Source: Pseudomonas sp. St316
GTDB taxonomy: Bacteria; Pseudomonadota; Gammaproteobacteria; Pseudomonadales; Pseudomonadaceae
DNA: 64,000 nucleotides
Direction: 5' to 3'
NCBI RefSeq assembly: GCF_018325905.1
Contig: NZ_AP021901.1
Span: 2,852,001-2,916,000, forward strand
In this document: piece after piece, positions 1 through 64,000 of the stretch
Layout of the letters: the number at the start of each line of letters is the position of its first letter
Numbering within the stretch: the first letter of the stretch is position 1
The notes under the pieces: model-generated
Told to the model about the DNA's origin: nothing
What the model saw: the letters and a program-made list of their open reading frames with translations, nothing else
Database searches by the model: none
Translations under genes and position numbers: made by a program

Positions 1-1
1 G

Positions 2-445
2 CCGACCCGTTGGCTCGACCAGGGCGCCAGCCAGGCACTGCCGATCCTGCGGGTCGCCACCCGCCAGCAGTCGGGGTTTGTCGAAGACCTGTTCCGCAGC
101 CAAGTGGCGGACAAGACCAACTGGCGCGCCTTGCTCAAGGGCGATGCCGTGGCGGTGGACCTGCCGGCGATCCGCGACTCGCTGTTCGAAAGCTGCGCCC
201 AGGGATTGCAGGGCTTGCAGGAACGATTCGGCCTGCAAGCGATCCAGACCATAGCGGACGTCGACCCCATCGAGATCCGTTATCCGGTGGAGCAGTACCC
301 GGCCAAGATTGTCAGCTTCAACCTGGACAAGAACCCGATCGCCGAAGGCACGCTGCTGGGGATCAAGGGCCAGTACCTGATTTTTGACACCGGCGTGATC
401 AACATTCGTAAATACACGGCTTACCAGCTCGCCGTGCATCAGTAG
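2..445 (+). CDS. DUF2797 family protein, C-terminal part (5'-truncated by window)
   Basis: The frame is open from the first bases of the window to a TAG at 443-445, so only the last ~147 residues are present and the start lies outside. The fragment reads as the C-terminal part of a DUF2797 protein (for example TRWLDQGASQALPILRVATR near its start, then DPIEIRYPVEQYPAKIVSF). This family commonly sits directly before pepN in Pseudomonas. The function is not established. pepN begins 13 bp downstream, so the two are probably co-transcribed. The ATG at 104 in the same frame is internal. Confidence 0.75.
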   Translation, partial: PTRWLDQGASQALPILRVATRQQSGFVEDLFRSQVADKTNWRALLKGDAVAVDLPAIRDSLFESCAQGLQGLQERFGLQAIQTIADVDPIEIRYPVEQYPAKIVSFNLDKNPIAEGTLLGIKGQYLIFDTGVINIRKYTAYQLAVHQ

Positions 446-458
446 AAGGATTCGACCC

Positions 459-3116
459 ATGCGCACCGAACAACCGAAGATGATTTACCTGAAGGACTAT
501 CAGGCCCCCGAGTACCTGATCGATGAGACGCACCTGACCTTCGAGTTGTTCGAGGACCACAGCCTGGTCCATGCGCAACTGGTAATGCGCCGCAATCCCG
601 AGCGCGGTGCCGGGCTACCGCCGTTGGTGCTCGATGGCCAGCATCTGGAACTGGTCTCGCTCAAGCTCGACGACGCCGACCTGGGGCAGGGCGACTATCA
701 GTTGGACGACAGCCACCTGACCCTGCAGCCCAAGGCCCAGGCCTTCACGCTCGACACCACCGTTCGGATCCACCCGGAAACCAACACCGCCCTGGAGGGT
801 TTGTACAAATCCGGCAGCATGTTCTGCACCCAGTGCGAGGCCGAAGGTTTCCGCAAGATCACCTATTACCTTGACCGCCCGGATGTGATGAGCAAGTTCA
901 CCACGACCGTGGTGGCCGAGCAGCACAGCTATCCGGTGCTGCTGTCCAACGGCAACCCGATTGCCAGCGGCCCCGGCGAAGACGGCCGGCACTGGGCGAC
1001 CTGGGAAGACCCGTTCAAGAAGCCGGCCTACCTGTTTGCCCTGGTGGCCGGTGACCTGTGGTGCGTCGAAGACACCTTCACCACCCTGAGCGAGCGCACC
1101 GTGGCGCTGCGCATCTATGTCGAGCCGGAAAACATCGACAAATGCCAGCACGCCATGACCAGCCTGAAGAAGTCGATGCGCTGGGACGAAGAGGTGTACG
1201 GGCGCGAGTACGACCTGGACATCTTCATGATTGTCGCGGTCAACGATTTCAACATGGGCGCCATGGAGAACAAGGGCCTCAATATCTTCAACTCCAGTGC
1301 CGTGCTGGCCCGCGCCGAAACCGCCACCGACGCCGCGCACCAGCGGGTCGAGGCCATCGTCGCCCACGAATATTTCCATAACTGGTCGGGCAACCGCGTG
1401 ACCTGTCGCGACTGGTTCCAACTGTCGCTCAAGGAAGGTTTCACGGTGTTCCGCGACGCCGGCTTCTCGGCCGACATGAACTCTGCCACCGTCAAGCGCA
1501 TCCAGGACGTGGCGTACCTGCGTACCCACCAGTTCGCCGAAGACGCCGGCCCCATGGCCCACCCGGTGCGTCCGGACAGCTTTATCGAGATCTCCAACTT
1601 CTACACCCTGACCGTGTACGAAAAGGGCTCGGAAGTGGTTGGCATGATCCATACCCTGCTGGGGCCTGAGGGTTTCCGCAAGGGCAGTGACCTGTACTTC
1701 GAACGCCACGACGGCCAGGCCGTGACCTGCGACGACTTCATCAAGGCCATGGAAGATGCCAACGGCGTCGACTTGAGCCAGTTCAAGCGCTGGTACAGCC
1801 AGGCCGGCACGCCACGACTGGCGGTGACCGAGTCCTACGACGCCGCGGCCAAGACCTACAGCCTGACCTTTAGCCAGAGCTGCCCGCCGACCCCGGACAA
1901 ACAGGAAAAGCTGCCGTTCGTGATTCCGGTCGAACTGGGCCTGTTGGACCGTCAGGGCGCCGAAATCCCCTTGCGCCTGGCCGCAGAAGCGGCGGCAAAC
2001 GGCACGTCCCGGGTGATCTCGGTGACCGAGGCCGTGCAGACCTTTACCTTTGTCGACATCGCCGAACAGCCCCTGCCATCGCTGCTGCGCGGTTTCTCGG
2101 CACCGGTCAAGCTGAGCTTCCCGTACAGCCGCGACCAACTGATGTTCCTGATGCAGCACGACAGCGACGGTTTCAATCGCTGGGACGCCGGCCAGCAGTT
2201 GTCGGTGCAGGTGTTGCAGGAGCTGATCGAGCAGCACCAGAAGGGCTCGGGCCTGAAGCTCGATCCGCGCCTGGTCACGGCATTGCGCACGGTGCTGTCG
2301 GACGAATCCCTGGACCAAGCCATGGTCGCGGAAATGCTCTCGCTGCCAAGCGAAGCGTACCTGACGGAAATCAGCGAAGTGGCCGACGTCGAGGCGATCC
2401 ATGCCGCCCGCGAGTTCGCCCGCCAGCAGTTGGCCGACAGCCTGTTCGAAGCCCTGTGGCTGCGTTATGAAGCCAATCGCGACCTGTCGAAACGCACGCC
2501 ATACGTGGCCGAGGCCGAGCATTTCGCCCGTCGCGCGTTGCAGAACATCGCGCTGTCGTACCTGATGCTCACCGGCAAACCTGAAGTGCTGAGCGCGACC
2601 CTGGAGCAGTTCGACACCGCCGATAACATGACCGAACGCCTGACCGCGCTGGCGGTGCTGGTCAACTCGCCATTCGAGGCCGAGAAAGCCCACGCCCTGG
2701 AAGTGTTCGCGGAAAGCTTCAAGGGCAACCCGCTGGTCATGGACCAATGGTTCAGCGTCCAGGCCGGTAGCCCGTTGCCGGGCGGCCTGGCGCGGGTCAA
2801 GGCATTGATGGAACACCCGGCGTTCAATATCAAGAACCCGAACAAGGTGCGGGCGCTGGTGGGCGCATTTGCCGGGCAGAACCTGATCAACTTCCACGCC
2901 GCCGACGGCTCGGGCTATCGCTTCCTGGCCGACCTGGTCATCCAGCTCAATGGCTTCAACCCGCAGATCGCCTCGCGGCAGCTGGCACCGTTGACCCGCT
3001 GGCGCAAGTACGACAGCGCCCGCCAGGCGCTGATGAAAGCCGAGCTGGAGCGCATCCTGGCATCCGGTGGGCTTTCCGCCGATGTGTTCGAAGTGGTGAG
3101 CAAGAGCCTGGCGTGA
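459..3116 (+). CDS. pepN: Aminopeptidase N (M1 zinc metallopeptidase)
   Basis: Cytosolic M1 aminopeptidase that removes N-terminal residues from peptides during protein turnover. The product has 885 residues, close to the ~870 of the E. coli enzyme. The substrate-binding GAMEN motif starts at residue 267. The zinc motif HEYFH is at 303-307, and the third zinc ligand is Glu326 in LKEGF. The 23-residue spacing from the first His to this Glu is the same as in E. coli PepN. The C-terminal half matches the long helical domain of the PepN subfamily. The ATG at 459 has an AAGGA ribosome-binding site. The DUF2797 gene is directly upstream and a hairpin (3125-3149) follows the stop. Confidence 0.97.
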   Translation: MRTEQPKMIYLKDYQAPEYLIDETHLTFELFEDHSLVHAQLVMRRNPERGAGLPPLVLDGQHLELVSLKLDDADLGQGDYQLDDSHLTLQPKAQAFTLDTTVRIHPETNTALEGLYKSGSMFCTQCEAEGFRKITYYLDRPDVMSKFTTTVVAEQHSYPVLLSNGNPIASGPGEDGRHWATWEDPFKKPAYLFALVAGDLWCVEDTFTTLSERTVALRIYVEPENIDKCQHAMTSLKKSMRWDEEVYGREYDLDIFMIVAVNDFNMGAMENKGLNIFNSSAVLARAETATDAAHQRVEAIVAHEYFHNWSGNRVTCRDWFQLSLKEGFTVFRDAGFSADMNSATVKRIQDVAYLRTHQFAEDAGPMAHPVRPDSFIEISNFYTLTVYEKGSEVVGMIHTLLGPEGFRKGSDLYFERHDGQAVTCDDFIKAMEDANGVDLSQFKRWYSQAGTPRLAVTESYDAAAKTYSLTFSQSCPPTPDKQEKLPFVIPVELGLLDRQGAEIPLRLAAEAAANGTSRVISVTEAVQTFTFVDIAEQPLPSLLRGFSAPVKLSFPYSRDQLMFLMQHDSDGFNRWDAGQQLSVQVLQELIEQHQKGSGLKLDPRLVTALRTVLSDESLDQAMVAEMLSLPSEAYLTEISEVADVEAIHAAREFARQQLADSLFEALWLRYEANRDLSKRTPYVAEAEHFARRALQNIALSYLMLTGKPEVLSATLEQFDTADNMTERLTALAVLVNSPFEAEKAHALEVFAESFKGNPLVMDQWFSVQAGSPLPGGLARVKALMEHPAFNIKNPNKVRALVGAFAGQNLINFHAADGSGYRFLADLVIQLNGFNPQIASRQLAPLTRWRKYDSARQALMKAELERILASGGLSADVFEVVSKSLA

Positions 3117-3124
3117 CCTTGGTG

Positions 3125-3149
3125 CCGCGGTCTGCCTGGTGGACCGCGG
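3125..3149 (+). terminator. Hairpin after pepN
   Basis: A perfect 8-bp inverted repeat CCGCGGTC / GACCGCGG with a 9-nt loop lies 8 bp after the pepN stop. There is no T-run, so intrinsic termination is uncertain. Confidence 0.45.
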
Positions 3150-3156
3150 TGCCTTC

Positions 3157-3319
3157 ATCGCGAGCAAGCTCGCTCCCACAGTAGATCTTCAGTGAACACA
3201 TATTTGTGATCCACAGTAGATCTTCAGTGAGCACATATTTGTGATCCACAGTAGATCTTCAGTGAGCACATATTTTGTGATCCACAGGGATCTATTGTGG
3301 GAGCGAGCTTGCTCGCGAT
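3157..3319. repeat. REP pair enclosing three tandem 35-bp repeats
   Basis: A REP in reverse orientation (3157-3180) and one in forward orientation (3296-3319) flank three head-to-tail copies of a 35/35/36-bp unit at 3181-3215, 3216-3250 and 3251-3286. The units start GTAGATCTTCAGTGA and end GTGATCCACA. Copy 1 differs from copy 2 by A/G at one position, and copy 3 has one extra T. These elements fill most of the 450-bp gap between pepN and the next gene. The remainder (3320-3565) is the leader and probable promoter region of the YCF48-like gene, where I could not identify a clear promoter. Confidence 0.9.
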
Positions 3320-3565
3320 AGCGTCAGATCAGCCACCGCGATAGTCGCTCAAAGCCCAGCCATCACCCCACCGAATACCCCGTCATTCACCCTCGGCGCC
3401 AACCCCCCTGGTTAACAAAAGATAACGTGGCGTCGATTGTCAGACCTTTCGAAAGCCCGATAGGATAGGTCAGCTTCCGAAGTGGCTCTAGATTGCAGGT
3501 TTCAGGACTATGCTCCAGGACTGGCAACGTACCAAGCCATAACAATAATAATGGGGGAAAGGTCT

Positions 3566-4618
3566 ATGAATGAGCCTGTCATGGCTGTGGGCCGCAGCCG
3601 GCCGCCGATGCTGCGCAGGGTCGCGTTGCTGGCTTCGGCGCTCTCGCTGCTGGGCTCTGCGGTGTTGTCGGCACCGGTAATGGCTGTTGCGGCGTCGACG
3701 TCCGATGTCATCTATTCCGTCGAATCGGCCAAGGCCAGCAAAACCCTGATGCTCGACGTGGTCCACGCCGGCCAGCGGCTGGTGGCGGTCGGTGACCGCG
3801 GGCACATTGTCTATTCGGACGATCAGGGCAAGTCCTGGACCCAGGCCAAGGTGCCGACCCGCCAACTGCTTACGGCGGTGTTTTTCGTCGATGACCAACA
3901 CGGCTGGGCCGTGGGGCACGACGCGCAGATCCTCGCCAGCGATGACGGCGGCAGCACCTGGACCAAGCAATTCGAAGACCTTACCCGCGAAGCACCCCTG
4001 CTGGACGTCTGGTTCAAGGACCCCAGCAACGGTTTCGCCGTGGGTGCCTACGGCGCACTGTTGCAAACCACTGACGGTGGCAAGCACTGGGAAGACGCCA
4101 GCGACCGCCTCGATAACGAAGACCAGTTCCACCTCAATGCGATCGCCGCCGTGAAAGATGCCGGGCTGTTCATTGTCGGCGAGGCTGGCAGCATGTTCCG
4201 CTCCGCCGACTGGGGCCTGACTTGGGAAAAAGTCGAAGGCCCTTATGAAGGCTCGCTGTTCGGGGTCATCGGCACGGCTCAGCCTTCAACGCTGCTGGCC
4301 TATGGTTTGCGCGGCAACCTTTACCGTTCCACTGACTTCGGCGGCACGTGGGATCAGGTCGAGCTCAAGGCCGCGCGCGGTGCCCTGGAGTTCGGCCTGT
4401 CAGGCGCCACGCTGCTGACGGACGGTTCCATCGTGATTGTCGGCAACGGCGGCAGCGTCGTGCGCAGTACCGACGACGGCGAGACCTTCAGCGTGTTCAA
4501 CCGTCCGGACCGAATTTCCGTGGCAGCCGTCACGGCGGCGGGCAACGGCAACCTGATCCTGGCGGGGCAAGGCGGCGTTCGTGCCACCACGTCCACCGGC
4601 GCCGAACTGAGCAAATGA
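3566..4618 (+). CDS. Secreted YCF48-like (BNR/Asp-box) beta-propeller protein
   Basis: A 350-residue protein with an N-terminal signal peptide: basic RR, then a hydrophobic stretch, then Ala-rich PVMAVAA. It is probably periplasmic. At least six Asp-box motifs of the form S-x-D-x-G-x-x-W/F are visible (YSDDQGKSW, ASDDGGSTW, TTDGGKHW, SADWGLTW, STDFGGTW, STDDGETF). They define a YCF48/BNR-type propeller. I chose the ATG at 3566 because GGGGGAAAGG lies just before it and the signal peptide then begins correctly. An upstream in-frame ATG at 3482 has neither feature. It is followed 43 bp later by an RND/MMPL transporter gene, a pairing common in Pseudomonas. A role as accessory protein of that transporter is inferred; no substrate is known. 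Confidence 0.85.
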   Translation: MNEPVMAVGRSRPPMLRRVALLASALSLLGSAVLSAPVMAVAASTSDVIYSVESAKASKTLMLDVVHAGQRLVAVGDRGHIVYSDDQGKSWTQAKVPTRQLLTAVFFVDDQHGWAVGHDAQILASDDGGSTWTKQFEDLTREAPLLDVWFKDPSNGFAVGAYGALLQTTDGGKHWEDASDRLDNEDQFHLNAIAAVKDAGLFIVGEAGSMFRSADWGLTWEKVEGPYEGSLFGVIGTAQPSTLLAYGLRGNLYRSTDFGGTWDQVELKAARGALEFGLSGATLLTDGSIVIVGNGGSVVRSTDDGETFSVFNRPDRISVAAVTAAGNGNLILAGQGGVRATTSTGAELSK

Positions 4619-4661
4619 GTCACGCCTGCAAGACGGGCATAAAAACAAGAAGGCGGACCCC

Positions 4662-7037
4662 ATGAGCAGTCATCACCAAGACAAGGCGACGTTCCTCGAG
4701 CGCCTGATATTCAACAACCGCCCGGCAGTGATCATCATTTGCCTGCTGGTCAGCATTTTCCTGTTCTGGCAGGCCACGCTGATCCGGCCGTCCACCAGTT
4801 TCGAAAAAATGATCCCTCTGGAGCACCCCTTCATCCAGAAGATGCTCGAGCACCGCAACGACCTGGCGAACCTGGGCAACACGGTGCGTATTTCCGTGGA
4901 GGCCACCAATGGCGACATCTTCTCCAAGGAATACATGGAGACGTTGCGCCAGATCCACGACGAAGTCTTCTACATCTCCGGTGTCGACCGTTCCGGGCTC
5001 AAGTCATTGTGGAGCCCGAGTGTGCGCTGGACCGAAGTGACGGAGGAGGGCTTTGCCGGCGGCGAGGTGATTCCCCAGAGCTATAACGGTTCGGCCGACA
5101 GCCTCGACCTGCTGCGCAACAACGTGCTCAAGTCCGGCCAGGTCGGGCGCCTGGTGGCCAACGATTTCAAGTCGAGCATCATCGACATCCCGCTGCTGGA
5201 GTCCTATCCGGACCCGCAGGACCAGGGCAAATTGCTCGCCCTCGACTACCGGAAGTTTTCCCACGAGCTTGAAGACAAGATCCGCAACAAGTTCGAAGCC
5301 CAGAACCCCAATGTGCAGATCCATATCGTCGGCTTCGCCAAGAAAGTCGGTGACCTGATCGACGGCCTGGTCATGGTGGTGCTGTTCTTCGGCGTGGCCT
5401 TCGTCATCACCCTGATCCTGCTGTACTGGTTCACTAACTGCATGCGCAGTACCGTGGCGGTGTTGAGCACCACCCTGGTGGCGGTGGTCTGGCAACTGGG
5501 GCTGATGCACGCGGCCGGTTTTGGCCTGGACCCCTACTCGATGCTGGTGCCGTTCCTGATCTTCGCCATCGGTATTTCCCACGGGGTACAGAAAATCAAC
5601 GGCATCGCCTTGCAGTCCAGTGAGGCGGACAACGCCCTGACGGCGGCGCGGCGCACCTTCCGGCAGTTGTTCCTGCCGGGGATGATCGCGATCCTGGCGG
5701 ACGCGGTCGGCTTCATTACCCTGCTGATCATCGACATCGGCGTGATCCGTGAACTGGCCATTGGCGCCTCCATTGGCGTGGCGGTGATCGTGTTCACCAA
5801 CCTGATCCTGCTGCCGGTGGCGATCTCCTACGTCGGCATCAGCAAGCGCGCGGTCGAGCGCAGCAGGAAAGACGCGACCCGCGAGCATCCGTTCTGGCGC
5901 GCGCTGTCGAACTTCGCCAGCGCCAAGGTCGCGCCGGTGTCCATCGCCTTGGCGGTGATCGCCTTTGGCGGCGGCCTCTGGTACAGCCAGAACCTGAAGA
6001 TCGGCGACCTCGACCAGGGCGCGCCGGAGCTGCGTCCGGACTCGCGCTATAACCAGGACAATAACTTCATCATCAGCAATTACTCCACCAGCTCCGATGT
6101 ACTGGTGGTGATGGTCAAGACCAAGGCCGAAGGCTGCTCGCGCTATGAAGCCATGGCCCCCATCGATGAGTTGATGTGGAAGATGCAGAACACCGAGGGC
6201 GTGCAGTCGGCGATTTCCCTGGTGACCGTGTCCAAGCAAATGATCAAGGGCATGAACGAGGGCAACCTGAAATGGGAGACCCTGTCGCGCAACCCTGACG
6301 TGCTGAACAACTCCATTGCCCGGGCCGATGGCCTGTACAACAACAGTTGCTCCCTGGCCCCGGTGCTGGTGTTCCTCAACGACCACAAGGCCGAGACGTT
6401 GGACCGCGCGGTGAAGGCGGTGCAGGACTTCGCCAAGGAAAACAACCGTGATGGCCTGGAGTTCATCCTCGCCGCGGGTAACGCTGGCATCGAAGCGGCC
6501 ACCAATGAAGTGATCAAGGCGTCGGAACTGACCATCCTGGTCCTGGTGTACATCTGCGTGGCGACCATGTGCATGATCACCTTCCGCTCCTGGGCGGCGA
6601 CGCTGTGCATCGTGCTGCCGCTGGTCCTGACCTCGGTGTTGGGCAACGCCCTGATGGCGTTCATGGGCATTGGCGTAAAGGTCGCGACCTTGCCGGTGGT
6701 GGCGCTGGGCGTGGGGATCGGCGTGGACTACGGCATCTACATCTACAGCCGCCTGGAGAGCTTCCTGCGCGCCGGGTTGCCGTTGCAGGAGGCTTACTAC
6801 CAGACGCTGAAGTCCACCGGCAAAGCCGTATTGTTCACCGGCCTGTGCCTGGCCATCGGCGTGTGTACCTGGATCTTCTCGGCCATCAAGTTCCAGGCGG
6901 ACATGGGGTTGATGCTGACGTTCATGTTGCTGTGGAACATGTTCGGTGCGCTTTGGCTGCTGCCGGCGCTGGCGCGGTTCCTGATCAAGCCTGAGAAGTT
7001 GGCGGGGCAGAAGGGCAATTCGTTGTTTGCCCACTGA
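4662..7037 (+). CDS. RND/MMPL-family transporter
   Basis: A 791-residue inner-membrane transporter of the RND superfamily (MMPL/sterol-sensing-domain type). Residues 25-45 form the first membrane segment, followed by a large periplasmic loop. A first membrane bundle lies at about residues 230-390 (including FGVAFVITLILLYWF and GMIAILADAVGFITLLI). A second loop follows, then a second bundle at about 625-770 (LGVGIGVDYGIYIYSRLE, typical of the fourth helix of RND proteins). The ATG at 4662 has AAGAAGGCGG upstream. There is no membrane-fusion protein or outer-membrane channel gene beside it, which fits the MMPL type more than a tripartite drug pump. Hydrophobic or lipid-like cargo is an inference only. 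Confidence 0.88.
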   Translation: MSSHHQDKATFLERLIFNNRPAVIIICLLVSIFLFWQATLIRPSTSFEKMIPLEHPFIQKMLEHRNDLANLGNTVRISVEATNGDIFSKEYMETLRQIHDEVFYISGVDRSGLKSLWSPSVRWTEVTEEGFAGGEVIPQSYNGSADSLDLLRNNVLKSGQVGRLVANDFKSSIIDIPLLESYPDPQDQGKLLALDYRKFSHELEDKIRNKFEAQNPNVQIHIVGFAKKVGDLIDGLVMVVLFFGVAFVITLILLYWFTNCMRSTVAVLSTTLVAVVWQLGLMHAAGFGLDPYSMLVPFLIFAIGISHGVQKINGIALQSSEADNALTAARRTFRQLFLPGMIAILADAVGFITLLIIDIGVIRELAIGASIGVAVIVFTNLILLPVAISYVGISKRAVERSRKDATREHPFWRALSNFASAKVAPVSIALAVIAFGGGLWYSQNLKIGDLDQGAPELRPDSRYNQDNNFIISNYSTSSDVLVVMVKTKAEGCSRYEAMAPIDELMWKMQNTEGVQSAISLVTVSKQMIKGMNEGNLKWETLSRNPDVLNNSIARADGLYNNSCSLAPVLVFLNDHKAETLDRAVKAVQDFAKENNRDGLEFILAAGNAGIEAATNEVIKASELTILVLVYICVATMCMITFRSWAATLCIVLPLVLTSVLGNALMAFMGIGVKVATLPVVALGVGIGVDYGIYIYSRLESFLRAGLPLQEAYYQTLKSTGKAVLFTGLCLAIGVCTWIFSAIKFQADMGLMLTFMLLWNMFGALWLLPALARFLIKPEKLAGQKGNSLFAH

Positions 7038-7065
7038 CCATTTGCTTGAAGTACACACTCTCACC

Positions 7066-7094
7066 TGTGGAAGGGGATTTATCCCCTCGCCACA
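7066..7094. repeat. Palindromic repeat of the GTGGCGAGGGGATTTATCCC family, possible bidirectional terminator
   Basis: A single short palindrome (arms around AGGGGAT / ATCCCCT) lies between the convergent RND transporter and toxin-like genes. The same family occurs as pairs at 26987-27120 and 58865-58994. As RNA from either strand it would form a stable hairpin. Confidence 0.7.
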
Positions 7095-7123
7095 AGGGCT
7101 ACCTTGCGTTCTGCTCGCAGTGA

Positions 7124-10100
7124 TCAAGGCGCCAACGGCAAGAACCTGCTTTGCGCCAAGGGCCTGCCGATTTGCCCCCGATGCACATCCACCACCGCGT
7201 AAGGGCTTTTCGCCTTGGCCAGCAGGGAATAGTAGTGCTCGCGCCGTTGCTCCTTGGTTTTCAGGTGCGCGACGCTGAAATCGGTTTTCGGCGTGTCGGC
7301 CGTTTCGTAGTGAAAGTGCGCATACCAGAGCGGCCAGCCGTCGCGGTCATTGACGGCGTATTCCTGGAGGAAATCCTTGCGCTCGCCTTTCAAGGCTTTG
7401 CGTTCGCCGAGTCGTGCGACTTGGATCAGGTTTTTCTCGAACAGGTAGCGAAGGTTGCTGTCGGTAGGCGGTAATTTCAGACTCAATTCGGTACGCAGCT
7501 CACTGCCCCGGGTGGTCAGGCGCGACACGGCGTTTGACAGTTGTTCGGTCAGTGTCCGATCGGCTGTTGTGCGTGGCGTTTTCGAGGCCGTGAAGGCCCT
7601 TTCCAGTTCTTCGGCGAGCTTGCGGTAGCGATTGGCCTCATTGTTCAGGATCTCTTCGACTTCCTGAGGAAAGCGGCATTGCGTTTTATAGCGCTCGGCG
7701 TTCAACAGGCTGTTTTCCAATTGTGCGAGCAGCTTGCGTGCGTCGCCCTTGATCGCTTTGACCGATCTTGTGCGGGGCGTCGGGGCCGGCCGTTGTACTT
7801 CGACGATGTCCCAGGCGTCGTCGTGTTGCGAGTAGATGGCGAGCAACTTGTCGTCGACTTCGGAGCGCAGCTCGACGACATCGATCGGCAGCGATGTGCC
7901 GGCCGGCTTCAGGTCACCGATCAACACGCCGCTCTTGCGTGTCTTGATCACTTTCTTCTGCGGGCGTCCGGAAGCTGTCTTGCTGCGTTTTGGCGGGCGC
8001 TTGCGCGGTTGCGGTTCGGGCTTGATCTCGGCGGCCAGTTTCGCGGATGCGTCCTCATACAGGCCCTCGACCAATCTGAACAGCCTACCGAAATAGGAGG
8101 TGTCCATTTCACTGGCGTTGAGTGCTTTCATGCCCTGCATGGTATCGATGGCCGCGCCATAGTGCTCGACCAGGCTTTCCAGGACCTCAAGATGTTCCGA
8201 TGGGGTCAGCTCGTAAGTGCTCAGGTCGGACTGAGAGCGCGCCTGTTCCATCAATAGCTGGGTGACGTTGTGCAGGCTGGCGGGAAGATCGGAGTTGGGA
8301 TCCTTGAATATCAGCGCTGCCAGGGTAGGTAATTGCAGTGCCTTGGTGGCCAATACCGTGCGTTCCCCCAATGGGCGGTCCTGGGTCAGACGCTCGAATG
8401 CTTGCGCGCCCGCGGCGTCCACGTTCAACAGTGCGTCCAGGTAACGATCCCTGAGTTCCAGCCAATGGATCGAGCGATCGTTGATGTCACTCAACGCGTC
8501 GAGGTAATCGAAGTAATCAACGACATTGCTGGCAACATTCGCTTCCAGGGTCGATCGGTTTTCCGTGAATTGGCTATAGGCGGCATCCAGCGCCGTTAAA
8601 TCGAACTCAGTGATCAGGAAGGCTTTGCGGGCGTTGTTGACCACATTCTCCATCAAGGCGGGAATGATCTTGGGGGGTAACTGCATGTCGAGGGCGGCAT
8701 ATTCGGATACGTTGTCCAGCAGCCTCAAATAGCTGTCGGTCTGCTCCTGGAGCAGCTTGTAGAATCGCGCCCGTTTGTCCGCGCGTTGCGCCTCGGTAAA
8801 ATTGCCTTCCTGGGTTTTGGTCATTACCTCTTGGGCTATGTCCAGGGCTCGTTGCTGGTCGGCTTCTTTTAGATAGTAATCCTTGAGGTACTGGCTCAAT
8901 TCGGCCGCTCGTTGGGACTTGAGGCGACGCATGTCGGCCAGGCGTTTGGGCGGCATCCCCCCACGCAACCGCAGGCGCAAATCCATGGACCAGTTGCCCC
9001 GATTGTCCGATTGCAACACCGGGCCATTGCGTGTCGCGTCTCGCGGGGCGAGCGGGTCGACCATCGTCGCACTGCCGTCCGACTCCGGGCTGACGCGATA
9101 CAACGTGTCTTCAACCAGGGCATGCCATTTATTTTGGATGACGTACAAACCTGTGTACGGGCCATATTTGATCGGTTCAGGCATGGATGCGGGGCGCGGC
9201 ACCTGCAAGCGTTGCAGTCGGGTGCGTTGCTCCGGTGTCAGGCGCTGGCGGGCGCTGGCGAAACTGAGGTCCAGGTGCCTGCTGACGCCCTCGAAGTATG
9301 CGCCCGGCAAGGCCACGGACCCTTCCAAAATGCTTGGTGCGGCCGGTGCGGGCCACTGCTCAGGGATGAGGCGTGGCGCAGGGGCGCGCATGGCTTGTTG
9401 CTTGAGGGCTTCGGGCAACGGCGTACGAGCTGGCGCGCTGATGGCGGGAAACTGGTGCACCAGCATGCCGAGGTTGAGCAGCAGGTCGACGGCGGCGAGC
9501 TCTCGGGTCACCGAGTCTTCGCTGCTCAGGGCCGGGATATCCTGGCTGGCGCTGGCCATCAGGTTCCACAACCAGAAAGTGGCCATGGCCGGGCCGCGCA
9601 GCAAGGGCATCAGCAGCGTATTGAACAACAGGCTGCTGCCTTCCAGCAGCACGGCCCAGCGGCTTTCGCTGTTGGAGACCGAGTCGCGATCGGCCTGGCT
9701 GACCAGGGCTCGCGCATTGCTGCCATAGAGGTACTGCATCAGCTCACCGTTGCGCAGGAACTGCCGCAACTCATCGTTGACGCCGTCTATGGCGAGCGTC
9801 GCCGGGGCGGGTTTTTCCGGGGGAGTGAATTCGTCGCCTTGGAAAAAACGTACGATGTGCGGCTCCAGGAAACCGCCATTGGCATAGATCGGGCGCGCGG
9901 CGCCGGACATCCAGATCAGGATGCTTTTTTGCAGATCCCCAGGTGCGGCGATAGCCTGCAACAGGGCCTGGCGTGTTGGGAATTCTTGCAGCGAAGGCGC
10001 ATAAAGCGGGCGGTACAGCAAGTGCGGGCCAGTTTTGACATCCTCTGGCTCGATGATGAACATGTTTGTCACCGTATCTGGATGGGCCTCGGGTCTGCGC

Positions 10101-11833
10101 AGGAAGGCCAGGTGGCGGATGACTACCGACTGGCCGCTGATCTGTTGACTATTCGCGTCGGGGTTGAGGAGCGCTTCAATCAGGCCCAGGCCCTGGCGGG
10201 TTATGCCGTTTTCGTTGTTGAGCATTTGCTTGAGGGCTTCAAGCGGCAGCTGTGCCGGGATCTGTTCGGCAAACATCTGCTGGCGTTCCTGCGCTTGAGG
10301 CAAATCATCCAGCAGGCGTTGTTGCAGGTAGCGAGGGTAGGTGGTGCCGATGTCCACCTGTTCGATCAGCCCGCCCTTGCGGGTGATGAAATCCGGCGTC
10401 AGCCACGCCGGAAGCGCCAGCCCCTGGCGATGGCTGAGCACCGGGCCGGCGCCGGGTCGGGCGACGAGATTGTTGATGGCCAGTTCGGTCAGGTTCATCG
10501 TTCTTTTCTCGAAGAGCCCGACGGTCCCGGGGTAGCCCGCCGCCACGCCGAAGGTCAGTTCCACATCGTCGGGCTGGTATTGGTTGGCTCGGGCCTTGGC
10601 CGTGCTGCTGTCGTTGGCTCGTTGCATTGCTTTGAGCAAGGCATCGGTGGCAAAGGCCTTGATGTCCTGGATGTCGCTGAGAAAGGTGCGACCCTGATTG
10701 CGTTTCTTGGCGCTGGCCAGCGCCAGGCTGTACTGCTGGATCTTCGTCCTGTCGACCACGCTGGCCCGTTTCAGCCAATCGGGAATCAGCGGGGCGATCC
10801 ATGCCGACGTGGCCGGCATCGAGCGCGAGGCGTCGAGCAGGTAGCGGGCGGGGTCGCTCAGCTCCTCATAGAGTGCCTTGAGGCTTGGCAGCCCGATGCG
10901 CGAGGGCAATTGCACCGCCTCCAGGTCGCTCAACTGCTGCTCCAGGATCATGGCCGCCTGGGTCTCGAAGGCATTGCCATCGATCTCATGACGCTGGCAG
11001 GTCACACTGTCGACGACGTACCGGCGGGCGATACGGGTGCCCCAGTGCCGAGTGAAGGTCTCCAGGGACTCGAAGGCCTGGACAGCACCGGCAGGACTGC
11101 ACAGCAGCACGACCGTGGCGTTTTTCTTGCGGTGGATCAGCAGGATCTCGCTGCCGGTCAACACGCTGCTGGTGTCGTCCTGAGTGAGCCGGGTCTGCAA
11201 GCTGTAGGCGTAGACGCCGGACGGGCCATGGCGCCGAAAGCGTTGCTCACGGTCTGGCCACTGGACCATCTGGTCGAGGGCTTCCCGGGCCTGTCCAGAG
11301 AGGTCTTGCTGCAGGCTGCGGATATGCAACAGGTTCCTGAGTACATCGCTGAGCCATCGCCAACGGCTGGTGCCAGGCTGCCGGTCGGTTTGCGGACCAG
11401 CGTCGAGGTTGGCGTTCCAATAACGGGTCAGCGCATCCTCCAGCCCGATCGGTACGCTCCAGGGCAGTTCCAGCAACAGTTTTTCGATGACCTTCATGTC
11501 CAGCTTTCCGTCGTCTGGCGACAGCAGGCGCGGTGGCGTGTCGGACAGAAAACTGCGCCGCCCGTTGCGATCCTTGAATTGCACGGGGATGCCGAGGGCC
11601 AGGTAGTCGAGGACCCGCGACATGAACGGTTCGAGTCGGTAGCCGCTGGACGCCTCATCGGGCGTCGCCAGTCGGGTTTTGGAGAGATCGAAAGTGAGCG
11701 CGGGGTATTTTGTCTTGATCGCTTGCTCAAGCATGCGTGATACGAACTGCTCGAAGGTCGGGCGATCGGCAAATTGCAGGCTGACGCTTTGTGCCAGCGC
11801 AGAAGGGCTGTCAGCCGGAGAGGGTGAGGTCAT
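7124..11833 (-). CDS. Dermonecrotic-toxin-like large protein (DUF6543 type)
   Basis: A 1,569-residue protein resembling the large dermonecrotic toxin domain/DUF6543 proteins of fluorescent pseudomonads. I recognise the family from an IPDWLKRASVVDR-type segment near residue 350, followed by conserved helical sequence with KAFATDALLKAM, and from the C-terminal HFHYETADT...AHLKTKEQR...YYSLLAKAKSPYAVVDVHRGQIGR region (about 1,509-1,560). There is no signal peptide and no leucine-rich repeat. A strongly basic, proline-rich linker at about 1,273-1,298 (RKRPPKRSK ... KKVIKTRK) resembles a nuclear-localisation signal. The ATG at 11833 has AAAAGGA upstream. It is monocistronic; no secretion or immunity gene is adjacent. 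The enzymatic activity is unknown. Such proteins are usually proposed as toxins delivered to eukaryotic cells, and that is an inference here. Confidence 0.72.
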   Translation of the reverse strand: MTSPSPADSPSALAQSVSLQFADRPTFEQFVSRMLEQAIKTKYPALTFDLSKTRLATPDEASSGYRLEPFMSRVLDYLALGIPVQFKDRNGRRSFLSDTPPRLLSPDDGKLDMKVIEKLLLELPWSVPIGLEDALTRYWNANLDAGPQTDRQPGTSRWRWLSDVLRNLLHIRSLQQDLSGQAREALDQMVQWPDREQRFRRHGPSGVYAYSLQTRLTQDDTSSVLTGSEILLIHRKKNATVVLLCSPAGAVQAFESLETFTRHWGTRIARRYVVDSVTCQRHEIDGNAFETQAAMILEQQLSDLEAVQLPSRIGLPSLKALYEELSDPARYLLDASRSMPATSAWIAPLIPDWLKRASVVDRTKIQQYSLALASAKKRNQGRTFLSDIQDIKAFATDALLKAMQRANDSSTAKARANQYQPDDVELTFGVAAGYPGTVGLFEKRTMNLTELAINNLVARPGAGPVLSHRQGLALPAWLTPDFITRKGGLIEQVDIGTTYPRYLQQRLLDDLPQAQERQQMFAEQIPAQLPLEALKQMLNNENGITRQGLGLIEALLNPDANSQQISGQSVVIRHLAFLRRPEAHPDTVTNMFIIEPEDVKTGPHLLYRPLYAPSLQEFPTRQALLQAIAAPGDLQKSILIWMSGAARPIYANGGFLEPHIVRFFQGDEFTPPEKPAPATLAIDGVNDELRQFLRNGELMQYLYGSNARALVSQADRDSVSNSESRWAVLLEGSSLLFNTLLMPLLRGPAMATFWLWNLMASASQDIPALSSEDSVTRELAAVDLLLNLGMLVHQFPAISAPARTPLPEALKQQAMRAPAPRLIPEQWPAPAAPSILEGSVALPGAYFEGVSRHLDLSFASARQRLTPEQRTRLQRLQVPRPASMPEPIKYGPYTGLYVIQNKWHALVEDTLYRVSPESDGSATMVDPLAPRDATRNGPVLQSDNRGNWSMDLRLRLRGGMPPKRLADMRRLKSQRAAELSQYLKDYYLKEADQQRALDIAQEVMTKTQEGNFTEAQRADKRARFYKLLQEQTDSYLRLLDNVSEYAALDMQLPPKIIPALMENVVNNARKAFLITEFDLTALDAAYSQFTENRSTLEANVASNVVDYFDYLDALSDINDRSIHWLELRDRYLDALLNVDAAGAQAFERLTQDRPLGERTVLATKALQLPTLAALIFKDPNSDLPASLHNVTQLLMEQARSQSDLSTYELTPSEHLEVLESLVEHYGAAIDTMQGMKALNASEMDTSYFGRLFRLVEGLYEDASAKLAAEIKPEPQPRKRPPKRSKTASGRPQKKVIKTRKSGVLIGDLKPAGTSLPIDVVELRSEVDDKLLAIYSQHDDAWDIVEVQRPAPTPRTRSVKAIKGDARKLLAQLENSLLNAERYKTQCRFPQEVEEILNNEANRYRKLAEELERAFTASKTPRTTADRTLTEQLSNAVSRLTTRGSELRTELSLKLPPTDSNLRYLFEKNLIQVARLGERKALKGERKDFLQEYAVNDRDGWPLWYAHFHYETADTPKTDFSVAHLKTKEQRREHYYSLLAKAKSPYAVVDVHRGQIGRPLAQSRFLPLAP

Positions 11834-11939
11834 GGGAAATCCTTTTCATGGGGCGTTGAAAATGACGCCCTGAAAAGTATCGACCTCTGGTTTGCGCGCG
11901 GGTGGTACATAGATACCACCGCGGCGAATGACGTTTGTG

Positions 11940-12659
11940 TCAGGTGGGATCGGAGCCCAACACCACATTCAACGCGCTGCGGGCATCGTCGAGCTGCACC
12001 AGCGTGGCATGGCGAGCCCCGAGGGCGTCGCGGTTCTCGATGGCGGTGAGGATCGCTTTGTGTCGCGGCATCGCCAGCTCATGCAGGTTCGGCCGCTGGT
12101 TGGAATGCTTGAGCGCTTCGGCGATGGCGACCGAGAGCATGTTGCACAGGTTGGCCAACAGGTCGTTGTGGGTGGCATCGGCGATGCGGCTGTGGAAGTC
12201 CAGGTCCGGTTGCAGCAGGGCTTCGGGGGTCGGGGCCGCGTCCATGCGCTGGTAGGCCTCGCGGATGGACGCGATGTCGTCGTCGGTGGCGAACTGCGCG
12301 GCCAGGGCAGCCGCGGCGGGTTCGATGATGCTGCGCACGCTGGTCAACAAGCCGAAGAATTCGTTCTGCGGGCTGCTCTGCATCAGCCAGTGCAGCACGT
12401 CAGGGTCGAGCATGTGCCATTCCCGACGGGCCTTGACCACCGTGCCCACGCGCGGACGCGAATACACCAGGCCCTTGGCGACCAGCACCCGCGTGGCTTC
12501 GCGCAGCACCGGACGACTGACCGCGTACTCTTCGCACAACAGGGCTTCGGCAGGCAGTTTGTCGTCCGGCTTGAAACGCCCGGAGACGATCTGCATGCCC
12601 AGTTCCTGGACGATGCGCGCGTGCATGCTTTTGCGGTCGGAGGGTTTGCGGTAATCCAT
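11940..12659 (-). CDS. GntR-family transcriptional regulator with FCD domain
   Basis: A 239-residue regulator of the FadR subfamily. A winged helix-turn-helix fills about residues 10-75 (LPAEALLCEEYAVSRPVLREA is the typical recognition region). An all-helical FCD ligand domain follows from about 95, with the Asp/His pattern of a metal-dependent sugar-acid sensor (DLDFHSRIADATHNDLL, then MPRHKAIL). It lies 237 bp downstream of the pentonate dehydratase gene on the same strand, separated by a REPIN. It most likely controls that cluster by binding the sites at 14650-14739. The effector, perhaps a pentonate or its 2-keto-3-deoxy derivative, is inferred. Confidence 0.9.
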   Translation of the reverse strand: MDYRKPSDRKSMHARIVQELGMQIVSGRFKPDDKLPAEALLCEEYAVSRPVLREATRVLVAKGLVYSRPRVGTVVKARREWHMLDPDVLHWLMQSSPQNEFFGLLTSVRSIIEPAAAALAAQFATDDDIASIREAYQRMDAAPTPEALLQPDLDFHSRIADATHNDLLANLCNMLSVAIAEALKHSNQRPNLHELAMPRHKAILTAIENRDALGARHATLVQLDDARSALNVVLGSDPT

Positions 12660-12774
12660 GGGACGCGGCGCGATCCTGTACGAGGGGAGTGCTGCGCATG
12701 ATAGCAGGCGCGGCGAGGGCGGGTCGCTAGTGCGATTTTTTATACAGATACAGCCCCAGTGTGTGGGAGCTTTT

Positions 12775-12866
12775 TGTGGGAGCTGAGCTTGCTCGCGATG
12801 AGGCCCTTGCAGTCAATATCTCTATTGCCTGTTACACCGCTATCGCGAGCAAGCTCAGCTCCCACA
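12775..12866. repeat. REPIN (inverted REP pair)
   Basis: Two REPs in opposite orientation (12775-12799 and 12842-12866), both of the GAGCTGAGCTTGCTCGC variant with one extra base. They lie between the GntR-family gene and the dehydratase gene. Confidence 0.9.
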
Positions 12867-12896
12867 AAAGCTTGGTCCCACAGGGGATAGGTGGGA

Positions 12897-14633
12897 TCAG
12901 TGGGAGTGACGCGGCACCTCGGCGCCACGGCAGCCCACCAGGAAGTCGAAGTCACAACCCTGGTCCGCTTGCAGCACATGGTCGATGTACAACTGACGGT
13001 AGCCGCCCACGAGCAATTGTTGCGGTGGCGCGAGGTCGGCCAGGCGCGCGGCGAGTTCGGCGTCGGGAATGTCCAGGTGCAGGCGGCCGTTGGCGCAGTC
13101 GAGCTCGATGAAATCGCCTTCCTTCACTGCCGCCAGCGGGCCACCGGCCGCCGCTTCCGGCGCCACATGCAACACCACCGTGCCGTAGGCCGTACCGCTC
13201 ATGCGCGCATCGGAAATCCGCACCATGTCCGTCACGCCCTGGGCCAGCAGCTTGGCTGGCAAGCCCATGTTGCCCACTTCGGCCATGCCCGGATAACCCT
13301 TCGGTCCGCAGTTCTTCATCACCAGGATCGAGTTGGCGTCCACGTCCAGTTCCGGGTCGTTGATCCGGGCCTTGTACTCGTCGAAGTTCTCGAACACCAC
13401 CGCGCGCCCGCGATGCTGCATCAGTTCGGCGGTGGCGGCGGAGGGCTTGAGCACCGCGCCCAGTGGGGCCAGGTTGCCGCGCAGCACGCAGATACCGCCG
13501 TCGGCGCGGATCGGATTGTCCAGGGTGCGGATGACTTCATCCTGGCCGTAGATCGGTGCGTCCTGGGTGTTTTCGCCGAGGCTCTTGCCGTTGACGGTAA
13601 GGGCATTGGGGTGGGGAATCAGGTTGGCTTCACCGAGCCGACGCAGCACGGCGGGCAGGCCGCCGGCGTAGTAGAACTCTTCCATCAAGAAGCGCCCGGA
13701 CGGCTGCAGGTCGACGATGGTCGGCATGCCGCGACCGATGCGGGTCCAGTCGTCCAGGTCCAGTTGCACGCCGATGCGGCCGGCAATGGCCTTGAGGTGG
13801 ATCACCGCGTTGGTCGAACCGCCGATAGCCGCATTGACGCGGATGGCGTTTTCGAAGGCTTCCTTGGTCAGGATCTTCGACAGTTTCAGGTCTTCACGGA
13901 CCATTTCCACGGCGCGCATGCCGGACATATGGGCCAGTACATACCGTCGTGCATCCACGGCCGGAATCGCCGCGTTGTGGGGCAGGGACGTACCGAGGGC
14001 TTCGGCCATGCAGGCCATGGTCGATGCAGTGCCCATGGTGTTGCACGTACCGGCCGAACGGGACATGCCGCCTTCGGCCGCAAGGAAATCGTCGATGGTG
14101 ATGGTGCCGGCCTTGACCTGTTCGCTCAGTTGCCAGACCACCGTGCCCGAGCCGATGTCCTGGCCTTTGTGCTTGCCGTTGAGCATCGGCCCGCCGGTAA
14201 CGACGATGGCCGGTACGTCACAACTGGCGGCGCCCATCAGCAGGGCGGGGGTGGTCTTGTCGCAGCCGGTGAGCAGCACCACGCCGTCAATCGGGTTGCC
14301 GCGAATCGCCTCTTCCACGTCCATGCTCGCCAAGTTGCGGGTCAGCATGGCGGTGGGGCGCAGGTTCGATTCGCCGTTGGAGAACACCGGGAATTCCACC
14401 GGGAAGCCCCCGGCTTCGATCACGCCGCGTTTGACGTGCTCGGCGATCTGTCGGAAATGCGCGTTGCAGGGCGTCAGCTCCGACCAGGTGTTGCAGATGC
14501 CGATGATCGGCTTGCCATGGAACTGATGGTCGGCGATGCCCTGATTTTTCATCCAACTGCGGTACATGAAGCCGTTTTTGTCGGCGGTGCCAAACCATTG
14601 GGCCGAGCGCAGGGAGGGTTTCTTATCAGACAT
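12897..14633 (-). CDS. IlvD/Edd-family pentonate dehydratase (L-arabinonate dehydratase type)
   Basis: A 578-residue [2Fe-2S] sugar-acid dehydratase that turns a pentonate into its 2-keto-3-deoxy derivative. It resembles the Rhizobium L-arabinonate dehydratase in length and along the whole sequence. The three cluster cysteines are Cys56 (TPCNAH), Cys124 (TGCDKTTP) and Cys197 (GTCNTMGTAS), spaced as in that enzyme. The region MKNCGPKGYPGMAEVGNMGLP and the catalytic-serine loop DARMSGTAYGTVVLH are conserved. It is divergent from the MFS importer and part of the same cluster as the FAH and aldehyde dehydrogenase genes. Substrate choice between L-arabinonate, D-xylonate and related acids cannot be settled from sequence alone. 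Confidence 0.9.
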   Translation of the reverse strand: MSDKKPSLRSAQWFGTADKNGFMYRSWMKNQGIADHQFHGKPIIGICNTWSELTPCNAHFRQIAEHVKRGVIEAGGFPVEFPVFSNGESNLRPTAMLTRNLASMDVEEAIRGNPIDGVVLLTGCDKTTPALLMGAASCDVPAIVVTGGPMLNGKHKGQDIGSGTVVWQLSEQVKAGTITIDDFLAAEGGMSRSAGTCNTMGTASTMACMAEALGTSLPHNAAIPAVDARRYVLAHMSGMRAVEMVREDLKLSKILTKEAFENAIRVNAAIGGSTNAVIHLKAIAGRIGVQLDLDDWTRIGRGMPTIVDLQPSGRFLMEEFYYAGGLPAVLRRLGEANLIPHPNALTVNGKSLGENTQDAPIYGQDEVIRTLDNPIRADGGICVLRGNLAPLGAVLKPSAATAELMQHRGRAVVFENFDEYKARINDPELDVDANSILVMKNCGPKGYPGMAEVGNMGLPAKLLAQGVTDMVRISDARMSGTAYGTVVLHVAPEAAAGGPLAAVKEGDFIELDCANGRLHLDIPDAELAARLADLAPPQQLLVGGYRQLYIDHVLQADQGCDFDFLVGCRGAEVPRHSH

Positions 14634-14649
14634 GATCGAATCTCTTATT

Positions 14650-14739
14650 GTATGACTATATTGTTCGAGCTTGAGCGTAACATAAGCGCAAATTGTGCGC
14701 TTTGGAAGTGTTGTTGGGTAAATAGTATTACTATATAGT
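14650..14739. promoter_or_regulatory. Divergent control region with two matching operator candidates
   Basis: GTATGACTATATTGT (14650-14664) and GTATTACTATATAGT (14725-14739) are the same 15-mer with two differences, 75 bp apart, one near each divergent gene. The second contains the perfect palindrome ACTATATAGT. It also contains TATAGT (14734-14739), a fitting -10 box for TTGTTG (14711-14716) at 17-bp spacing facing the MFS gene. The first contains TATAGT on the minus strand (14660-14655) facing the dehydratase gene; I see no convincing -35 for it. Binding by the GntR/FCD regulator is inferred. Confidence 0.6.
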
Positions 14740-14826
14740 CCGGTGCAACGGAGGGATCATCCTGGCGGTCGTTCGCGAGAGAAATCCCCCGAGTTCTATA
14801 ACAACAACAATTGGAGAACGGTCCCC

Positions 14827-16149
14827 ATGAGCCAGGAACTGCGGCTTATTCGTCGCATCACGTTGAAACTGATTCCCTTCCTGATCCTGCTGTACCTGAT
14901 CGCCTACGTGGACCGCTCCGCCGTAGGTTTCGCCAAGCTGCACATGGGCGCCGACCTCGGCATCGGTGACGCGGCCTACGGCCTGGGTGCCGGGCTGTTT
15001 TTCATCGGTTATTTCCTGCTGGAGATCCCCAGCAACCTGATGCTCGAACGCTTCGGCGCCCGGCGCTGGTTCGCGCGGATCATGATCACCTGGGGCGCCA
15101 TCACCATCGGCATGGCGTTCGTGCAGGGGCCCCACAGCTTCTATGTGATGCGCTTTTTGCTGGGCGCGGCCGAAGCCGGGTTCTTCCCGGGCGTGCTGTA
15201 CTACATCACCCAGTGGTTCCCGGTGCGCCATCGCGGCAAGATCCTGGGCCTGTTCATTCTTTCCCAGCCCATCGCGATGATGATCACCGGCCCGGTGTCC
15301 GGCGGCTTGCTGGGCATGGACGGTGTGCTTGGCCTGCACGGCTGGCAGTGGTTGTTCATCGTCATCGGCTTTCCGGCGGTGTTGCTGACCTGGCCGGTGC
15401 TGCGTTACTTGCCCGACGGCCCGCAACAAGTTAAGTGGATGGACCAGGCCGAGAAGGACTGGCTGACCGGTGAGCTGAAGAAAGACTTGCAGGAATACGG
15501 CCAGACCCGCCATGGCAACCCGCTGCATGCCCTGAAAGACAAGCGTGTCTTGCTGTTGGCGCTGTTCTACCTACCGGTGACCTTGAGCATCTACGGCCTG
15601 GGCTTGTGGCTGCCAACGCTGATCAAGCAGTTCGGTGGCAGTGACTTGGTGACCGGCTTCGTGTCGTCGGTGCCGTACATTTTCGGCATCATCGGTCTGC
15701 TGATCATTCCCCGCAGTTCCGACCGCTTGAACGACCGCTACGGTCACCTGGCGGTGTTGTACGTGCTGGGCGCCATCGGCCTGTTCCTCAGCGCCTGGTT
15801 GTCGGTGCCGGTGTTGCAATTGGCGGCGCTGTGCCTGGTGGCGTTCGCGCTGTTTTCCTGCACGGCGGTGTTCTGGACCTTGCCGGGACGTTTCTTTGCC
15901 GGCGCCAGTGCGGCGGCGGGCATTGCGTTGATCAACTCGGTGGGCAACCTGGGTGGCTACATCGGGCCGTTCGTGATCGGAGCGCTGAAGGAGTACACCG
16001 GCAACCTGGCTTCGGGCTTGTATTTCCTGTCGTGTGTGATGGTGTTCGGCCTGGTGTTGACCGGCGTGGTCTATCGCCTGCTGGAGCGCAAGCACGTGCT
16101 GCCGGCGGATCAGTTCGCGGCCAGTGCCCGGGGGGCGACGCGTACATAA
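14827..16149 (+). CDS. MFS transporter, anion:cation symporter type (sugar-acid importer)
   Basis: A 440-residue inner-membrane permease with the twelve-helix layout of the major facilitator superfamily. The start of the first loop, AYVDRSAVGFAKLHM, is the typical ACS-family motif shared with galactonate, glucarate and tartrate permeases. The ATG at 14827 has GGAGAACG upstream and begins the protein correctly; an upstream in-frame start at 14743 lies in the promoter region. It heads the forward unit of the cluster, opposite the dehydratase. Import of the pentonate or aldarate that feeds the pathway is inferred from context. Confidence 0.88.
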   Translation: MSQELRLIRRITLKLIPFLILLYLIAYVDRSAVGFAKLHMGADLGIGDAAYGLGAGLFFIGYFLLEIPSNLMLERFGARRWFARIMITWGAITIGMAFVQGPHSFYVMRFLLGAAEAGFFPGVLYYITQWFPVRHRGKILGLFILSQPIAMMITGPVSGGLLGMDGVLGLHGWQWLFIVIGFPAVLLTWPVLRYLPDGPQQVKWMDQAEKDWLTGELKKDLQEYGQTRHGNPLHALKDKRVLLLALFYLPVTLSIYGLGLWLPTLIKQFGGSDLVTGFVSSVPYIFGIIGLLIIPRSSDRLNDRYGHLAVLYVLGAIGLFLSAWLSVPVLQLAALCLVAFALFSCTAVFWTLPGRFFAGASAAAGIALINSVGNLGGYIGPFVIGALKEYTGNLASGLYFLSCVMVFGLVLTGVVYRLLERKHVLPADQFAASARGATRT

Positions 16150-16173
16150 ATCCTAGGGGCAACCCAAATCAAC

Positions 16174-16263
16174 TGTGGGAGCGAGCTTGCTCGCGATAGC
16201 GGTCTGACCGTCAACATCATGGGTGAGTGTGGCGCCTTCATCGCGAGCAAGCTCGCTCCCACA
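16174..16263. repeat. REPIN between the MFS and FAH genes
   Basis: An inverted REP pair (16174-16197 and 16240-16263) lies within an apparent operon, between the transporter stop and the FAH gene. It may act as a processing or attenuation point. Confidence 0.9.
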
Positions 16264-16306
16264 AAGGGTTAGTGTCGTATTCAAGTTTTGTTTTCAGGAG
16301 AAAACC

Positions 16307-17299
16307 ATGCGTTTAGTTCAGTTCGAATTGAGTAACGGCGAACGCCGAGTCGGCTTGGTAGACGGCGACCGGGTGCGGGAAGTGCAGGGTGCGGGGACCG
16401 TGCGTGAGCTGGCACTGGCCGCCATCGAGGCGGGGGTCAAGCTTGAGCAGCAGGTCGACGGCCTCGGCCTGGGCGCCAGCCATGATTATGGGCAGTTACT
16501 CGATGAGCTGCGCATCCTGCCACCACTGGACCACCCGGACCCGGCGCACCTGTTGGTCAGCGGCACCGGTTTGACCCACCTGGGCAGCGCCTCGGCCCGG
16601 GACAAGATGCACCAGCAGGCTGGCGACGAAGCGGCCATGACCGACACCATGCGCATCTTCAAGTGGGGCGTGGAGGGCGGTAAGCCCCAGGCCGGGCAGG
16701 CCGGCGTGCAGCCGGAATGGTTCTACAAGGGCGACGGCAGCATCGTGGTCCGTCCGGGCCATCCGTTCCCGCTGCCGCCGTTTGCCGAGGACGCGGGCGA
16801 GGAGCCGGAAATCAGCGGCCTGTATGTCATCGGTTTCGACGGCAAGCCGTATCGCCTGGGCTTTGCCGTGGGCAACGAGTTCTCCGATCACGTAATGGAA
16901 CGCAAGAATTACCTGTACCTGGCCCATTCGAAATTGCGCAGTTGCAGTTTTGGTCCGGAACTTCGCGTGGGTGAACTGCCTCAACATCTGTCCGGGACCA
17001 GTCGAATCCTGCGCAACGGCGAAGTGCTGTGGCAGAACGAATTCCTCAGTGGCGAGGCGAACATGTGCCACAGCCTCGAAAACCTCGAGTTCCACCATTT
17101 CAAGTACAGTCAGTTCCTGCGCCCGGGGGATGTCCACGTTCACTTCTTCGGCACCGCGACCCTGTCGTTCGCCGATGGCATCCGCACGCAGCCGGGGGAT
17201 GTGTTCGAAATCAGCCAGGCTGAATTCGGCGCGCCGCTGGTCAACGGCATCGCCCCGGTGGACGCGGTGTTCAACCCGGGTACTATCGGCACACTTTAA
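16307..17299 (+). CDS. FAH-superfamily GguC/AraD1-type protein (probable 2-keto-3-deoxy-pentonate dehydratase)
   Basis: A 330-residue member of the fumarylacetoacetate hydrolase superfamily, AraD1/GguC type. LLVSGTGLTHLGSASARDKMH at about residue 82 and the acidic metal-site segments EPEISGLYVIGFDG and GNEFSDHVMERKNYLYLAHSKLR are visible. FAH-fold enzymes such as XylX dehydrate 2-keto-3-deoxy-pentonates to 2-oxoglutarate semialdehyde, the step needed here between the dehydratase and the aldehyde dehydrogenase. The ATG at 16307 has CAGGAG upstream; a longer in-frame start at 16223 would begin inside the REPIN and is rejected. The aldehyde dehydrogenase starts 12 bp downstream. Confidence 0.82.
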   Translation: MRLVQFELSNGERRVGLVDGDRVREVQGAGTVRELALAAIEAGVKLEQQVDGLGLGASHDYGQLLDELRILPPLDHPDPAHLLVSGTGLTHLGSASARDKMHQQAGDEAAMTDTMRIFKWGVEGGKPQAGQAGVQPEWFYKGDGSIVVRPGHPFPLPPFAEDAGEEPEISGLYVIGFDGKPYRLGFAVGNEFSDHVMERKNYLYLAHSKLRSCSFGPELRVGELPQHLSGTSRILRNGEVLWQNEFLSGEANMCHSLENLEFHHFKYSQFLRPGDVHVHFFGTATLSFADGIRTQPGDVFEISQAEFGAPLVNGIAPVDAVFNPGTIGTL

Positions 17300-17311
17300 A
17301 GGAGACTTGCG

Positions 17312-18892
17312 ATGAACCAGATCCTTGGCCACAACTACATCGGCGGGGCGCGCAGCGCGGCCGGCCAGACTCGCCTGCAGAGCGTCGACGCCAGCACCGG
17401 CGAGGCCTTGCCCCATGATTTCATCCAGGCCACAGCCGAAGAAGTCGACGCCGCGGCCAAGGCCGCGGCCGCCGCTTATCCGGCCTATCGCAGCCTGAGC
17501 GCCGCACGCCGCGCTGAGTTCCTCGACGCCATCGCCGATGAGCTGGACGCCTTGGGCGACGAGTTCGTGGCCGTGGTCTGCCGTGAAACCGCGTTGCCTG
17601 CCGGCCGAATCCAGGGTGAGCGCGGTCGCACCAGCGGCCAGATGCGCCTGTTCGCCAAGGTCTTGCGCCGGGGTGACTTCTACGGTGCCCGCATCGACCG
17701 CGCGTTGCCGGAGCGCACGCCGTTGCCGCGTCCGGACCTGCGCCAATACCGCATCGGCCTGGGCCCGGTGGCGGTGTTCGGTGCCAGTAACTTCCCCCTG
17801 GCGTTCTCCACTGCCGGTGGCGACACGGCGTCGGCCCTGGCGGCCGGTTGCCCGGTGGTGTTCAAGGCCCACAGCGGCCACATGGCGACGGCTGAACATG
17901 TGGCCGATGCGATCATCCGCGCGGCTGAAAAAACCGCGATGCCGGCGGGTGTGTTCAACATGATCTACGGCGGTGGCGTTGGCGAATGGCTGGTCAAGCA
18001 TCCGGCGATCCAGGCCGTGGGTTTCACCGGTTCCCTCAAGGGCGGGCGTGCCCTGTGCGACATGGCGGCCGCACGGCCCCAGCCGATCCCGGTGTTTGCC
18101 GAAATGTCGAGCATCAACCCGGTAATCGTGTTGCCCCAAGCCCTGGAAACCCGTGCCGAGAGCGTCGCGCGCGACCTGACCGCCTCGGTGGTGCAGGGCT
18201 GCGGTCAGTTCTGTACCAACCCTGGCCTGGTGATCGGTATTCGTTCGCCGCAGTTCACCGCCTTCACCCAGCAGGTGGCGGCGTTGATCGCCGACCAGGC
18301 GCCCCAGACCATGCTCAACGCCGGCACGCTGCAAAGCTACGGCAAGGGCCTGCAGAAGTTGCTGGCTCACCCGGGCATCGAGCATCTGGCGGGGCGCGAG
18401 CAGCAGGGCAACCAGGCCCAGCCACAGTTGTTCAAGGCTGACGCCAGCCTGCTGATCAACGGTGATGAGGCGCTGCAGGAAGAAGTGTTTGGCCCGACCA
18501 CGGTGTTTGTCGAAGTCGCTGACCAGGCGCAACTGAGCGCCGCGCTGAACGGCCTGCACGGTCAACTGACGGCAACCATGATCGGCGAGTCGGAAGATTT
18601 CGAACGGTTCAGCGAACTGACGCCGTTGCTGGAGCAGAAGGTTGGCCGCATCTTGCTCAACGGTTATCCGACCGGGGTGGAGGTGTGTGATTCGATGGTG
18701 CACGGCGGGCCTTACCCGGCGACGTCCGATGCCCGTGGAACGTCGGTGGGCACCCTGGCGATCGATCGTTTCCTGCGCCCGGTTTGCTTCCAGAACTATC
18801 CTGACAGCCTGTTGCCCGAGCCGTTGAAGAATGCCAACCCGCTGGGAATCCTGCGGTTGGTGGATGGGGTGCCGGGGCGCGAGGCGCTCTGA
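17312..18892 (+). CDS. 2-oxoglutarate semialdehyde (2,5-dioxovalerate) dehydrogenase, NADP-type ALDH
   Basis: A 526-residue aldehyde dehydrogenase of the ketoglutarate-semialdehyde dehydrogenase group. Catalytic residues are Asn160 (GASNFPLAF), Lys185 (VVFKAHSGH), Glu264 (FAEMSSINP) and Cys301 (GCGQFCTNPG). The AHSGH and FAEMSSINP signatures separate it from general aldehyde dehydrogenases. It would oxidise the semialdehyde to 2-oxoglutarate, the last step of an oxidative non-phosphorylated pentose pathway. AAAGGAG precedes the ATG. It is the final gene of the forward unit, 12 bp after the FAH gene. Confidence 0.92.
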   Translation: MNQILGHNYIGGARSAAGQTRLQSVDASTGEALPHDFIQATAEEVDAAAKAAAAAYPAYRSLSAARRAEFLDAIADELDALGDEFVAVVCRETALPAGRIQGERGRTSGQMRLFAKVLRRGDFYGARIDRALPERTPLPRPDLRQYRIGLGPVAVFGASNFPLAFSTAGGDTASALAAGCPVVFKAHSGHMATAEHVADAIIRAAEKTAMPAGVFNMIYGGGVGEWLVKHPAIQAVGFTGSLKGGRALCDMAAARPQPIPVFAEMSSINPVIVLPQALETRAESVARDLTASVVQGCGQFCTNPGLVIGIRSPQFTAFTQQVAALIADQAPQTMLNAGTLQSYGKGLQKLLAHPGIEHLAGREQQGNQAQPQLFKADASLLINGDEALQEEVFGPTTVFVEVADQAQLSAALNGLHGQLTATMIGESEDFERFSELTPLLEQKVGRILLNGYPTGVEVCDSMVHGGPYPATSDARGTSVGTLAIDRFLRPVCFQNYPDSLLPEPLKNANPLGILRLVDGVPGREAL

Positions 18893-18937
18893 GGATTGCG
18901 GTGAGGCCGTTACATTCAAGGTGACTGTGCCGGCCTC

Positions 18938-19031
18938 ATCGCAAGCTTGCTCGCTCCCACAGTTGGATTTTCAGCGAACACAAGTTTTGTATTCACAAGA
19001 GATCCACTGTGGGAGCGAGCTTGCTCGCGAT
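18938..19031. repeat. REPIN with a variant left arm
   Basis: The left REP (18938-18961) reads GCAAGCTTGCTCGC instead of the usual GCGAGCAAGCTCGC; the right REP (19008-19031) is canonical. The spacer contains ATTTTCAGCGAACACA (18967-18982), which resembles the repeats at 3181 and 56261. Confidence 0.88.
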
Positions 19032-19130
19032 GGCGATCTTCCAGTCGAAAGCGCTTTCGAACCTTATGGCCCAAGGCCCACGCTCGCATTGGGTTATCAT
19101 GGCAACTTTCCCAACGACCGACTGATCATC

Positions 19131-19427
19131 ATGACTGCCGTAACCGACACCCTGCTGCACGCCCTCGAATCTTGCGACATGCTGATTATCGACGGGCTGC
19201 ATGCATTCGATTTTTCCCTCGACGAGCAGGACCAGTTGCACGTCGAGTGCATGAACGGCCGTACCCTCGAGCACTGGCGTTTCACACCGGCGCAAATGCA
19301 GGCCGCGACGTTCGATAAGGCCTCCAGGCACTGGATCATCACCAGCGATTCGGGTGACCACCATTTGGAGTGCGTGGAAGCCACCAGCGGCCACGACGAT
19401 GAGGACAACGACGATGAAAATGCGTAG
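19131..19427 (+). CDS. Small acidic protein, DUF5629-like
   Basis: A 98-residue protein beginning MTAVTDTLLHALESCDMLI, with a LIIDGLHAFDFSL segment and a very acidic C-terminus (HDDEDNDDEN). I recognise it as a Pseudomonas-restricted family of unknown function, DUF5629 as I recall; that name should be checked. There is no signal peptide or membrane segment. Its 3' end overlaps the start of the lactonase-family gene by 14 bp, so translational coupling is likely. Confidence 0.7.
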   Translation: MTAVTDTLLHALESCDMLIIDGLHAFDFSLDEQDQLHVECMNGRTLEHWRFTPAQMQAATFDKASRHWIITSDSGDHHLECVEATSGHDDEDNDDENA

Positions 19428-20589
19428 GTTCTGGCCGCTGTTAGTGGCTGGCGGTTTGGGCGCCATGGGCGTTCAGGCCGATACCAACGAGCGTCATCAA
19501 CTGTTGGTGGGTTCCTATACCGCCGGCCAGAGCCAGGGCATCTACCGGCTGCAATTCGACAGTCGCACCGGCCAGCTCGACGCCAACCCGTTGCAAGTGA
19601 TCAAGACAGACAACCCGTCGTGGCTGACCCTTTCCAAGGACATGACCCGACTGTTCGTGGTCAACGAAAACGGGCCGGGCCAGAAAGACCCGGTGGGCAA
19701 GGTCAGTAGCTACGCTATTGACCCCAAGACCCATGAACTGAGCCTGATCAACCAGGTGCAGTCCCTTGGCAACGAGCCGACCCATTCCAGCCTCAGCGGT
19801 GATGGCCGGCATCTGCTGGTCAGCAACTATTCGGTGGTGGAAGACCCGGGTGGCACCCTGGCGGTCTTGCCAGTGGGCGCCGATGGCAAGCTGGCGCCGG
19901 TGGTGCAGTTGAGCAGTCATCAGCCGAGTAAGGTCAACCCCGAGCGGCAGATGTCGGCCCATGTGCACGCCGCAGTGTCCTCGCCCGATGGCAAGTACGT
20001 GTTCGCCAACGACCTGGGGGCGGACAAGGTGTTCATCTACCGCTACGACCCCAAGGCCAATCCAGAGCTGCCATTGACCGCTGCCGATCCAGCCTTCGTG
20101 CAGTTGCCACCCGGCAGCGGCCCGCGTCACCTGCTGTTCAGCGCTGACGGCAAGCACGCCTGGCTGACCATGGAAATGAGCGCGCAAGTGGCGGTGTTCG
20201 ATTATCAGGACGGTCGCTTGACCCAGCGTCAAGTGGTCGACCTGGCCGCCGGCAAGCCGCAACCGGGCAGGGCGGCGGCTGCGCTGCATGCTTCCAGGGA
20301 TGGCAAGTTCCTCTACGTCAGCAACCGTGGCACCACCAACGAAGTGTTGGTGTTCGCCATCGACCCGGCCGCCGGCACGCTCAAAGAGCTGCAGCGCCGC
20401 TCGGTGGAAGGCGATCATCCGCGGGAATTCAGCCTCGACCCGAGCGGGAAATTCCTGCTGGTTGCCAACCAGAAGAGCAACCAGATCGTGGTGATCGAGC
20501 GCGATCTTGAGACCGGCCTGCTGGGTAAAACCGTGCAGAAAATGCCAATGGATGCGCCGAGCGACTTGAAGTTCATGGTCCGTCAATAG
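19414..20589 (+). CDS. Secreted lactonase-family beta-propeller protein
   Basis: A 391-residue protein of the lactonase (Pgl-like, PF10282) seven-bladed propeller family. A signal peptide (MRRFWPLLVAGGLGAMGVQA) directs it to the periplasm. LLVGSYTAGQSQGIYRLQFD, FVVNENG, HVHAAVSSPDGKYVFANDLG and GPRHLLFSADGKHAWLTMEM follow family positions. Either ATG at 19414 or 19420 could be the start; both give the same signal peptide. The gene overlaps the preceding small gene and ends at a hairpin. Family members hydrolyse sugar lactones, and a periplasmic aldonolactonase feeding the pentonate cluster upstream would make sense, but that is inference. Confidence 0.85.
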   Translation: MKMRRFWPLLVAGGLGAMGVQADTNERHQLLVGSYTAGQSQGIYRLQFDSRTGQLDANPLQVIKTDNPSWLTLSKDMTRLFVVNENGPGQKDPVGKVSSYAIDPKTHELSLINQVQSLGNEPTHSSLSGDGRHLLVSNYSVVEDPGGTLAVLPVGADGKLAPVVQLSSHQPSKVNPERQMSAHVHAAVSSPDGKYVFANDLGADKVFIYRYDPKANPELPLTAADPAFVQLPPGSGPRHLLFSADGKHAWLTMEMSAQVAVFDYQDGRLTQRQVVDLAAGKPQPGRAAAALHASRDGKFLYVSNRGTTNEVLVFAIDPAAGTLKELQRRSVEGDHPREFSLDPSGKFLLVANQKSNQIVVIERDLETGLLGKTVQKMPMDAPSDLKFMVRQ

Positions 20590-20592
20590 ACC

Positions 20593-20617
20593 GCAGGCCC
20601 CGTTTTTCGGGGCCTGC
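20593..20617 (+). terminator. Hairpin terminator after the lactonase gene
   Basis: A perfect 10-bp stem (GCAGGCCCCG / CGGGGCCTGC) with a TTTTT loop begins 4 bp after the stop. It has no T-tail after the stem but strong stability. Confidence 0.7.
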
Positions 20618-20745
20618 GCCGTTGTATCAACGAGACTGATATTCGCAAGTGATGCAAAGCATTTCAACGCAGGACGCCTCGGCGCGTAAGTTTGCTTCAC
20701 GGCCCAACCGGGCAAGTCAGCCAACTGAATCCGAGGTCTACCGCC

Positions 20746-20925
20746 ATGAATCTGAATCTCTTCTCCGTGATCGCCGCTTCCGCCATCTCTGCCACCGTGG
20801 TGCTGCCTGCCAGTGCCAGCATCGAGATCAGCGACAAAAGAAACCGCACCCAGAGCTACACCGAGAAATACCTGCAACAAAGCGCCAACTTCTATGCGGC
20901 GCTGGACCACAAGACCCAACACTGA
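20746..20925 (+). CDS. Small secreted protein of unknown function
   Basis: A 59-residue product beginning MNLNLFSVIAASAISATVV, with a clear signal peptide likely cleaved after PASAS or nearby. The mature part of about 35 residues is polar (EISDKRNRTQSYTEKYLQQ). A GAGG lies before the ATG. It is flanked by a terminator upstream and a perfect 18-bp inverted repeat just downstream, so it looks monocistronic. I do not recognise a family. Confidence 0.65.
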   Translation: MNLNLFSVIAASAISATVVLPASASIEISDKRNRTQSYTEKYLQQSANFYAALDHKTQH

Positions 20926-20941
20926 AATATCACGCAACGAC

Positions 20942-21005
20942 CGAAGCCTGCGATCTTTTCATCTTCACTGACCCTCAGGTGCAAGAGAAAAGATCGCAGG
21001 CTTCG
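20942..21005. repeat. Perfect 18-bp inverted repeat of the AGCCTGCGATCTTTT family
   Basis: Arms 20942-20959 and 20988-21005 are exact reverse complements (CGAAGCCTGCGATCTTTT) around a 28-nt centre. The same core is seen in the inner element at 44313-44418. It may also stop transcription of the 59-residue peptide gene. Confidence 0.85.
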
Positions 21006-21099
21006 CCGTTTCTAGAGAAATCCCGCTGTAATATCACTTGGCCATGTGTTTAAATTTGACGCTGACAAATTGACTCCTTCGCAGAAAAGGATCGACACC

Positions 21100-21225
21100 A
21101 TGGCGATGCGTCTGGCAGTAATGCTGCTTTTTCTTTATTCCACCCCGATTGTCTCGGCGGCTCAACCGGATGCCGGTGAGTTGGAAGTGGCTCGTGAGCG
21201 ATTGTTGAGCTTGCTCAACGACTGA
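21100..21225 (+). CDS. Very small secreted peptide (41 residues)
   Basis: An ATG at 21100 preceded by AGAAAAGGA opens a 41-codon frame ending in TGA at 21223-21225. The product starts MAMRLAVMLLFLYSTPIVSA, a plausible signal peptide with an SA cleavage site. It leaves a ~20-residue charged mature part ending in RERLLSLLND. Codon choice and the ribosome-binding site support translation. No family is recognised, and it is below the usual size limit of gene finders. Confidence 0.5.
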   Translation: MAMRLAVMLLFLYSTPIVSAAQPDAGELEVARERLLSLLND

Positions 21226-21251
21226 TTGGACTGGACCCGGTATTGATATTT

Positions 21252-21338
21252 TGTGGGAGTAAGGCTTGCCCGCGATGAAGGCAATGCGGTCCTTCAGAAA
21301 TCGAGTCGCCTGTATCGCGGGCAAGCCTTGCTCACACA
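21252..21338. repeat. REPIN, AGGCTTGCCCGCG variant
   Basis: An inverted pair (21252-21276 and 21314-21338) of a divergent REP subtype with core AAGGCTTGCCCGCG. The same subtype recurs at 53390-53479. It lies between the small peptide gene and the convergent GST gene. Confidence 0.88.
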
Positions 21339-21373
21339 AGAAATCCTCTCGCCACAGGCCTGGATGCAAGCAG

Positions 21374-21976
21374 CTACTTGGCCATGATCGCCACGAACAG
21401 TTCGGACTCCAGGAATCGACGCAACCAGTCCTGTAGCCGAGGGTAGGGCGCCTGGGCAAACCAGTCGCGGTCGACGTGGGCGAACTGTCGTATGAAGGGC
21501 ATCACCGCCACGTCGGCCAGGCTCGGGTGATGCGCCGCCAGAAACGGCCGGGTTTCAAGCAAGGCCTCAAGTCTGCGCAGAAAGGCTTCACCTTCGCTGC
21601 GGTAATGTTCCTTGGCGTACTCGGGATGGCGTTCGGGGTATTTGTAGCGATTCAAGTGCAGCTTGAACACCTGGTCGTTTTCCTCGATCAACGCCGCCGC
21701 CAGCGCCTGGCCTTCGGGGGCGTCCCGTAGCCTCCAGTCTTGCGGATCGTGCTGGGCCAAGGCCCAGTTCATGATCTCCAGGCTTTCATCGATCACCCGG
21801 CCAGCGACCTGCAGCACCGGCACCGTGCCTTTGCTGGAGAGGGCGAGCATCTCGGCGGGCTTGGCCTTCAGGCTGACTTCGACAATGTCCAGTGCGATCG
21901 CGCTGTAGCGCAGGGCCATGCGCGCCCGCATCGCATACGGGCAGCGACGAAAGGAATAGAGCGTGGCGCGGCTCAT
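21374..21976 (-). CDS. Glutathione S-transferase family protein
   Basis: A 200-residue soluble protein with a thioredoxin-like N-terminal domain (residues ~1-75) carrying RRCPYAMRAR, with Cys12 at the glutathione-binding position, and KGTVPVLQ with the cis-proline. An all-helical C-terminal domain follows. The start codon overlaps the sbcC stop by 4 bp (ATGA), so it is the last gene of the sbcD-sbcC transcript. The substrate is unknown. Confidence 0.9.
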   Translation of the reverse strand: MSRATLYSFRRCPYAMRARMALRYSAIALDIVEVSLKAKPAEMLALSSKGTVPVLQVAGRVIDESLEIMNWALAQHDPQDWRLRDAPEGQALAAALIEENDQVFKLHLNRYKYPERHPEYAKEHYRSEGEAFLRRLEALLETRPFLAAHHPSLADVAVMPFIRQFAHVDRDWFAQAPYPRLQDWLRRFLESELFVAIMAK

Positions 21977-24900
21977 TTCACCTCCACTGTGCTCAGTCCG
22001 TTGCCCTGGCGCCGGACCTGGATCTGCACCGGGATCCGCTCGTGCATTTCCTGCACGTGGGAGATCACCGCGACCTTGCGGCCCTGGGCCTGCAGTCCGT
22101 CGAGGGCGTCCATCGCCAGTTGCAGCGATTCGGGGTCGAGGCTACCGAAGCCTTCGTCGATGAACAGCGATTCAATTTTCAGCGTGCTGGACGTCATCGA
22201 GGCCAGGCCCAAGGCCAAGGCGAGGGAGACCAGGAAGGTTTCGCCGCCGGACAACGAATGCACCGAGCGCAGTTCATCGCCCATTTCCGTGTCCATCACC
22301 AGCAGCCCGAGCATGCTGCCGCCACGCTTGAGCCGGTAGCGGCGCACCAGTTGCCGCAGTTGGGCATTGGCGTGGTGCACCAGCAAGTCGAGGTTGTAGG
22401 CCTGGGCCAGCTTGCGGAAGCGGTCGCCGGTGGCCGAGCCGATCAGGGCATCGAGGCGCGCCCAGCGCTGGTACTCGGTGTAAGCCTGATCGATCTGCTG
22501 GGCCAGGGCCTGGTTGGCGTTCTGCCGGCGTTGATCCTCGGCCTGTTCGGCGCGCAGTTCGGCGCAGTGCTGTTCGCTCGCGGCGAATTGGCCTTGCAGT
22601 TCGGTGAGGGCTTGGGCGAGTTGCTCGGGGGCCAGATTGCCGTTGTGCTGGGCCTGGTGGTTATGCAGGCGCTGCTCGCGTTCGGTGAGCAGGACGCGGG
22701 CCTGTTCGATGGCTTTTTCGCTGTTGAGCAAGCGTTGGCGCAACTGGCTGACGTGGTGGTCGTCCAGGTCGAGCAGGGCCTCGAGGGCGGCATCGTCCAG
22801 CTCCGGATGGGCGGTGCGCCATTGCGCGATACCGGCGGCCAGCGTCTGGCGTTCGTGGTCCAGGGATTGAGCCTGTTCCTGCCGAGCCTTGAGCTCGGCG
22901 GCCAGTTGCACCAGGTCGTTGCGCAATTGCTGCAACTGCTGATTGGCCGTCGCCTCGGCCTCCCGCGTCTGTTCCAGGCGCTGGTCGAGTTGTTGCTGCC
23001 ACTGTTCGGCGCTGGTGTGCTCGCCGAGCAATTGCGTGAGTTTTTCCTGGCAGGCTTGTTGTTGCTCGCTCAGCGTGCTGAATTGCAGACGGGCCGCTTC
23101 CAGTTGCTGGAGGCGGGTCTGCTGGCGGTCCTGCTCTTTCTCCAGGGTCTGCTGGCGCTGGAGCTGTTCGCCCAGTTCGTCGCGCTGCTGTTCCAGTTGC
23201 TCCAGGCGCTGGGCAATCTGCTGGTCGAGCTGCAAGAAGGTTGCGGCGGGCTCACTGCGCAAGGCCTGCAGGGTTTCAGCGGGTAGCAGGGCGCTGAAGT
23301 GGCTCAGCTCCTCGTCCAGGCGCTGGCGGTCGCGGGCCAGCGCTTGCTGCTGGTGGTCCAGGTGTTGTGATGCCTGTTGGCTGGCTGCTTCGGCCTCGCG
23401 CAGGCGCTGGCTCATGCGCACCGCGTCCTGCTGCAGGGTCAGCAAGGCGGTTTGCCGTTGCTCATCCTGGCTGATGCGCAGGTTCAGTTGGCTATTGTGC
23501 TGGGTCAGCCAGGCGTCGCGCTTGTTTGCATCCTGGGCCAGCAGTTGCGCTGACAACGGGTGCGCTTCAAGGCTGGGTGCCAGGCCCTGTTGCTGGCTGG
23601 CGAGCTGTTCCTGCTGCTGTTTGAGCTCCTTGAGCTGGGCGATGACCCCGCTGTATTGCGCCCGCAGGTCGATGACTTTTTCATTGAGCAGCTCGACGGC
23701 CTTGCGAGCGTTGGCCTCTTCGGTTTCATCAAAGCGCCCGAGGTTTTCCAGCAGGGCTTCGGGCTGATGATAGGGATGCTCGACGCTGCCGCACACGGGG
23801 CAGGGCTGTTCATCGTGCAACTGTGCGCGCAGTTGCTCGACACTTTCACTGCGGGCCAGGCGCTGGCGCTCCAACAGCTCGCGGGTAACGGTCAAGGTCT
23901 GTTCGGCAATGGTCAGCTCGGCCTTGGCTTCGCCGCCTTCACGCACCAGCCGGTCACGTTCCTGCAACCCTCGTTGCTGGCGTTGTTCAAGCTCGGCGCC
24001 ACGTTTGTCCAGCTCTTGCTGACTGGCCCACAGTCGGGTCAGGTCTTCGACAGCACGCAATTGCTTGCGGTTGTCTTGCAGCAGGGTGCCGAGCAACTGG
24101 ATCTGTTCGGCCACTGCCTCGGGCTCGGCGTCGGCTTCCTTGTAGAGCACTTCGAGGTCTTGCCGGCAGGTGGCCAGTGCTTCGGCGGCGCGGGTGGCGC
24201 CTTGTTCCAGCGTGGCGAGTTCGGCCTGGCCCTGGTTCAGGCGATTGCCGATCAGCATCAGTTGTTGGAGGCGATCGCGATAGGCGTTCCAGGCATCGCT
24301 CAGCGGGGCCAGGTGTGTGCTTTGTTCCAGTGCGCCGGCGATGCGCTGCAAGCGCTCGGCCACCTGCCTTTGCTGTTCGAGCAAGGTGTCGAGGGTGCGC
24401 TGGCCTTCGGTGCAGGCCTGTTGCGCCTGTTGTTGGCGCTCGGCGCCCTGGCTGGCATCCCTGGCGAGGCGGGCCAGGGTGCTTTGCTCTTCAAAGGCCT
24501 GGCGCAGCAATGGCGCGCTGTCGCTGCTGTGTTGTCGGGCCGCAGCCAGCGCCAGTTGCGTGGCGCCCAGGCTTTTTTCCAGTTCGGCCTGTTGCTCATG
24601 GCGTTCGAGCTGTTGCTGGGTGAGCTGCTGGATCTGCCCGGCCAAGGGATCGAGCTGTCGGCTCAATTCGGCCTGACGGATGAACTGATGGCGTTGGGGC
24701 GCCAGTTGTTCCAGGCGGACCAGTTTCAGGCGTTCGTCGGCCAGGGCGTTCCAATCGGCCTGGGCCTGCTGCAACTGTTCGGCGGCGCTGGCGTGTTCAT
24801 CCTGCAATAGGCCCAGGTCGCGCAGCCAGGTGTGTTGCTGCTCCAGTTGCTTGAGTTGCGCCTGTTGGGCCTTGAGTTGTTGCTGGGCGTCGTTGAAACG

Positions 24901-25614
24901 CTGGTCCAGCTCGGCCCGGGCCTCGGGGGCCAGCGGCGTGACACCGTTGGCCTGGTCTTGCAGTTGCCGGTGGCTGTCCTTGGCTTGCTTGGCCTTGTCG
25001 AAGGCTCGGCGACCGAGGCGGGTATACAGCGCGGTGTCGGTAAGTTTTTCCAACAGTTCGCTGCGATCGTTGTCATCGGCCTTGAGGAACGCGCTGAACT
25101 CGCTCTGGGCCAGCAGCACGGCACGGGTGAACTGTTCGAAGTTCAGGCCCAGGGCCGCTTCGAGCTGGGTCTTGTACTCGCCTTTCTGGCTCGCCAGCAG
25201 TTGATCGTTGTCCAGGTCCCGCAGGCTCTGGCGGCTGGCTTGCAACTTGCCGCCGGCTTTTTCCCGGGCGCGATTGGCTTCCCAGCGGGCCCGATAGCGG
25301 CGTCCGTCGATGCCGCGAAAATCCACTTCGGCATAGCCATCGCCGGTGCCACGGCGCAACAACGTGCGCGGATCGCCCGTGGCAATCTCGCCATCGACGT
25401 CCGGCACCTTGGCGTCGCGTCCGGTGTTATTGAGGCGCGGCACGGCGCCGAACAGCGCCAGGCACAAGGCGTCGAGCAGCGTGCTCTTGCCGGCGCCGGT
25501 GGGGCCGGTAATGGCGAACAGGCCCGCGCTGGCCAAGGGTTCGGCGGTGAAATCGATTTCAAACGGCCCGGCCAGGGACGCCAGGTTCTTGAGGCGGATC
25601 GCGAGGATCTTCAT
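21973..25614 (-). CDS. sbcC: Exonuclease subunit SbcC (SMC-like ATPase)
   Basis: A 1,213-residue SMC/Rad50-like ATPase of the SbcCD nuclease, which cleaves DNA hairpins and processes double-strand ends in the cytoplasm. The Walker A motif GPTGAGKST is at 37-45. Long glutamine-rich coiled coils flank the zinc hook CPVC near residue 605. The ABC signature LSGGE is near residue 1,120, followed by the Walker B region (SLFIDEGFGSLD). It overlaps sbcD by 4 bp upstream and the GST gene by 4 bp downstream. SbcCD activity is relevant to a genome so rich in REP palindromes, though that link is general. Confidence 0.97.
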   Translation of the reverse strand: MKILAIRLKNLASLAGPFEIDFTAEPLASAGLFAITGPTGAGKSTLLDALCLALFGAVPRLNNTGRDAKVPDVDGEIATGDPRTLLRRGTGDGYAEVDFRGIDGRRYRARWEANRAREKAGGKLQASRQSLRDLDNDQLLASQKGEYKTQLEAALGLNFEQFTRAVLLAQSEFSAFLKADDNDRSELLEKLTDTALYTRLGRRAFDKAKQAKDSHRQLQDQANGVTPLAPEARAELDQRFNDAQQQLKAQQAQLKQLEQQHTWLRDLGLLQDEHASAAEQLQQAQADWNALADERLKLVRLEQLAPQRHQFIRQAELSRQLDPLAGQIQQLTQQQLERHEQQAELEKSLGATQLALAAARQHSSDSAPLLRQAFEEQSTLARLARDASQGAERQQQAQQACTEGQRTLDTLLEQQRQVAERLQRIAGALEQSTHLAPLSDAWNAYRDRLQQLMLIGNRLNQGQAELATLEQGATRAAEALATCRQDLEVLYKEADAEPEAVAEQIQLLGTLLQDNRKQLRAVEDLTRLWASQQELDKRGAELEQRQQRGLQERDRLVREGGEAKAELTIAEQTLTVTRELLERQRLARSESVEQLRAQLHDEQPCPVCGSVEHPYHQPEALLENLGRFDETEEANARKAVELLNEKVIDLRAQYSGVIAQLKELKQQQEQLASQQQGLAPSLEAHPLSAQLLAQDANKRDAWLTQHNSQLNLRISQDEQRQTALLTLQQDAVRMSQRLREAEAASQQASQHLDHQQQALARDRQRLDEELSHFSALLPAETLQALRSEPAATFLQLDQQIAQRLEQLEQQRDELGEQLQRQQTLEKEQDRQQTRLQQLEAARLQFSTLSEQQQACQEKLTQLLGEHTSAEQWQQQLDQRLEQTREAEATANQQLQQLRNDLVQLAAELKARQEQAQSLDHERQTLAAGIAQWRTAHPELDDAALEALLDLDDHHVSQLRQRLLNSEKAIEQARVLLTEREQRLHNHQAQHNGNLAPEQLAQALTELQGQFAASEQHCAELRAEQAEDQRRQNANQALAQQIDQAYTEYQRWARLDALIGSATGDRFRKLAQAYNLDLLVHHANAQLRQLVRRYRLKRGGSMLGLLVMDTEMGDELRSVHSLSGGETFLVSLALALGLASMTSSTLKIESLFIDEGFGSLDPESLQLAMDALDGLQAQGRKVAVISHVQEMHERIPVQIQVRRQGNGLSTVEVK

Positions 25615-26855
25615 GGTTGCTCGCTCTCCATCTGCACGTCTTGCAACAGCACGGCAAAGTCCTTGAGGGTCTGTTCGTCCACTTCGTTGCCGTAGGTGTC
25701 CTGCCAGGCGCGGCTGAACAACTCCTGCGGGCTGAGTTGATCCAGCTCCACCAGTGCGCTGCCGTCATCGGCACTGCCGGAGCCACCGTTGCCGGCGTAC
25801 TCGGCGGCGATCCGCACCAGGCGTACGGCCTTGCCTTGCAGTGCGGTTTCAACCTGGTGACGCAGGTCTGGCTGCGGTTCATCGAGGCGCACCCGCACTT
25901 CCAGCCAGGGTTGGCGCTGGACATCGGCCAGCAGGTCGATGTCGGGCAGGTCCTTGAGTTGCCCCAGCAGATCGGCCAGCGGCGCCGGGCCCAGGCGTTG
26001 CAGGTTGACGGCTCGTGGGATCAGGCGCGGCTCGACCTTGACCAGGGCCTCGCCGTCCAGGGTGATGTCGAGGATCTGATGCTGATAACCGATCTCCGAA
26101 AATGACAGCGGGATCGGCGAACCGCTGTAGCGGATACGCTCTTCACCGTTGACCTTCTGCGGCTTGTGCAAGTGGCCGAGGGCGACGTAGCTGATGCTCG
26201 GGCCGAACAGGCTGGCGGGCAGGGCCTCGGCGTTGCCGATGATCAGGCTGCGCTCGGAATCCTCGGACACCGAACCGCCGGCCATGTGCGCATGACTGAT
26301 GGCGATCAGCGCCTGGCCCTTCTTGCGCTTGCTGTTGGCCGCGGCGATCAGCCACTCATGCACCTGGCCGATGCCTCGCAGGTAGTCGTCGCCCAGTTGT
26401 GCGCCGGTGACTTCGGCAGGGCGCAGGAACGGCAGGGCCAGGCACCACGCCTTGACCTTGCCCTTGGCATCGGGCAATGGCAACAACAGGCGCTCGACAT
26501 CCAATTGGCCGTCGTCCAGCCACAGCACCCGGCCCAGGGCGTGGGTGCGCAGGCGTCGCATCAGCGGCGCAGGCAATTCGATACGCGAGCCGGAGTCGTG
26601 GTTGCCGGCGATCATCACGAGGGTGAGGTTGGCGTTTTGCTCATGGGCGCTGACGATGAAATCGTACAGCCGCTCCTGGGCTTTGACCGGCGGGTTGACG
26701 GTGTCGAAGATGTCGCCGGCGATCAGCAGCACGTCGGGTTTTTCGTGGGTCAGCTGACGCAGCAGCCAGTCGAGGAAGCAGGCGTGTTCGAAATCGCGTT
26801 CCTGGCCGTGCAGGTTTTGCCCCAGGTGCCAGTCGGAGGTGTGAAACAGACGCAA
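25611..26855 (-). CDS. sbcD: Exonuclease subunit SbcD (Mre11-like nuclease)
   Basis: A 414-residue metallophosphoesterase partner of SbcC. Metal-binding motifs are SDWHLGQ (Asp8, His10), GDIFDTVNPP and AGNHDS, with HAHM and GHLH (LGHLHKPQ) later in the chain. The start codon is TTG at 26855, preceded by GGAG, with no better ATG at the right place before the conserved RLFHTSDWH. The stop overlaps the sbcC start (ATGA). Confidence 0.95.
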   Translation of the reverse strand: MRLFHTSDWHLGQNLHGQERDFEHACFLDWLLRQLTHEKPDVLLIAGDIFDTVNPPVKAQERLYDFIVSAHEQNANLTLVMIAGNHDSGSRIELPAPLMRRLRTHALGRVLWLDDGQLDVERLLLPLPDAKGKVKAWCLALPFLRPAEVTGAQLGDDYLRGIGQVHEWLIAAANSKRKKGQALIAISHAHMAGGSVSEDSERSLIIGNAEALPASLFGPSISYVALGHLHKPQKVNGEERIRYSGSPIPLSFSEIGYQHQILDITLDGEALVKVEPRLIPRAVNLQRLGPAPLADLLGQLKDLPDIDLLADVQRQPWLEVRVRLDEPQPDLRHQVETALQGKAVRLVRIAAEYAGNGGSGSADDGSALVELDQLSPQELFSRAWQDTYGNEVDEQTLKDFAVLLQDVQMESEQP

Positions 26856-26986
26856 GGTGAACTCCAGGAAACAGATGATGGCCGCAGGTGAAGAGGGCGG
26901 CTAAAAAAGCAGAGTTTACTGGGAAACGGGGGAGAGGACTTGTTCAACTTTGTTGCGTGTACAAGCGGATGAATCGACCACTGAAC

Positions 26987-27120
26987 TGTGGCGAGGGGAT
27001 TTATCCCTGCTGGGCTGCGCAGCAGCCCCTCATAAAACTGAATGCATTTCGCCAGGCACACCGCGGCGCTTGGCTTCAGGGCCGCTGCGCGCCCCAACGG
27101 GGATAAATCCCCTCGCCACA
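26987..27120. repeat. Inverted pair of the GTGGCGAGGGGATTTATCCC repeat family
   Basis: A left arm from 26987 and an inverted right arm ending at 27120 enclose a further hairpin (GCTGGGCTGCGCAGCAGCCC, 27009-27028). It lies between batD and sbcD. The rest of the 26856-27131 gap shows only the short sbcD leader. Confidence 0.85.
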
Positions 27121-27131
27121 GGAGGCAGTCG

Positions 27132-28769
27132 CTACTTGGGATAAAGCGGCGGTAACCCCGCCTCAACACCAGCGTCCGGCGCTCCTTCGATAGGCGGAAT
27201 GGTGCGAATTGCCCGCCACAGGTCTTCGCCTTGCCAGTGTTGGCCGGTCTCGCTGTAGAGCGCGCCGTTGAGACCGTCCAGGGCGTCGGACAGCGGTACG
27301 AAACGCGCCGCCATGTCGGCCAGGGTTTCCGGTTGCTGGCGCGCCCAGGCATCCAGGGCCTGGCGGGTGGCGTGGGGGTCGTTGGCCAGGCAGGTACGTT
27401 TGAGATCATCCAGCAGGGTGCGCGGGCTCGGTCCGGTCTGGGTCGAGCGCAGGATTGCTGGCTGCCAGCGGGCGCGCCACCACAAGCCGAAGCCCAGCAG
27501 CGTGGTGCAGGCGAGGAGGAAGGTGCTCAGTTGCCAGTACCACAGGGTCTCGCTGTCGACCGTTGTCACGATCTGCGTCGTGCCGGCCGGCGTGTCCACC
27601 ATCAAGCTTGGATTGTTCGCCACTTGCAGGGTCCGCGCCGGGAGACTGGTGCGGTCCAGGTGGTCTTCCAAGGTGTTCCACCAGACCACTTCCACCGGTG
27701 GCAGCTCGATGGTCCCGCTGCGGTTGGGCACCAGGGCCTCGCGGTCTTCGCGGCTGCCCACCAGCCCGCGCTCACTGTTGCGGCTGCTGAGTACCGGCTG
27801 GTCCGGATAGCGCCGCAGGCCATTGATCTCAGTGGCCGGCAGCGGTGGCAACTGGGCGCTGGCCAGGCCTTCGGCTTCCAGGGTCAGGCTGCGGGTCAGC
27901 GAATCGCCGACCTGGCTGTGGGTCGGTTCCGGGCTCCAGCTTTCACTCAAGGACAGGCTGCGTGCCGGCAGCCAGGGCACGTCGGCCGGATAACTGGCAG
28001 GCTTGGGCTTGACGCGCAGCAACAGTTGCGTGGAGTTTACCCGCATCAACTGGCCGGGCTTGGGACCCGAAGGTACGGCGTCCTGGGCCACCGGCTCGAC
28101 CAGGGTAGCGCTGAAGGTCTGGGCCGGAATCGTCAGTTCGCCGCTGCGTTGCGGGTAGATGCCATAACGCAGTTCGATCACGCCGTGGCGCACATCGTTG
28201 ATGACTTTTTCATAGGTGCGCGATTCGCCCAGTTGCTCGGTGCGGGCGTCGGGGATGTGCAGCGGCGTGAGGCTGCTGTCGTCGTACAGCGACACCGAAT
28301 GGTAGATGCGCAGGGTCAGAATCGCCTGGGCCTGAACATACACTTCGGCCTGGTCGAGGCTGGCCTCGATGAACACTGCTGCCAGGGGCTGCGAGGCGTT
28401 GCGGGTTTCGCTTTCGATCACTTGCAGGGTGATCGGCTGGCTGGTCACTTCGCCCAGTTGCAACGGGGGAATGATCACGGTGCCGCTTTGGCGCGGCAGC
28501 AGGGTCACGATCCAACGGGTGGTGGCGCGGTTCTCACCGTCGAGGGTGGTCAACTGGTTGACCTGGCGGGTGCCGCGCACATCGAACAGGGCCTGGAGCG
28601 GGCCGAGGTCGGGTTTGCCAAACAACGTGGCGTCGTTGGATTCCAGGGTCAGCTCCACCGTTTCCCCGGAGTTCAGGCGGCTGCGGTCCACGCTGGCCGT
28701 CAGTTGTGCGGCCTGGGTCCCAGAGGCCCAGAGCAGCAAGGCGAGGAGGTACGCGGTGAAGCGGGTCAT
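27132..28769 (-). CDS. batD: BatD-like membrane protein (oxygen-tolerance family)
   Basis: A 545-residue protein with a signal peptide (MTRFTAYLLALLLWASGTQA), periplasmic immunoglobulin-like regions (LTASVDRSRLNSGETVELTL is the usual BatD start), and one transmembrane segment near residue 411 (WYWQLSTFLLACTTLLGFGLWW) before a cytoplasmic tail. BatD proteins act with the MoxR ATPase and vWA proteins in envelope stress or aerotolerance, with the exact role unsettled. It is the last gene of the six-gene operon and overlaps batB by 4 bp. Confidence 0.88.
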   Translation of the reverse strand: MTRFTAYLLALLLWASGTQAAQLTASVDRSRLNSGETVELTLESNDATLFGKPDLGPLQALFDVRGTRQVNQLTTLDGENRATTRWIVTLLPRQSGTVIIPPLQLGEVTSQPITLQVIESETRNASQPLAAVFIEASLDQAEVYVQAQAILTLRIYHSVSLYDDSSLTPLHIPDARTEQLGESRTYEKVINDVRHGVIELRYGIYPQRSGELTIPAQTFSATLVEPVAQDAVPSGPKPGQLMRVNSTQLLLRVKPKPASYPADVPWLPARSLSLSESWSPEPTHSQVGDSLTRSLTLEAEGLASAQLPPLPATEINGLRRYPDQPVLSSRNSERGLVGSREDREALVPNRSGTIELPPVEVVWWNTLEDHLDRTSLPARTLQVANNPSLMVDTPAGTTQIVTTVDSETLWYWQLSTFLLACTTLLGFGLWWRARWQPAILRSTQTGPSPRTLLDDLKRTCLANDPHATRQALDAWARQQPETLADMAARFVPLSDALDGLNGALYSETGQHWQGEDLWRAIRTIPPIEGAPDAGVEAGLPPLYPK

Positions 28770-30502
28770 GGGTTTTTTCCCTGGGCCTGATGGCTTTGCT
28801 GTTCATACCAGAATTTACGCCTGAGCAGCTCGCCCGGATTATCGGGGATCTGGCGCAGCCATTGTTCCAGGGCCTGGCGTTGTTCTTCTTCATTATGCTG
28901 GCCAGCGGCGGGACGCAACGGCGGGGTGGTGGTCTGCTCGTCCGGCAACTCGCTGCCCGGTACATCCTGGGCGGTGGGCGGTTGCGCCGTTCGTGGCGGC
29001 TGGGATTCGTCTGGCGTCGTGGTTGCCTCGGCGGCTGGCTGTCCCGGTTCGGAAGACTGGCGCGCCGAAGCGCTATCGGGCGTTTGCTCGGCCTGGCCCG
29101 GCTCTTCGCTTTCGGCGGGGTTGGGCTCTGGCGCCGGTGGTGTTTGTTCGTTCAGCAGGTTCTGCACCAGAGCTTTGTTGGTCTGGGCAGGGCGCAAATC
29201 GGGTTGCAGCTCCAAGGCTTGCTCATAGGCATCCAGTGCCGCTTCCAACTCTCCACTGCGGGCCAGGGCATTGCCACGATTGTAGTGCGCACGGGCGTCG
29301 TTGCCTTCGGCGAAGCGCTGGGCGGCCTCGCTGTATCGGCCTGCTTCGTACAGGGCGACGCCTTGCCATTGGCGGTCCTCGAAATGGTCGGCGGCTTCGG
29401 CGGGACGCTTTTGCTTGAGCAGGTGCTGGCCCTGTTGGTCGGCGCGCAGCCACAAGTCCTGGAGCTCGAAAGCATGGCCGGTCTGCGGCAGCACGAACAG
29501 TAGCGGCAGGCAGAACAGCCAGCCTCGACGCCCGGCGCAGGCGGCCAGCAGCAACAATGGCAGGAGCAGCCAATAGCCCTGGTCGGCCCAGGTGTCCAGG
29601 CGCAACGTCTGGCCGTCGCTGCGCAGATGGCGAGGGCCGCCCAGCAGGCCCAGGCCGCGCAGGTCGCTGTCGTCCAACCGTGCCGGCCGGTAGCGCCCGT
29701 CCAGTTCGTTGGCGAAGGCCTTCAGGCCCGGGCTGTCCAGGCGTGGCACCAGGATCGCGCCCTGGGCATCCTTGAGATAACTGCCATCTTCCTGGGCCAC
29801 CGGTGCGCCTTCGCGGGTGCCGATGCCCAGCATCAGCCATTGCGTGGCGGAACCGTCCAGGACCTGGTGGATGCCTTGGCGTTCCTGTTCGTTCAACGAC
29901 GAACCGATCAGCAGGATCCGACCCTGTCCGAGTTCTCCCTGGTCCAACAGGGCCAAGGCCTTTTGGATGGCCAGGTCGGCGCGATGGCCGCCCTGGGGCA
30001 TGATCGACGGCGCGAGGGCTTCGAGCAGGTTGACGCTGGTGGACAGATCGTCGGACAACGGCACCAGCGTGTGGGCACTGCCGGCATAAACGATGATCGC
30101 GGTCTGGGCATCGCTGCGGTTCTGCAACAGGTCCAGGACTTTGCGTCGGGCTTGTTCCAGGCGCGTAGGCGCAACGTCGGTGGCGAGCATCTCGGGGGTC
30201 AGTTCCAGCACCACCACCAGCGGATCGGCGGGTTTCTGGCTGATCTGTTCGACCCGCGCCCAGCTCGGCCCCAGCAACGCCAGCACGACCAGCAGCCAAC
30301 CCAGACCCAGGGCAATCCACGGCAACCGGCTTTCACGGCCACTGCCGCCACTGAGCAGCATGGCGTGGAAGGCCGGCGGCAGGATCATCTGCCAGCGACC
30401 CACACGTTTCTGCCGGTGCCACAGTTGCCAGAGCAACCAGCCCAGCAACGGTAGCAGCAGCACGAACCAGGGGCGCAGCCAGTGCGGCCAGAGGGCGATC
30501 AT
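28766..30502 (-). CDS. BatB-like vWA protein with TPR domain and altered metal site
   Basis: A 578-residue inner-membrane protein with two N-terminal hydrophobic segments, a von Willebrand A domain (~90-300), a further membrane segment (GYWLLLPLLLLAACAG), TPR repeats around AHYNRGNALARSGELEAALD, and a long Pro/Glu-rich tail. The MIDAS position reads LELTPEM (Glu100-x-Thr102-x-Glu104) where the canonical motif is DxSxS, so normal metal binding is doubtful. I take the start at 30502, whose ATGA overlaps the batA stop, instead of an upstream in-frame start inside batA. It combines the roles given to separate BatB and BatC proteins in some bacteria. Confidence 0.87.
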   Translation of the reverse strand: MIALWPHWLRPWFVLLLPLLGWLLWQLWHRQKRVGRWQMILPPAFHAMLLSGGSGRESRLPWIALGLGWLLVVLALLGPSWARVEQISQKPADPLVVVLELTPEMLATDVAPTRLEQARRKVLDLLQNRSDAQTAIIVYAGSAHTLVPLSDDLSTSVNLLEALAPSIMPQGGHRADLAIQKALALLDQGELGQGRILLIGSSLNEQERQGIHQVLDGSATQWLMLGIGTREGAPVAQEDGSYLKDAQGAILVPRLDSPGLKAFANELDGRYRPARLDDSDLRGLGLLGGPRHLRSDGQTLRLDTWADQGYWLLLPLLLLAACAGRRGWLFCLPLLFVLPQTGHAFELQDLWLRADQQGQHLLKQKRPAEAADHFEDRQWQGVALYEAGRYSEAAQRFAEGNDARAHYNRGNALARSGELEAALDAYEQALELQPDLRPAQTNKALVQNLLNEQTPPAPEPNPAESEEPGQAEQTPDSASARQSSEPGQPAAEATTTPDESQPPRTAQPPTAQDVPGSELPDEQTTTPPLRPAAGQHNEEEQRQALEQWLRQIPDNPGELLRRKFWYEQQSHQAQGKNP

Positions 30503-31578
30503 CGACGCCTCCGCAAGCGCAAGCGCTTGAGCCGCTGCCGCCATTCGGTGTGTTGCGCCGGCTGGAACAATGCTTGGTTGAGTAGACGCTGCAGCGGGTT
30601 GTCCGGCCAGCGCGCCCGGGCCACCAGCAGCATGCTCAACAGCAGCGCAACGGCCAGGGGCCAGTGATACAGCGCCAGGGCAGGGCGCGCCTGGGTCGGT
30701 TGCTGGGTCACCGGTTCGAGCTGGTCGAGGGTGGTCTTGATCGCCAGCAATTGCTCACCGTCCTGGGCACGGAAATAGCGACCGCCGGTGGCTTGGGCGA
30801 TTTCCTTGAGGGTCGCTTCATCCAGGTCCAGGCTCGGGTTGACGCCGAGAAAGCCCGCCGTGCCGCTTTGTTCCGGGTCGGCACCGATGCCGATCGGGTA
30901 GATTTTCACGCCTTCGTCGGCGGCCAGCCGCGCGGCGGTCAGCGGGTCGATTTCGCCGCCGTTGTTGGCGCCGTCGGTGACCAGGATCAACACGCGGCTA
31001 TGGGCCGGCCGTTGGCGCAGGCGCTTGAGGGCCAGGCCAATGGCGTCGCCGATGGCGGTATTCTTGCCGGCAATGCCAATGCGTGCCTCATCGAGCCAAT
31101 GGCGCACCGTGCGCCGGTCGAAGGTCAGCGGTGCCTGCAAGTAGGCCTGGCTGCCGAACAGGATCAGGCCGACCCGGTCACCTTCGCGCCCTTCAAGAAA
31201 ATCCCCGAGCATATGCTGGACCAGCGTGAGGCGACTGACGTCTTCGTCTTTCCATTGCATGTCGGGAAAGTCCATGGAGCCCGAGACATCCACCGCCACC
31301 ATCAGGTCGCGACCGCTGGCGGCGATGGGCAATGGCTCGCCCAACCACTGCGGTCGGGCAGCGGCGATCAGCAACAGCAGCCAGAGCAGGATGAAGGGTG
31401 CCTGTTGCCGCCAGGTCGGCAGATTGGCCCGGGCTCGCCGACCCACCAGGCCTTCCAGGTCCTCAAGGAAGCTGACCTTGAGCGCTGGCTCGCCGCTGTC
31501 GGCCGCCGGCAGCGCCAGGCGCATCAGCCAAGGCAGCGGCAACAGGGCGAATACCCACGGCCAGGCGAACTCAAACAT
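30499..31578 (-). CDS. batA: BatA-like vWA-domain membrane protein
   Basis: A 359-residue protein with N-terminal membrane segments (FAWPWVFALLPLPWLM and LLWLLLLIAAARP). Its vWA domain has an intact MIDAS motif, DVSGSM (Asp97, Ser99, Ser101). A C-terminal membrane segment is present (YHWPLAVALLLSMLLVA). It overlaps the DUF4381 gene by 8 bp and batB by 4 bp. With MoxR it is thought to form a chaperone-like or stress-response assembly at the inner membrane. Confidence 0.9.
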   Translation of the reverse strand: MFEFAWPWVFALLPLPWLMRLALPAADSGEPALKVSFLEDLEGLVGRRARANLPTWRQQAPFILLWLLLLIAAARPQWLGEPLPIAASGRDLMVAVDVSGSMDFPDMQWKDEDVSRLTLVQHMLGDFLEGREGDRVGLILFGSQAYLQAPLTFDRRTVRHWLDEARIGIAGKNTAIGDAIGLALKRLRQRPAHSRVLILVTDGANNGGEIDPLTAARLAADEGVKIYPIGIGADPEQSGTAGFLGVNPSLDLDEATLKEIAQATGGRYFRAQDGEQLLAIKTTLDQLEPVTQQPTQARPALALYHWPLAVALLLSMLLVARARWPDNPLQRLLNQALFQPAQHTEWRQRLKRLRLRRRR

Positions 31579-32065
31579 GTTTGCGAATCCAGATTTCGAC
31601 CGCCTGGGTCAGGCCGGCGATGGCTTTGTCATCGAGCTTGCATTCGGGTTTGTAGGCGCCTTCCACCAATACCATCCAGCGCGTCAGGCCAGCTGCCGGG
31701 CAGCGGTTATCCAGGAAAGCCAGCCATTTGCGCCCGTTGAGGGTGTGGCTCTGGCTGTAGGGGTAATGGTTGCGACACAGGCGCTTGAGCAGCCCGTTGA
31801 GCTGCTGCAGCCAAGCCCCGGCCGGCGCCCCATCGTAGGGTTTGGGCAGCCGGGCGAGTTCGGCCAGCGCGGCCAGGCGCACCGGGTCCAGGGGTTGTTC
31901 GGCACGGGTGCCGGTGCGCTTGGCGGGAATGAACCGGCGCAACTGCCACAGGCCCAGGCCCAGCAAGGGGATTAAAACCAGCAGCAACCACCAGCCCGGC
32001 GCCGGGGGCCAGAAACCGATAGGGGGCGGCGCTATCAGCGGCTGCAATTGATCCAGGTTGCTCAT
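31571..32065 (-). CDS. DUF4381 domain protein
   Basis: A 164-residue protein with an N-terminal proline-rich start (LIAPPPIGFWPPAPGWW) and one membrane segment (LLLVLIPLLGLGLWQLRRF). A soluble helical domain contains LNGRKWLAFLD. This is the standard small partner of MoxR/Bat operons. The ATG at 32065 overlaps the DUF58 stop (ATGA). The function is unknown. Confidence 0.88.
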   Translation of the reverse strand: MSNLDQLQPLIAPPPIGFWPPAPGWWLLLVLIPLLGLGLWQLRRFIPAKRTGTRAEQPLDPVRLAALAELARLPKPYDGAPAGAWLQQLNGLLKRLCRNHYPYSQSHTLNGRKWLAFLDNRCPAAGLTRWMVLVEGAYKPECKLDDKAIAGLTQAVEIWIRKHV

Positions 32066-33006
32066 CGACTTTTCCCGGCCCGCTTGGGGTTCAGGTATTC
32101 GCGCAGTTGCTCGACCATGTCGCCCTGGGTGCTGAGGGGCATCATCAGGATCCGCAGCTTCTGCGCCAGTATTTCCCAGCGCTCCTGGCGTGCCTCGGCC
32201 TGTGCGCGATAGGCCTGGCGCAGTTCGAAGTTCAAGGTGTCGAGTTCCAACTGTGAAGCGTGTTGGGTGAAGCGCAGCAGGCCGGCGGCGGGCAGGGCGT
32301 GATCCAGCGGGTCCGACAGCGGCAGCAGCAACAGGTCGCAATGGCGCGACAGCAGGCTCAGCTGCTGTTCGGCGCTGTCGGACAACGCACGCTCGTCGCA
32401 AATCACGATCACCAGGCTGCCGGGCCGTAGCACTTCCCGGGCCCGACGCAGGGCGATGCCGAACGAGTCGCGATCCGGCTCGCCCTCGGTGTGCAGTGAC
32501 TGATTGACCCGCACCAGCCGATTGAGCAATTGCAACAGGCTCTGTTTGCTGCGTCGCGGCTTGACCTCGTAATGGGTGTTATTGCCGAACACCAGGCCGC
32601 CGACCCGGTCGTTGTGCCCCAGCGCGGCCCAGCCGATGAGGCTGGCGGCCTGGGCGGCGAGCACCGACTTGAACATCAGCCCCGAGCCGAAGAACAGCCG
32701 GTGGCTTTGCTCGATCATGATGAAGATCGGCCGCTCGCGTTCTTCGTGGAACAGTTTGGTGTGGGGCTCCTGGGTCCGGGCGGTGACGCGCCAGTCAATG
32801 GTGCGGACATCGTCGCCGGCCTGGTAGACCCGCACCTGGTCGAAATCGACCCCGCGTCCGCGCAGCTTGGAGTGATGCAGGCCGATCAGCGGACTGCGCT
32901 GTCCCGGTGTCGAGAACAACTGCACCTCGCGCACGCGATGGCGCATCTCGATCAGCTCCGAAAGGCTGACGCGGATGCCCGGTGCGGGCGCCAGTGGGTT
33001 ATTCAT
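32062..33006 (-). CDS. DUF58 domain protein (MoxR-associated)
   Basis: A 314-residue cytoplasmic protein with the DUF58 core: GRGVDFDQVRVYQAGDDVRTIDWRV near residue 50, then a vWA-like fold containing MIEQSHRLFFGSGLMFKS and VIVICDERALSD. It starts 9 bp after the moxR stop and overlaps the DUF4381 gene. In such operons it is presumed to act with the ATPase on the vWA proteins. Confidence 0.9.
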   Translation of the reverse strand: MNNPLAPAPGIRVSLSELIEMRHRVREVQLFSTPGQRSPLIGLHHSKLRGRGVDFDQVRVYQAGDDVRTIDWRVTARTQEPHTKLFHEERERPIFIMIEQSHRLFFGSGLMFKSVLAAQAASLIGWAALGHNDRVGGLVFGNNTHYEVKPRRSKQSLLQLLNRLVRVNQSLHTEGEPDRDSFGIALRRAREVLRPGSLVIVICDERALSDSAEQQLSLLSRHCDLLLLPLSDPLDHALPAAGLLRFTQHASQLELDTLNFELRQAYRAQAEARQERWEILAQKLRILMMPLSTQGDMVEQLREYLNPKRAGKSR

Positions 33007-33015
33007 GACGCATGC

Positions 33016-33975
<960 letters not shown>

Positions 33976-34112
33976 CGGTGACTGTTCCTGGAAAGGGTGG
34001 CCCCAGGCGTTTGGATAACGTCGGGGCTGGGGGCGTTACTTTAATGCATGGCGGGGGGTGGCGACTAACGGGATTTTGTCTGGTGTGCGGATTTGTGATC
34101 GGTTTGGATTCA

Positions 34113-34395
34113 TGGTGGGAGCGAGTTTGCTCGCGAAGACGTCGGTACATCCAGCATCATCGTCTCAGGCAGACCGCCATCGCGAGCAAGCTCGCTCCCA
34201 CAGAGCACCCGATGCCATGAACACTGGAGATCAGTGTGGGAGCCGAGCTTGCTCGCGATGACGGCGCAACATTCAACTTCAATGCAGCCTGACCCACCGC
34301 TATCGTGAGCAAGCTCAGCTCCCACAGGGGATTGGCGGTGGACGCAGGATCAAGGAACGCCACAGGTCCATTGTGGGAGCGAGCCTGCTCGCGAT
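34113..34395. repeat. Cluster of five REP elements
   Basis: REPs at 34113-34137 (fwd), 34179-34202 (rev), 34235-34259 (fwd, extra-base variant), 34302-34326 (rev, same variant) and 34372-34395 (fwd, unpaired): two REPINs plus a singlet. This fills most of the gap between moxR and the ABC exporter gene (33976-34427). The remainder carries the moxR leader and shows no further gene. Confidence 0.9.
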
Positions 34396-34427
34396 GACTG
34401 TAGTAGATCCGGCACTTCATATTTTCG

Positions 34428-36143
34428 CTAGTTTTGCATCCGAATCTCATCCACCAACAGCCTGATGGCTGGCCTATCGATCAGATCCCACCACGGGCCA
34501 TCCTCCACGATTGCCCCGTCATGCATCACAATGACCCGGTCAAACCGATGCAGGTGGTCAACGTCATGGGTGACACATATCAACCCCTGCCCGGCAAAAA
34601 CGTCAAATAACAGGTCCCAAAGAGGCGAGGTCAGCCTGGGTTCGATCGATGCGCTTGGCTCGTCGAACATATTGAATTTTCCCGGCTTGTTGATCAGACG
34701 CAGCAGCGATAGGCGTTTGGCTTCGCCTCCGGAGATATTCGATGCACTTTCGCTGACCTGCCGTGTTTTCACGATCTCATCCAGTTCCAGTTGCCGTATG
34801 GCTCTAGACAAAATCGGCGATGCGCTGCCTCCGAACAGAACCGATTGTTCAAAAGAGCCTTCCAGAAACTGCGGTTGTTGGGGGCAGTATCTCAAGGCGT
34901 CCAAGTGAGCTTGACCGGACAAAAGTGAGACCGGTACCGAGTCGATACTCAGTGGGTCCCGCTTTGATGCATCAAGCCCGGCGAGCACTTCCAGAAAAGT
35001 GGTTTTGCCTGCGCCGCTAGGGCCCGTAACGGCCACTGACTGTCCTTGAACAAATACCAGGGAGCGCTTGATCGACAGGCGAAGCGGTCCCGTTCCTGCT
35101 ACTTCGCAGGGGCCGAGTTCCAGAACTGAGGAGCGCTGGAAATCGACCCACTCCAGCCGATTGCTACGATCGAAATCCGGCAGTGATAGCAGATCCTGAA
35201 ATTGACGCTGGTCTGCAAGGAACTGATCAAGAACACGATACCCTTCAGTCAAGGTTGAAATACTGAGCAGGTAACTCCCCGCGATTGAAAAAATGGCAAC
35301 CAGCTGCCCGACGCTGATACTGGGCTGACCCGAAAGCTGGTCCACGACGCCCCAGTAGAGCAATCCTCCTGTGGAAAGGCTTACGAACAGTATCTTGGCG
35401 GTGCTCAGCAGGCCGCCAGAGGATGCCGTAGTCACAGCAGCGTCGGCATAACGTCCGAACGCCGCGTTCAACGGGTGCAGGGCAGTGGGTATGGCACTTT
35501 CCAGTTTTATGGTTTTTCCCGCGTTGAGGGTGTTGTAGAGGTGGGCACTTAACTCATCTTCCTGTTCATTGACTGCATCAATGTGCTTTCTCCGCCATCT
35601 GATAATTTTATGGGTAACAGCCAGATAAATAATTCCGAACACCGTCATGCTCAAAAAAATTTCACCGCCCCCTATGTAAATAAAAGCCGCCCCAACAACT
35701 ATGAATTCCAAAAGTACGGGAAGCGCAATGGTTACAATGAAAGTGAGTAGTTGTTCGTGCGCGGTAATTCCGCGCTCGACCGATTTGATGAAGTGGCCGA
35801 TTCTCCAGGAGTTGAACAACGAAAACTCTTTACCTATGAGTTCGCTGATCCACTCAATGGAAGCGTTCATGATAATGCTCTGTACCAGCTTGGACAGCGC
35901 ATGGAGTTGCAGGGGAGTGATGATGGCATGAATGCATCCCGCGACAATCAGGCCTGTCGTCAGTGCGAGCAGGGTGCTGGATGCCGGATTTGTGTTGTCT
36001 TGCAGGGTGTCAATGATGGTTCCGAGTAACAGTGGAGGGGCAAGTGTGATGAGTTTGAGTGCGATGATTGTGACTATAGTCATCGCTAGAAGTTTGGTGT
36101 GTTGCTTGTAGGCGTTTTTTATCATTGCCCGGAGGCTATGCAT
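34428..36143 (-). CDS. ABC exporter (membrane and ATPase domains fused), low-GC, probably acquired
   Basis: A 571-residue half-transporter with membrane segments in residues ~18-300 and an ATPase domain after ~340. It has Walker A GPSGAGKTT (374-382), signature NISGGEAKR (469-477), Walker B FNMFDEP with Asp494/Glu495, and switch His526 (THD). It is a type I exporter; cargo is unknown. The ATG at 36143 has AGGAG upstream. The frame stays open 79 codons further upstream without a good start. Base composition is far below neighbours: 23 G+C of 60 at 35581-35640 and 25 of 60 at 35701-35760, against 43 of 60 at 36601-36660. No peptide, siderophore or immunity gene is visible beside it. Confidence 0.85.
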   Translation of the reverse strand: MHSLRAMIKNAYKQHTKLLAMTIVTIIALKLITLAPPLLLGTIIDTLQDNTNPASSTLLALTTGLIVAGCIHAIITPLQLHALSKLVQSIIMNASIEWISELIGKEFSLFNSWRIGHFIKSVERGITAHEQLLTFIVTIALPVLLEFIVVGAAFIYIGGGEIFLSMTVFGIIYLAVTHKIIRWRRKHIDAVNEQEDELSAHLYNTLNAGKTIKLESAIPTALHPLNAAFGRYADAAVTTASSGGLLSTAKILFVSLSTGGLLYWGVVDQLSGQPSISVGQLVAIFSIAGSYLLSISTLTEGYRVLDQFLADQRQFQDLLSLPDFDRSNRLEWVDFQRSSVLELGPCEVAGTGPLRLSIKRSLVFVQGQSVAVTGPSGAGKTTFLEVLAGLDASKRDPLSIDSVPVSLLSGQAHLDALRYCPQQPQFLEGSFEQSVLFGGSASPILSRAIRQLELDEIVKTRQVSESASNISGGEAKRLSLLRLINKPGKFNMFDEPSASIEPRLTSPLWDLLFDVFAGQGLICVTHDVDHLHRFDRVIVMHDGAIVEDGPWWDLIDRPAIRLLVDEIRMQN

Positions 36144-36542
36144 GTACTCGCTCCTGATAAGTGGAACGTTCGATGACTCACTTGCGCAGCAAGAGTTGAG
36201 GCACAACCAAGCGTCCGTTCCGAATAGGTTAATTAATAGCGGCGCGGTCATGGACGGGCTAGGGTGCGACTTCCGATGTTGGTGTAGGGCTGTTCCGGGT
36301 AATCGGTAGGATGGACTCTGAGCGAGCGTTTGGGACTGGCCGTCATTTGCTTGGGGCTGCTTCACGCCCAGCGGGAGCAAGCTCCCTCGCCACGGAGTAG
36401 CTGTGGTTGGCCCGGATGTTACAGGCGATGAAAAACCACTGTGGGAGCGAGCTTGCTCGCGATGGCGTCAGGTCAGTCATACCAATGATGACGGAGGCCC
36501 CGCTATCGTGAGCAAACGCCTTTGCCGCGATGGCGCGTCGTG
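36144..36542. other. Intergenic region: exporter leader, partial repeats
   Basis: The part next to the exporter gene (36144-36250) is AT-rich (TTAATTAATAGC at 36229-36240) and probably holds its promoter. The distal part holds one arm of the GCGGGAGCAAGCTCCC repeat (36366-36393), a canonical REP (36440-36463) and a decayed REP partner around 36504-36535. I see no gene or RNA. Confidence 0.5.
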
Positions 36543-37532
36543 TCATTCCTCCTGATTGTCTTCCCAAGCCTTCAGGTTCACCAGATTCGCCGGCCGCTTC
36601 CCCGCCAACGCCGCCAGCAGGTTGTCCACCGCACAACGCGCCATCGCTTCGCGGGTCTCGTGGGTGGCCGAGCCCATGTGCGGTGTCGCCACCACGTTGT
36701 CCATCTGCAGTAGCGGCGAATCCGCACTCAAGGGCTCGCGTTCGAACACATCCAGCCCCGCGCCGCGGATCTGCTTGTTGCGCAGGGCTTCGATCAGCGC
36801 CGCTTCATCCACCACTTTTCCCCGGGAGATATTGATGAAAATGCTCTCGGGACGCATCTGCGCGAAGGCTTGGGCGCCGATCAGCCCGTGGGTTTCGGTC
36901 GTGAGCGGCAAGGTCAGGCAGATGAAATCCGCCTCTCGCAACAGCGTTTCGAGGCTGCAATAACGTGCGCCGAAACGCTGCTCCACCGCAGGCTTTGGCG
37001 AGTGGCTGTGGTAGAGCACCGGCATGCCGAAGCCGAAGTGCCCGCGCTGGGCCAGCGCTTCGCCGATGCGGCCCATGCCGATGATACCCAGCGTCTTGCC
37101 GTGGACGTCGCTGCCAAAATGCTTGGAGCCGATACTCTGTTGCCAGTGCCCGGCGCGAACCAGGTTGGCCAGTTCCACCACGCGCCGAGCCGTTGCCAGG
37201 ATCAGTGCAAAACCGGTGTCCGCAGTGGTTTCGGTCAGTACGTCCGGGGTGTTGCTGAGCAGGATCCGGCGTTCGGTCAGGTAGTCGATGTCGTAGTTAT
37301 CGACGCCCACCGAGACGCTGGCGATGGCTTGCAGGTTCGGCGCCAGGTCCAGTAGCGCCGCATCCAGCTTGAGGCTGGCGCCCAGCAGGCCGTGGGCGGC
37401 GGGGAGGGCGTCGCGCAGTTGCGCCAGGCCCTGGGCATCGAGGCGTTCGATGAGCGTGACTTGGGCCTGGGCTTGCAGGCGAGCCATCAATTGGGGTGAC
37501 AACGCTTTGTACAGCACCACGTGCTTTTTCAT
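36543..37532 (-). CDS. kguD: 2-keto-gluconate-6-phosphate reductase (D-2-hydroxyacid dehydrogenase family)
   Basis: A 329-residue NAD(P)H-dependent 2-hydroxyacid dehydrogenase. The nucleotide motif GIIGMGRIG is near residue 149. Catalytic Arg (NISRGKVVDE), Glu (DVFEREP) and His (ATPHMGSAT) are all present. In the kgu operon it reduces 2-keto-6-phosphogluconate to 6-phosphogluconate, which enters the Entner-Doudoroff route. It begins 15 bp after kguT and is the last gene of the operon. Outside this context one would call it a GhrB-like glyoxylate/hydroxypyruvate reductase. Confidence 0.9.
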   Translation of the reverse strand: MKKHVVLYKALSPQLMARLQAQAQVTLIERLDAQGLAQLRDALPAAHGLLGASLKLDAALLDLAPNLQAIASVSVGVDNYDIDYLTERRILLSNTPDVLTETTADTGFALILATARRVVELANLVRAGHWQQSIGSKHFGSDVHGKTLGIIGMGRIGEALAQRGHFGFGMPVLYHSHSPKPAVEQRFGARYCSLETLLREADFICLTLPLTTETHGLIGAQAFAQMRPESIFINISRGKVVDEAALIEALRNKQIRGAGLDVFEREPLSADSPLLQMDNVVATPHMGSATHETREAMARCAVDNLLAALAGKRPANLVNLKAWEDNQEE

Positions 37533-37547
37533 GGGACGGGTCTCGAT

Positions 37548-38846
37548 TCAGGAACGGGCGGGCGCCGGGTGTGGCGTCGCGGTATGGGAGACTTCCCGGT
37601 CGCTGGCGCCGGGCTTGAGGGCGAGGGTCAGTACCACCGACAGCAGCAACGCGCCGCTCATCAGCAGGAAGGACATGCCGGGGGAGCCGGTGGTGCCGTT
37701 GAGGTAGCCCACCAGGTACGAGCCGCCGAACGAACCCAGCGCGCCCATGCTGTTGATCAGCGCCATGGCGCCGCCGGCGACATTGGCCGGGAGGATTTCC
37801 GGAACGATGGCAAAGAACGGACCGTACGGGGCATACATGCAAGCGCCAGCGATCACCAACAAGCCATAGGACCACCAGAAATGCTCGGCGCCCAGCAGGT
37901 AGGAGGCGTAGAACGCGATGGAGGCGATCAGCAGTGGTGGCCAGACGAAACGCTTGCGCTTCTGCGCTTTGTCCGACGCCCAGGACACCACCAGCATGCC
38001 GATCACCGCTGCCAGGTAAGGCAAGGACGACAGCCACCCAGCCTCGACCATGTTCATCTGCAGGCCGGCCTTGAGGATCGACGGCAACCACAGCACAAAC
38101 CCGTAGACCCCGATGCTCCAGCAGAAAAATTGCAGCGCCAGGATGATCACCTTGGGCGAGCGGAAGGCCTCGGCGTAGTTCTTCACGGCCTTGATGCCGA
38201 CCTGTTCGGCCGCCAGGACGCTTTCCAGGTCCTGTTTCTCCTGATCGCTGAGCCACTTGGCCTGGGCCGGGCGATCATCGGCAAGGCGCCACCAGACAAA
38301 GGCCCAGAGCACCGCCGGCAGGCCTTCGATGATGAACATCCAGCGCCAGTCGAACTGTTGCACCAGGTAACCCGACACCACCGACATCCAGAGCATGGTC
38401 ACCGGGTTGCCGAGAATCAGGAAGGTATTGGCCCGCGAACGTTCGGCCCGGGTGAACCAGTGGCACAGGTACACCAGCATCGCCGGCATCACGGCGGCCT
38501 CGACCACGCCGAGCATGAAGCGGATCACGATCAACCAGTAGGCATTGGAGACCACGCCCGTCAGGGTGGCCAGCGAGCCCCAGAGGATCAGGCTGACGAA
38601 GATCAGCTTCTTTACGCTGTGCTTTTGCGCATAGATCGCTCCCGGCACCTGGAAGAAAAAGTAGCCGAGGAAAAACAGTGCGCCGAGCAGCGATGACAGC
38701 CCCGGGGTGATGATCAGGTCCTTGGCCATGCCCGAGGCGGCGGCAAATCCATAGTTGGCCCGGTCCAGGTAGGCCAGGCTGTAGGTGATGAACACAATGG
38801 GCATGATGTACCACCAGCGGCGGGTGGCGAGGTTGAGCGTTTGCAT
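37548..38846 (-). CDS. kguT: 2-ketogluconate MFS transporter
   Basis: A 432-residue major-facilitator permease of the anion:cation symporter family (SLAYLDRANYGFAAASGMAKDL in the first loop). It imports 2-ketogluconate made in the periplasm. I place the start at the ATG at 38846, which has AGGAG nine bases before; longer in-frame starts would translate the upstream REP. It lies between kguK and kguD in the canonical order. Confidence 0.92.
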   Translation of the reverse strand: MQTLNLATRRWWYIMPIVFITYSLAYLDRANYGFAAASGMAKDLIITPGLSSLLGALFFLGYFFFQVPGAIYAQKHSVKKLIFVSLILWGSLATLTGVVSNAYWLIVIRFMLGVVEAAVMPAMLVYLCHWFTRAERSRANTFLILGNPVTMLWMSVVSGYLVQQFDWRWMFIIEGLPAVLWAFVWWRLADDRPAQAKWLSDQEKQDLESVLAAEQVGIKAVKNYAEAFRSPKVIILALQFFCWSIGVYGFVLWLPSILKAGLQMNMVEAGWLSSLPYLAAVIGMLVVSWASDKAQKRKRFVWPPLLIASIAFYASYLLGAEHFWWSYGLLVIAGACMYAPYGPFFAIVPEILPANVAGGAMALINSMGALGSFGGSYLVGYLNGTTGSPGMSFLLMSGALLLSVVLTLALKPGASDREVSHTATPHPAPARS

Positions 38847-38904
38847 GTCGTTGACTCCTGAGCTTGTTGTTTTTGTTGCAGCAGGTGCGTTTTGTGGTGG
38901 CTCT

Positions 38905-38970
38905 ATCGCGAGCAAGCTCGCTCCCACATGGGGTCGGGTTAAGCCCTGTGGGAGCGAGCTTGCTCGCGAT
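38905..38970. repeat. REP pair at the kguK-kguT junction, one REP inside kguK
   Basis: A reverse REP (38905-38928) and a forward REP (38947-38970) are 18 bp apart. The second lies wholly within the 3' end of kguK and encodes part of its C-terminus. Of all pairs in the window it has one of the shortest spacers. Confidence 0.92.
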
Positions 38971-39913
38971 AGGCGGTTTCAAATTCAGTCAATAACTCAG
39001 TGCGCGTCGGCAATCCCTCCATGTCTCCACGACTCTGCACTGCGCGGCTGCCGATCCAGTTGGCGCGCTGCACGGCTTCGGTGACGGCGTGGCCTTCGAG
39101 CAACGCACTGATCAGGCCGACCGCGAAGCCGTCACCCGCGCCTACGGTGTCCACCACTTGGGCCACCGGTACGCCAGCGACAACGCCCTGATCTAGCTGC
39201 GTGCGGTAATAGGCGCCATCCGCGCCGAGCTTGATCACGACGATTTCGGCCCCTTGGTCCAGATAGAACGCGGCAATGTCGGCCGGGTCGTCGAAACCGG
39301 TGAGCAAGCGACCTTCGCTGAGCCCCGGCAGGACCCAGTGGGCAAGGGCGGCAAGGCGATTGATTTGCGCAATCATGGTCGACTCGCTGGTCCACAGGCT
39401 CGGCCTCAGATTGGGGTCGAACGACAGGCTGCGGCCGGCTTCGCGCATACGGGTCATCAATTCAAAGGACATCTCGCGGGCCGTGACCGACAACGCCGGG
39501 ACGATGCCGGTGGCGTGCAAGTGACGGGCTTCAAGCAGCGATGGCGCGATGGAATCGATCGACAGATGACTGGCTGCCGAGCCACGACGGAAATACTCGA
39601 CCTGCGGGTCGCTGCCATCGTCGCTACGGGATTTGAACTGAAAGCCGGTGGGATGCGTTGGATCGACCGCCACGTGGCGACAATCCAGGCCTTCGTTTTC
39701 CAGCGTCTGCACCACAAAGCGTCCCAGGGAATCGGCGCCAACCCGGCTCAGCCACGCTATCTTGAAACCCAGCCGCGACAGGCCGATGGCCACGTTGCTG
39801 TCGGCCCCGGCGATGCGCTTGTGGAACTGGCCGACGCTGGCCAGGTCACCGCACTGGTCAGCCACCAGCATCGTCATGGTTTCGCCGAATGACAACACAT
39901 CGAACTCAGGCAT
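38939..39913 (-). CDS. kguK: 2-ketogluconate kinase (PfkB family), C-terminus encoded by a REP
   Basis: A 324-residue PfkB-family sugar kinase. It has [14 protein letters not shown] near residue 37 and the ATP/catalytic signature [12 protein letters not shown] with the catalytic Asp. It phosphorylates 2-ketogluconate at C6. The ATG at 39913 overlaps kguE by 8 bp; an in-frame upstream start is inside kguE. The last residues, [10 protein letters not shown], are translated from the reverse strand of a REP element, and the stop TAA lies just beyond it. The REP insertion has therefore replaced or extended the original C-terminus. Confidence 0.93.
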
Positions 39914-40688
39914 GGACGGGCTCCCGGCGCGATTGCCCGAGGCGGGCAAGGGTGACGACATGTCCAGCGGTCAATTGCAGCAAGTCATCGCCTTGCAGCG
40001 GGTATTCGGCGGCGCGCATTACCCCGACGGGCATGTGCTTGAGCAATTGCTCCCACAGGTGCAGGTCGGTCATGGCCGGAGGCACGGCGACCAGTCTGCC
40101 GTCGGCGCGCCGGGCCACGGCCTTGCAATGCACATAAGCCACATACCGTCCGAGCTGTCGGGCGGCCACGGCGGCCGATTGGTCCTGCCATTGCCAGTTG
40201 CCGATGTCGAAGGTCATGCCGACGGGCAATGCGTGCTCTTCGGCTGCGGTGAAGAAACGTAGCAACGGTTCGATCCGTCCGCCTTGCAAGGTCTGGTCGT
40301 TTTCCACCAGCAACTGCACCGGGCTTGCGCCGAGCACATCGGCCAGTGCCGACAGATCATGGGAGTCGGTGAAATGCCCGAGGGAGACTTTCAGCCATGC
40401 CGAGCCGAACACCTCGGACCGTTGCAGTGCCAGCGCCAAAGCCGGGTTGGGCCTGGACTGCCCGGCAAGCCACAGCTCCAGTGGCGACGAGAAAATACTT
40501 TGCAACCCCTGGGCGCGAGCGCGAGCGGCCAGTTCGGCGGGCTGTTCGGTGGTGAGCAACTCTTCGCGCCATTCGATGCGCGAGGCACCGGCGGCGGCCA
40601 GCAGATCGATGAAGCTGCCTTGGCCTTGTTGCCGCACCAGGTCGGCACCGTAGCTGGAAAGGCTGATGGAAACGGGTGGGTTGTACAT
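39906..40688 (-). CDS. kguE: KguE, sugar-phosphate isomerase/epimerase-like TIM-barrel protein
   Basis: A 260-residue protein of the xylose-isomerase-like TIM-barrel (AP endonuclease 2) family. [11 protein letters not shown] and YVHCKAV are metal-site strands. It is the first gene of the kguEKTD operon. The exact reaction is unproven; a role in 2-ketogluconate use is inferred from operon conservation. The start is the ATG at 40688 with GAGG upstream. The frame extends further upstream, but only through REP DNA and the PtxS operator. It overlaps kguK by 8 bp. Confidence 0.9.
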
Positions 40689-40702
40689 TGTTTTTATACC
40701 TC

Positions 40703-40716
40703 TGAAACCGGTTTCA
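40703..40716. promoter_or_regulatory. PtxS operator upstream of kguE
   Basis: The perfect palindrome TGAAACCGGTTTCA (16 bp with flanking C/G) lies 15 bp before the kguE start. This is the sequence established for PtxS binding in P. aeruginosa and P. putida, released by 2-ketogluconate. Confidence 0.93.
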
Positions 40717-40754
40717 GTTTTGTGCAAAAAAAAGGCGGTGTGCTTCAGGGCCTC

Positions 40755-40829
40755 ATCGCGAGCAAGCTCGCTCCCACACGGGATCTGCGTCGCGCTGCAA
40801 TTCCCTGTGGGAGCGAGCTTGCTCGCGAT
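40755..40829. repeat. REP pair between ptxS and kguE
   Basis: Reverse REP 40755-40778 and forward REP 40806-40829, between the ptxS stop and the kguE operator. Confidence 0.9.
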
Positions 40830-40842
40830 AAGGTCGGCCCGA

Positions 40843-41868
40843 TCACCGAGAAGCCCCAAGCGTCGACCCACGCTCAATCAACCGCGCCGCAAAATCCAGG
40901 GTTCGCACCGGCCCGTTGTCCCCGCGCAAACGCTTGAGCAGGCATTCGAACGCACTGGCGCCGATCTGCGCTGTTGGTTGGGCCAGGGCCGTGATACCGC
41001 TGCCCACCAAGGGGTACCAATCCAGGTCGTCGAGGGCAATCAGGCCCACGTCGTCGAACAAGTGGCAACCCAGCTCGCGCAACACCGTCGTGGCGGCCAG
41101 CGCGGCAATGCCATTGGCGCAGAACAACGCCTTGGGGCCTTGCCCCGGTTGGGCCAGGAAGGCCTTGATGCGGGCGGTCAGTTGATCGCAGGTTTGCACC
41201 ACGGCGCCAGTCAGGGCAGGGCGTCGCAAGAGGCCGGCCTTGAAACTCTCGACCCGTTCGATTCGCGAACTGGTGCCATCGAACGGTTCGGTCACCAGCA
41301 GCAGATCGCGGTAGCCCCGTTGTTCGAGGTGATCGAGGGCCATCTCGATGGCGGCTGGGTTGTCGAGGCCGACCAGGTCGCTGTCGAGGCGATCGACCTT
41401 GCGATCCACCAGCACCAGGGGCATTTCGCTGCGCAGTTCAAACAGTTCGTCGCGGTGATGCCCGAGGGTGTTCACGATCAACCCTTCGATGTTGTAGGCG
41501 CGTAACAGCGCCAAGTGCTGGCGCTCCTGCTCGTCGTCGCGGTCGGTGTTGCACACCACCAGGCTGTAGCCATGGGCACGGCAAGCGGTTTCCACGCCAT
41601 GCATCACGGCTATTGAATAAGGGTTGCGGATATCGGCCACCAGCATGCCGATCAGGCGCGTGCGCCCGCGCTTGAGGCCGCGGGCCATCTGGTTCGGCCG
41701 GTAGCCGAGCTCGCTGATGGCTTGCTCGATACGCCGGGCAATGGCCTCGGAGAGCAGGGCGCGGTCTTCGCCAATGAAGCGCGAGACACTGGCCTTGGAA
41801 ACCCCGGCGCGTTCGGCGACGTCAAGCATGGTCACGCGGCTGCGCTGGGCGGCGGAGAAAGAAGTCAC
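40843..41868 (-). CDS. ptxS: LacI-family repressor PtxS
   Basis: A 341-residue LacI/GalR regulator. The N-terminal helix-turn-helix reads [20 protein letters not shown], the hinge region precedes [20 protein letters not shown], and a periplasmic-binding-protein-like effector domain follows. It represses itself and the kgu operon until 2-ketogluconate binds. The start codon is GTG at 41868 (first residues [10 protein letters not shown]). Its own operator lies at 41905-41918, and another lies before kguE directly downstream. Confidence 0.93.
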
Positions 41869-41904
41869 GGATAGAAACCTGCTTATTGGATTTATTAGTG
41901 GTTC

Positions 41905-41918
41905 TGAAACCGGTTTCA
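41905..41918. promoter_or_regulatory. PtxS operator upstream of ptxS
   Basis: A second exact copy of TGAAACCGGTTTCA lies 36 bp upstream of the ptxS GTG, consistent with autoregulation. Both copies in the window are identical, including the flanking C and G. Confidence 0.92.
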
Positions 41919-41980
41919 GGAAACAACAGAACCCAATAGGACGTCAAGGGCGGCGTGTCAGAGGCGCGACCGACGGTGGT

Positions 41981-42022
41981 TCACTTCGGCCACGATCCAG
42001 GCAGGTCGGTATGCCGAAGTGA
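41981..42022. repeat. Isolated 10-bp inverted repeat
   Basis: TCACTTCGGC (41981-41990) and GCCGAAGTGA (42013-42022) are perfect reverse complements around 22 nt, between ptxS and the WG-repeat gene. It matches none of the REP families in the window; it could be an operator or a hairpin in a leader RNA. Confidence 0.5.
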
Positions 42023-42112
42023 CAGCGCAGGGGGCGTCCAGACGATTTGCAGCGCGTAAGGCCGTGTGGTTAGCTGCCTGCCTTCCCCAACCCTTTGACG
42101 ACCGACGCCTCC

Positions 42113-44266
42113 ATGAACTTTACCCAGCCTCGCGTGAGATTGCTGTCGATACTGAGCGTGACCTTGTTGGTGGTGGGCTATGCGTCCTACACCCTGTTTC
42201 GCCATAGCGGCGCGCCGGTGGATGAAGGTTTCGCCGCCGAGCAACTGAACGAAGGGGGCGTGGAAGACATCGGCACGCTGGCACTGCCCGAGGTGGAGAA
42301 ACGCCTCAATTATTTGATTCAGGACACCGGTGAAACCCTCCGCTCCCTGGAGTGGGTCAGTGACGCGCAATTGAGCCTGAGTATTGAAACGACCGAGCCT
42401 GCCGACGAGCGGCCGTTGCAGTACGAGCCGCTGTTTGTCCCATTCACCAGTGCGCAACTGAAAGCTGAACTGGCCTCGATCCAAGGCCTGCGTTTTGCCC
42501 AGCGGCTATTCGCCGACGGTTCTGAAGTGAGGCTCGACACCAGCAGTCTTGATCCGCTCTGGAAGCGCGCCGCGACGCCGGATGAGCCGGCGACCGAGCA
42601 GTACATGCCGCAGCGCCTGAGGTTTCGCGATGACAGCGAAAAAACTTTCGCCGATCTCAAGGCGCCGCCCAAGGTCGAGCCAGACGATACGATCGCGTCC
42701 CATGACGCCTTTGCACTTACGGTGAACAAACCTCTGGCGAGCCTCGGCCTGACGGTCTCCTACCGCAGTTATCCGGCGTTCAGGAAAGTGGTCCTGGACA
42801 AGGATCACCCAAAGGTGACCCTGGACGACGGCCAGTCCTTCCAGCTCACCGCCCTGGGTGACGCCAGCGCCTCTGTGCGCCTGAGTACGCCGAAGACGTC
42901 GACCTTCGTGGTGCAGGGGCTGGACGACGCGGGCAAGGCGCTCTACAGCAACGGCAACAACTCCCGCGCGTTCCCCTCCGAAGGCGATATCGCGGCGCTG
43001 CATGATTATTACAAAGCGCTGCTGCAGACCAAGGACGATCTCAAGCAGCTCAAGACCGGCCAGGCGGTACAGCAGCAGTTGGAACGCCTGACCCGGGCGC
43101 TCGCCGCTCGGGTGGGGCCGTTGAAAAGCAACGAGGTCGACTATCAATTCGAAGCCACCCCACAGCGCATCGTCATTCATGTGCTCGATCCGATGGAAGA
43201 CAACACCGTTGAGTTCGCCCAGGTCGACAACGTCCTGGCGCAGCAGGCGCATTACATCGCTCTGGATCGGAACACCGAGCGCTACGGCTTCATCGATCAG
43301 GCCGGCCAGTGGTTGATCAAGCCCCGTTGGGTGCAGGTGCAAGACAGCCTGATGGCGGATACCTACACATTGTTTACCCCGGAGAAATCCAGCGACCCCG
43401 AGTCGGGCTGGCAGGCATTGCGCAGCCAGCTCGCCTATTTTCCTGCCGGCAGCAACAAGCTTGTGGACCTGCCGTTCGAATACATCACCGAAGCGTTGAG
43501 CAATGGCCTGCTGCTGGTGGAGCGGGAAACCAACGGACCTTATGGGCTTTATGATGCCAAGGAGCATCGTTTCATATTGCCGATGAAATTCGTCAACCCC
43601 ACCGTGACCGGCAACGTGTTCATCGCCCGTCTCGGCAAACGAACCGATGTCATGGAAGGCCTCTACGGCGCCTATACCCTGGACGGCAAGGAAATCCTGC
43701 CAGCGCAGTTCTCAGGCATTGAGCACAGCGAGGGTTTGCTCTACGCCAGCTCTGCCGACCGGAGTCGTCAGAACGTTTTCGACCTGGATGGTAAACGGAT
43801 CAACCTGCCGGGTGACAACGTGATAGGCCGGTTTGTCGGACAGCAACCGCTGTTGGTGCAGGATGCTAAAAGCAGGAAGTTTGCTTTTATCAATCGCCAG
43901 GGGACGCGGCTGCCGATCAAGTTACCGTATGACGAGGTAGAACCGTTTTCCAACGGCATGGCGGTGGTGGGGCGTGACGGTAGCTACGGTGCCATCGACC
44001 TGGCGGGCAGGTTGCAGGTCCCGCTGGATTACAACCGGATCAACGCGTTCCAGACCCGTTATGCAGCTGCCATCCGCGCCGGTGGTGGTTCCGGGCTGGT
44101 CTTGATCAGTCAGGACAACAGGTTGATCAAGGAACTGGGTTCCTACACCAGCCTGGACGTGCCGGATAACGGCAATGAAGCCCGTTATTACGTCAGGGAT
44201 CCGAATGATAGTGACGAGTACCTGGTCTATGACGCCGATGGCAATCTCGTGCAGAAAGACGAATAG
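42113..44266 (+). CDS. WG-repeat membrane-anchored protein
   Basis: A 717-residue protein with an N-terminal membrane anchor or uncleaved signal (RLLSILSVTLLVVGYASYTLF) and a large extracytoplasmic part. The C-terminal half has WG/KWG-like repeats: YGFIDQAGQWLIKPRW, YGLYDAKEHRFILPMKF, YGAYTLDGKEILPAQF, FAFINRQGTRLPIKLPYDEVEPF and YGAIDLAGRLQVPLDY. The N-terminal half is unrecognised. The ATG at 42113 is preferred over a TTG six codons earlier; neither has a strong ribosome-binding site. The function is unknown. It appears monocistronic, with repeats on its 3' side. Confidence 0.82.
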   Translation: MNFTQPRVRLLSILSVTLLVVGYASYTLFRHSGAPVDEGFAAEQLNEGGVEDIGTLALPEVEKRLNYLIQDTGETLRSLEWVSDAQLSLSIETTEPADERPLQYEPLFVPFTSAQLKAELASIQGLRFAQRLFADGSEVRLDTSSLDPLWKRAATPDEPATEQYMPQRLRFRDDSEKTFADLKAPPKVEPDDTIASHDAFALTVNKPLASLGLTVSYRSYPAFRKVVLDKDHPKVTLDDGQSFQLTALGDASASVRLSTPKTSTFVVQGLDDAGKALYSNGNNSRAFPSEGDIAALHDYYKALLQTKDDLKQLKTGQAVQQQLERLTRALAARVGPLKSNEVDYQFEATPQRIVIHVLDPMEDNTVEFAQVDNVLAQQAHYIALDRNTERYGFIDQAGQWLIKPRWVQVQDSLMADTYTLFTPEKSSDPESGWQALRSQLAYFPAGSNKLVDLPFEYITEALSNGLLLVERETNGPYGLYDAKEHRFILPMKFVNPTVTGNVFIARLGKRTDVMEGLYGAYTLDGKEILPAQFSGIEHSEGLLYASSADRSRQNVFDLDGKRINLPGDNVIGRFVGQQPLLVQDAKSRKFAFINRQGTRLPIKLPYDEVEPFSNGMAVVGRDGSYGAIDLAGRLQVPLDYNRINAFQTRYAAAIRAGGGSGLVLISQDNRLIKELGSYTSLDVPDNGNEARYYVRDPNDSDEYLVYDADGNLVQKDE

Positions 44267-44282
44267 CGGCTGATGCACTGAA

Positions 44283-44448
44283 CCTGTGGCGAGGGAGCTT
44301 GGCGCGCTCGACTGTAGGAGCTGCCGAGCGAAGCGAGGCTGCGATCTTTTGATCTTTCGCTTGGGATTCAAGTGTCTGGGGAAAAATCGCAGCCTCGCTT
44401 CGCTCGGCAGCTCCTACACCCAGCGGGAGCAAGCTCCCTCGCCACAGG
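44283..44448. repeat. Nested inverted repeats: one REP family inside another
   Basis: Outer arms are CCTGTGGCGAGGGAGCTTG (44283-44301) and its exact complement (44430-44448). Inside lies a 33-bp perfect inverted pair of a different family, 44313-44345 and 44386-44418, beginning TGTAGGAGCTGCCGAGCG and ending in CTGCGAT. The outer right arm keeps the full GCGGGAGCAAGCTCCC palindrome while the left is cut after GAGCTTG. This indicates that the inner pair interrupted the outer element. It fills the gap between the WG-repeat gene and the next gene. Confidence 0.88.
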
Positions 44449-44467
44449 GGAGCGGTCGCCTTTGGCG

Positions 44468-44821
44468 TCAGAGCTGGCTTATATAGGTGCCCGTCCCCTT
44501 GAGGATGTTCTGCAACGTCAGTTCCACTTCCGCCAGGTCCGCCGCATCGGTGTCATGGGTGATTTCCAGCACATCGTCGCCATTGAGCGCATCGGCATCC
44601 GCCGGGGCAATTTCAATCAGCAAACGGGTAGGGCTGAGGGTGACCTTGACACCGTCCAGTGTCGAAGGCTCGCCATCGAGAGCGATTTCCAGTTCGTCTT
44701 CGTCGGGGTACCGGGTCATCAGGAACATTTCGCCCTGGGCGCTGTGGCAGCAGAGCATGGCCATGTTGTCTTCTTCGTCGTCGCACGGGTTGGCGATCAG
44801 AAGGGCGGTGTTCATTTGCAT
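44468..44821 (-). CDS. Small acidic protein of unknown function
   Basis: A 117-residue protein starting MQMNTALLIANPCDDEEDN, strongly acidic, with no signal peptide or membrane segment. The ATG at 44821 has AGGAG eight bases before it; the frame extends to 44923 without a better start. It is convergent with the WG-repeat gene and divergent from gdhB. I do not recognise a named family. Three cysteines lie in the N-terminal third (NPC, LCC). Confidence 0.75.
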   Translation of the reverse strand: MQMNTALLIANPCDDEEDNMAMLCCHSAQGEMFLMTRYPDEDELEIALDGEPSTLDGVKVTLSPTRLLIEIAPADADALNGDDVLEITHDTDAADLAEVELTLQNILKGTGTYISQL

Positions 44822-45262
44822 GGTGATGGCTCCTGGCTCGATGAGCCCTGCGGGTACGAAAAAGGCGATTTTGCCAGCCCGGAAGAATTTCTGCTGGGTT
44901 ACCTGGATTCCGGACGATTTCACACGGCCAGGTGCCGTTTGTCCCTCAGGCTGCTAGGGTTGTTCGAAGCGTACCGCTAGCCGATGACCGAATATGTCGC
45001 AGCGCTGCAAGCAGGCACGGGATCGCACTCGTTAAGCTGCGCTACGAATGTGCTCCTGCAAAGTGCACTGGAGAGTGCATTTTTGCAGGTGTCCATGACA
45101 TGAAATTAGATGGAAAAGGATGTGACCTGCCGGTCCTGTCCAGCTTCACCCACCTGTCATCCTGTTTCCTCTGCCCGAGAATCAGGAACGGGATGGCCGA
45201 CAGCCCCGCAGGGGTTGCACGCGACGCTTCAATCAATAACAAGCCCAAGCGGAGTACCACAG
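44822..45262 (+). promoter_or_regulatory. Long gdhB leader/promoter region with imperfect hairpin
   Basis: No gene is visible in these 440 bp. At 45055-45089 there is a long imperfect hairpin: CCTGCAAA pairs with TTTGCAGG, and inside it TGCACT pairs with AGTGCA around a GGAG loop. It lies 174 bp before the gdhB start and could be an operator or RNA structure. No clear sigma-70 boxes or ArgR site could be assigned by eye. Confidence 0.4.
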
Positions 45263-48200
45263 ATGGCGTTCTTCACCGCAGCCAGCAAAGCCGACTTCCA
45301 GCACCAACTGCAAGCGGCACTGGCGCAGCACATCAGTGAACAGGCACTGCCACAAGTGGCGCTGTTCGCTGAACAATTCTTCGGCATCATTTCCCTCGAT
45401 GAACTTACCCAGCGCCGGTTGTCCGACCTTGCCGGCTGCACTCTGTCTGCCTGGCGCCTGCTTGAGCGCTTCGATCACGCGCAACCGCAGGTGCGCGTCT
45501 ACAACCCCGATTACGAACGCCACGGCTGGCAGTCGACCCACACGGCGGTGGAAGTGCTGCACCACGACCTCCCATTCCTGGTGGACTCGGTCCGCACTGA
45601 GCTGAACCGTCGCGGCTACAGCATCCATACCCTGCAAACCACCGTGCTGAGCGTGCGTCGCGGCAGCAAGGGCGAGTTGCTGGAAATCCTGCCAAAAGGC
45701 ACCCAGGGCGACGGCATCCTGCAAGAGTCGTTGATGTACCTGGAGATCGACCGCTGCGCCAACGCCGCCGAACTCAACGTCCTGAGCAAGGAACTTGAGC
45801 AAGTGCTGGGCGAAGTGCGCGTGGCCGTGGCCGACTTCGAGCCGATGAAAGCCAAGGTCCAGGAAATCCTCGCCAGCCTGGACAGCAGCGCCTACGCCAT
45901 CGACGCTGATGAAAAGAGCGAGATCAAGAGCTTCCTGGAATGGCTGGTGGGTAACCACTTCACCTTCCTGGGCTACGAAGAGTTCGTGGTTCGCGATGAG
46001 GCCGATGGCGGCCACATCGAATACAACCCCGATTCGTTCCTGGGCCTGACCAAATTGCTGCGCGCCGGCCTGACCGCCGAAGACCTGCGCATCGAAGACT
46101 ACGCCGTCAATTACCTGCGCGAACCGACGCTGCTGTCCTTCGCCAAGGCCGCGCACCCAAGCCGCGTACACCGTCCGGCCTACCCGGACTACGTGTCGAT
46201 CCGTGAGATCGACGCCGATGGCAAGGTCATCAAGGAATGCCGCTTCATGGGCCTGTACACCTCTTCGGTGTATGGCGAGAGCGTGCGGGTCATCCCGTAC
46301 ATCCGCCGCAAGGTCGCGGAAATCGAGCGCCGTTCGGGCTTCCAGGCCAAGGCGCACCTGGGCAAGGAACTGGCCCAAGTGGTCGAAGTGCTGCCCCGTG
46401 ACGACCTGTTCCAGACCCCTGTGGACGAGCTGTTCAGCACCGTCATGTCGATCGTGCAGATCCAGGAGCGCAACAAGATCCGCGTGTTCCTGCGCAAAGA
46501 CCCGTATGGCCGTTTCTGCTACTGCCTGGCCTATGTGCCACGTGACATCTACTCCACCGAAGTGCGCCAGAAGATCCAGCAAGTGCTGATGGATCGCCTG
46601 AAGGCCTCGGACTGCGAGTTCTGGACCTTCTTCTCCGAATCCGTTCTGGCCCGTGTACAACTGATCCTGCGGGTGGACCCGAAGAACCGCATCGACATCG
46701 ACCCGTTGCTGCTGGAAAAAGAAGTCGTGCAGGCCTGCCGCAGCTGGAAGGACGACTACGCCAGCCTCGTCGTCGAGAGCTTCGGCGAAGCCCAGGGCAC
46801 CAACGTGCTGTCGGATTTCCCGAAAGGCTTCCCGGCCGGCTACCGCGAGCGCTTTGCCGCGCACTCGGCCGTGGTCGACATGCAGCACCTGCTGAGCCTG
46901 AACGAAAAAAATCCGCTGGTCATGAGTTTCTACCAGCCGCTGGGCCAGGTCTCCGGCCAGCGTGAGCTGCACTGCAAGCTGTATCACGCCGATACGCCAC
47001 TGGCGCTGTCCGACGTGCTGCCGATCCTGGAAAACCTCGGCCTGCGGGTGCTGGGCGAGTTCCCGTACCGCCTGCGCCACACCAATGGCCGCGAGTTCTG
47101 GATTCATGATTTCGCGTTCACCGCCGCCGAAGGCCTGGACCTGGATATCCAGCAACTCAACGACACCTTGCAGGACGCCTTCGTCCACATCGTGCGTGGC
47201 GATGCCGAGAACGATGCGTTCAACCGCCTGGTGCTGACCGCCGGCCTGCCATGGCGCGACGTTGCGCTGCTGCGTGCCTATGCCCGTTACCTGAAGCAGA
47301 TCCGCCTGGGCTTCGACCTGGGTTACATCGCCAGCACCCTGAACAACCACACCGACATCGCTCGCGAGTTGACCCGGTTGTTCAAGACCCGCTTCTACCT
47401 GGCGCGCAAGCTCAGCGGCGATGACCTGGAAGACAAGCAGTTGCGCCTGGAGCAAGCGATTCTCTCGGCCCTGGACGACGTCCAGGTGCTCAACGAAGAC
47501 CGCATCCTGCGTCGCTACCTGGACCTGATCAAGGCCACCCTGCGGACCAACTTCTACCAGACCGACGCCAACGGCCAGAACAAGTCCTACTTCAGCTTCA
47601 AGTTCAACCCGCACCTGATCCCGGAACTGCCCAAGCCGGTGCCCAAGTTCGAGATCTTCGTCTACTCGCCACGGGTCGAAGGCGTGCACCTGCGCTTCGG
47701 CAACGTTGCCCGCGGCGGCCTGCGCTGGTCCGACCGTGAAGAAGACTACCGCACCGAAGTGCTTGGCCTGGTAAAAGCCCAGCAAGTGAAGAACTCGGTG
47801 ATCGTGCCGGTGGGCGCCAAGGGTGGTTTCCTGCCACGTCGCCTGCCGTTGGGCGGCAGCCGGGACGAGATCGCGGCCGAGGGCATCGCCTGCTACCGCA
47901 TCTTCATCTCGGGCCTGTTGGACATCACCGACAACCTGAAGGACGGCGCGCTGGTACCGCCGGCCAACGTCGTGCGTCATGACGACGATGACCCGTACCT
48001 GGTGGTGGCGGCGGACAAGGGCACTGCGACTTTCTCCGACATCGCCAACGGCATCGCCATCGACTATGGCTTCTGGCTGGGCGATGCATTCGCCTCCGGC
48101 GGCTCGGCTGGCTACGATCACAAGAAAATGGGCATCACCGCCAAGGGCGCGTGGGTCGGCGTGCAGCGCCACTTCCGCGAGCGTGGCATCAATGTCCAGG

Positions 48201-50131
48201 AAGACAGCATCACCGTGGTGGGCGTCGGCGACATGGCCGGCGACGTGTTCGGCAACGGCTTGTTGATGTCCGACAAGCTGCAACTGGTCGCGGCCTTCAA
48301 CCACCTGCACATCTTCATCGACCCGAACCCGGAGCCTGCCAGCAGCTTCGCCGAGCGCCAGCGTCTGTTCGACCTGCCGCGTTCGGCCTGGAGCGACTAC
48401 GACACCAGCATCATGTCCGAAGGTGGCGGTATCTTCTCGCGCAGCGCGAAAAGCATCGCCATCTCGCCACAGATGAAGGAACGCTTCGACATCAAGGCCG
48501 ACAAGCTGACCCCGACCGAGCTGCTCAACGCCTTGCTCAAGGCGCCGGTGGACCTGTTGTGGAACGGCGGTATCGGCACCTACGTCAAGGCCAGCACTGA
48601 AAGCCACGCCGATGTCGGCGACAAGGCCAACGATGCACTGCGCGTGAACGGCAACGAACTGCGCTGCAAGGTCGTGGGCGAGGGCGGCAACCTGGGCATG
48701 ACCCAACTGGGTCGCGTCGAGTTCGGCCTCAATGGCGGCGGTTCCAACACCGACTTCATCGACAACGCGGGCGGCGTGGACTGCTCCGACCACGAAGTGA
48801 ACATCAAGATCCTGCTCAACGAAGTGGTGCAGGCCGGCGACATGACCGACAAGCAACGCAACCAGTTGCTGGCGAGCATGACCGAGGAAGTCGGTGGCCT
48901 GGTGTTGGGCAACAACTACAAGCAGACCCAGGCCCTGTCCCTGGCGGCGCGCCGTGCCTTCGTGCGGATCGCCGAATACAAGCGCCTGATGAACGATCTG
49001 GAAGGCCGCGGCAAGCTGGATCGCGCCATCGAGTTCCTGCCGGCTGAAGAGGCGATCAACGAGCGCGTCGCGGCGGGCCATGGCCTGACCCGTGCCGAAC
49101 TGTCGGTGTTGATCTCCTACAGCAAGATCGACCTCAAGGAAGCGCTGCTCAACTCCCAGGTACCGGATGACGATTACCTGACCCGTGACATGGAGACGGC
49201 TTTCCCGCCGACGCTGGTGAACCAGTTCTCCGAGGCCATGCGTCGCCACCGCCTCAAGCGCGAGATCGTCAGCACCCAGATCGCCAACGACCTGGTCAAC
49301 CACATGGGCATCACCTTCGTTCAGCGGCTCAAGGAGTCTACGGGCATGAGCCCGGCGAACGTGGCGGGTGCTTATGTGATCGTGCGCGACATCTTCCATC
49401 TCCCGCATTGGTTCCGTCAGATCGAAGCCCTGGACCACCAGGTTTCCGCCGACGTGCAATTGGAGTTGATGGACGAGCTGATGCGCCTGGGTCGCCGCGC
49501 CACGCGCTGGTTCCTGCGCAGCCGTCGCAACGAGCAGAACGCTGCCCGTGACGTGGCGCACTTCGGTCCGCACCTGGCGGCGTTGGGCCTCAAGCTCGAC
49601 GAGTTGCTGGAAGGCCCGACCCGCGAAGGCTGGCAGACCCGCTACCAGGCCTACGTGGCCGCTGGTGTACCGGAGCTCCTGGCGCGCATGGTTGCTGGCA
49701 CCACGCACCTGTACACCTTGCTGCCGATCATCGAGGCGTCCGACGTCACTGGCCAGAACGCCGCCGATGTGGCCAAGGCCTACTTCGCCGTGGGCAGCGC
49801 CCTGGACATCACCTGGTACCTGCAACAGATCAGCGCGCTGCCGGTGGAAAACAACTGGCAGGCACTGGCCCGTGAAGCGTTCCGCGATGACATCGACTGG
49901 CAGCAACGGGCGATCACCATCTCGGTCTTGCAGGACGGCGACTCGACCCAGGACGTGGAAACTCGCCTGGCGATGTGGCTTGAACAGCATCACGAAATGG
50001 TCGAGCGCTGGCGCGCCATGCTGGTGGATATCCGTGCCGCCAGCGGCACTGACTACGCCATGTACGCGGTCGCCAACCGCGAACTGCTGGACCTGGCGTT
50101 GAGTGGTCAGGCGGTCGTGACGGCCAACTGA
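45263..50131 (+). CDS. gdhB: NAD-specific glutamate dehydrogenase, 180-kDa type
   Basis: A 1,622-residue catabolic NAD-glutamate dehydrogenase, nearly the same length as P. aeruginosa GdhB (1,620). It oxidises glutamate to 2-oxoglutarate and ammonia, chiefly during arginine and glutamate use. A long N-terminal regulatory part (~1-700) precedes the catalytic core near 800-1,100, with GNVARGGLRWSDREEDYR, VKAQQVKNSVIVPVGAKGGF and the nucleotide-binding region TVVGVGDMAGDVFGNGLL. The ATG at 45263 has GGAG upstream and matches the family N-terminus. The frame is open to 45110, but that extension is unlike the family. A strong terminator follows. In P. aeruginosa the gene is arginine-induced; I cannot confirm that site here. 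Confidence 0.96.
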   Translation: MAFFTAASKADFQHQLQAALAQHISEQALPQVALFAEQFFGIISLDELTQRRLSDLAGCTLSAWRLLERFDHAQPQVRVYNPDYERHGWQSTHTAVEVLHHDLPFLVDSVRTELNRRGYSIHTLQTTVLSVRRGSKGELLEILPKGTQGDGILQESLMYLEIDRCANAAELNVLSKELEQVLGEVRVAVADFEPMKAKVQEILASLDSSAYAIDADEKSEIKSFLEWLVGNHFTFLGYEEFVVRDEADGGHIEYNPDSFLGLTKLLRAGLTAEDLRIEDYAVNYLREPTLLSFAKAAHPSRVHRPAYPDYVSIREIDADGKVIKECRFMGLYTSSVYGESVRVIPYIRRKVAEIERRSGFQAKAHLGKELAQVVEVLPRDDLFQTPVDELFSTVMSIVQIQERNKIRVFLRKDPYGRFCYCLAYVPRDIYSTEVRQKIQQVLMDRLKASDCEFWTFFSESVLARVQLILRVDPKNRIDIDPLLLEKEVVQACRSWKDDYASLVVESFGEAQGTNVLSDFPKGFPAGYRERFAAHSAVVDMQHLLSLNEKNPLVMSFYQPLGQVSGQRELHCKLYHADTPLALSDVLPILENLGLRVLGEFPYRLRHTNGREFWIHDFAFTAAEGLDLDIQQLNDTLQDAFVHIVRGDAENDAFNRLVLTAGLPWRDVALLRAYARYLKQIRLGFDLGYIASTLNNHTDIARELTRLFKTRFYLARKLSGDDLEDKQLRLEQAILSALDDVQVLNEDRILRRYLDLIKATLRTNFYQTDANGQNKSYFSFKFNPHLIPELPKPVPKFEIFVYSPRVEGVHLRFGNVARGGLRWSDREEDYRTEVLGLVKAQQVKNSVIVPVGAKGGFLPRRLPLGGSRDEIAAEGIACYRIFISGLLDITDNLKDGALVPPANVVRHDDDDPYLVVAADKGTATFSDIANGIAIDYGFWLGDAFASGGSAGYDHKKMGITAKGAWVGVQRHFRERGINVQEDSITVVGVGDMAGDVFGNGLLMSDKLQLVAAFNHLHIFIDPNPEPASSFAERQRLFDLPRSAWSDYDTSIMSEGGGIFSRSAKSIAISPQMKERFDIKADKLTPTELLNALLKAPVDLLWNGGIGTYVKASTESHADVGDKANDALRVNGNELRCKVVGEGGNLGMTQLGRVEFGLNGGGSNTDFIDNAGGVDCSDHEVNIKILLNEVVQAGDMTDKQRNQLLASMTEEVGGLVLGNNYKQTQALSLAARRAFVRIAEYKRLMNDLEGRGKLDRAIEFLPAEEAINERVAAGHGLTRAELSVLISYSKIDLKEALLNSQVPDDDYLTRDMETAFPPTLVNQFSEAMRRHRLKREIVSTQIANDLVNHMGITFVQRLKESTGMSPANVAGAYVIVRDIFHLPHWFRQIEALDHQVSADVQLELMDELMRLGRRATRWFLRSRRNEQNAARDVAHFGPHLAALGLKLDELLEGPTREGWQTRYQAYVAAGVPELLARMVAGTTHLYTLLPIIEASDVTGQNAADVAKAYFAVGSALDITWYLQQISALPVENNWQALAREAFRDDIDWQQRAITISVLQDGDSTQDVETRLAMWLEQHHEMVERWRAMLVDIRAASGTDYAMYAVANRELLDLALSGQAVVTAN

Positions 50132-50151
50132 TCCCTGCGTTGAATGAAAAA

Positions 50152-50180
50152 GCCCCGCATCGAAAGATGCGGGGCTTTTT
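50152..50180 (+). terminator. Rho-independent terminator of gdhB
   Basis: A 10-bp stem GCCCCGCATC / GATGCGGGGC with a GAAA tetraloop, followed by TTTTT and preceded by AAAAA. It lies 20 bp after the gdhB stop and would also act on the opposite strand. Confidence 0.96.
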
Positions 50181-50207
50181 CATTTGTGATGTGAAGCAGG
50201 TATCCCC

Positions 50208-50290
50208 TGTGGGAGCGAGCTTGCTCGCGATGGCGGTGTATCTGTCAAACTCGATGTCGCTGACCCACCGCTATCGCGAGCTCGCTCCCA
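50208..50290. repeat. REPIN with a shortened right arm
   Basis: The forward REP (50208-50231) is canonical. The right arm (50273-50290) reads ATCGCGAGCTCGCTCCCA, having lost GCAA or its equivalent from the palindrome centre, so the pair is partly decayed. Confidence 0.85.
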
Positions 50291-50311
50291 TAAGCAAACC
50301 CTTGCCATGGG

Positions 50312-50716
50312 TTAGTTTTTCAGCGGTATCAACACCGCTTCATCCTCACCCATCACCATGAACACCAGCAGTTTTGCCGGCTGGCTCGCGCTGGCGTTTT
50401 TCGAGACCAGGTGCTCGGAACCCGCCGCTTCATACCAGAATTCCCCAGCCTTGTAGGTCTTCGCCGGCTCACCCTTGACCTGGGAAGTGATGGCGCCTTC
50501 CAGTACGTAGGCCATCGCTGTGCCCTCATGCTTATGGGCAATGGACGCTTGGCCGGGTGCATAGTTGACGGTCAGCATCATGGTTTTTTTACCTGGAACG
50601 TTTTTCAGCATTTGCTCCTGCAGCACCGTGACCTTTTCCGCAGGCGCGGCTTCGTGAGCGTAGGTCTGGGTAATGGGCAGCAGGCTGAGGGCGGCGATCA
50701 GGCAGAGTGTTTTCAT
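50312..50716 (-). CDS. Secreted small cupin-domain protein
   Basis: A 134-residue protein with a signal peptide (MKTLCLIAALSLLPITQTYA, cleavage before HEAAP). It is a single cupin domain with the metal motif HKHEGTAMAYVLEG (His61, His63) and a later His102 (GSEHLVSK). It is probably periplasmic. The substrate is unknown. It is convergent with gdhB and lies downstream of the antibiotic-biosynthesis-monooxygenase-like gene on the same strand, with a 173-bp gap. Confidence 0.88.
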   Translation of the reverse strand: MKTLCLIAALSLLPITQTYAHEAAPAEKVTVLQEQMLKNVPGKKTMMLTVNYAPGQASIAHKHEGTAMAYVLEGAITSQVKGEPAKTYKAGEFWYEAAGSEHLVSKNASASQPAKLLVFMVMGEDEAVLIPLKN

Positions 50717-50889
50717 GAAGGTATGGCCTGTGTGGTTTCGAGTGATTTCGCGCTGTCGCGGCGATGGATTCACCCTAAGCCCCACGGTGGGGCAAGCAAA
50801 CGTCCAATCTTTCGGAAGGTGGGTAGACCAATTGGCTGGGCCGATGACGATATTGGCTGCCAGGCTAGGCAGGCATGAAGCTGCAGATC

Positions 50890-51183
50890 TCAGACAATCG
50901 GAAAACTGTTGAAATCCACGCTGCGCGCCAGGCGGTTGTCGATCAGGCTGATGAAGCCTTGCACGTGCGGGCAGTTGAAGTGGGCTTGCATGGCCGCTTC
51001 CGACTGCCAGCGGCCACTGACGCTCCAGCGGTCGCCATCGTCCGGACAGCGGTCGACCAGGTAGGCATTGCAGCCCGGTTGGGCGCGCAGGGTCTCGACG
51101 ATTTGCTGCAATTGCCGGCCCAGTTCTTCCGAGCGACCGGCGGCGGCTTGCACCTGTACGGTATTGATCACTTGGCGAGACAT
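50890..51183 (-). CDS. Antibiotic biosynthesis monooxygenase (ABM) fold protein
   Basis: A 97-residue ferredoxin-like ABM-domain protein (VINTVQVQAAAGRSEELGRQL; QPGCNAYLVDRC; HFNCPHVQGF). Such proteins include quinol monooxygenases and heme-degrading enzymes; the specific function is unclear. A GGAG precedes the ATG. It follows the MocR regulator gene by 121 bp on the same strand. Confidence 0.85.
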   Translation of the reverse strand: MSRQVINTVQVQAAAGRSEELGRQLQQIVETLRAQPGCNAYLVDRCPDDGDRWSVSGRWQSEAAMQAHFNCPHVQGFISLIDNRLARSVDFNSFPIV

Positions 51184-51304
51184 TTTTCAGGCTCCTGAAT
51201 CAAGTCGCAGGGGGGGACTCAACATCAATGACACCCGTGCAGGATAGGCCTGGTGGGGCAAGGCTCAAACAGCCAATGGGCGGATAAATGCGCAGTCCAA
51301 TCCC

Positions 51305-52738
51305 TCAGGCCACTTGCTGGAGAATGTCGCGCAAGCGGTCCAGGGCGATGTCGATGTCCAGGGTTTCGATAGCGCCGAAACCAAAGAACAGGCCCGGCCG
51401 CACCGGGGCCTCGTTGAAAAAGCCATCAAGGCTGTAGAGCCCGACTTCGGCTTTTTTCGCCAGCTCGATCACCAGCGCCAGGTCCACCGGAACCTTGCAC
51501 AACACCGCCATATGAAAGCCTGCCGTGGTGGGCACGGCCTCGAACCAAGGGGAGAGGTCCCCGGCCATGCGCGCCAGGATTCGCTCGCGGCGGCTGGCAT
51601 ACAGGGTGTGGCAGCGGCGGATGTGCTTGAGCAGGCAACCCTCGGCGATGAACTTCGCCAGCGCCCACTGGGGCAGGGTGGAGGTGTGCTGGTCGGTGAG
51701 GCGCTTGGCCAGGATCACCGCCTCGAGGATCGCCGGCGGCAGGATGGCGTAACCGAGGCGAAGCTCGGGCAGCAGGGTCTTGGAGAACGTGCCGACGTAC
51801 GCGACGATCCCGCGCTCATCCATGCTCTGCAATGAATCGGCAGGCCGGCCTTCGTAGCGGAATTCGCTGTCGTAGTCGTCTTCGATGATGATCGCCCCCA
51901 GCTCATAGGCCCGCGCCAGCAAAGCCTTGCGGCGGGCCTGGCTCATGGGCATGCCCAAGGGAAACTGGTGGGAGGGCGTGACATAAATCAACCGCGTGCC
52001 GTCGGGGATCAGGTCCACGCGCAGACCTTGCTCGTCCACCGGTACCCCGGCCACCGTGGCGCCCTGGGAGCCGAACAGCAAGCGCGCCGGCGGATAGCCC
52101 GGGTCTTCCATGGCCACCAGGCTGCCGGGCCGGGTCAACACCCGCGAGATCAGGTCCAGGGCCTGCTGCGCGCCGTTGCAGACCACCACGTCTTCATCCT
52201 GGCAATTGACCCCGCGGGAAAACGCGATGTGCCGGGCAATGGCATTGCGCAGCGACGGCAGGCCTTCGGGCTGGCTGTAGAAACCCTTGGCGCTGGCGAT
52301 CTGGCGTAGCGCGTGGGCAGTGCAGCGCCGCCAGTCATCCAGTGGAAACTGGCCCTTGCCCGTGGCGCCGCCGATGAAGTCGTAGCGCAACGCACCTTCG
52401 AGGGTGGGATGGCGCATCAGGTCGGGCATGGTGCGCCAGGCTTCGACGACGTCGGCACCGGCCAGCTCGCGGTGGCTCTGCTTGCGCACGATCCTGGCCG
52501 GCCGAGCGTTGACGTAGGTGCCTTTGCCGATGATGCCGGTGAGCAGGTTCTCGTAGGTCAGTTGGGCATAGGTGTCGGAGACGGTCTTGCGCGAGACCCC
52601 CAGTTGCTCGGCCAGCAGGCGGCTGGGCGGCAGCTGCGTGCCGGCCGCCAGGCGACCGCTTTCGATGGCGCTGCGCAATTGTTGATACAACTGGCCCGAC
52701 AGGTCCTTGCGGCCGTTGATGACAACATGAAGTTCCAT
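51305..52738 (-). CDS. MocR-type regulator (GntR helix-turn-helix fused to aminotransferase fold)
   Basis: A 477-residue fusion. An N-terminal GntR winged helix (~10-75: SGRLAAGTQLPPSRLLAEQL and GVSRKTVSDTYAQL) is joined to a fold-type I aminotransferase domain. PLP-binding features are VVVCNGAQQALDL, EDDYDSEFRYEG and YVGTFSKTLLPELRLGY with the Lys that holds PLP. It is divergent from the AhpD-like gene, with 195 bp between. MocR proteins usually regulate the divergent neighbour in response to an amino compound or PLP; which one is unknown. Confidence 0.92.
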   Translation of the reverse strand: MELHVVINGRKDLSGQLYQQLRSAIESGRLAAGTQLPPSRLLAEQLGVSRKTVSDTYAQLTYENLLTGIIGKGTYVNARPARIVRKQSHRELAGADVVEAWRTMPDLMRHPTLEGALRYDFIGGATGKGQFPLDDWRRCTAHALRQIASAKGFYSQPEGLPSLRNAIARHIAFSRGVNCQDEDVVVCNGAQQALDLISRVLTRPGSLVAMEDPGYPPARLLFGSQGATVAGVPVDEQGLRVDLIPDGTRLIYVTPSHQFPLGMPMSQARRKALLARAYELGAIIIEDDYDSEFRYEGRPADSLQSMDERGIVAYVGTFSKTLLPELRLGYAILPPAILEAVILAKRLTDQHTSTLPQWALAKFIAEGCLLKHIRRCHTLYASRRERILARMAGDLSPWFEAVPTTAGFHMAVLCKVPVDLALVIELAKKAEVGLYSLDGFFNEAPVRPGLFFGFGAIETLDIDIALDRLRDILQQVA

Positions 52739-52840
52739 ACCCGCAAGCTCCTGGGCGATTGTTTGGCCGCCAGCGTCAAAGGCGCAAGATTACCCGCATT
52801 GTGCGTCTGCATAGAAGTTGCGTGGGGAAAATCCCGCCCA

Positions 52841-52880
52841 TTGGACTTGCCTCCGGTTTTTTCGACGAATTGGACCTGTC
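52841..52880. promoter_or_regulatory. Direct repeat, candidate MocR operator
   Basis: ATTGGACTTGCC (52841-52852) and ATTGGACCTGTC (52869-52880) match at ten of twelve positions, 28 bp apart, in the divergent mocR-type / ahpD-like intergenic region. MocR regulators such as GabR bind direct repeats, so this is a reasonable operator candidate. Confidence 0.5.
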
Positions 52881-52933
52881 ATTGACCGGGCCCTGGGCCT
52901 ACCGTGAAGGTCTCGAATGCCACGGAGCCCGCC

Positions 52934-53374
52934 ATGAGCCCGCGTCTGGATTACTACACTGCATCGCCTGGGGCGATGAAAGCCATGATCGGCCTGGAAG
53001 CCCTGACCAGTCGCCTGAGTATCGAACCGGCGTTGCTGCACCTGATCAAGATCCGCGCTTCACAACTCAATGGCTGCGCCTTTTGCACCGACATGCATTC
53101 GGTGGAGGCACGGCGCCAGGGCGAGACCGAACGACGGCTCTACGCGGTGGCGGTGTGGCGCGACAGTGGTTTTTTCACGGCCCGCGAACGCGCTGCCCTG
53201 GCCTGGACCGAGGCGGTGACGCTGTTGGCTGAAAGCCAGGTGCCGGACGACGTCTATGCCCAGGCCCGGGCCTGCTTCAGCGAGGAGGAGCTGGTGGACC
53301 TGACCCTGGCGATCAGCACCATCAACAGCTGGAACCGGTTGGCGGTGAGTTTTCGCCAGAGTCCCAGTGCCTGA
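52934..53374 (+). CDS. Carboxymuconolactone decarboxylase/AhpD-like protein
   Basis: A 146-residue alkylhydroperoxidase D-like protein with the active-site motif CAFCTDMH (Cys48, Cys51, His55), expected to be a thiol-dependent peroxidase or related oxidoreductase. The ATG at 52934 has CACGGAG before it; a GTG ten codons earlier is less likely. It is divergent from the MocR-type gene and probably its target. Confidence 0.9.
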   Translation: MSPRLDYYTASPGAMKAMIGLEALTSRLSIEPALLHLIKIRASQLNGCAFCTDMHSVEARRQGETERRLYAVAVWRDSGFFTARERAALAWTEAVTLLAESQVPDDVYAQARACFSEEELVDLTLAISTINSWNRLAVSFRQSPSA

Positions 53375-53389
53375 TCCGCGAGAGCCAAC

Positions 53390-53479
53390 TGTGGGAGCAA
53401 GGCTTGCCCGCGATGAACGATGATGAGGTGAATCTGGCGTACCGTGTCGCCTGGATCGCGAGCCAGCTTTGCTCCCACA
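53390..53479. repeat. REPIN, AGGCTTGCCCGCG variant
   Basis: Forward arm 53390-53414 belongs to the AAGGCTTGCCCGCG subtype seen at 21252. The right arm (53455-53479, GCGAGCCAGCTTTGCTCC) has diverged. It lies between convergent genes. Confidence 0.85.
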
Positions 53480-53500
53480 GAGCAGGCCTGTCGTTTGTCT

Positions 53501-53851
53501 CTATTTATTTCCATTGGGCAGCGGTGAGTTGTTGGCCGGAACCGGCGGCCGCTGGGGCTTGACCGATGTGCCAAACGTATTGCCCATGCGCACCCCAGTA
53601 GCCGCCGGGGTCGCCAGGCCGATGCTGTTCGGTGCGCGTTCGTTGACCGGCACATTCATGGCGTCCTGGGCCCGTTGCGCAGCTGCTGCAGCTTGTGGGT
53701 CGTTGCCCATCTGCCGGCTCAGGCAGTTGTAGTCGGGGGTCTTGTAGCCACCGACGGTCACCTCGACACAGGCCGGGGCCTCTTCGCCCTGGGCCCAGGG
53801 CAGGGCGAAGAGCAGCCCGAGGCCTGCCATCATTTTCGTCCACTGTTTCAT
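53501..53851 (-). CDS. Small secreted protein of unknown function
   Basis: A 116-residue protein with a signal peptide (KMMAGLGLLFALPWAQG-EEA), two cysteines in the mature part (PACVEV, YNCLSRQM) that could form a disulfide, and a proline/asparagine-rich C-terminus. AGGAGG lies six bases before the ATG at 53851, which decides the start over an adjacent GTG. It is divergent from vreA. The family is not recognised. Confidence 0.78.
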   Translation of the reverse strand: MKQWTKMMAGLGLLFALPWAQGEEAPACVEVTVGGYKTPDYNCLSRQMGNDPQAAAAAQRAQDAMNVPVNERAPNSIGLATPAATGVRMGNTFGTSVKPQRPPVPANNSPLPNGNK

Positions 53852-53930
53852 CACCGACCTCCTGGCCCGTCACACCGGACTGTTTGTTGTCAGGGCATCA
53901 GTCTAGTGCGGCCCGGAGGATTTGTATCAG

Positions 53931-53950
53931 ATGTCATACGACATTCATAA
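53931..53950 (+). promoter_or_regulatory. Pho box candidate upstream of vreA
   Basis: Two 7-mers spaced 11 bp apart, TGTCATA and ATTCATA, lie in ATGTCATACGACATTCATAA. About 14 of 20 positions match the PhoB direct-repeat consensus. It is 40 bp before the annotated vreA start. PhoB control of vreAIR is established in P. aeruginosa; direct PhoB action here is inferred. Confidence 0.55.
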
Positions 53951-53990
53951 ACACCCCTCAGGATGACGGTTTTCAACGGATACGTCAGTC

Positions 53991-54689
53991 GTGCAGCAGG
54001 GCAGAGCCGGGGGCGGACGCGGGCGTGGATTGACCAGGGCGCCCTTGCGCTGGCTGATGGTGTTGTCGTGTCTGTTGGCCGGGCCGATCCAGGCGGTCGA
54101 CCTGGTGGACCTGGACATCGCGCCCCAGGAACTGACCACGGCGCTGGAGCAGTTCAGCCGTGCGACGGGTATGGCGGTGCTGGTGGATCACTCGTTGTCG
54201 AGCCATCGCCACACGCTGGGGGTCCAGGGGCAGTTCACTCCCTCGGAAGCGTTGAGGGTGTTGCTCAGCGGCACCGGGCTGGCCGCGCACTATGCCCGGG
54301 CGGATGCGTTCACGTTGCAGCCGGTGCGGGTCCGCGAGGTGCCGCTGCCTCCCGGTGTCACGCCGGGCTTGGGTGACAGCAACTACGCGGCAGCCATCCA
54401 GGCGGTCATCCAGCGCAACTTGTGTCGTTCACCGTTGACCCGCCCAGGCAGTTTCCGGGCGGTGCTGCAAGTGTGGATCGGCCGGGACGGCGTGGTCCAG
54501 CACAGCCGCCTGGTCAGTTCCACGGGCGATCTGATGCGCGACAAGGCCTTGGTCAACAGCTTGCAAAACCTCAGGATCGGCCGCCCGGCGCCCAGTTCGT
54601 TGCGCCAGCCGGTGACCCTGCTTTTGTTACCCGACTCATCAGGAAGAAGCATGGAATGCATAGCAGGGGAAGGGGTGTCCGGGCGATGA
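53991..54689 (+). CDS. vreA: VreA-like periplasmic signalling protein (STN plus TonB-C-like domains)
   Basis: A 232-residue protein with a signal peptide (LRWLMVLSCLLAGPIQA). It has an STN domain at ~37-110 (DLDIAPQELTTALEQFSRATG) and a TonB-C-terminal-like domain at ~133-215. There is no receptor barrel, as in P. aeruginosa VreA, the unusual first component of the PUMA3/VreAIR system. The start is uncertain: GTG at 53991 or TTG at 54030; neither has a clear ribosome-binding site. An ATG at 53963 is in another frame. The stop overlaps the vreI start (ATGA). Confidence 0.82.
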   Translation: MQQGRAGGGRGRGLTRAPLRWLMVLSCLLAGPIQAVDLVDLDIAPQELTTALEQFSRATGMAVLVDHSLSSHRHTLGVQGQFTPSEALRVLLSGTGLAAHYARADAFTLQPVRVREVPLPPGVTPGLGDSNYAAAIQAVIQRNLCRSPLTRPGSFRAVLQVWIGRDGVVQHSRLVSSTGDLMRDKALVNSLQNLRIGRPAPSSLRQPVTLLLLPDSSGRSMECIAGEGVSGR

Positions 54690-55231
54690 AAGACTCCGGT
54701 CGCAGCCCGTTGGTGAAGTTGTTTCTCACCTCGTATGAGGATTTCAAGGTGCGCCTGCGCAGGCGTCTGGGCTCCGAAGAGCTGGCCAACGATGTGTTGC
54801 ATGAAACCTACCTGCGGGTCGATCGCATGGTCGATACCCAGGAGATCGCCCAGCCCAACGCTTATTTGTATCGCATGGCCCTGAACATCGCCGCCGATCG
54901 TCGACAGGCCGATGCGCGCCTGCTCACGGGTGACGAAATCGAGGAATTGCTGCAGGTCTCGGATGAAGCGCTGGATCCGGCCCGCGTGGTGGGTGGGCAG
55001 AAGGAGCTGCAGACCCTGCTCAAGGCCTTGTACGAACTGCCGGCGCGCCGTCGCAGGATTTTCATTGCCGCACGCCTGGAGGAAGCGCCGCACCTGGAAA
55101 TCTCCCAACGCTTCGGTATTTCCACGCGCATGGTGGAGAAGGAAATCAAGGCTGCGTTGGGGCACTGCGCCCAGCGCCTGGAAAGAAAAGTCATTCAGCG
55201 GTTCGGTCCCGGCGCGGGAAAACCGTCTTGA
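54686..55231 (+). CDS. vreI: ECF sigma factor VreI
   Basis: A 181-residue iron-starvation-type (FecI-like) ECF sigma factor. Region 2 is near residue 25 (LGSEELANDVLHETYLRVDRM), and region 4 has a helix-turn-helix (LEISQRFGISTRMVEKEIKAAL). It should direct RNA polymerase to promoters of the vre/hxc group when VreA signals through VreR. It is translationally coupled to vreA by a 4-bp overlap and followed by vreR after 25 bp. Confidence 0.88.
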   Translation: MKDSGRSPLVKLFLTSYEDFKVRLRRRLGSEELANDVLHETYLRVDRMVDTQEIAQPNAYLYRMALNIAADRRQADARLLTGDEIEELLQVSDEALDPARVVGGQKELQTLLKALYELPARRRRIFIAARLEEAPHLEISQRFGISTRMVEKEIKAALGHCAQRLERKVIQRFGPGAGKPS

Positions 55232-55256
55232 GAGTAGAGACCCGACCCTTTCGTGA

Positions 55257-56210
55257 GTGTGTGTGCGCTTGAACATCTTCAGCATCGCTTCCCCTGACGC
55301 CACGCCCCAGGCCCGATTGGCCAGCGAGGCCCGAGACTGGCTGATCCTGCTGACCTCGGGGCGCGCCACCGTGGCCGATGCACGGGCCTTGCGCCTGTGG
55401 TGCGGGCAAAGCCCCGAACATGCCCGGGCCTTCGAACAGGCCAAGGCGCTGTGGCAGGGGCTGCAACCTGCCGCCGCGGCGGTGCAGGCGCCCCGGCATT
55501 TCGGCCGTCGGGCGTTATTGGGTGGCGCCATCGCGGCGTCGGCAGCTTTGCTGTTGATCCGCGCCACGGTGCCCGGTGGTGTTTCCGGACTGGGAGCCGA
55601 CTACATCACCGATGTCGGCGAGCAGCGCCGGGTGGAACTGGCCGAGGGCGTCAGCCTGGAACTCAACACCCAGACCCGCCTCAGCCGTCGCCCGCTGGCC
55701 GATGGCGAACAAGGGTTGCAATTGCTCAGCGGCGAGATTGAAGTGCAGGGGCGCAGTGCCCAAGTAGTCAGCGTCCAGGCCGGCGCCGGCTGGATCAGCG
55801 CCGCCCGGGCACGCTTCAACATCCGCTACACCGACCAGAGCGTCTGCGCGACCTGCCTGGAGGGCGTGGTGCAGGTTGAGGTGCAAGGCCAGCGGTTTCG
55901 CCTGGAACCGGGCATGCAGCTGACGTACGACCCTGGCCGGGTGGGCGCTCCCCAGCGTGCCGATGTGTCAGCAGCGATTGCCTGGCGTGAGCAGGTCCTG
56001 GTGTTCAACGACGCGACCCTGGCCAGTGTCATCGATGAAATCAATCGCTATCGGCCCGGTATGTTGCTGCTGCTCAATCGCGAACTGGGCCAGCGTAAGG
56101 TCCAGGCGCGGTTTCGCCTCGACCAACTGGCGGGCGTGGCGCTGTTGATCCGCGATGCCTATGGCGCCAAATGCACTGAATTGCCAGGTGGGGTGGTGGT
56201 GCTGAGCTGA
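55257..56210 (+). CDS. vreR: FecR-like anti-sigma regulator VreR
   Basis: A 317-residue anti-sigma regulator. The cytoplasmic N-terminal domain is at ~21-70 (ARDWLILLTSGRATVADARALRLWC). A twin-arginine (GRRALL) precedes one membrane segment (~86-102). The periplasmic FecR domain (DVGEQRRVELAEGVSLELNTQT) and a C-terminal STN-like domain (NDATLASVIDEINRYRPG) follow. The Arg pair fits the reported Tat export of FecR proteins. The start is uncertain: no ATG precedes the conserved part, and GTG 55257, GTG 55263 or TTG 55269 are possible. The convergent hxcW gene follows across the repeat array. Confidence 0.87.
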   Translation: MCVRLNIFSIASPDATPQARLASEARDWLILLTSGRATVADARALRLWCGQSPEHARAFEQAKALWQGLQPAAAAVQAPRHFGRRALLGGAIAASAALLLIRATVPGGVSGLGADYITDVGEQRRVELAEGVSLELNTQTRLSRRPLADGEQGLQLLSGEIEVQGRSAQVVSVQAGAGWISAARARFNIRYTDQSVCATCLEGVVQVEVQGQRFRLEPGMQLTYDPGRVGAPQRADVSAAIAWREQVLVFNDATLASVIDEINRYRPGMLLLLNRELGQRKVQARFRLDQLAGVALLIRDAYGAKCTELPGGVVVLS

Positions 56211-56235
56211 AGCCAGTGGCGCCAGGCCAGGCCCC

Positions 56236-57247
56236 ATCGCGAGCAAGCTCGCTCGCACACTGGATTTTCAGCGGACATAAAATCCATGTGCACCCAAGCC
56301 CCTGTGGGAGCGAGCTTGCTCGCGATGGGGTCGGCACAGCTGGCATTATCTTCAACGGGCCCACCGCTATCGCGAGCAAGCTCGCTCCCACATTGGATTT
56401 TTGGCGGACACAAAACTTATGTGCCCCCCCGGCCCATTCTGTGGGGTAGGTTGGCACACACTGGATTTTCAGCGGATATAAAATCCATGTGCACCCAAGC
56501 CCCTGTGGGAGCGAGCTTGCTCGCGATGGGGTCGGTACAGTTGGCATTATCTTCAACGGGCCCACCGCTATCGCGAGCAAGCGCTCCCACATTGGATTTT
56601 TGACGGACACAAAACTTATGTGCCCCCCGGCCCATTCTGTGGGGTAGGTTGGCACACACTGGATTTTCAGCGGACATAAAATCCATGTGCACCCAAGCCC
56701 CTGTGGGAGCGAGCTTGCTCGCGATGGGGTCGGCACAGCTGGCATTATCTTCAACGGGCCCACCGCTATCGCGAGCAAGCGCTCCCACATTGGATTTTTG
56801 GCGGACACAAAACTTATGTGCCCCCCGGCCCATTCTGTGGGGTAGGTTGGCACACACTGGATTTTCAGCGGATATAAAATCCATGTGCACCCAAGCCCCT
56901 GTGGGAGCGAGCTTGCTCGCGATGGGGTCGGTACAGTTGGCATTATCTTCAACGGGCCCACCGCTATCGCGAGCAAGCGCTCCCACATTGGATTTTTGGC
57001 GGACACAAAACTTATGTGCCCCCCGGCCCATTCTGTGGGGTAGGTTGGCACACACTGGATTTTCAGCGGACATAAAATCCATGTGCACCCAAGCCCCTGT
57101 GGGAGCGAGCTTGCTCGCGATGGGGTCGGCACAGCTGGCATTATCTTCAACGGGCCCACCGCTATCGCGAGCAAGCGCTCCCACATTGGATTTTTGGCGG
57201 ACACAAAACTTATGTGCCCCCCGGCCCATTCTGTGGGATAGGTTGGC
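56236..57247. repeat. Five-copy tandem array of a ~198-bp REPIN-containing unit
   Basis: After a single reverse REP (56236-56259), units begin at 56261, 56462, 56660, 56858 and 57056 (periods 201, 198, 198, 198). Each unit holds a forward REP, a spacer, a reverse REP and two related flanks (starting TGGATTTTCAGCGGACA and TGGATTTTTGGCGGACA). Units 1, 3 and 5 carry GGACATAAAATCC and GGCACAGCTGG. Units 2 and 4 carry GGATATAAAATCC and GGTACAGTTGG. Unit 1 alone has an intact right REP and seven Cs; the others lost two bases of the REP and one C. The array stops 5 bp before the hxcW stop codon. It accounts for the whole vreR-hxcW gap. Confidence 0.96.
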
Positions 57248-57251
57248 TTGG

Positions 57252-57863
57252 TCACTCTAGCGGCCCGAGCACCTGTCGATACTGTTCTGCCCCCTGAGGT
57301 GTCTGGCGAGTCAGGCTGATTTCGACGCCCACCGGGTTTTCCTGGCGGTTGCCGCTGAGCTTGCGCCAGCCTTTTTCCGTGTCCCAGAACCGCAGCCCGG
57401 CATCGCTGACTTCACTCAGTACGGCCACGCCCGGGCCGGGTGCTGGCAGTGGGTAGCGATCACGGGGCTGGCCTTGGGCGCGGTAAAGCGTGTCGCCCTT
57501 GAGCCACCAGCGCACCCGTTGCAGTTCGCCTTCCTGGGCCGCCGCCACGCGAATCACATCCAGGCGAAAGCCCCGGCCTTCGGTGCTGCGCACGGTGAGG
57601 GCGGGCGGGGCGGTCGAGGGCGCGTCGTCGACACCGGGTTTGACCGGCTCACTCAGCTCGATGCTGGCGCGCAGCGCGACGTCGCGCTCCAATTGGTTCA
57701 ACACCCGCAGCAGCGCTTCAGTCTGTTCGGTACTGGCCTGCAAGTGGCTGTCGGCACGGGTCACGCTGTCCAGCCCGCGCCAGGCGATCAGGCTGACCAC
57801 CGCCATCAGCAGGATCGCCACCATCACTTCCAGCAAGGTGAAGCCCGTCTGCCGGGCGCTCAT
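57252..57863 (-). CDS. hxcW: Type II secretion pseudopilin HxcW (GspJ-like)
   Basis: A 203-residue pseudopilin with a short basic leader, prepilin peptidase site QTG-FTLLEV (Glu at +5) and a hydrophobic helix (MVAILLMAVVSLIAWRGL). The C-terminal domain is long, as in GspJ. It is part of the pseudopilus tip. The ATG at 57863 overlaps the hxcU stop by 4 bp. Its 3' end abuts the repeat array. Confidence 0.9.
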   Translation of the reverse strand: MSARQTGFTLLEVMVAILLMAVVSLIAWRGLDSVTRADSHLQASTEQTEALLRVLNQLERDVALRASIELSEPVKPGVDDAPSTAPPALTVRSTEGRGFRLDVIRVAAAQEGELQRVRWWLKGDTLYRAQGQPRDRYPLPAPGPGVAVLSEVSDAGLRFWDTEKGWRKLSGNRQENPVGVEISLTRQTPQGAEQYRQVLGPLE

Positions 57864-58312
57864 TGAAGTTGCACCCGCCCGGCGGCACTGCGTTGCACAG
57901 TGAGACTGTTCAGGCCGTCCGACAAGCGGATCTGCAAGGGCTCGCCGAGCCATTCGGCATTCAATACGACCCGCTGCCGGGGTTCCACGCGAACCTCCAT
58001 CGACGGGCTCTGCCAACGACGTGGGTGCAATTGCGGGTCGTCCTTGAAGCGATCCAGTCCGCTGCCTTGATCGGCGCGACGACTGAAGCCAAACCCCTTG
58101 GCGTCCCAGCGCCAGGTAATCGGTCGCCCGTCGGTGCGGGCTTCGGTCTGGGCCAGCTGCAACAGTTGCACCAGTCGCTCACCGTCCTGGCGCAGCAGCT
58201 TCAATGGATCCGGCTTGATGCTCAGGCTCACGGCGGCGCTGGCAATGCCGATGATCACCAGCACCACCATCAGTTCGATCAGGGTGAAACCGCGTTGCTT
58301 GCCGAGGTTCAT
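57860..58312 (-). CDS. hxcU: Type II secretion pseudopilin HxcU (GspH-like)
   Basis: A 150-residue pseudopilin, MNLGKQRG-FTLIELMVVLVIIGIAS. The length and the C-terminal part fit GspH minor pseudopilins. The start at 58312 begins directly before the prepilin leader; longer in-frame starts run into hxcP on the other strand. It is coupled to hxcW and divergent from hxcP (117 bp between). Confidence 0.88.
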   Translation of the reverse strand: MNLGKQRGFTLIELMVVLVIIGIASAAVSLSIKPDPLKLLRQDGERLVQLLQLAQTEARTDGRPITWRWDAKGFGFSRRADQGSGLDRFKDDPQLHPRRWQSPSMEVRVEPRQRVVLNAEWLGEPLQIRLSDGLNSLTVQRSAAGRVQLQ

Positions 58313-58429
58313 GCGCGCTCCTTTGCGTGAAAACCATCCTGCACGGTGAAGATGATAAGGATGTGAAATAAAACGGAGAGAATTGACGCGTACGCTGCAG
58401 GTTGGAATCAAAACAAGGAGCTTCAGGCC

Positions 58430-58858
58430 ATGGCGTTCATCGAGCGTGTGTCCCCGGCGCAAATCGTCCAGGCCGTGGGCTTGTTGGCGGCGTTGGCCGG
58501 GGTGGCGACCTGGTCTTCGCTGCTGCTCACGTCGGCCGAGTCGCGCACGCCGGATGTCGCCCCGCAACGCATGGCCGAACGTTCCGATAACCCGGCGCTG
58601 CAATGGTTCTCCAACCAGCCGGCAGCGGTGGACATCAAGGTCAGTGGCGTGATGGCCGGCGCCCGCACGCCCGTGGCGATCCTCACGCTCAACGATGGAC
58701 CGCCGCGCAGTTTCCTGGTCGGTGAACGGGTGGCCCAAGGGGTGCGGCTGGTGGCGATCGAGGCGCAGGCGGTGGTGATCGAGCGGGGTCACGAGCAGAC
58801 CCGGCTGGCGTTGGCGCAGTTACCGGATTCGGTGGTTCTGCCCTTGCTAACCCGCTGA
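58430..58858 (+). CDS. hxcP: Type II secretion inner-membrane protein HxcP (GspC-like)
   Basis: A 142-residue bitopic protein. It has a short cytoplasmic start, a membrane segment (~12-33, VQAVGLLAALAGVATWSSLLL) and a periplasmic homology region (DIKVSGVMAGARTPVAILTLNDGPPRSFLVGERV) that would contact the secretin. It is much shorter than GspC with a PDZ or coiled coil. AAGGAG precedes the ATG. It is a single gene between divergent units and is followed by a repeat pair. Confidence 0.88.
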   Translation: MAFIERVSPAQIVQAVGLLAALAGVATWSSLLLTSAESRTPDVAPQRMAERSDNPALQWFSNQPAAVDIKVSGVMAGARTPVAILTLNDGPPRSFLVGERVAQGVRLVAIEAQAVVIERGHEQTRLALAQLPDSVVLPLLTR

Positions 58859-58864
58859 AACCCT

Positions 58865-58994
58865 TGTGGCGAGGGGATTTATCCCTGTCGGGCTGCGCAG
58901 CAGCCCTGTGTCTGGCGCCTCGGTGTGCCAGGCTGACTTCGTTCGATTTTGGGGGCTGCTTCGCCGCCCAGCGCGGATAAATCCCCTCGCCACA
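58865..58994. repeat. Inverted pair of the GTGGCGAGGGGATTTATCCC family
   Basis: A left arm from 58865 with a following GGGCTGCGCAGCAGCCC hairpin, and an inverted right arm ending at 58994, between the convergent hxcP and hxcV genes. The layout is the same as at 26987-27120. Confidence 0.88.
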
Positions 58995-59013
58995 GGGGGG
59001 CTCCCACATGGAT

Positions 59014-59391
59014 TCAGGGTTTTTCCCGAGCAACCAACGTCTCCAGGCGCGCCAGCGGCGGTGCTTCGTGGCTGCGGTCGGACACGGTCAGTTCAACCCG
59101 CAACATCCGGCCATTTTCCGCCGGGCGCAGGGTCTGTTCGCAACGCAACAGCAAGCGCCCCTGGTCGCACTCGAATACTTTCGAGCCCTGGGCAAATCGT
59201 CCTTCCAGGCGCAACTGCGCGAGTTGACTCCGGGCGGCCAGCAGGGCGATGGATTTGTCGCGCAGCAGGCCGTTGCTCTGTGTCATCACGGCAGCCACGC
59301 GCACAGCGGCCGACATGGCCACGGCGATGATCGCCAGGGCCACCAACACTTCGATCAGGGTGAAGCCGGCTTGTGGCGCAGGGCGTGACAT
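59014..59391 (-). CDS. hxcV: Type II secretion pseudopilin HxcV (GspI-like)
   Basis: A 125-residue minor pseudopilin, MSRPAPQAG-FTLIEVLVALAIIAVAMS, followed by a short globular part with SQLAQLRLEGRF as in GspI. The ATG at 59391 gives a normal short leader; a TTG eleven codons upstream is possible. It is divergent from hxcT. Confidence 0.87.
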   Translation of the reverse strand: MSRPAPQAGFTLIEVLVALAIIAVAMSAAVRVAAVMTQSNGLLRDKSIALLAARSQLAQLRLEGRFAQGSKVFECDQGRLLLRCEQTLRPAENGRMLRVELTVSDRSHEAPPLARLETLVAREKP

Positions 59392-59540
59392 GGCGCGGGC
59401 TCGGGGGGCGAGGGCAGCCTTCAAGGCTAGCCGCCGTTCATGACCAATTGACGACGCAAGCTCCTGAGCAATTTCAATATCACTGACATATTTTCTTGCA
59501 ACACTGCGCCTCGAATCGAATCCAGCGAAGGACCGTCGAG

Positions 59541-59990
59541 ATGCAGATCGCCCGTTACAAAGCCCGTTCCCCAGGCCCTCGCGGGCAGTCGGGTTTCACC
59601 CTGATCGAAATCATGGTCGTGGTGGTGATCCTCGGCATCCTGGCGGCGATGGTGGTGCCCAAGGTCCTTGATCGTCCAGACCAGGCGCGGGCAACGGCGG
59701 CGAAACAGGACATTGGCGGCCTGATGCAAGCCTTGAAGCTGTATCGCCTGGACCACGGCAGTTATCCGAGCATGAACCAGGGCCTCAAGGTGCTGGTGGA
59801 GAAGCCGGCCGATGCGAAAAACAGCACCTGGCGCTCTTATCTGGAGCGCCTGCCCAACGATCCATGGGGCCGCCCCTACAACTACCTCAACCCGGGTGCC
59901 AACGGCGAAGTCGATATCTTTTCCCTGGGGGCCGACGGTCAGCCTGACGGCGACGGCGTGAATGCCGACATTGGCTCCTGGCAGTTGTAA
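59541..59990 (+). CDS. hxcT: Type II secretion major pseudopilin HxcT (GspG)
   Basis: A 149-residue major pseudopilin: leader ending GQSG, then FTLIEIMVVVVILGILAAMVVP. It keeps the GspG hallmarks AKQDIGGLMQALKLYRLDHGSYPS, LPNDPWGRPYNYLNPG and a C-terminal calcium-site-like loop (SLGADGQPDGDG). The ATG at 59541 has AAGGA upstream. It is the first gene of the hxcT-X-Y-Z-Q unit. Confidence 0.95.
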   Translation: MQIARYKARSPGPRGQSGFTLIEIMVVVVILGILAAMVVPKVLDRPDQARATAAKQDIGGLMQALKLYRLDHGSYPSMNQGLKVLVEKPADAKNSTWRSYLERLPNDPWGRPYNYLNPGANGEVDIFSLGADGQPDGDGVNADIGSWQL

Positions 59991-59998
59991 GGGCCGTG

Positions 59999-60985
59999 AT
60001 GCAGACGGACTCGCCCTTCGCGGCGAAGCAGCGCGGCATGGCGGTGATCAGTGCCTTGCTGATCGCTGCCGTGGTGGCGGTCATCGCCGGCGGCATGCTG
60101 ACCCGCCAGACGCTGTTCACCCGCGGCCTGGAGGCCGAGCAGTTGCGCGTCCAGGGCACGGCGCGGTTGCAGGGTGGCCTGCAACTGAGTCGCCAGTTGC
60201 TCTGGGACGCCCGCCAGCGTGATCCGCTGACGCGCCTTGGCCAACCCTGGGCCAAACCCATCGTGATGCCGGGTTCGGGCCAGATCGACACGCCGTTCGA
60301 AGGCCAGTTGGACGATGAGCAAGGCAAGTTCAACCTGCGCAACCTCGTTGCCAATGAGCGTGTGGATGCAGAACAAGTACGCGCCTTCGAGCGCCTGTGC
60401 GACCAGCTTGGCGTGGCCGCGACGGTCCGTGCGCGCATCGTCGAAAGGGTCGTCGAGGCTTATCCGCGCCTGTTGAATCCGCCGCGGGCGGACCAGGCGC
60501 TAAAGGGCAATACCTTCGACAGCGGCCGCGAAACGTCGCCACAGGCCGACAACACGCCGCAGGCGCCGACGCGCCCGATGCTGCGCACCTTGCAAGACCT
60601 GCGCAGCGTCAAGGGCGTCAATGTGCGGTTGCTGGAAACACTGGCGCCTTACGTAACGATCCTGCCGACCAACACCTGGCTCAATGGCAACACCGCCAGC
60701 GCTCCGGTGCTGGCCGCCTATGTGCCGGGGCTGCCGCTGCAACGGGCCGAGGCCCTGGTCAGGGAACGCGACGGCGGCCACTGGTTTATCAATCGTGGGG
60801 ATTTCGTCAATCGCCTGCGCATGCCGGAGCTGGACATCGCCAGCGTCAAGGTCGGCATCACCAGCGACTGGTTTCGCCTGCGAGGCCAGGCACGCAGTGG
60901 ACAACGGCGAGTCGAACTGGAGGCGTTGCTGCAACGCACCCAGGACCGCTTGCCTCAGGTGATCTGGTCAAGGGTGGGCGTATGA
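59999..60985 (+). CDS. hxcX: Type II secretion minor pseudopilin HxcX (GspK)
   Basis: A 328-residue GspK. Leader AAKQRG is followed by MAVISALLIAAVVAVIAGGM, lacking Glu at +5, as is usual for GspK. The large helical domain has an LDDEQGKFNLRNLV segment and helix-hairpin-helix-like sequence (LLETLAPYVTILP). The start is ATG 59999 or GTG 59996 after TAAGGG. It overlaps hxcY by 4 bp. Confidence 0.93.
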   Translation: MQTDSPFAAKQRGMAVISALLIAAVVAVIAGGMLTRQTLFTRGLEAEQLRVQGTARLQGGLQLSRQLLWDARQRDPLTRLGQPWAKPIVMPGSGQIDTPFEGQLDDEQGKFNLRNLVANERVDAEQVRAFERLCDQLGVAATVRARIVERVVEAYPRLLNPPRADQALKGNTFDSGRETSPQADNTPQAPTRPMLRTLQDLRSVKGVNVRLLETLAPYVTILPTNTWLNGNTASAPVLAAYVPGLPLQRAEALVRERDGGHWFINRGDFVNRLRMPELDIASVKVGITSDWFRLRGQARSGQRRVELEALLQRTQDRLPQVIWSRVGV

Positions 60986-62163
60986 CGCGCTTGCGCATCG
61001 CCCTGGCGCCGCTGGGCAGCCTGGATCTCGACAGCGAGGTGGCATTTGCCTGGCTGGATCGCCAGGGCCAGGTCCGCGAACAAGGTCGCGGCAGCCTGCG
61101 AGCGTTGGGCCAAGGCGATAAGACGATTTCGGTGGAATGCTTCCTTCATCCCCGCGACAGTTTGCTGACCCGCCTGGAGCTGCCGCTGTTGCCAGCGGCC
61201 AAAATCACCGCAGCGGTGACGTGCGCGGCCCAGGCCCTGATGCTCGGTGCCAGCGAGCACATGCAGGTGGCGCATGGCCCGCGTGACGTGGACGGGCAGG
61301 TGCAGATCGCCTGGCTAGACCGTGAGTCGCTCGCCACGCTTGGCCGGCTTGTGCACCAGGCTGGCATGAAACTGCGCGGCCTCTATCCAGCCGCCTATGT
61401 CTTGCCAGTGCTGTCGGGGCCGGTGGCCTGCATCGAAGACGACCATCTGCTGGTGCGCCATGGCCTGCAGCACGCCGTGGTGCAACCATTGCAGGAGGAG
61501 GCGCTAGACGAGTGGCTGCTGGAAACGGGGCCCGGGTTGCACTGGGTGGGCGACGCGCCGCCGCAATCTTCGATCAATGCCTTGGCCCAAACCCAACGCT
61601 GGATGGGCCCTGCGCCAGGCTGGGGGCTGCATGCCGGCCTTTCACGCAACGCCGTCGAGCGCGGTGGTTGGGGCCGGGCGGCGACGATCAGCGCGATAGC
61701 GCTGGCGGTGTGGGTAATTGGGCTGAACCTCTACGCCGCCCGTGAAGCGGCCCAGGGCCAGCGCCTCAAGGCGCAGATGAGCCAGCGGGTGAAGCAGGCG
61801 TTTCCCGAGTTGCCGGTGATTCTCAACCCGCTGCAACAGGCGCGTCAGCAAATCGCTGCGCGCCAGAGCGGTGCGGCGACCGACCCGGCCCAACGCTTTG
61901 CCAGCCTGGTACAACAGGCGGGCAGTGCCATGCCGTTCATGAGCGGCAATGTCCAGGCGCTGGTGTTCGAGCGCGGTGAGTTGCGCCTGAGTGTCGCGGC
62001 CGAGGCACAGAAAATCACCGCCGAAGAGGATTGGAAAATCCCCCTGGTCCAGGCCGGCATCGACGTCGCCGCCATCGATCAGGGCTGGACCCTGCGTGTG
62101 GCACCGGCCGGCCAGGGCAGCCAGGACACCCCCGACGAAACCCCGGACGCCGATGATGAATAA
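60982..62163 (+). CDS. hxcY: Type II secretion protein HxcY (GspL)
   Basis: A 393-residue bitopic protein. It has a cytoplasmic actin-like domain (~1-225) that should dock the ATPase HxcR, a membrane segment at ~230-252 (ATISAIALAVWVIGLNLYAA), and a periplasmic ferredoxin-like part. The ATG at 60982 overlaps the hxcX stop. It overlaps hxcZ by 11 bp. Confidence 0.92.
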   Translation: MTRLRIALAPLGSLDLDSEVAFAWLDRQGQVREQGRGSLRALGQGDKTISVECFLHPRDSLLTRLELPLLPAAKITAAVTCAAQALMLGASEHMQVAHGPRDVDGQVQIAWLDRESLATLGRLVHQAGMKLRGLYPAAYVLPVLSGPVACIEDDHLLVRHGLQHAVVQPLQEEALDEWLLETGPGLHWVGDAPPQSSINALAQTQRWMGPAPGWGLHAGLSRNAVERGGWGRAATISAIALAVWVIGLNLYAAREAAQGQRLKAQMSQRVKQAFPELPVILNPLQQARQQIAARQSGAATDPAQRFASLVQQAGSAMPFMSGNVQALVFERGELRLSVAAEAQKITAEEDWKIPLVQAGIDVAAIDQGWTLRVAPAGQGSQDTPDETPDADDE

Positions 62164-62740
62164 GCATTCGTTGGCACTGGCGTGGGGGCGCTGGGCAACC
62201 TATCGCACCCGTTTGCGCACGTTCTGGCGGGGGCTGGCGGTGCGCGAGCAAGCCGCCGTGGCCCTGGCTTCGCTGGTGTTGGGCGGCTGCCTGGCCTGGC
62301 TCGCACTGATCCAGCCACCGCTCAAGACCATCGCCTACTGGCAAGCCGAAACCCCGAAGCTGCGTTCACAGACCGAAGCCCTCGAAGTGCTGTTGCGTGA
62401 CGTCGCTGGACCTGTACCCGACCAGCCCCTTGAAGCCGCCTTGCGCCAGAGCCTCGACGCCAGCGGCTTGAGCCAGCACTACCAACTGCAAACACCTGAC
62501 GCCGAGCATCCCAAGGCCTTGCAGCTCACGTTCGACAAGGCTCCGGCCGAGGCGGTGATCAACTGGCTATTGGGCAACCCACGGCAATTCTCCCTGGAAG
62601 TGATCGAGGCCCGTTTGCAGCGCACCGCCCTTGCCAATCCCGACAACCACGACAACGACAGCAACCACGACAACACCGCCGGCACACTGTCCGGAACCGT
62701 TCGCATGGATCAGGCGCAAGGCGCTAAGGAAGCTTCATGA
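62153..62740 (+). CDS. hxcZ: Type II secretion protein HxcZ (GspM)
   Basis: A 195-residue bitopic protein with a cytoplasmic start, a membrane segment at ~34-54 (AAVALASLVLGGCLAWLALI) and a small periplasmic domain of GspM type. The C-terminus has an Asn/Asp/His-rich stretch (NPDNHDNDSNHDNTAG) and looks like a flexible tail. Two adjacent ATGs (62153, 62156) are possible starts. It overlaps hxcY upstream and the secretin gene by 4 bp. Confidence 0.9.
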   Translation: MMNKHSLALAWGRWATYRTRLRTFWRGLAVREQAAVALASLVLGGCLAWLALIQPPLKTIAYWQAETPKLRSQTEALEVLLRDVAGPVPDQPLEAALRQSLDASGLSQHYQLQTPDAEHPKALQLTFDKAPAEAVINWLLGNPRQFSLEVIEARLQRTALANPDNHDNDSNHDNTAGTLSGTVRMDQAQGAKEAS

Positions 62741-64000
62741 AAGGGGTCAGATACCCACGTCATTGGCGCAAGGCTGCACCGCTGTTGTTGCTCGCGTTGA
62801 GTGCGTGCAACAACACGCCACCCGCGTCGCAGTCACCCTTGCTGGTGGACAGTGAGTTGGGCATTCCGTTGGGCAGTACCCAACGCAGCGGCGATGCATT
62901 GCTCGATCGCCAGCGGGCCCAGGACCTGCGTGAACGCAAGCCAGCGGTGCGGCATCAGGTCGACCTCACCACCCGTGCCCGTGAGCCGCGTAGCAATACG
63001 CCAGCGCGCACGCCCCTGGGGGATCAGCCGGTGACGCTGAATTTCGTCGAGGCGGATATCCAGGCGGTGGCGCGGGCCTTGTCCCGTTCCACCGGCCAAC
63101 AGTTTCTGGTGGACCCGCGGGTCAAGGGCAACCTGACGCTGGTTTCCGAAGGCCAGGTCCCGGCCCACCAGGCCTACGACATGCTGCTGGCCGCGCTGCG
63201 CATGCAAGGCTTCAGCGTGGTGGACGTCGGCGGCGTCGCCCAGGTGGTGCCGGAGGCCGATGCCAAGCTGCTGGGCGGGCCGATCTACAGCGCCGACAAA
63301 CCGGCCGGCAACGGCATGCTCACCCGCACCTTTCGCCTGCAATACGAAAACGCCGTGAACCTGATCCCGGTGCTGCGACCGATCGTGTCGCCGAACAACC
63401 CGATCAATGCCTACCCGGGCAACAACACCATTGTCGTCACCGATTACGCCGAGAACCTGTCGCGGGTCGCGCAACTCATCGAAGGCATCGACACCCCAAG
63501 CGCCATCGACACCGACGTGGTGCCGGTCCACAACGGCATCGCCGTCGATATCGCGCAAATGGTCTCTGACTTGCTGGAAACCCAGGGCGGCGACCAGACC
63601 CAGAAGATCAACGTGATCGGCGACCCGCGCTCCAATTCCATCATCATCCGCGCGGGCAGCCCCGAGCGCACCGAGCTGGCGCGCAACCTGATCTACAAGC
63701 TCGACAACGCCCAGAACAATCCGAGCAACCTGCATGTGGTGTACCTGCGCAACGCCCAGGCCGGCAAACTGGCCCAGGCCCTGCGTGGTTTGCTCACCGG
63801 GGAAAGCGAAGGCGAGGGCAGCGACAACGCGCGCTCGGTGCTCAGTGGCATGGGTGGCAGCACCAACGGCCAGGGTGTGCAGGGCAGCAGTGGCGATGGC
63901 TCCAGCACCACCACCAGCGGCAGTGCGTCGACCAGTGGCAACGGCTACGCCCAAGGCAGCACCGGCACGACTTCCGCTTCGACGAAAAACGAACAGGGCA
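62737..64000 (+). CDS. hxcQ: Type II secretin HxcQ, lipoprotein (3'-truncated by window)
   Basis: Only the first ~421 codons are inside the window. AAGGA precedes the ATG. The signal peptide ends in a lipobox, LSAC, with Cys24, so it is a lipid-anchored secretin. This matches the self-piloting liposecretin HxcQ of P. aeruginosa. Domain N0 starts near residue 102 (VTLNFVEADIQAVARALS), followed by N1 (TFRLQYENAVNLIPVLRPIV) and N2/N3 regions. From about residue 370 there is a Gly/Ser/Thr-rich insertion typical of a disordered N3 loop. The channel domain lies outside the window. Confidence 0.93.
   Translation, partial: MKGVRYPRHWRKAAPLLLLALSACNNTPPASQSPLLVDSELGIPLGSTQRSGDALLDRQRAQDLRERKPAVRHQVDLTTRAREPRSNTPARTPLGDQPVTLNFVEADIQAVARALSRSTGQQFLVDPRVKGNLTLVSEGQVPAHQAYDMLLAALRMQGFSVVDVGGVAQVVPEADAKLLGGPIYSADKPAGNGMLTRTFRLQYENAVNLIPVLRPIVSPNNPINAYPGNNTIVVTDYAENLSRVAQLIEGIDTPSAIDTDVVPVHNGIAVDIAQMVSDLLETQGGDQTQKINVIGDPRSNSIIIRAGSPERTELARNLIYKLDNAQNNPSNLHVVYLRNAQAGKLAQALRGLLTGESEGEGSDNARSVLSGMGGSTNGQGVQGSSGDGSSTTTSGSASTSGNGYAQGSTGTTSASTKNEQG

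What the first reader, a model, noticed from the sequence alone, without database searches (positions are those of the whole stretch)
56236..57247. A-B-A-B-A higher-order tandem array of REPIN units between vreR and hxcW
Five head-to-tail ~198-bp units each carry a full inverted REP pair. Units 1, 3 and 5 share one set of base differences and units 2 and 4 another. The likely history is duplication to an A-B dimer, then amplification of a ~396-bp block, instead of five single-unit duplications. Unit 1 alone keeps the intact right REP, so the others derive from a mutated copy. Each unit also holds two related half-flanks (TGGATTTT..GCGGACA), so the repeat is nested at three levels. Ten REP palindromes at the convergent ends of a sigma-factor operon and a secretion operon could form very large RNA hairpins or DNA cruciforms and could change copy number.
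Basis: seen in the sequence. Interest (0 to 1): 0.85.

Follow-up and report, generated by a model that had tools for sequence, protein, structure and literature searches.

The report
Five-fold tandem array of REPIN repeats
Between two converging gene groups of a Pseudomonas lies a run of five near-identical copies of a common hairpin repeat with two alternating variants; it is a large but ordinary example of a known kind of repeat cluster, and related species carry other arrays at the same spot.

Summary
The array is real. Five head-to-tail units (201, 198, 198, 198, 197 bp) fill 56256-57247. Columns 21, 80 and 85 read C-T-C-T-C, so A-B-A-B-A holds. A further REP stands just before the array: 11 REP cores, 7 intact, 4 with the same 2-bp deletion. 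The REP equals published class PF8, and one of three RAYT genes of this genome is flanked by PF8-type REPINs. This is a tandem REPIN cluster of the kind described for P. fluorescens SBW25 in 2011.

It is not exceptional in its own genome: 1,453 REP cores; 19 other tandem arrays examined, 15 best at 134-136 bp. At least one is longer (1,980 bp), and one other clearly alternates.

At the same junction, P. brassicacearum, P. thivervalensis and P. zanjanensis carry one REP-loop-REP'-linker-REP block. P. kilonensis and an unnamed species carry different 2- and 3-unit arrays, the latter A-B-A.

Single-unit duplication alone cannot give the alternation under one mutation per site. A two-unit step fits, but outgroup states then demand one more recombination or repeat mutation. 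Arrays favour convergent gene ends (13 of 19). Most likely: passive amplification of a selfish repeat where it is tolerated, perhaps with terminator-like activity.

The parts
56236..56255 (+). REP0: left REP of the first REPIN, outside the repeating unit (core 56241-56254)
   Evidence: a REP lies shortly after the vreR-like gene in the four closest named relatives
56256..56456 (.). unit 1, type A, both REPs intact, 201 bp
56457..56654 (.). unit 2, type B, second REP with 2-bp deletion, private 149A
56655..56852 (.). unit 3, type A, second REP with 2-bp deletion
56853..57050 (.). unit 4, type B, second REP with 2-bp deletion
57051..57247 (.). unit 5, type A, second REP with 2-bp deletion, private 191A; its right end abuts the end of the hxcW-like gene
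56231..56333 (+). first complete REPIN: REP0, loop 1, inverted REP
   Evidence: RNA fold -67.7 kcal/mol, z -10.2; DNA fold -44.1, z -11.1
56304..56391 (+). alternative hairpin: REP', linker, second REP of unit 1
   Evidence: RNA fold -63.5 kcal/mol, z -10.2
56438..56475 (+). border of units 1 and 2: remnant right arm of the second REPIN fused to loop 1
   Evidence: sequence compared with left and right borders
55257..56210 (+). FecR-type gene (vreR-like)
   Evidence: Pfam FecR, DUF4880
57252..57866 (-). T2SS minor pseudopilin J gene (hxcW-like), the part scanned; its 3' end faces the array
   Evidence: Pfam T2SSJ, N_methyl; the open frame as listed runs to 58016

Best explanation
It is a tandem REPIN cluster. 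A REP settled after the vreR-like gene in an ancestor, and the block REP-loop-REP'-linker-REP still stands there in close relatives (shown). In this lineage a second loop ending in a degenerate right arm was fused to the first loop, giving a compound 198-bp unit whose REP' can pair with the REP on either side (fusion inferred from the border sequences, pairing predicted). Recombination between sister copies, or strand slippage at the hairpins, then raised it to five units with at least one step of two units (inferred from the alternation). A RAYT (REP-associated tyrosine transposase) supplies or supplied the REPINs (inferred), but the tandem growth is most likely ordinary recombination or replication error. 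The array persists because a convergent gene end tolerates it. A modest role in stopping or stabilising the two facing transcripts is possible (about 0.3) and was not shown.
For: Array and alternation. The REP equals class PF8, GTGGGAGCGAGCTTGCTCGCGAT (paper section). RAYT locus L095 has PF8-type REPINs on both sides. 1,453 matches to a 17-base REP pattern in the genome. Sixteen of 20 REP-dense stretches hold tandem arrays of period 100 or more. The unduplicated layout is in P. brassicacearum, P. thivervalensis and P. zanjanensis; different arrays are in P. kilonensis (2.3 x 135 in its near-twin G039) and in G125 (3.3 x 134, A-B-A at 6 columns). Convergent junctions hold 13 of 19 arrays, 15 of 39 other REP sites and 9 of 114 REP-free gene pairs. 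Precedent: 16 ordered tandem REPIN clusters in SBW25 and a tail-to-tail bias of such repeats.
Against: No reads or second isolate were available; the unit count rests on one assembly (one contig). Recombination and slippage are inferred from pattern alone. With outgroup polarity no history free of repeat mutation or recombination exists. A locus about 1.08 Mb away shares linker and loop, so exchange between distant copies may also have shaped the units. The gene tree gives weak support around the window (82/93, 81/87), so separate origin of the arrays rests on their different unit sequences; an old array whose units were later replaced is not excluded.
Confidence: 0.85

Rival explanations
1. 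The array is a selected bidirectional terminator or mRNA 3'-end stabiliser for the two facing operons; more REP hairpins work better.
For: Convergent position; hairpins far stronger than shuffles; REPs at this junction in the four closest named relatives; arrays more often convergent than other REP sites, 13 of 19 against 15 of 39, p 0.0497.
Against: Only three weak terminator-like sites in the region against 1.6 expected, none at the REP stems. 44 of 54 measured relatives have no such REP core (up to 1 mismatch) between these genes, and the gap can be 2 bp; decayed REPs may be missed by that count. Tolerance of insertions at gene ends predicts the same bias.
Confidence: 0.3
2. Tandem REPs are binding sites for DNA gyrase that relieve supercoils between convergent operons, as reported for E. 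coli REPs/BIMEs.
For: Convergent enrichment of arrays; a paper passage states that gyrase, IHF and DNA polymerase I interact with E. coli REPs or BIMEs.
Against: Nothing here tests gyrase binding; the E. coli REP has another sequence (recalled); 44 of 54 measured relatives lack such REP cores at this junction.
Confidence: 0.1
3. The RAYT itself built the array by inserting REPINs repeatedly next to or into one another.
For: A RAYT gene with matching REPINs on both sides is present; linker and loop are shared with a locus about 1.08 Mb away. The SBW25 paper reads its disordered clusters as insertions into or next to REPINs.
Against: The fused border recurs at the four borders between units and the linkers differ at two columns only; separate insertions would not repeat one border or give alternation.
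Confidence: 0.07
4. Assembly artefact: the true locus holds fewer or a different number of units.
For: Tandem repeats near 1 kb are a known risk in short-read assemblies (general knowledge).
Against: The genome is one contig; units are told apart by alternating and private differences; related species show shorter arrays at the same spot, one of them in a one-contig genome.
Confidence: 0.05
5. The array encodes a repetitive protein on the minus strand (open frame 56074-57255, 393 codons).
For: Unit lengths 201 and 198 are multiples of 3, and 3 of 6 frames of the unit are open, which 92 of 2000 shuffles also reached.
Against: No Pfam match; three frames are open at once; other such arrays often have 134- or 136-bp periods, which cannot keep a frame, though 135 can.
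Confidence: 0.02

Closest known systems
Ordered tandem REPIN clusters of P. fluorescens SBW25 (Bertels and Rainey 2011, PMC3116915)
   Same: [quoted passage not shown] 16 clusters, the largest four REPINs plus one REP, over 700 bp (section read).
   Different: Here five units and 992 bp, a compound unit of about one and a half REPINs, and two alternating unit types. I saw no mention of alternating unit variants in the passages and sections read.
GI-GIII tandem REP arrays of SBW25 (same paper, section read)
   Same: Compound repeating module (112 + 72 bp) in long arrays; the two largest hold 12 REPs, one more than here.
   Different: There two REP types alternate within the module; here one REP class, in inverted pairs, and the alternation is between whole units.
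REP class PF8 of orthogroup IV (Nunvar et al. 2013, PMC3686654)
   Same: Identical 23-base REP sequence; 749 copies listed for strain F113 and 632 for P. brassicacearum NFM421 (sections read).
   Different: That paper counts REPs by class; I saw nothing on this locus in the sections and passages read.
BIMEs of E. coli
   Same: Tandemly repeated REPIN-like doublets (passage in PMC3686654).
   Different: Different REP sequence (recalled); protein binding not tested here.
Tail-to-tail intergenic repeats of P. fluorescens (Silby et al. 2009, PMC2718517)
   Same: Hairpin-forming repeats enriched between convergent genes, read as the 'least worst' location (section read).
   Different: That analysis is by repeat family; here tandem arrays were set apart from other REP sites.

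Membership tests
REPIN (REP doublet forming hairpin) | Two inverted REPs of one class, closely spaced (71 and 110 bp in the two commonest SBW25 types) | tested here: met
   Cores 56241, 56308 and 56374 are inverted to each other and start 67 and 66 bp apart; REP equals PF8
REPIN (REP doublet forming hairpin) | Strong hairpin of the doublet | tested here: met
   RNA z -10.2, DNA z -11.1 for 56231-56333; prediction only
REPIN (REP doublet forming hairpin) | Matching RAYT gene with REPs of the same class beside it | tested here: met
   L095: Y1_Tnp 33.9 bits against cut-off 23, PF8-type REPINs on both sides
REPIN (REP doublet forming hairpin) | High copy number in non-coding DNA | tested here: met
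   1,453 pattern matches, 0 in the reversed-pattern control; of 40 sites that I picked none lay inside a predicted gene, one was unassigned
REPIN (REP doublet forming hairpin) | Mobility dependent on the RAYT | not testable with these tools
   needs experiments
Ordered tandem REPIN cluster | Head-to-tail near-identical REPINs including flanks | tested here: met
Ordered tandem REPIN cluster | Unit equals one REPIN plus flanks | tested here: not met
   The unit is compound: loop 1, REP', linker, REP, loop 2, degenerate arm. I take this as the typical layout described in print, not as a strict condition, and file the array as a cluster with a variant unit
BIME (E. coli) | E. coli REP sequence and binding of gyrase, IHF or Pol I | not tested
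   no binding data; sequence difference recalled
Intrinsic terminator | GC-rich stem directly followed by a U run | tested here: inconclusive
   Three weak sites on the + strand in the linkers of units 1, 3 and 5, expected 1.6; none at the REP stems

The most novel reading that the evidence does not exclude
REPIN arrays at convergent gene ends are not only tolerated: some junctions, this one among them, are recurrent sites where species after species rebuild a tandem array from its own REPINs, often by two-unit steps, because a multi-hairpin barrier between facing operons is useful and its copy number is adjustable.
Probability: 0.12. Interest if true: 0.65.

Novelty: new member of a known kind. 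Interest (0 to 1): 0.34.

Why it matters
How tandem REPIN clusters arise was left open in 2011, where a 'second mechanism' of cluster formation was called for. This locus gives a readable case: an unduplicated layout in related species, different arrays at the same spot, and marker differences that rule out growth by single units alone under one mutation per site. The excess of arrays over other REP sites at convergent ends (borderline here) can be tested in many genomes.

Tried and rejected
Coding array: open frames follow from a unit length divisible by 3. Known RNA family: twelve matches at E up to 1, all below the gathering score, the best to microRNA family MIR9672 (34 bits, 74 required), read as chance hairpin likeness. 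B variant imported whole from elsewhere: the 20-base B linker pattern occurs exactly only in units 2 and 4; one other locus matches with 2 mismatches. Alternation as a general rule: in 12 arrays (11 others plus this one) units two apart were on average more alike than neighbours in 8, clearly so only in this array and L131, weakly in L130; no rule is claimed (in which unit 5 was cut to 194 bases; one search has the full units). Order as a chance test: of the 120 orders of these five units 60 can be had by single-unit steps, so the alternation is a logical exclusion, not a rare event. Putting the extra event on the two deletions instead of column 85 did not give a history.

Limits of the orientation test: 4 of 20 first-list stretches showed no array of period 100 or more (L127, L135, L140, L141) and did not enter the array count; L140's place was fetched again as L181, also without one. 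The 19 arrays are the other 16 plus three seen; the window's own array is not among them. Genes are from a simple codon-usage finder of mine, not an annotation. The 40 other REP sites were my pick from the first 100 listed forward cores (735 in all), from 78-521 kb only; one was unassigned and dropped, and L199, L200 and L214 hold 3-4 cores. The REP-free baseline (114 pairs from the same stretches and the window) is low in convergent pairs by construction; of all 39 pairs in the window 6 are convergent. Junction survey: 54 of 72 fetched loci had both genes measurable. One search measured only loci that lie in forward orientation and was superseded for the close relatives.

Paper searches: of 703 papers with at least two of 'higher-order repeat', 'bacterial' and 'repin', the 15 listed show no paper with both 'repin' and 'higher-order repeat'; none holds 'repin', 'tandem array' and 'recombination'. 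This does not show absence in print.

Full report
What is there. TRF gives five copies of a 198-bp period at 56256-57247. Aligned units differ at few columns: 21, 80 and 85 alternate C,T,C,T,C; a 2-bp and a 1-bp deletion mark units 2-5; units 2 and 5 each have one private substitution. Differing columns between neighbours number 7, 4, 3 and 5, between next-but-one units 3, 1 and 2. A REP just outside the first unit brings the REP cores to 11, of which 7 are intact.

Anatomy. Read from the left: REP0, loop 1, REP', linker, REP, loop 2, a degenerate right arm, then loop 1 again, and so on. Loop 1 and loop 2 match at 36 of 47 positions, so I read them as loops of two related REPINs. The right end of unit 5 runs on into the end of the hxcW-like gene, while inner borders join the same remnant arm to loop 1 with almost no shared sequence. 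REP' can pair with the REP on either side: -67.7 kcal/mol with REP0, -63.5 with the REP of unit 1, and -56.5 in unit 2, where the 2-bp deletion leaves a bulge. The whole 1041-base gap folds to -516.5 kcal/mol as RNA, without a shuffle control.

Family. The REP is letter for letter class PF8, listed with 749 copies in F113 and 632 in P. brassicacearum NFM421. The genome has three Y1_Tnp (RAYT) matches over the cut-off. L095 is flanked on both sides by PF8-type REPINs; L093 and L094 have REPs that fit classes PF17 and PF19.

Genome context. A 17-base REP pattern matches 735 times forward and 718 times reverse, never in the reversed-pattern control. Of 20 REP-dense stretches taken after, 16 hold tandem arrays of period 100 or more. 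Thirteen are best at 134-136 bp; the others are 364 bp x 5.4 (L132, 1,980 bp), 179 bp x 5 with irregular further copies (L136, about 1.26 kb in all) and L131, which scores best at 267 bp, that is, two units. Of the first 100 listed forward cores, 4 of 86 groups are runs of three or more with steps up to 400 bp; scaled to the chromosome this is about 34 arrays, a rough inference.

Relatives at the same junction. Of 72 loci of relatives, 54 had both genes measurable; the gap runs from 2 to 1002 bp, and 10 of 54 hold a REP core of this type at up to 1 mismatch. P. brassicacearum, P. thivervalensis and P. zanjanensis hold one REP-loop-REP'-linker-REP block; P. kilonensis holds a tandem duplication, measured as 2.3 copies of 135 bp in G039, whose gap has the same length and whose two genes are identical to those of P. 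kilonensis. Of 398 whole genomes 13 passed a strict match to the end of the vreR-like gene, the own genome among them. Of the 12 others 10 could be measured: G039 and G125 hold tandem arrays, G388 two unlike REPINs, the rest one block or REPIN, one REP or none of this type. In G125 three units differ at 6 columns, all A-B-A. Unit sequences differ between the three array-bearing species, so I read them as separate amplifications; the gene tree neither groups them nor places the window firmly.

History. Under one mutation per site, single-unit duplication keeps the descendants of a changed unit side by side, so A-B-A-B-A is out of reach; with two-unit blocks three duplications suffice. Linkers of eight sources outside these units were compared (seven relatives and the paralogue L140). 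Column 80 is C in six of them (P. brassicacearum, P. zanjanensis, P. thivervalensis, G125, G388, L140) and A in P. kilonensis and G205. Column 85 is T in six, mixed C/T within G125 and A in G205. G267 gave no linker under my pattern. Column 21 can be judged from L140 alone (C). With C, C and T as older states no history exists for blocks of 1-4 units; setting column 85 aside restores the three-step history, setting the deletions aside does not. So a two-unit step plus one further event at column 85 (repeat mutation, conversion or crossover) is the least that I found to fit.

Position. A simple codon-usage gene finder trained on the window put 13 of 19 other arrays at convergent junctions, 6 at same-strand and none at divergent ones. 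Other REP sites: 15 of 39 convergent, 1 divergent. REP-free pairs: 9 of 114 convergent, 26 divergent. Arrays against other REP sites p 0.0497, against REP-free pairs p 2.4e-8; other REP sites against REP-free pairs p 2.9e-5. A tail-to-tail bias of P. fluorescens repeats is already in print and was read there as the least harmful place. No terminator-like site stands at the REP stems.

Conclusion. This is a tandem REPIN cluster, a known kind. It is longer than the largest ordered REPIN cluster reported for SBW25, but SBW25 has tandem REP arrays with 12 REPs, and L132 in the own genome is longer. Shown: structure, class, alternation, exclusion of single-unit-only growth under one mutation per site, different arrays in relatives. 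Inferred: recombination or slippage as the engine, passive persistence. Untested: any effect on transcription or supercoiling, and copy-number change in living cells. On checking I lowered interest from 0.36 to 0.34 because of the 12-REP arrays with a compound module in SBW25.

Sources seen: PMC3116915, passages and three sections; PMC3686654, passages and two sections; PMC2718517, passages and one section. Other papers were seen in search listings only.

Noticed in passing
G000:C1:2496632-2498611 (L132): A longer tandem REPIN array than the one given: 364-bp unit x 5.4, 1,980 bp, at a convergent junction by the simple gene finder.
   Followed up: partly
G000:C1:1386423-1387128 (L131): A second array in this genome in which alternate units are more alike than neighbours; period 267 scores above 135.
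   Followed up: partly
G000:C1:3019527-3020783 (L136): A 179-bp array of five copies runs on into copies of other periods (131, 310, 44 bp), as if built by uneven steps.
   Followed up: no
G000:C1:3993490-3993713 (L140, minus strand): A locus about 1.08 Mb away shares linker and loop with the array; its loop scores far above the other 104 distinct loops collected, which suggests exchange or movement of a REP'-linker-REP piece together with its loop.
   Followed up: partly
window 3176-3287: A 35-bp x 3.2 tandem repeat lies between two inverted REP cores (3162 and 3301), that is, inside a REPIN-like loop.
   Followed up: no
L053, L061, L078, L082 (gap after the vreR-like gene): In these species the same junction is 715-919 bp long without REP cores of this class; the content was not identified.
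   Followed up: no
L113 (G036), vreR-hxcW gap: An 832-bp gap with 4 REP cores under a wider pattern, in a more distant species; not examined further.
   Followed up: no
L154 (G267), vreR-hxcW gap: The REPs at this junction carry an extra base in the palindrome (GAGCAAGCTCAGCTC), a different REP subtype at the same site.
   Followed up: no
window 56304-56391, minus strand: The REP'-linker-REP hairpins give sub-threshold Rfam matches to microRNA family MIR9672 (best E 0.0003), probably chance hairpin likeness.
   Followed up: no
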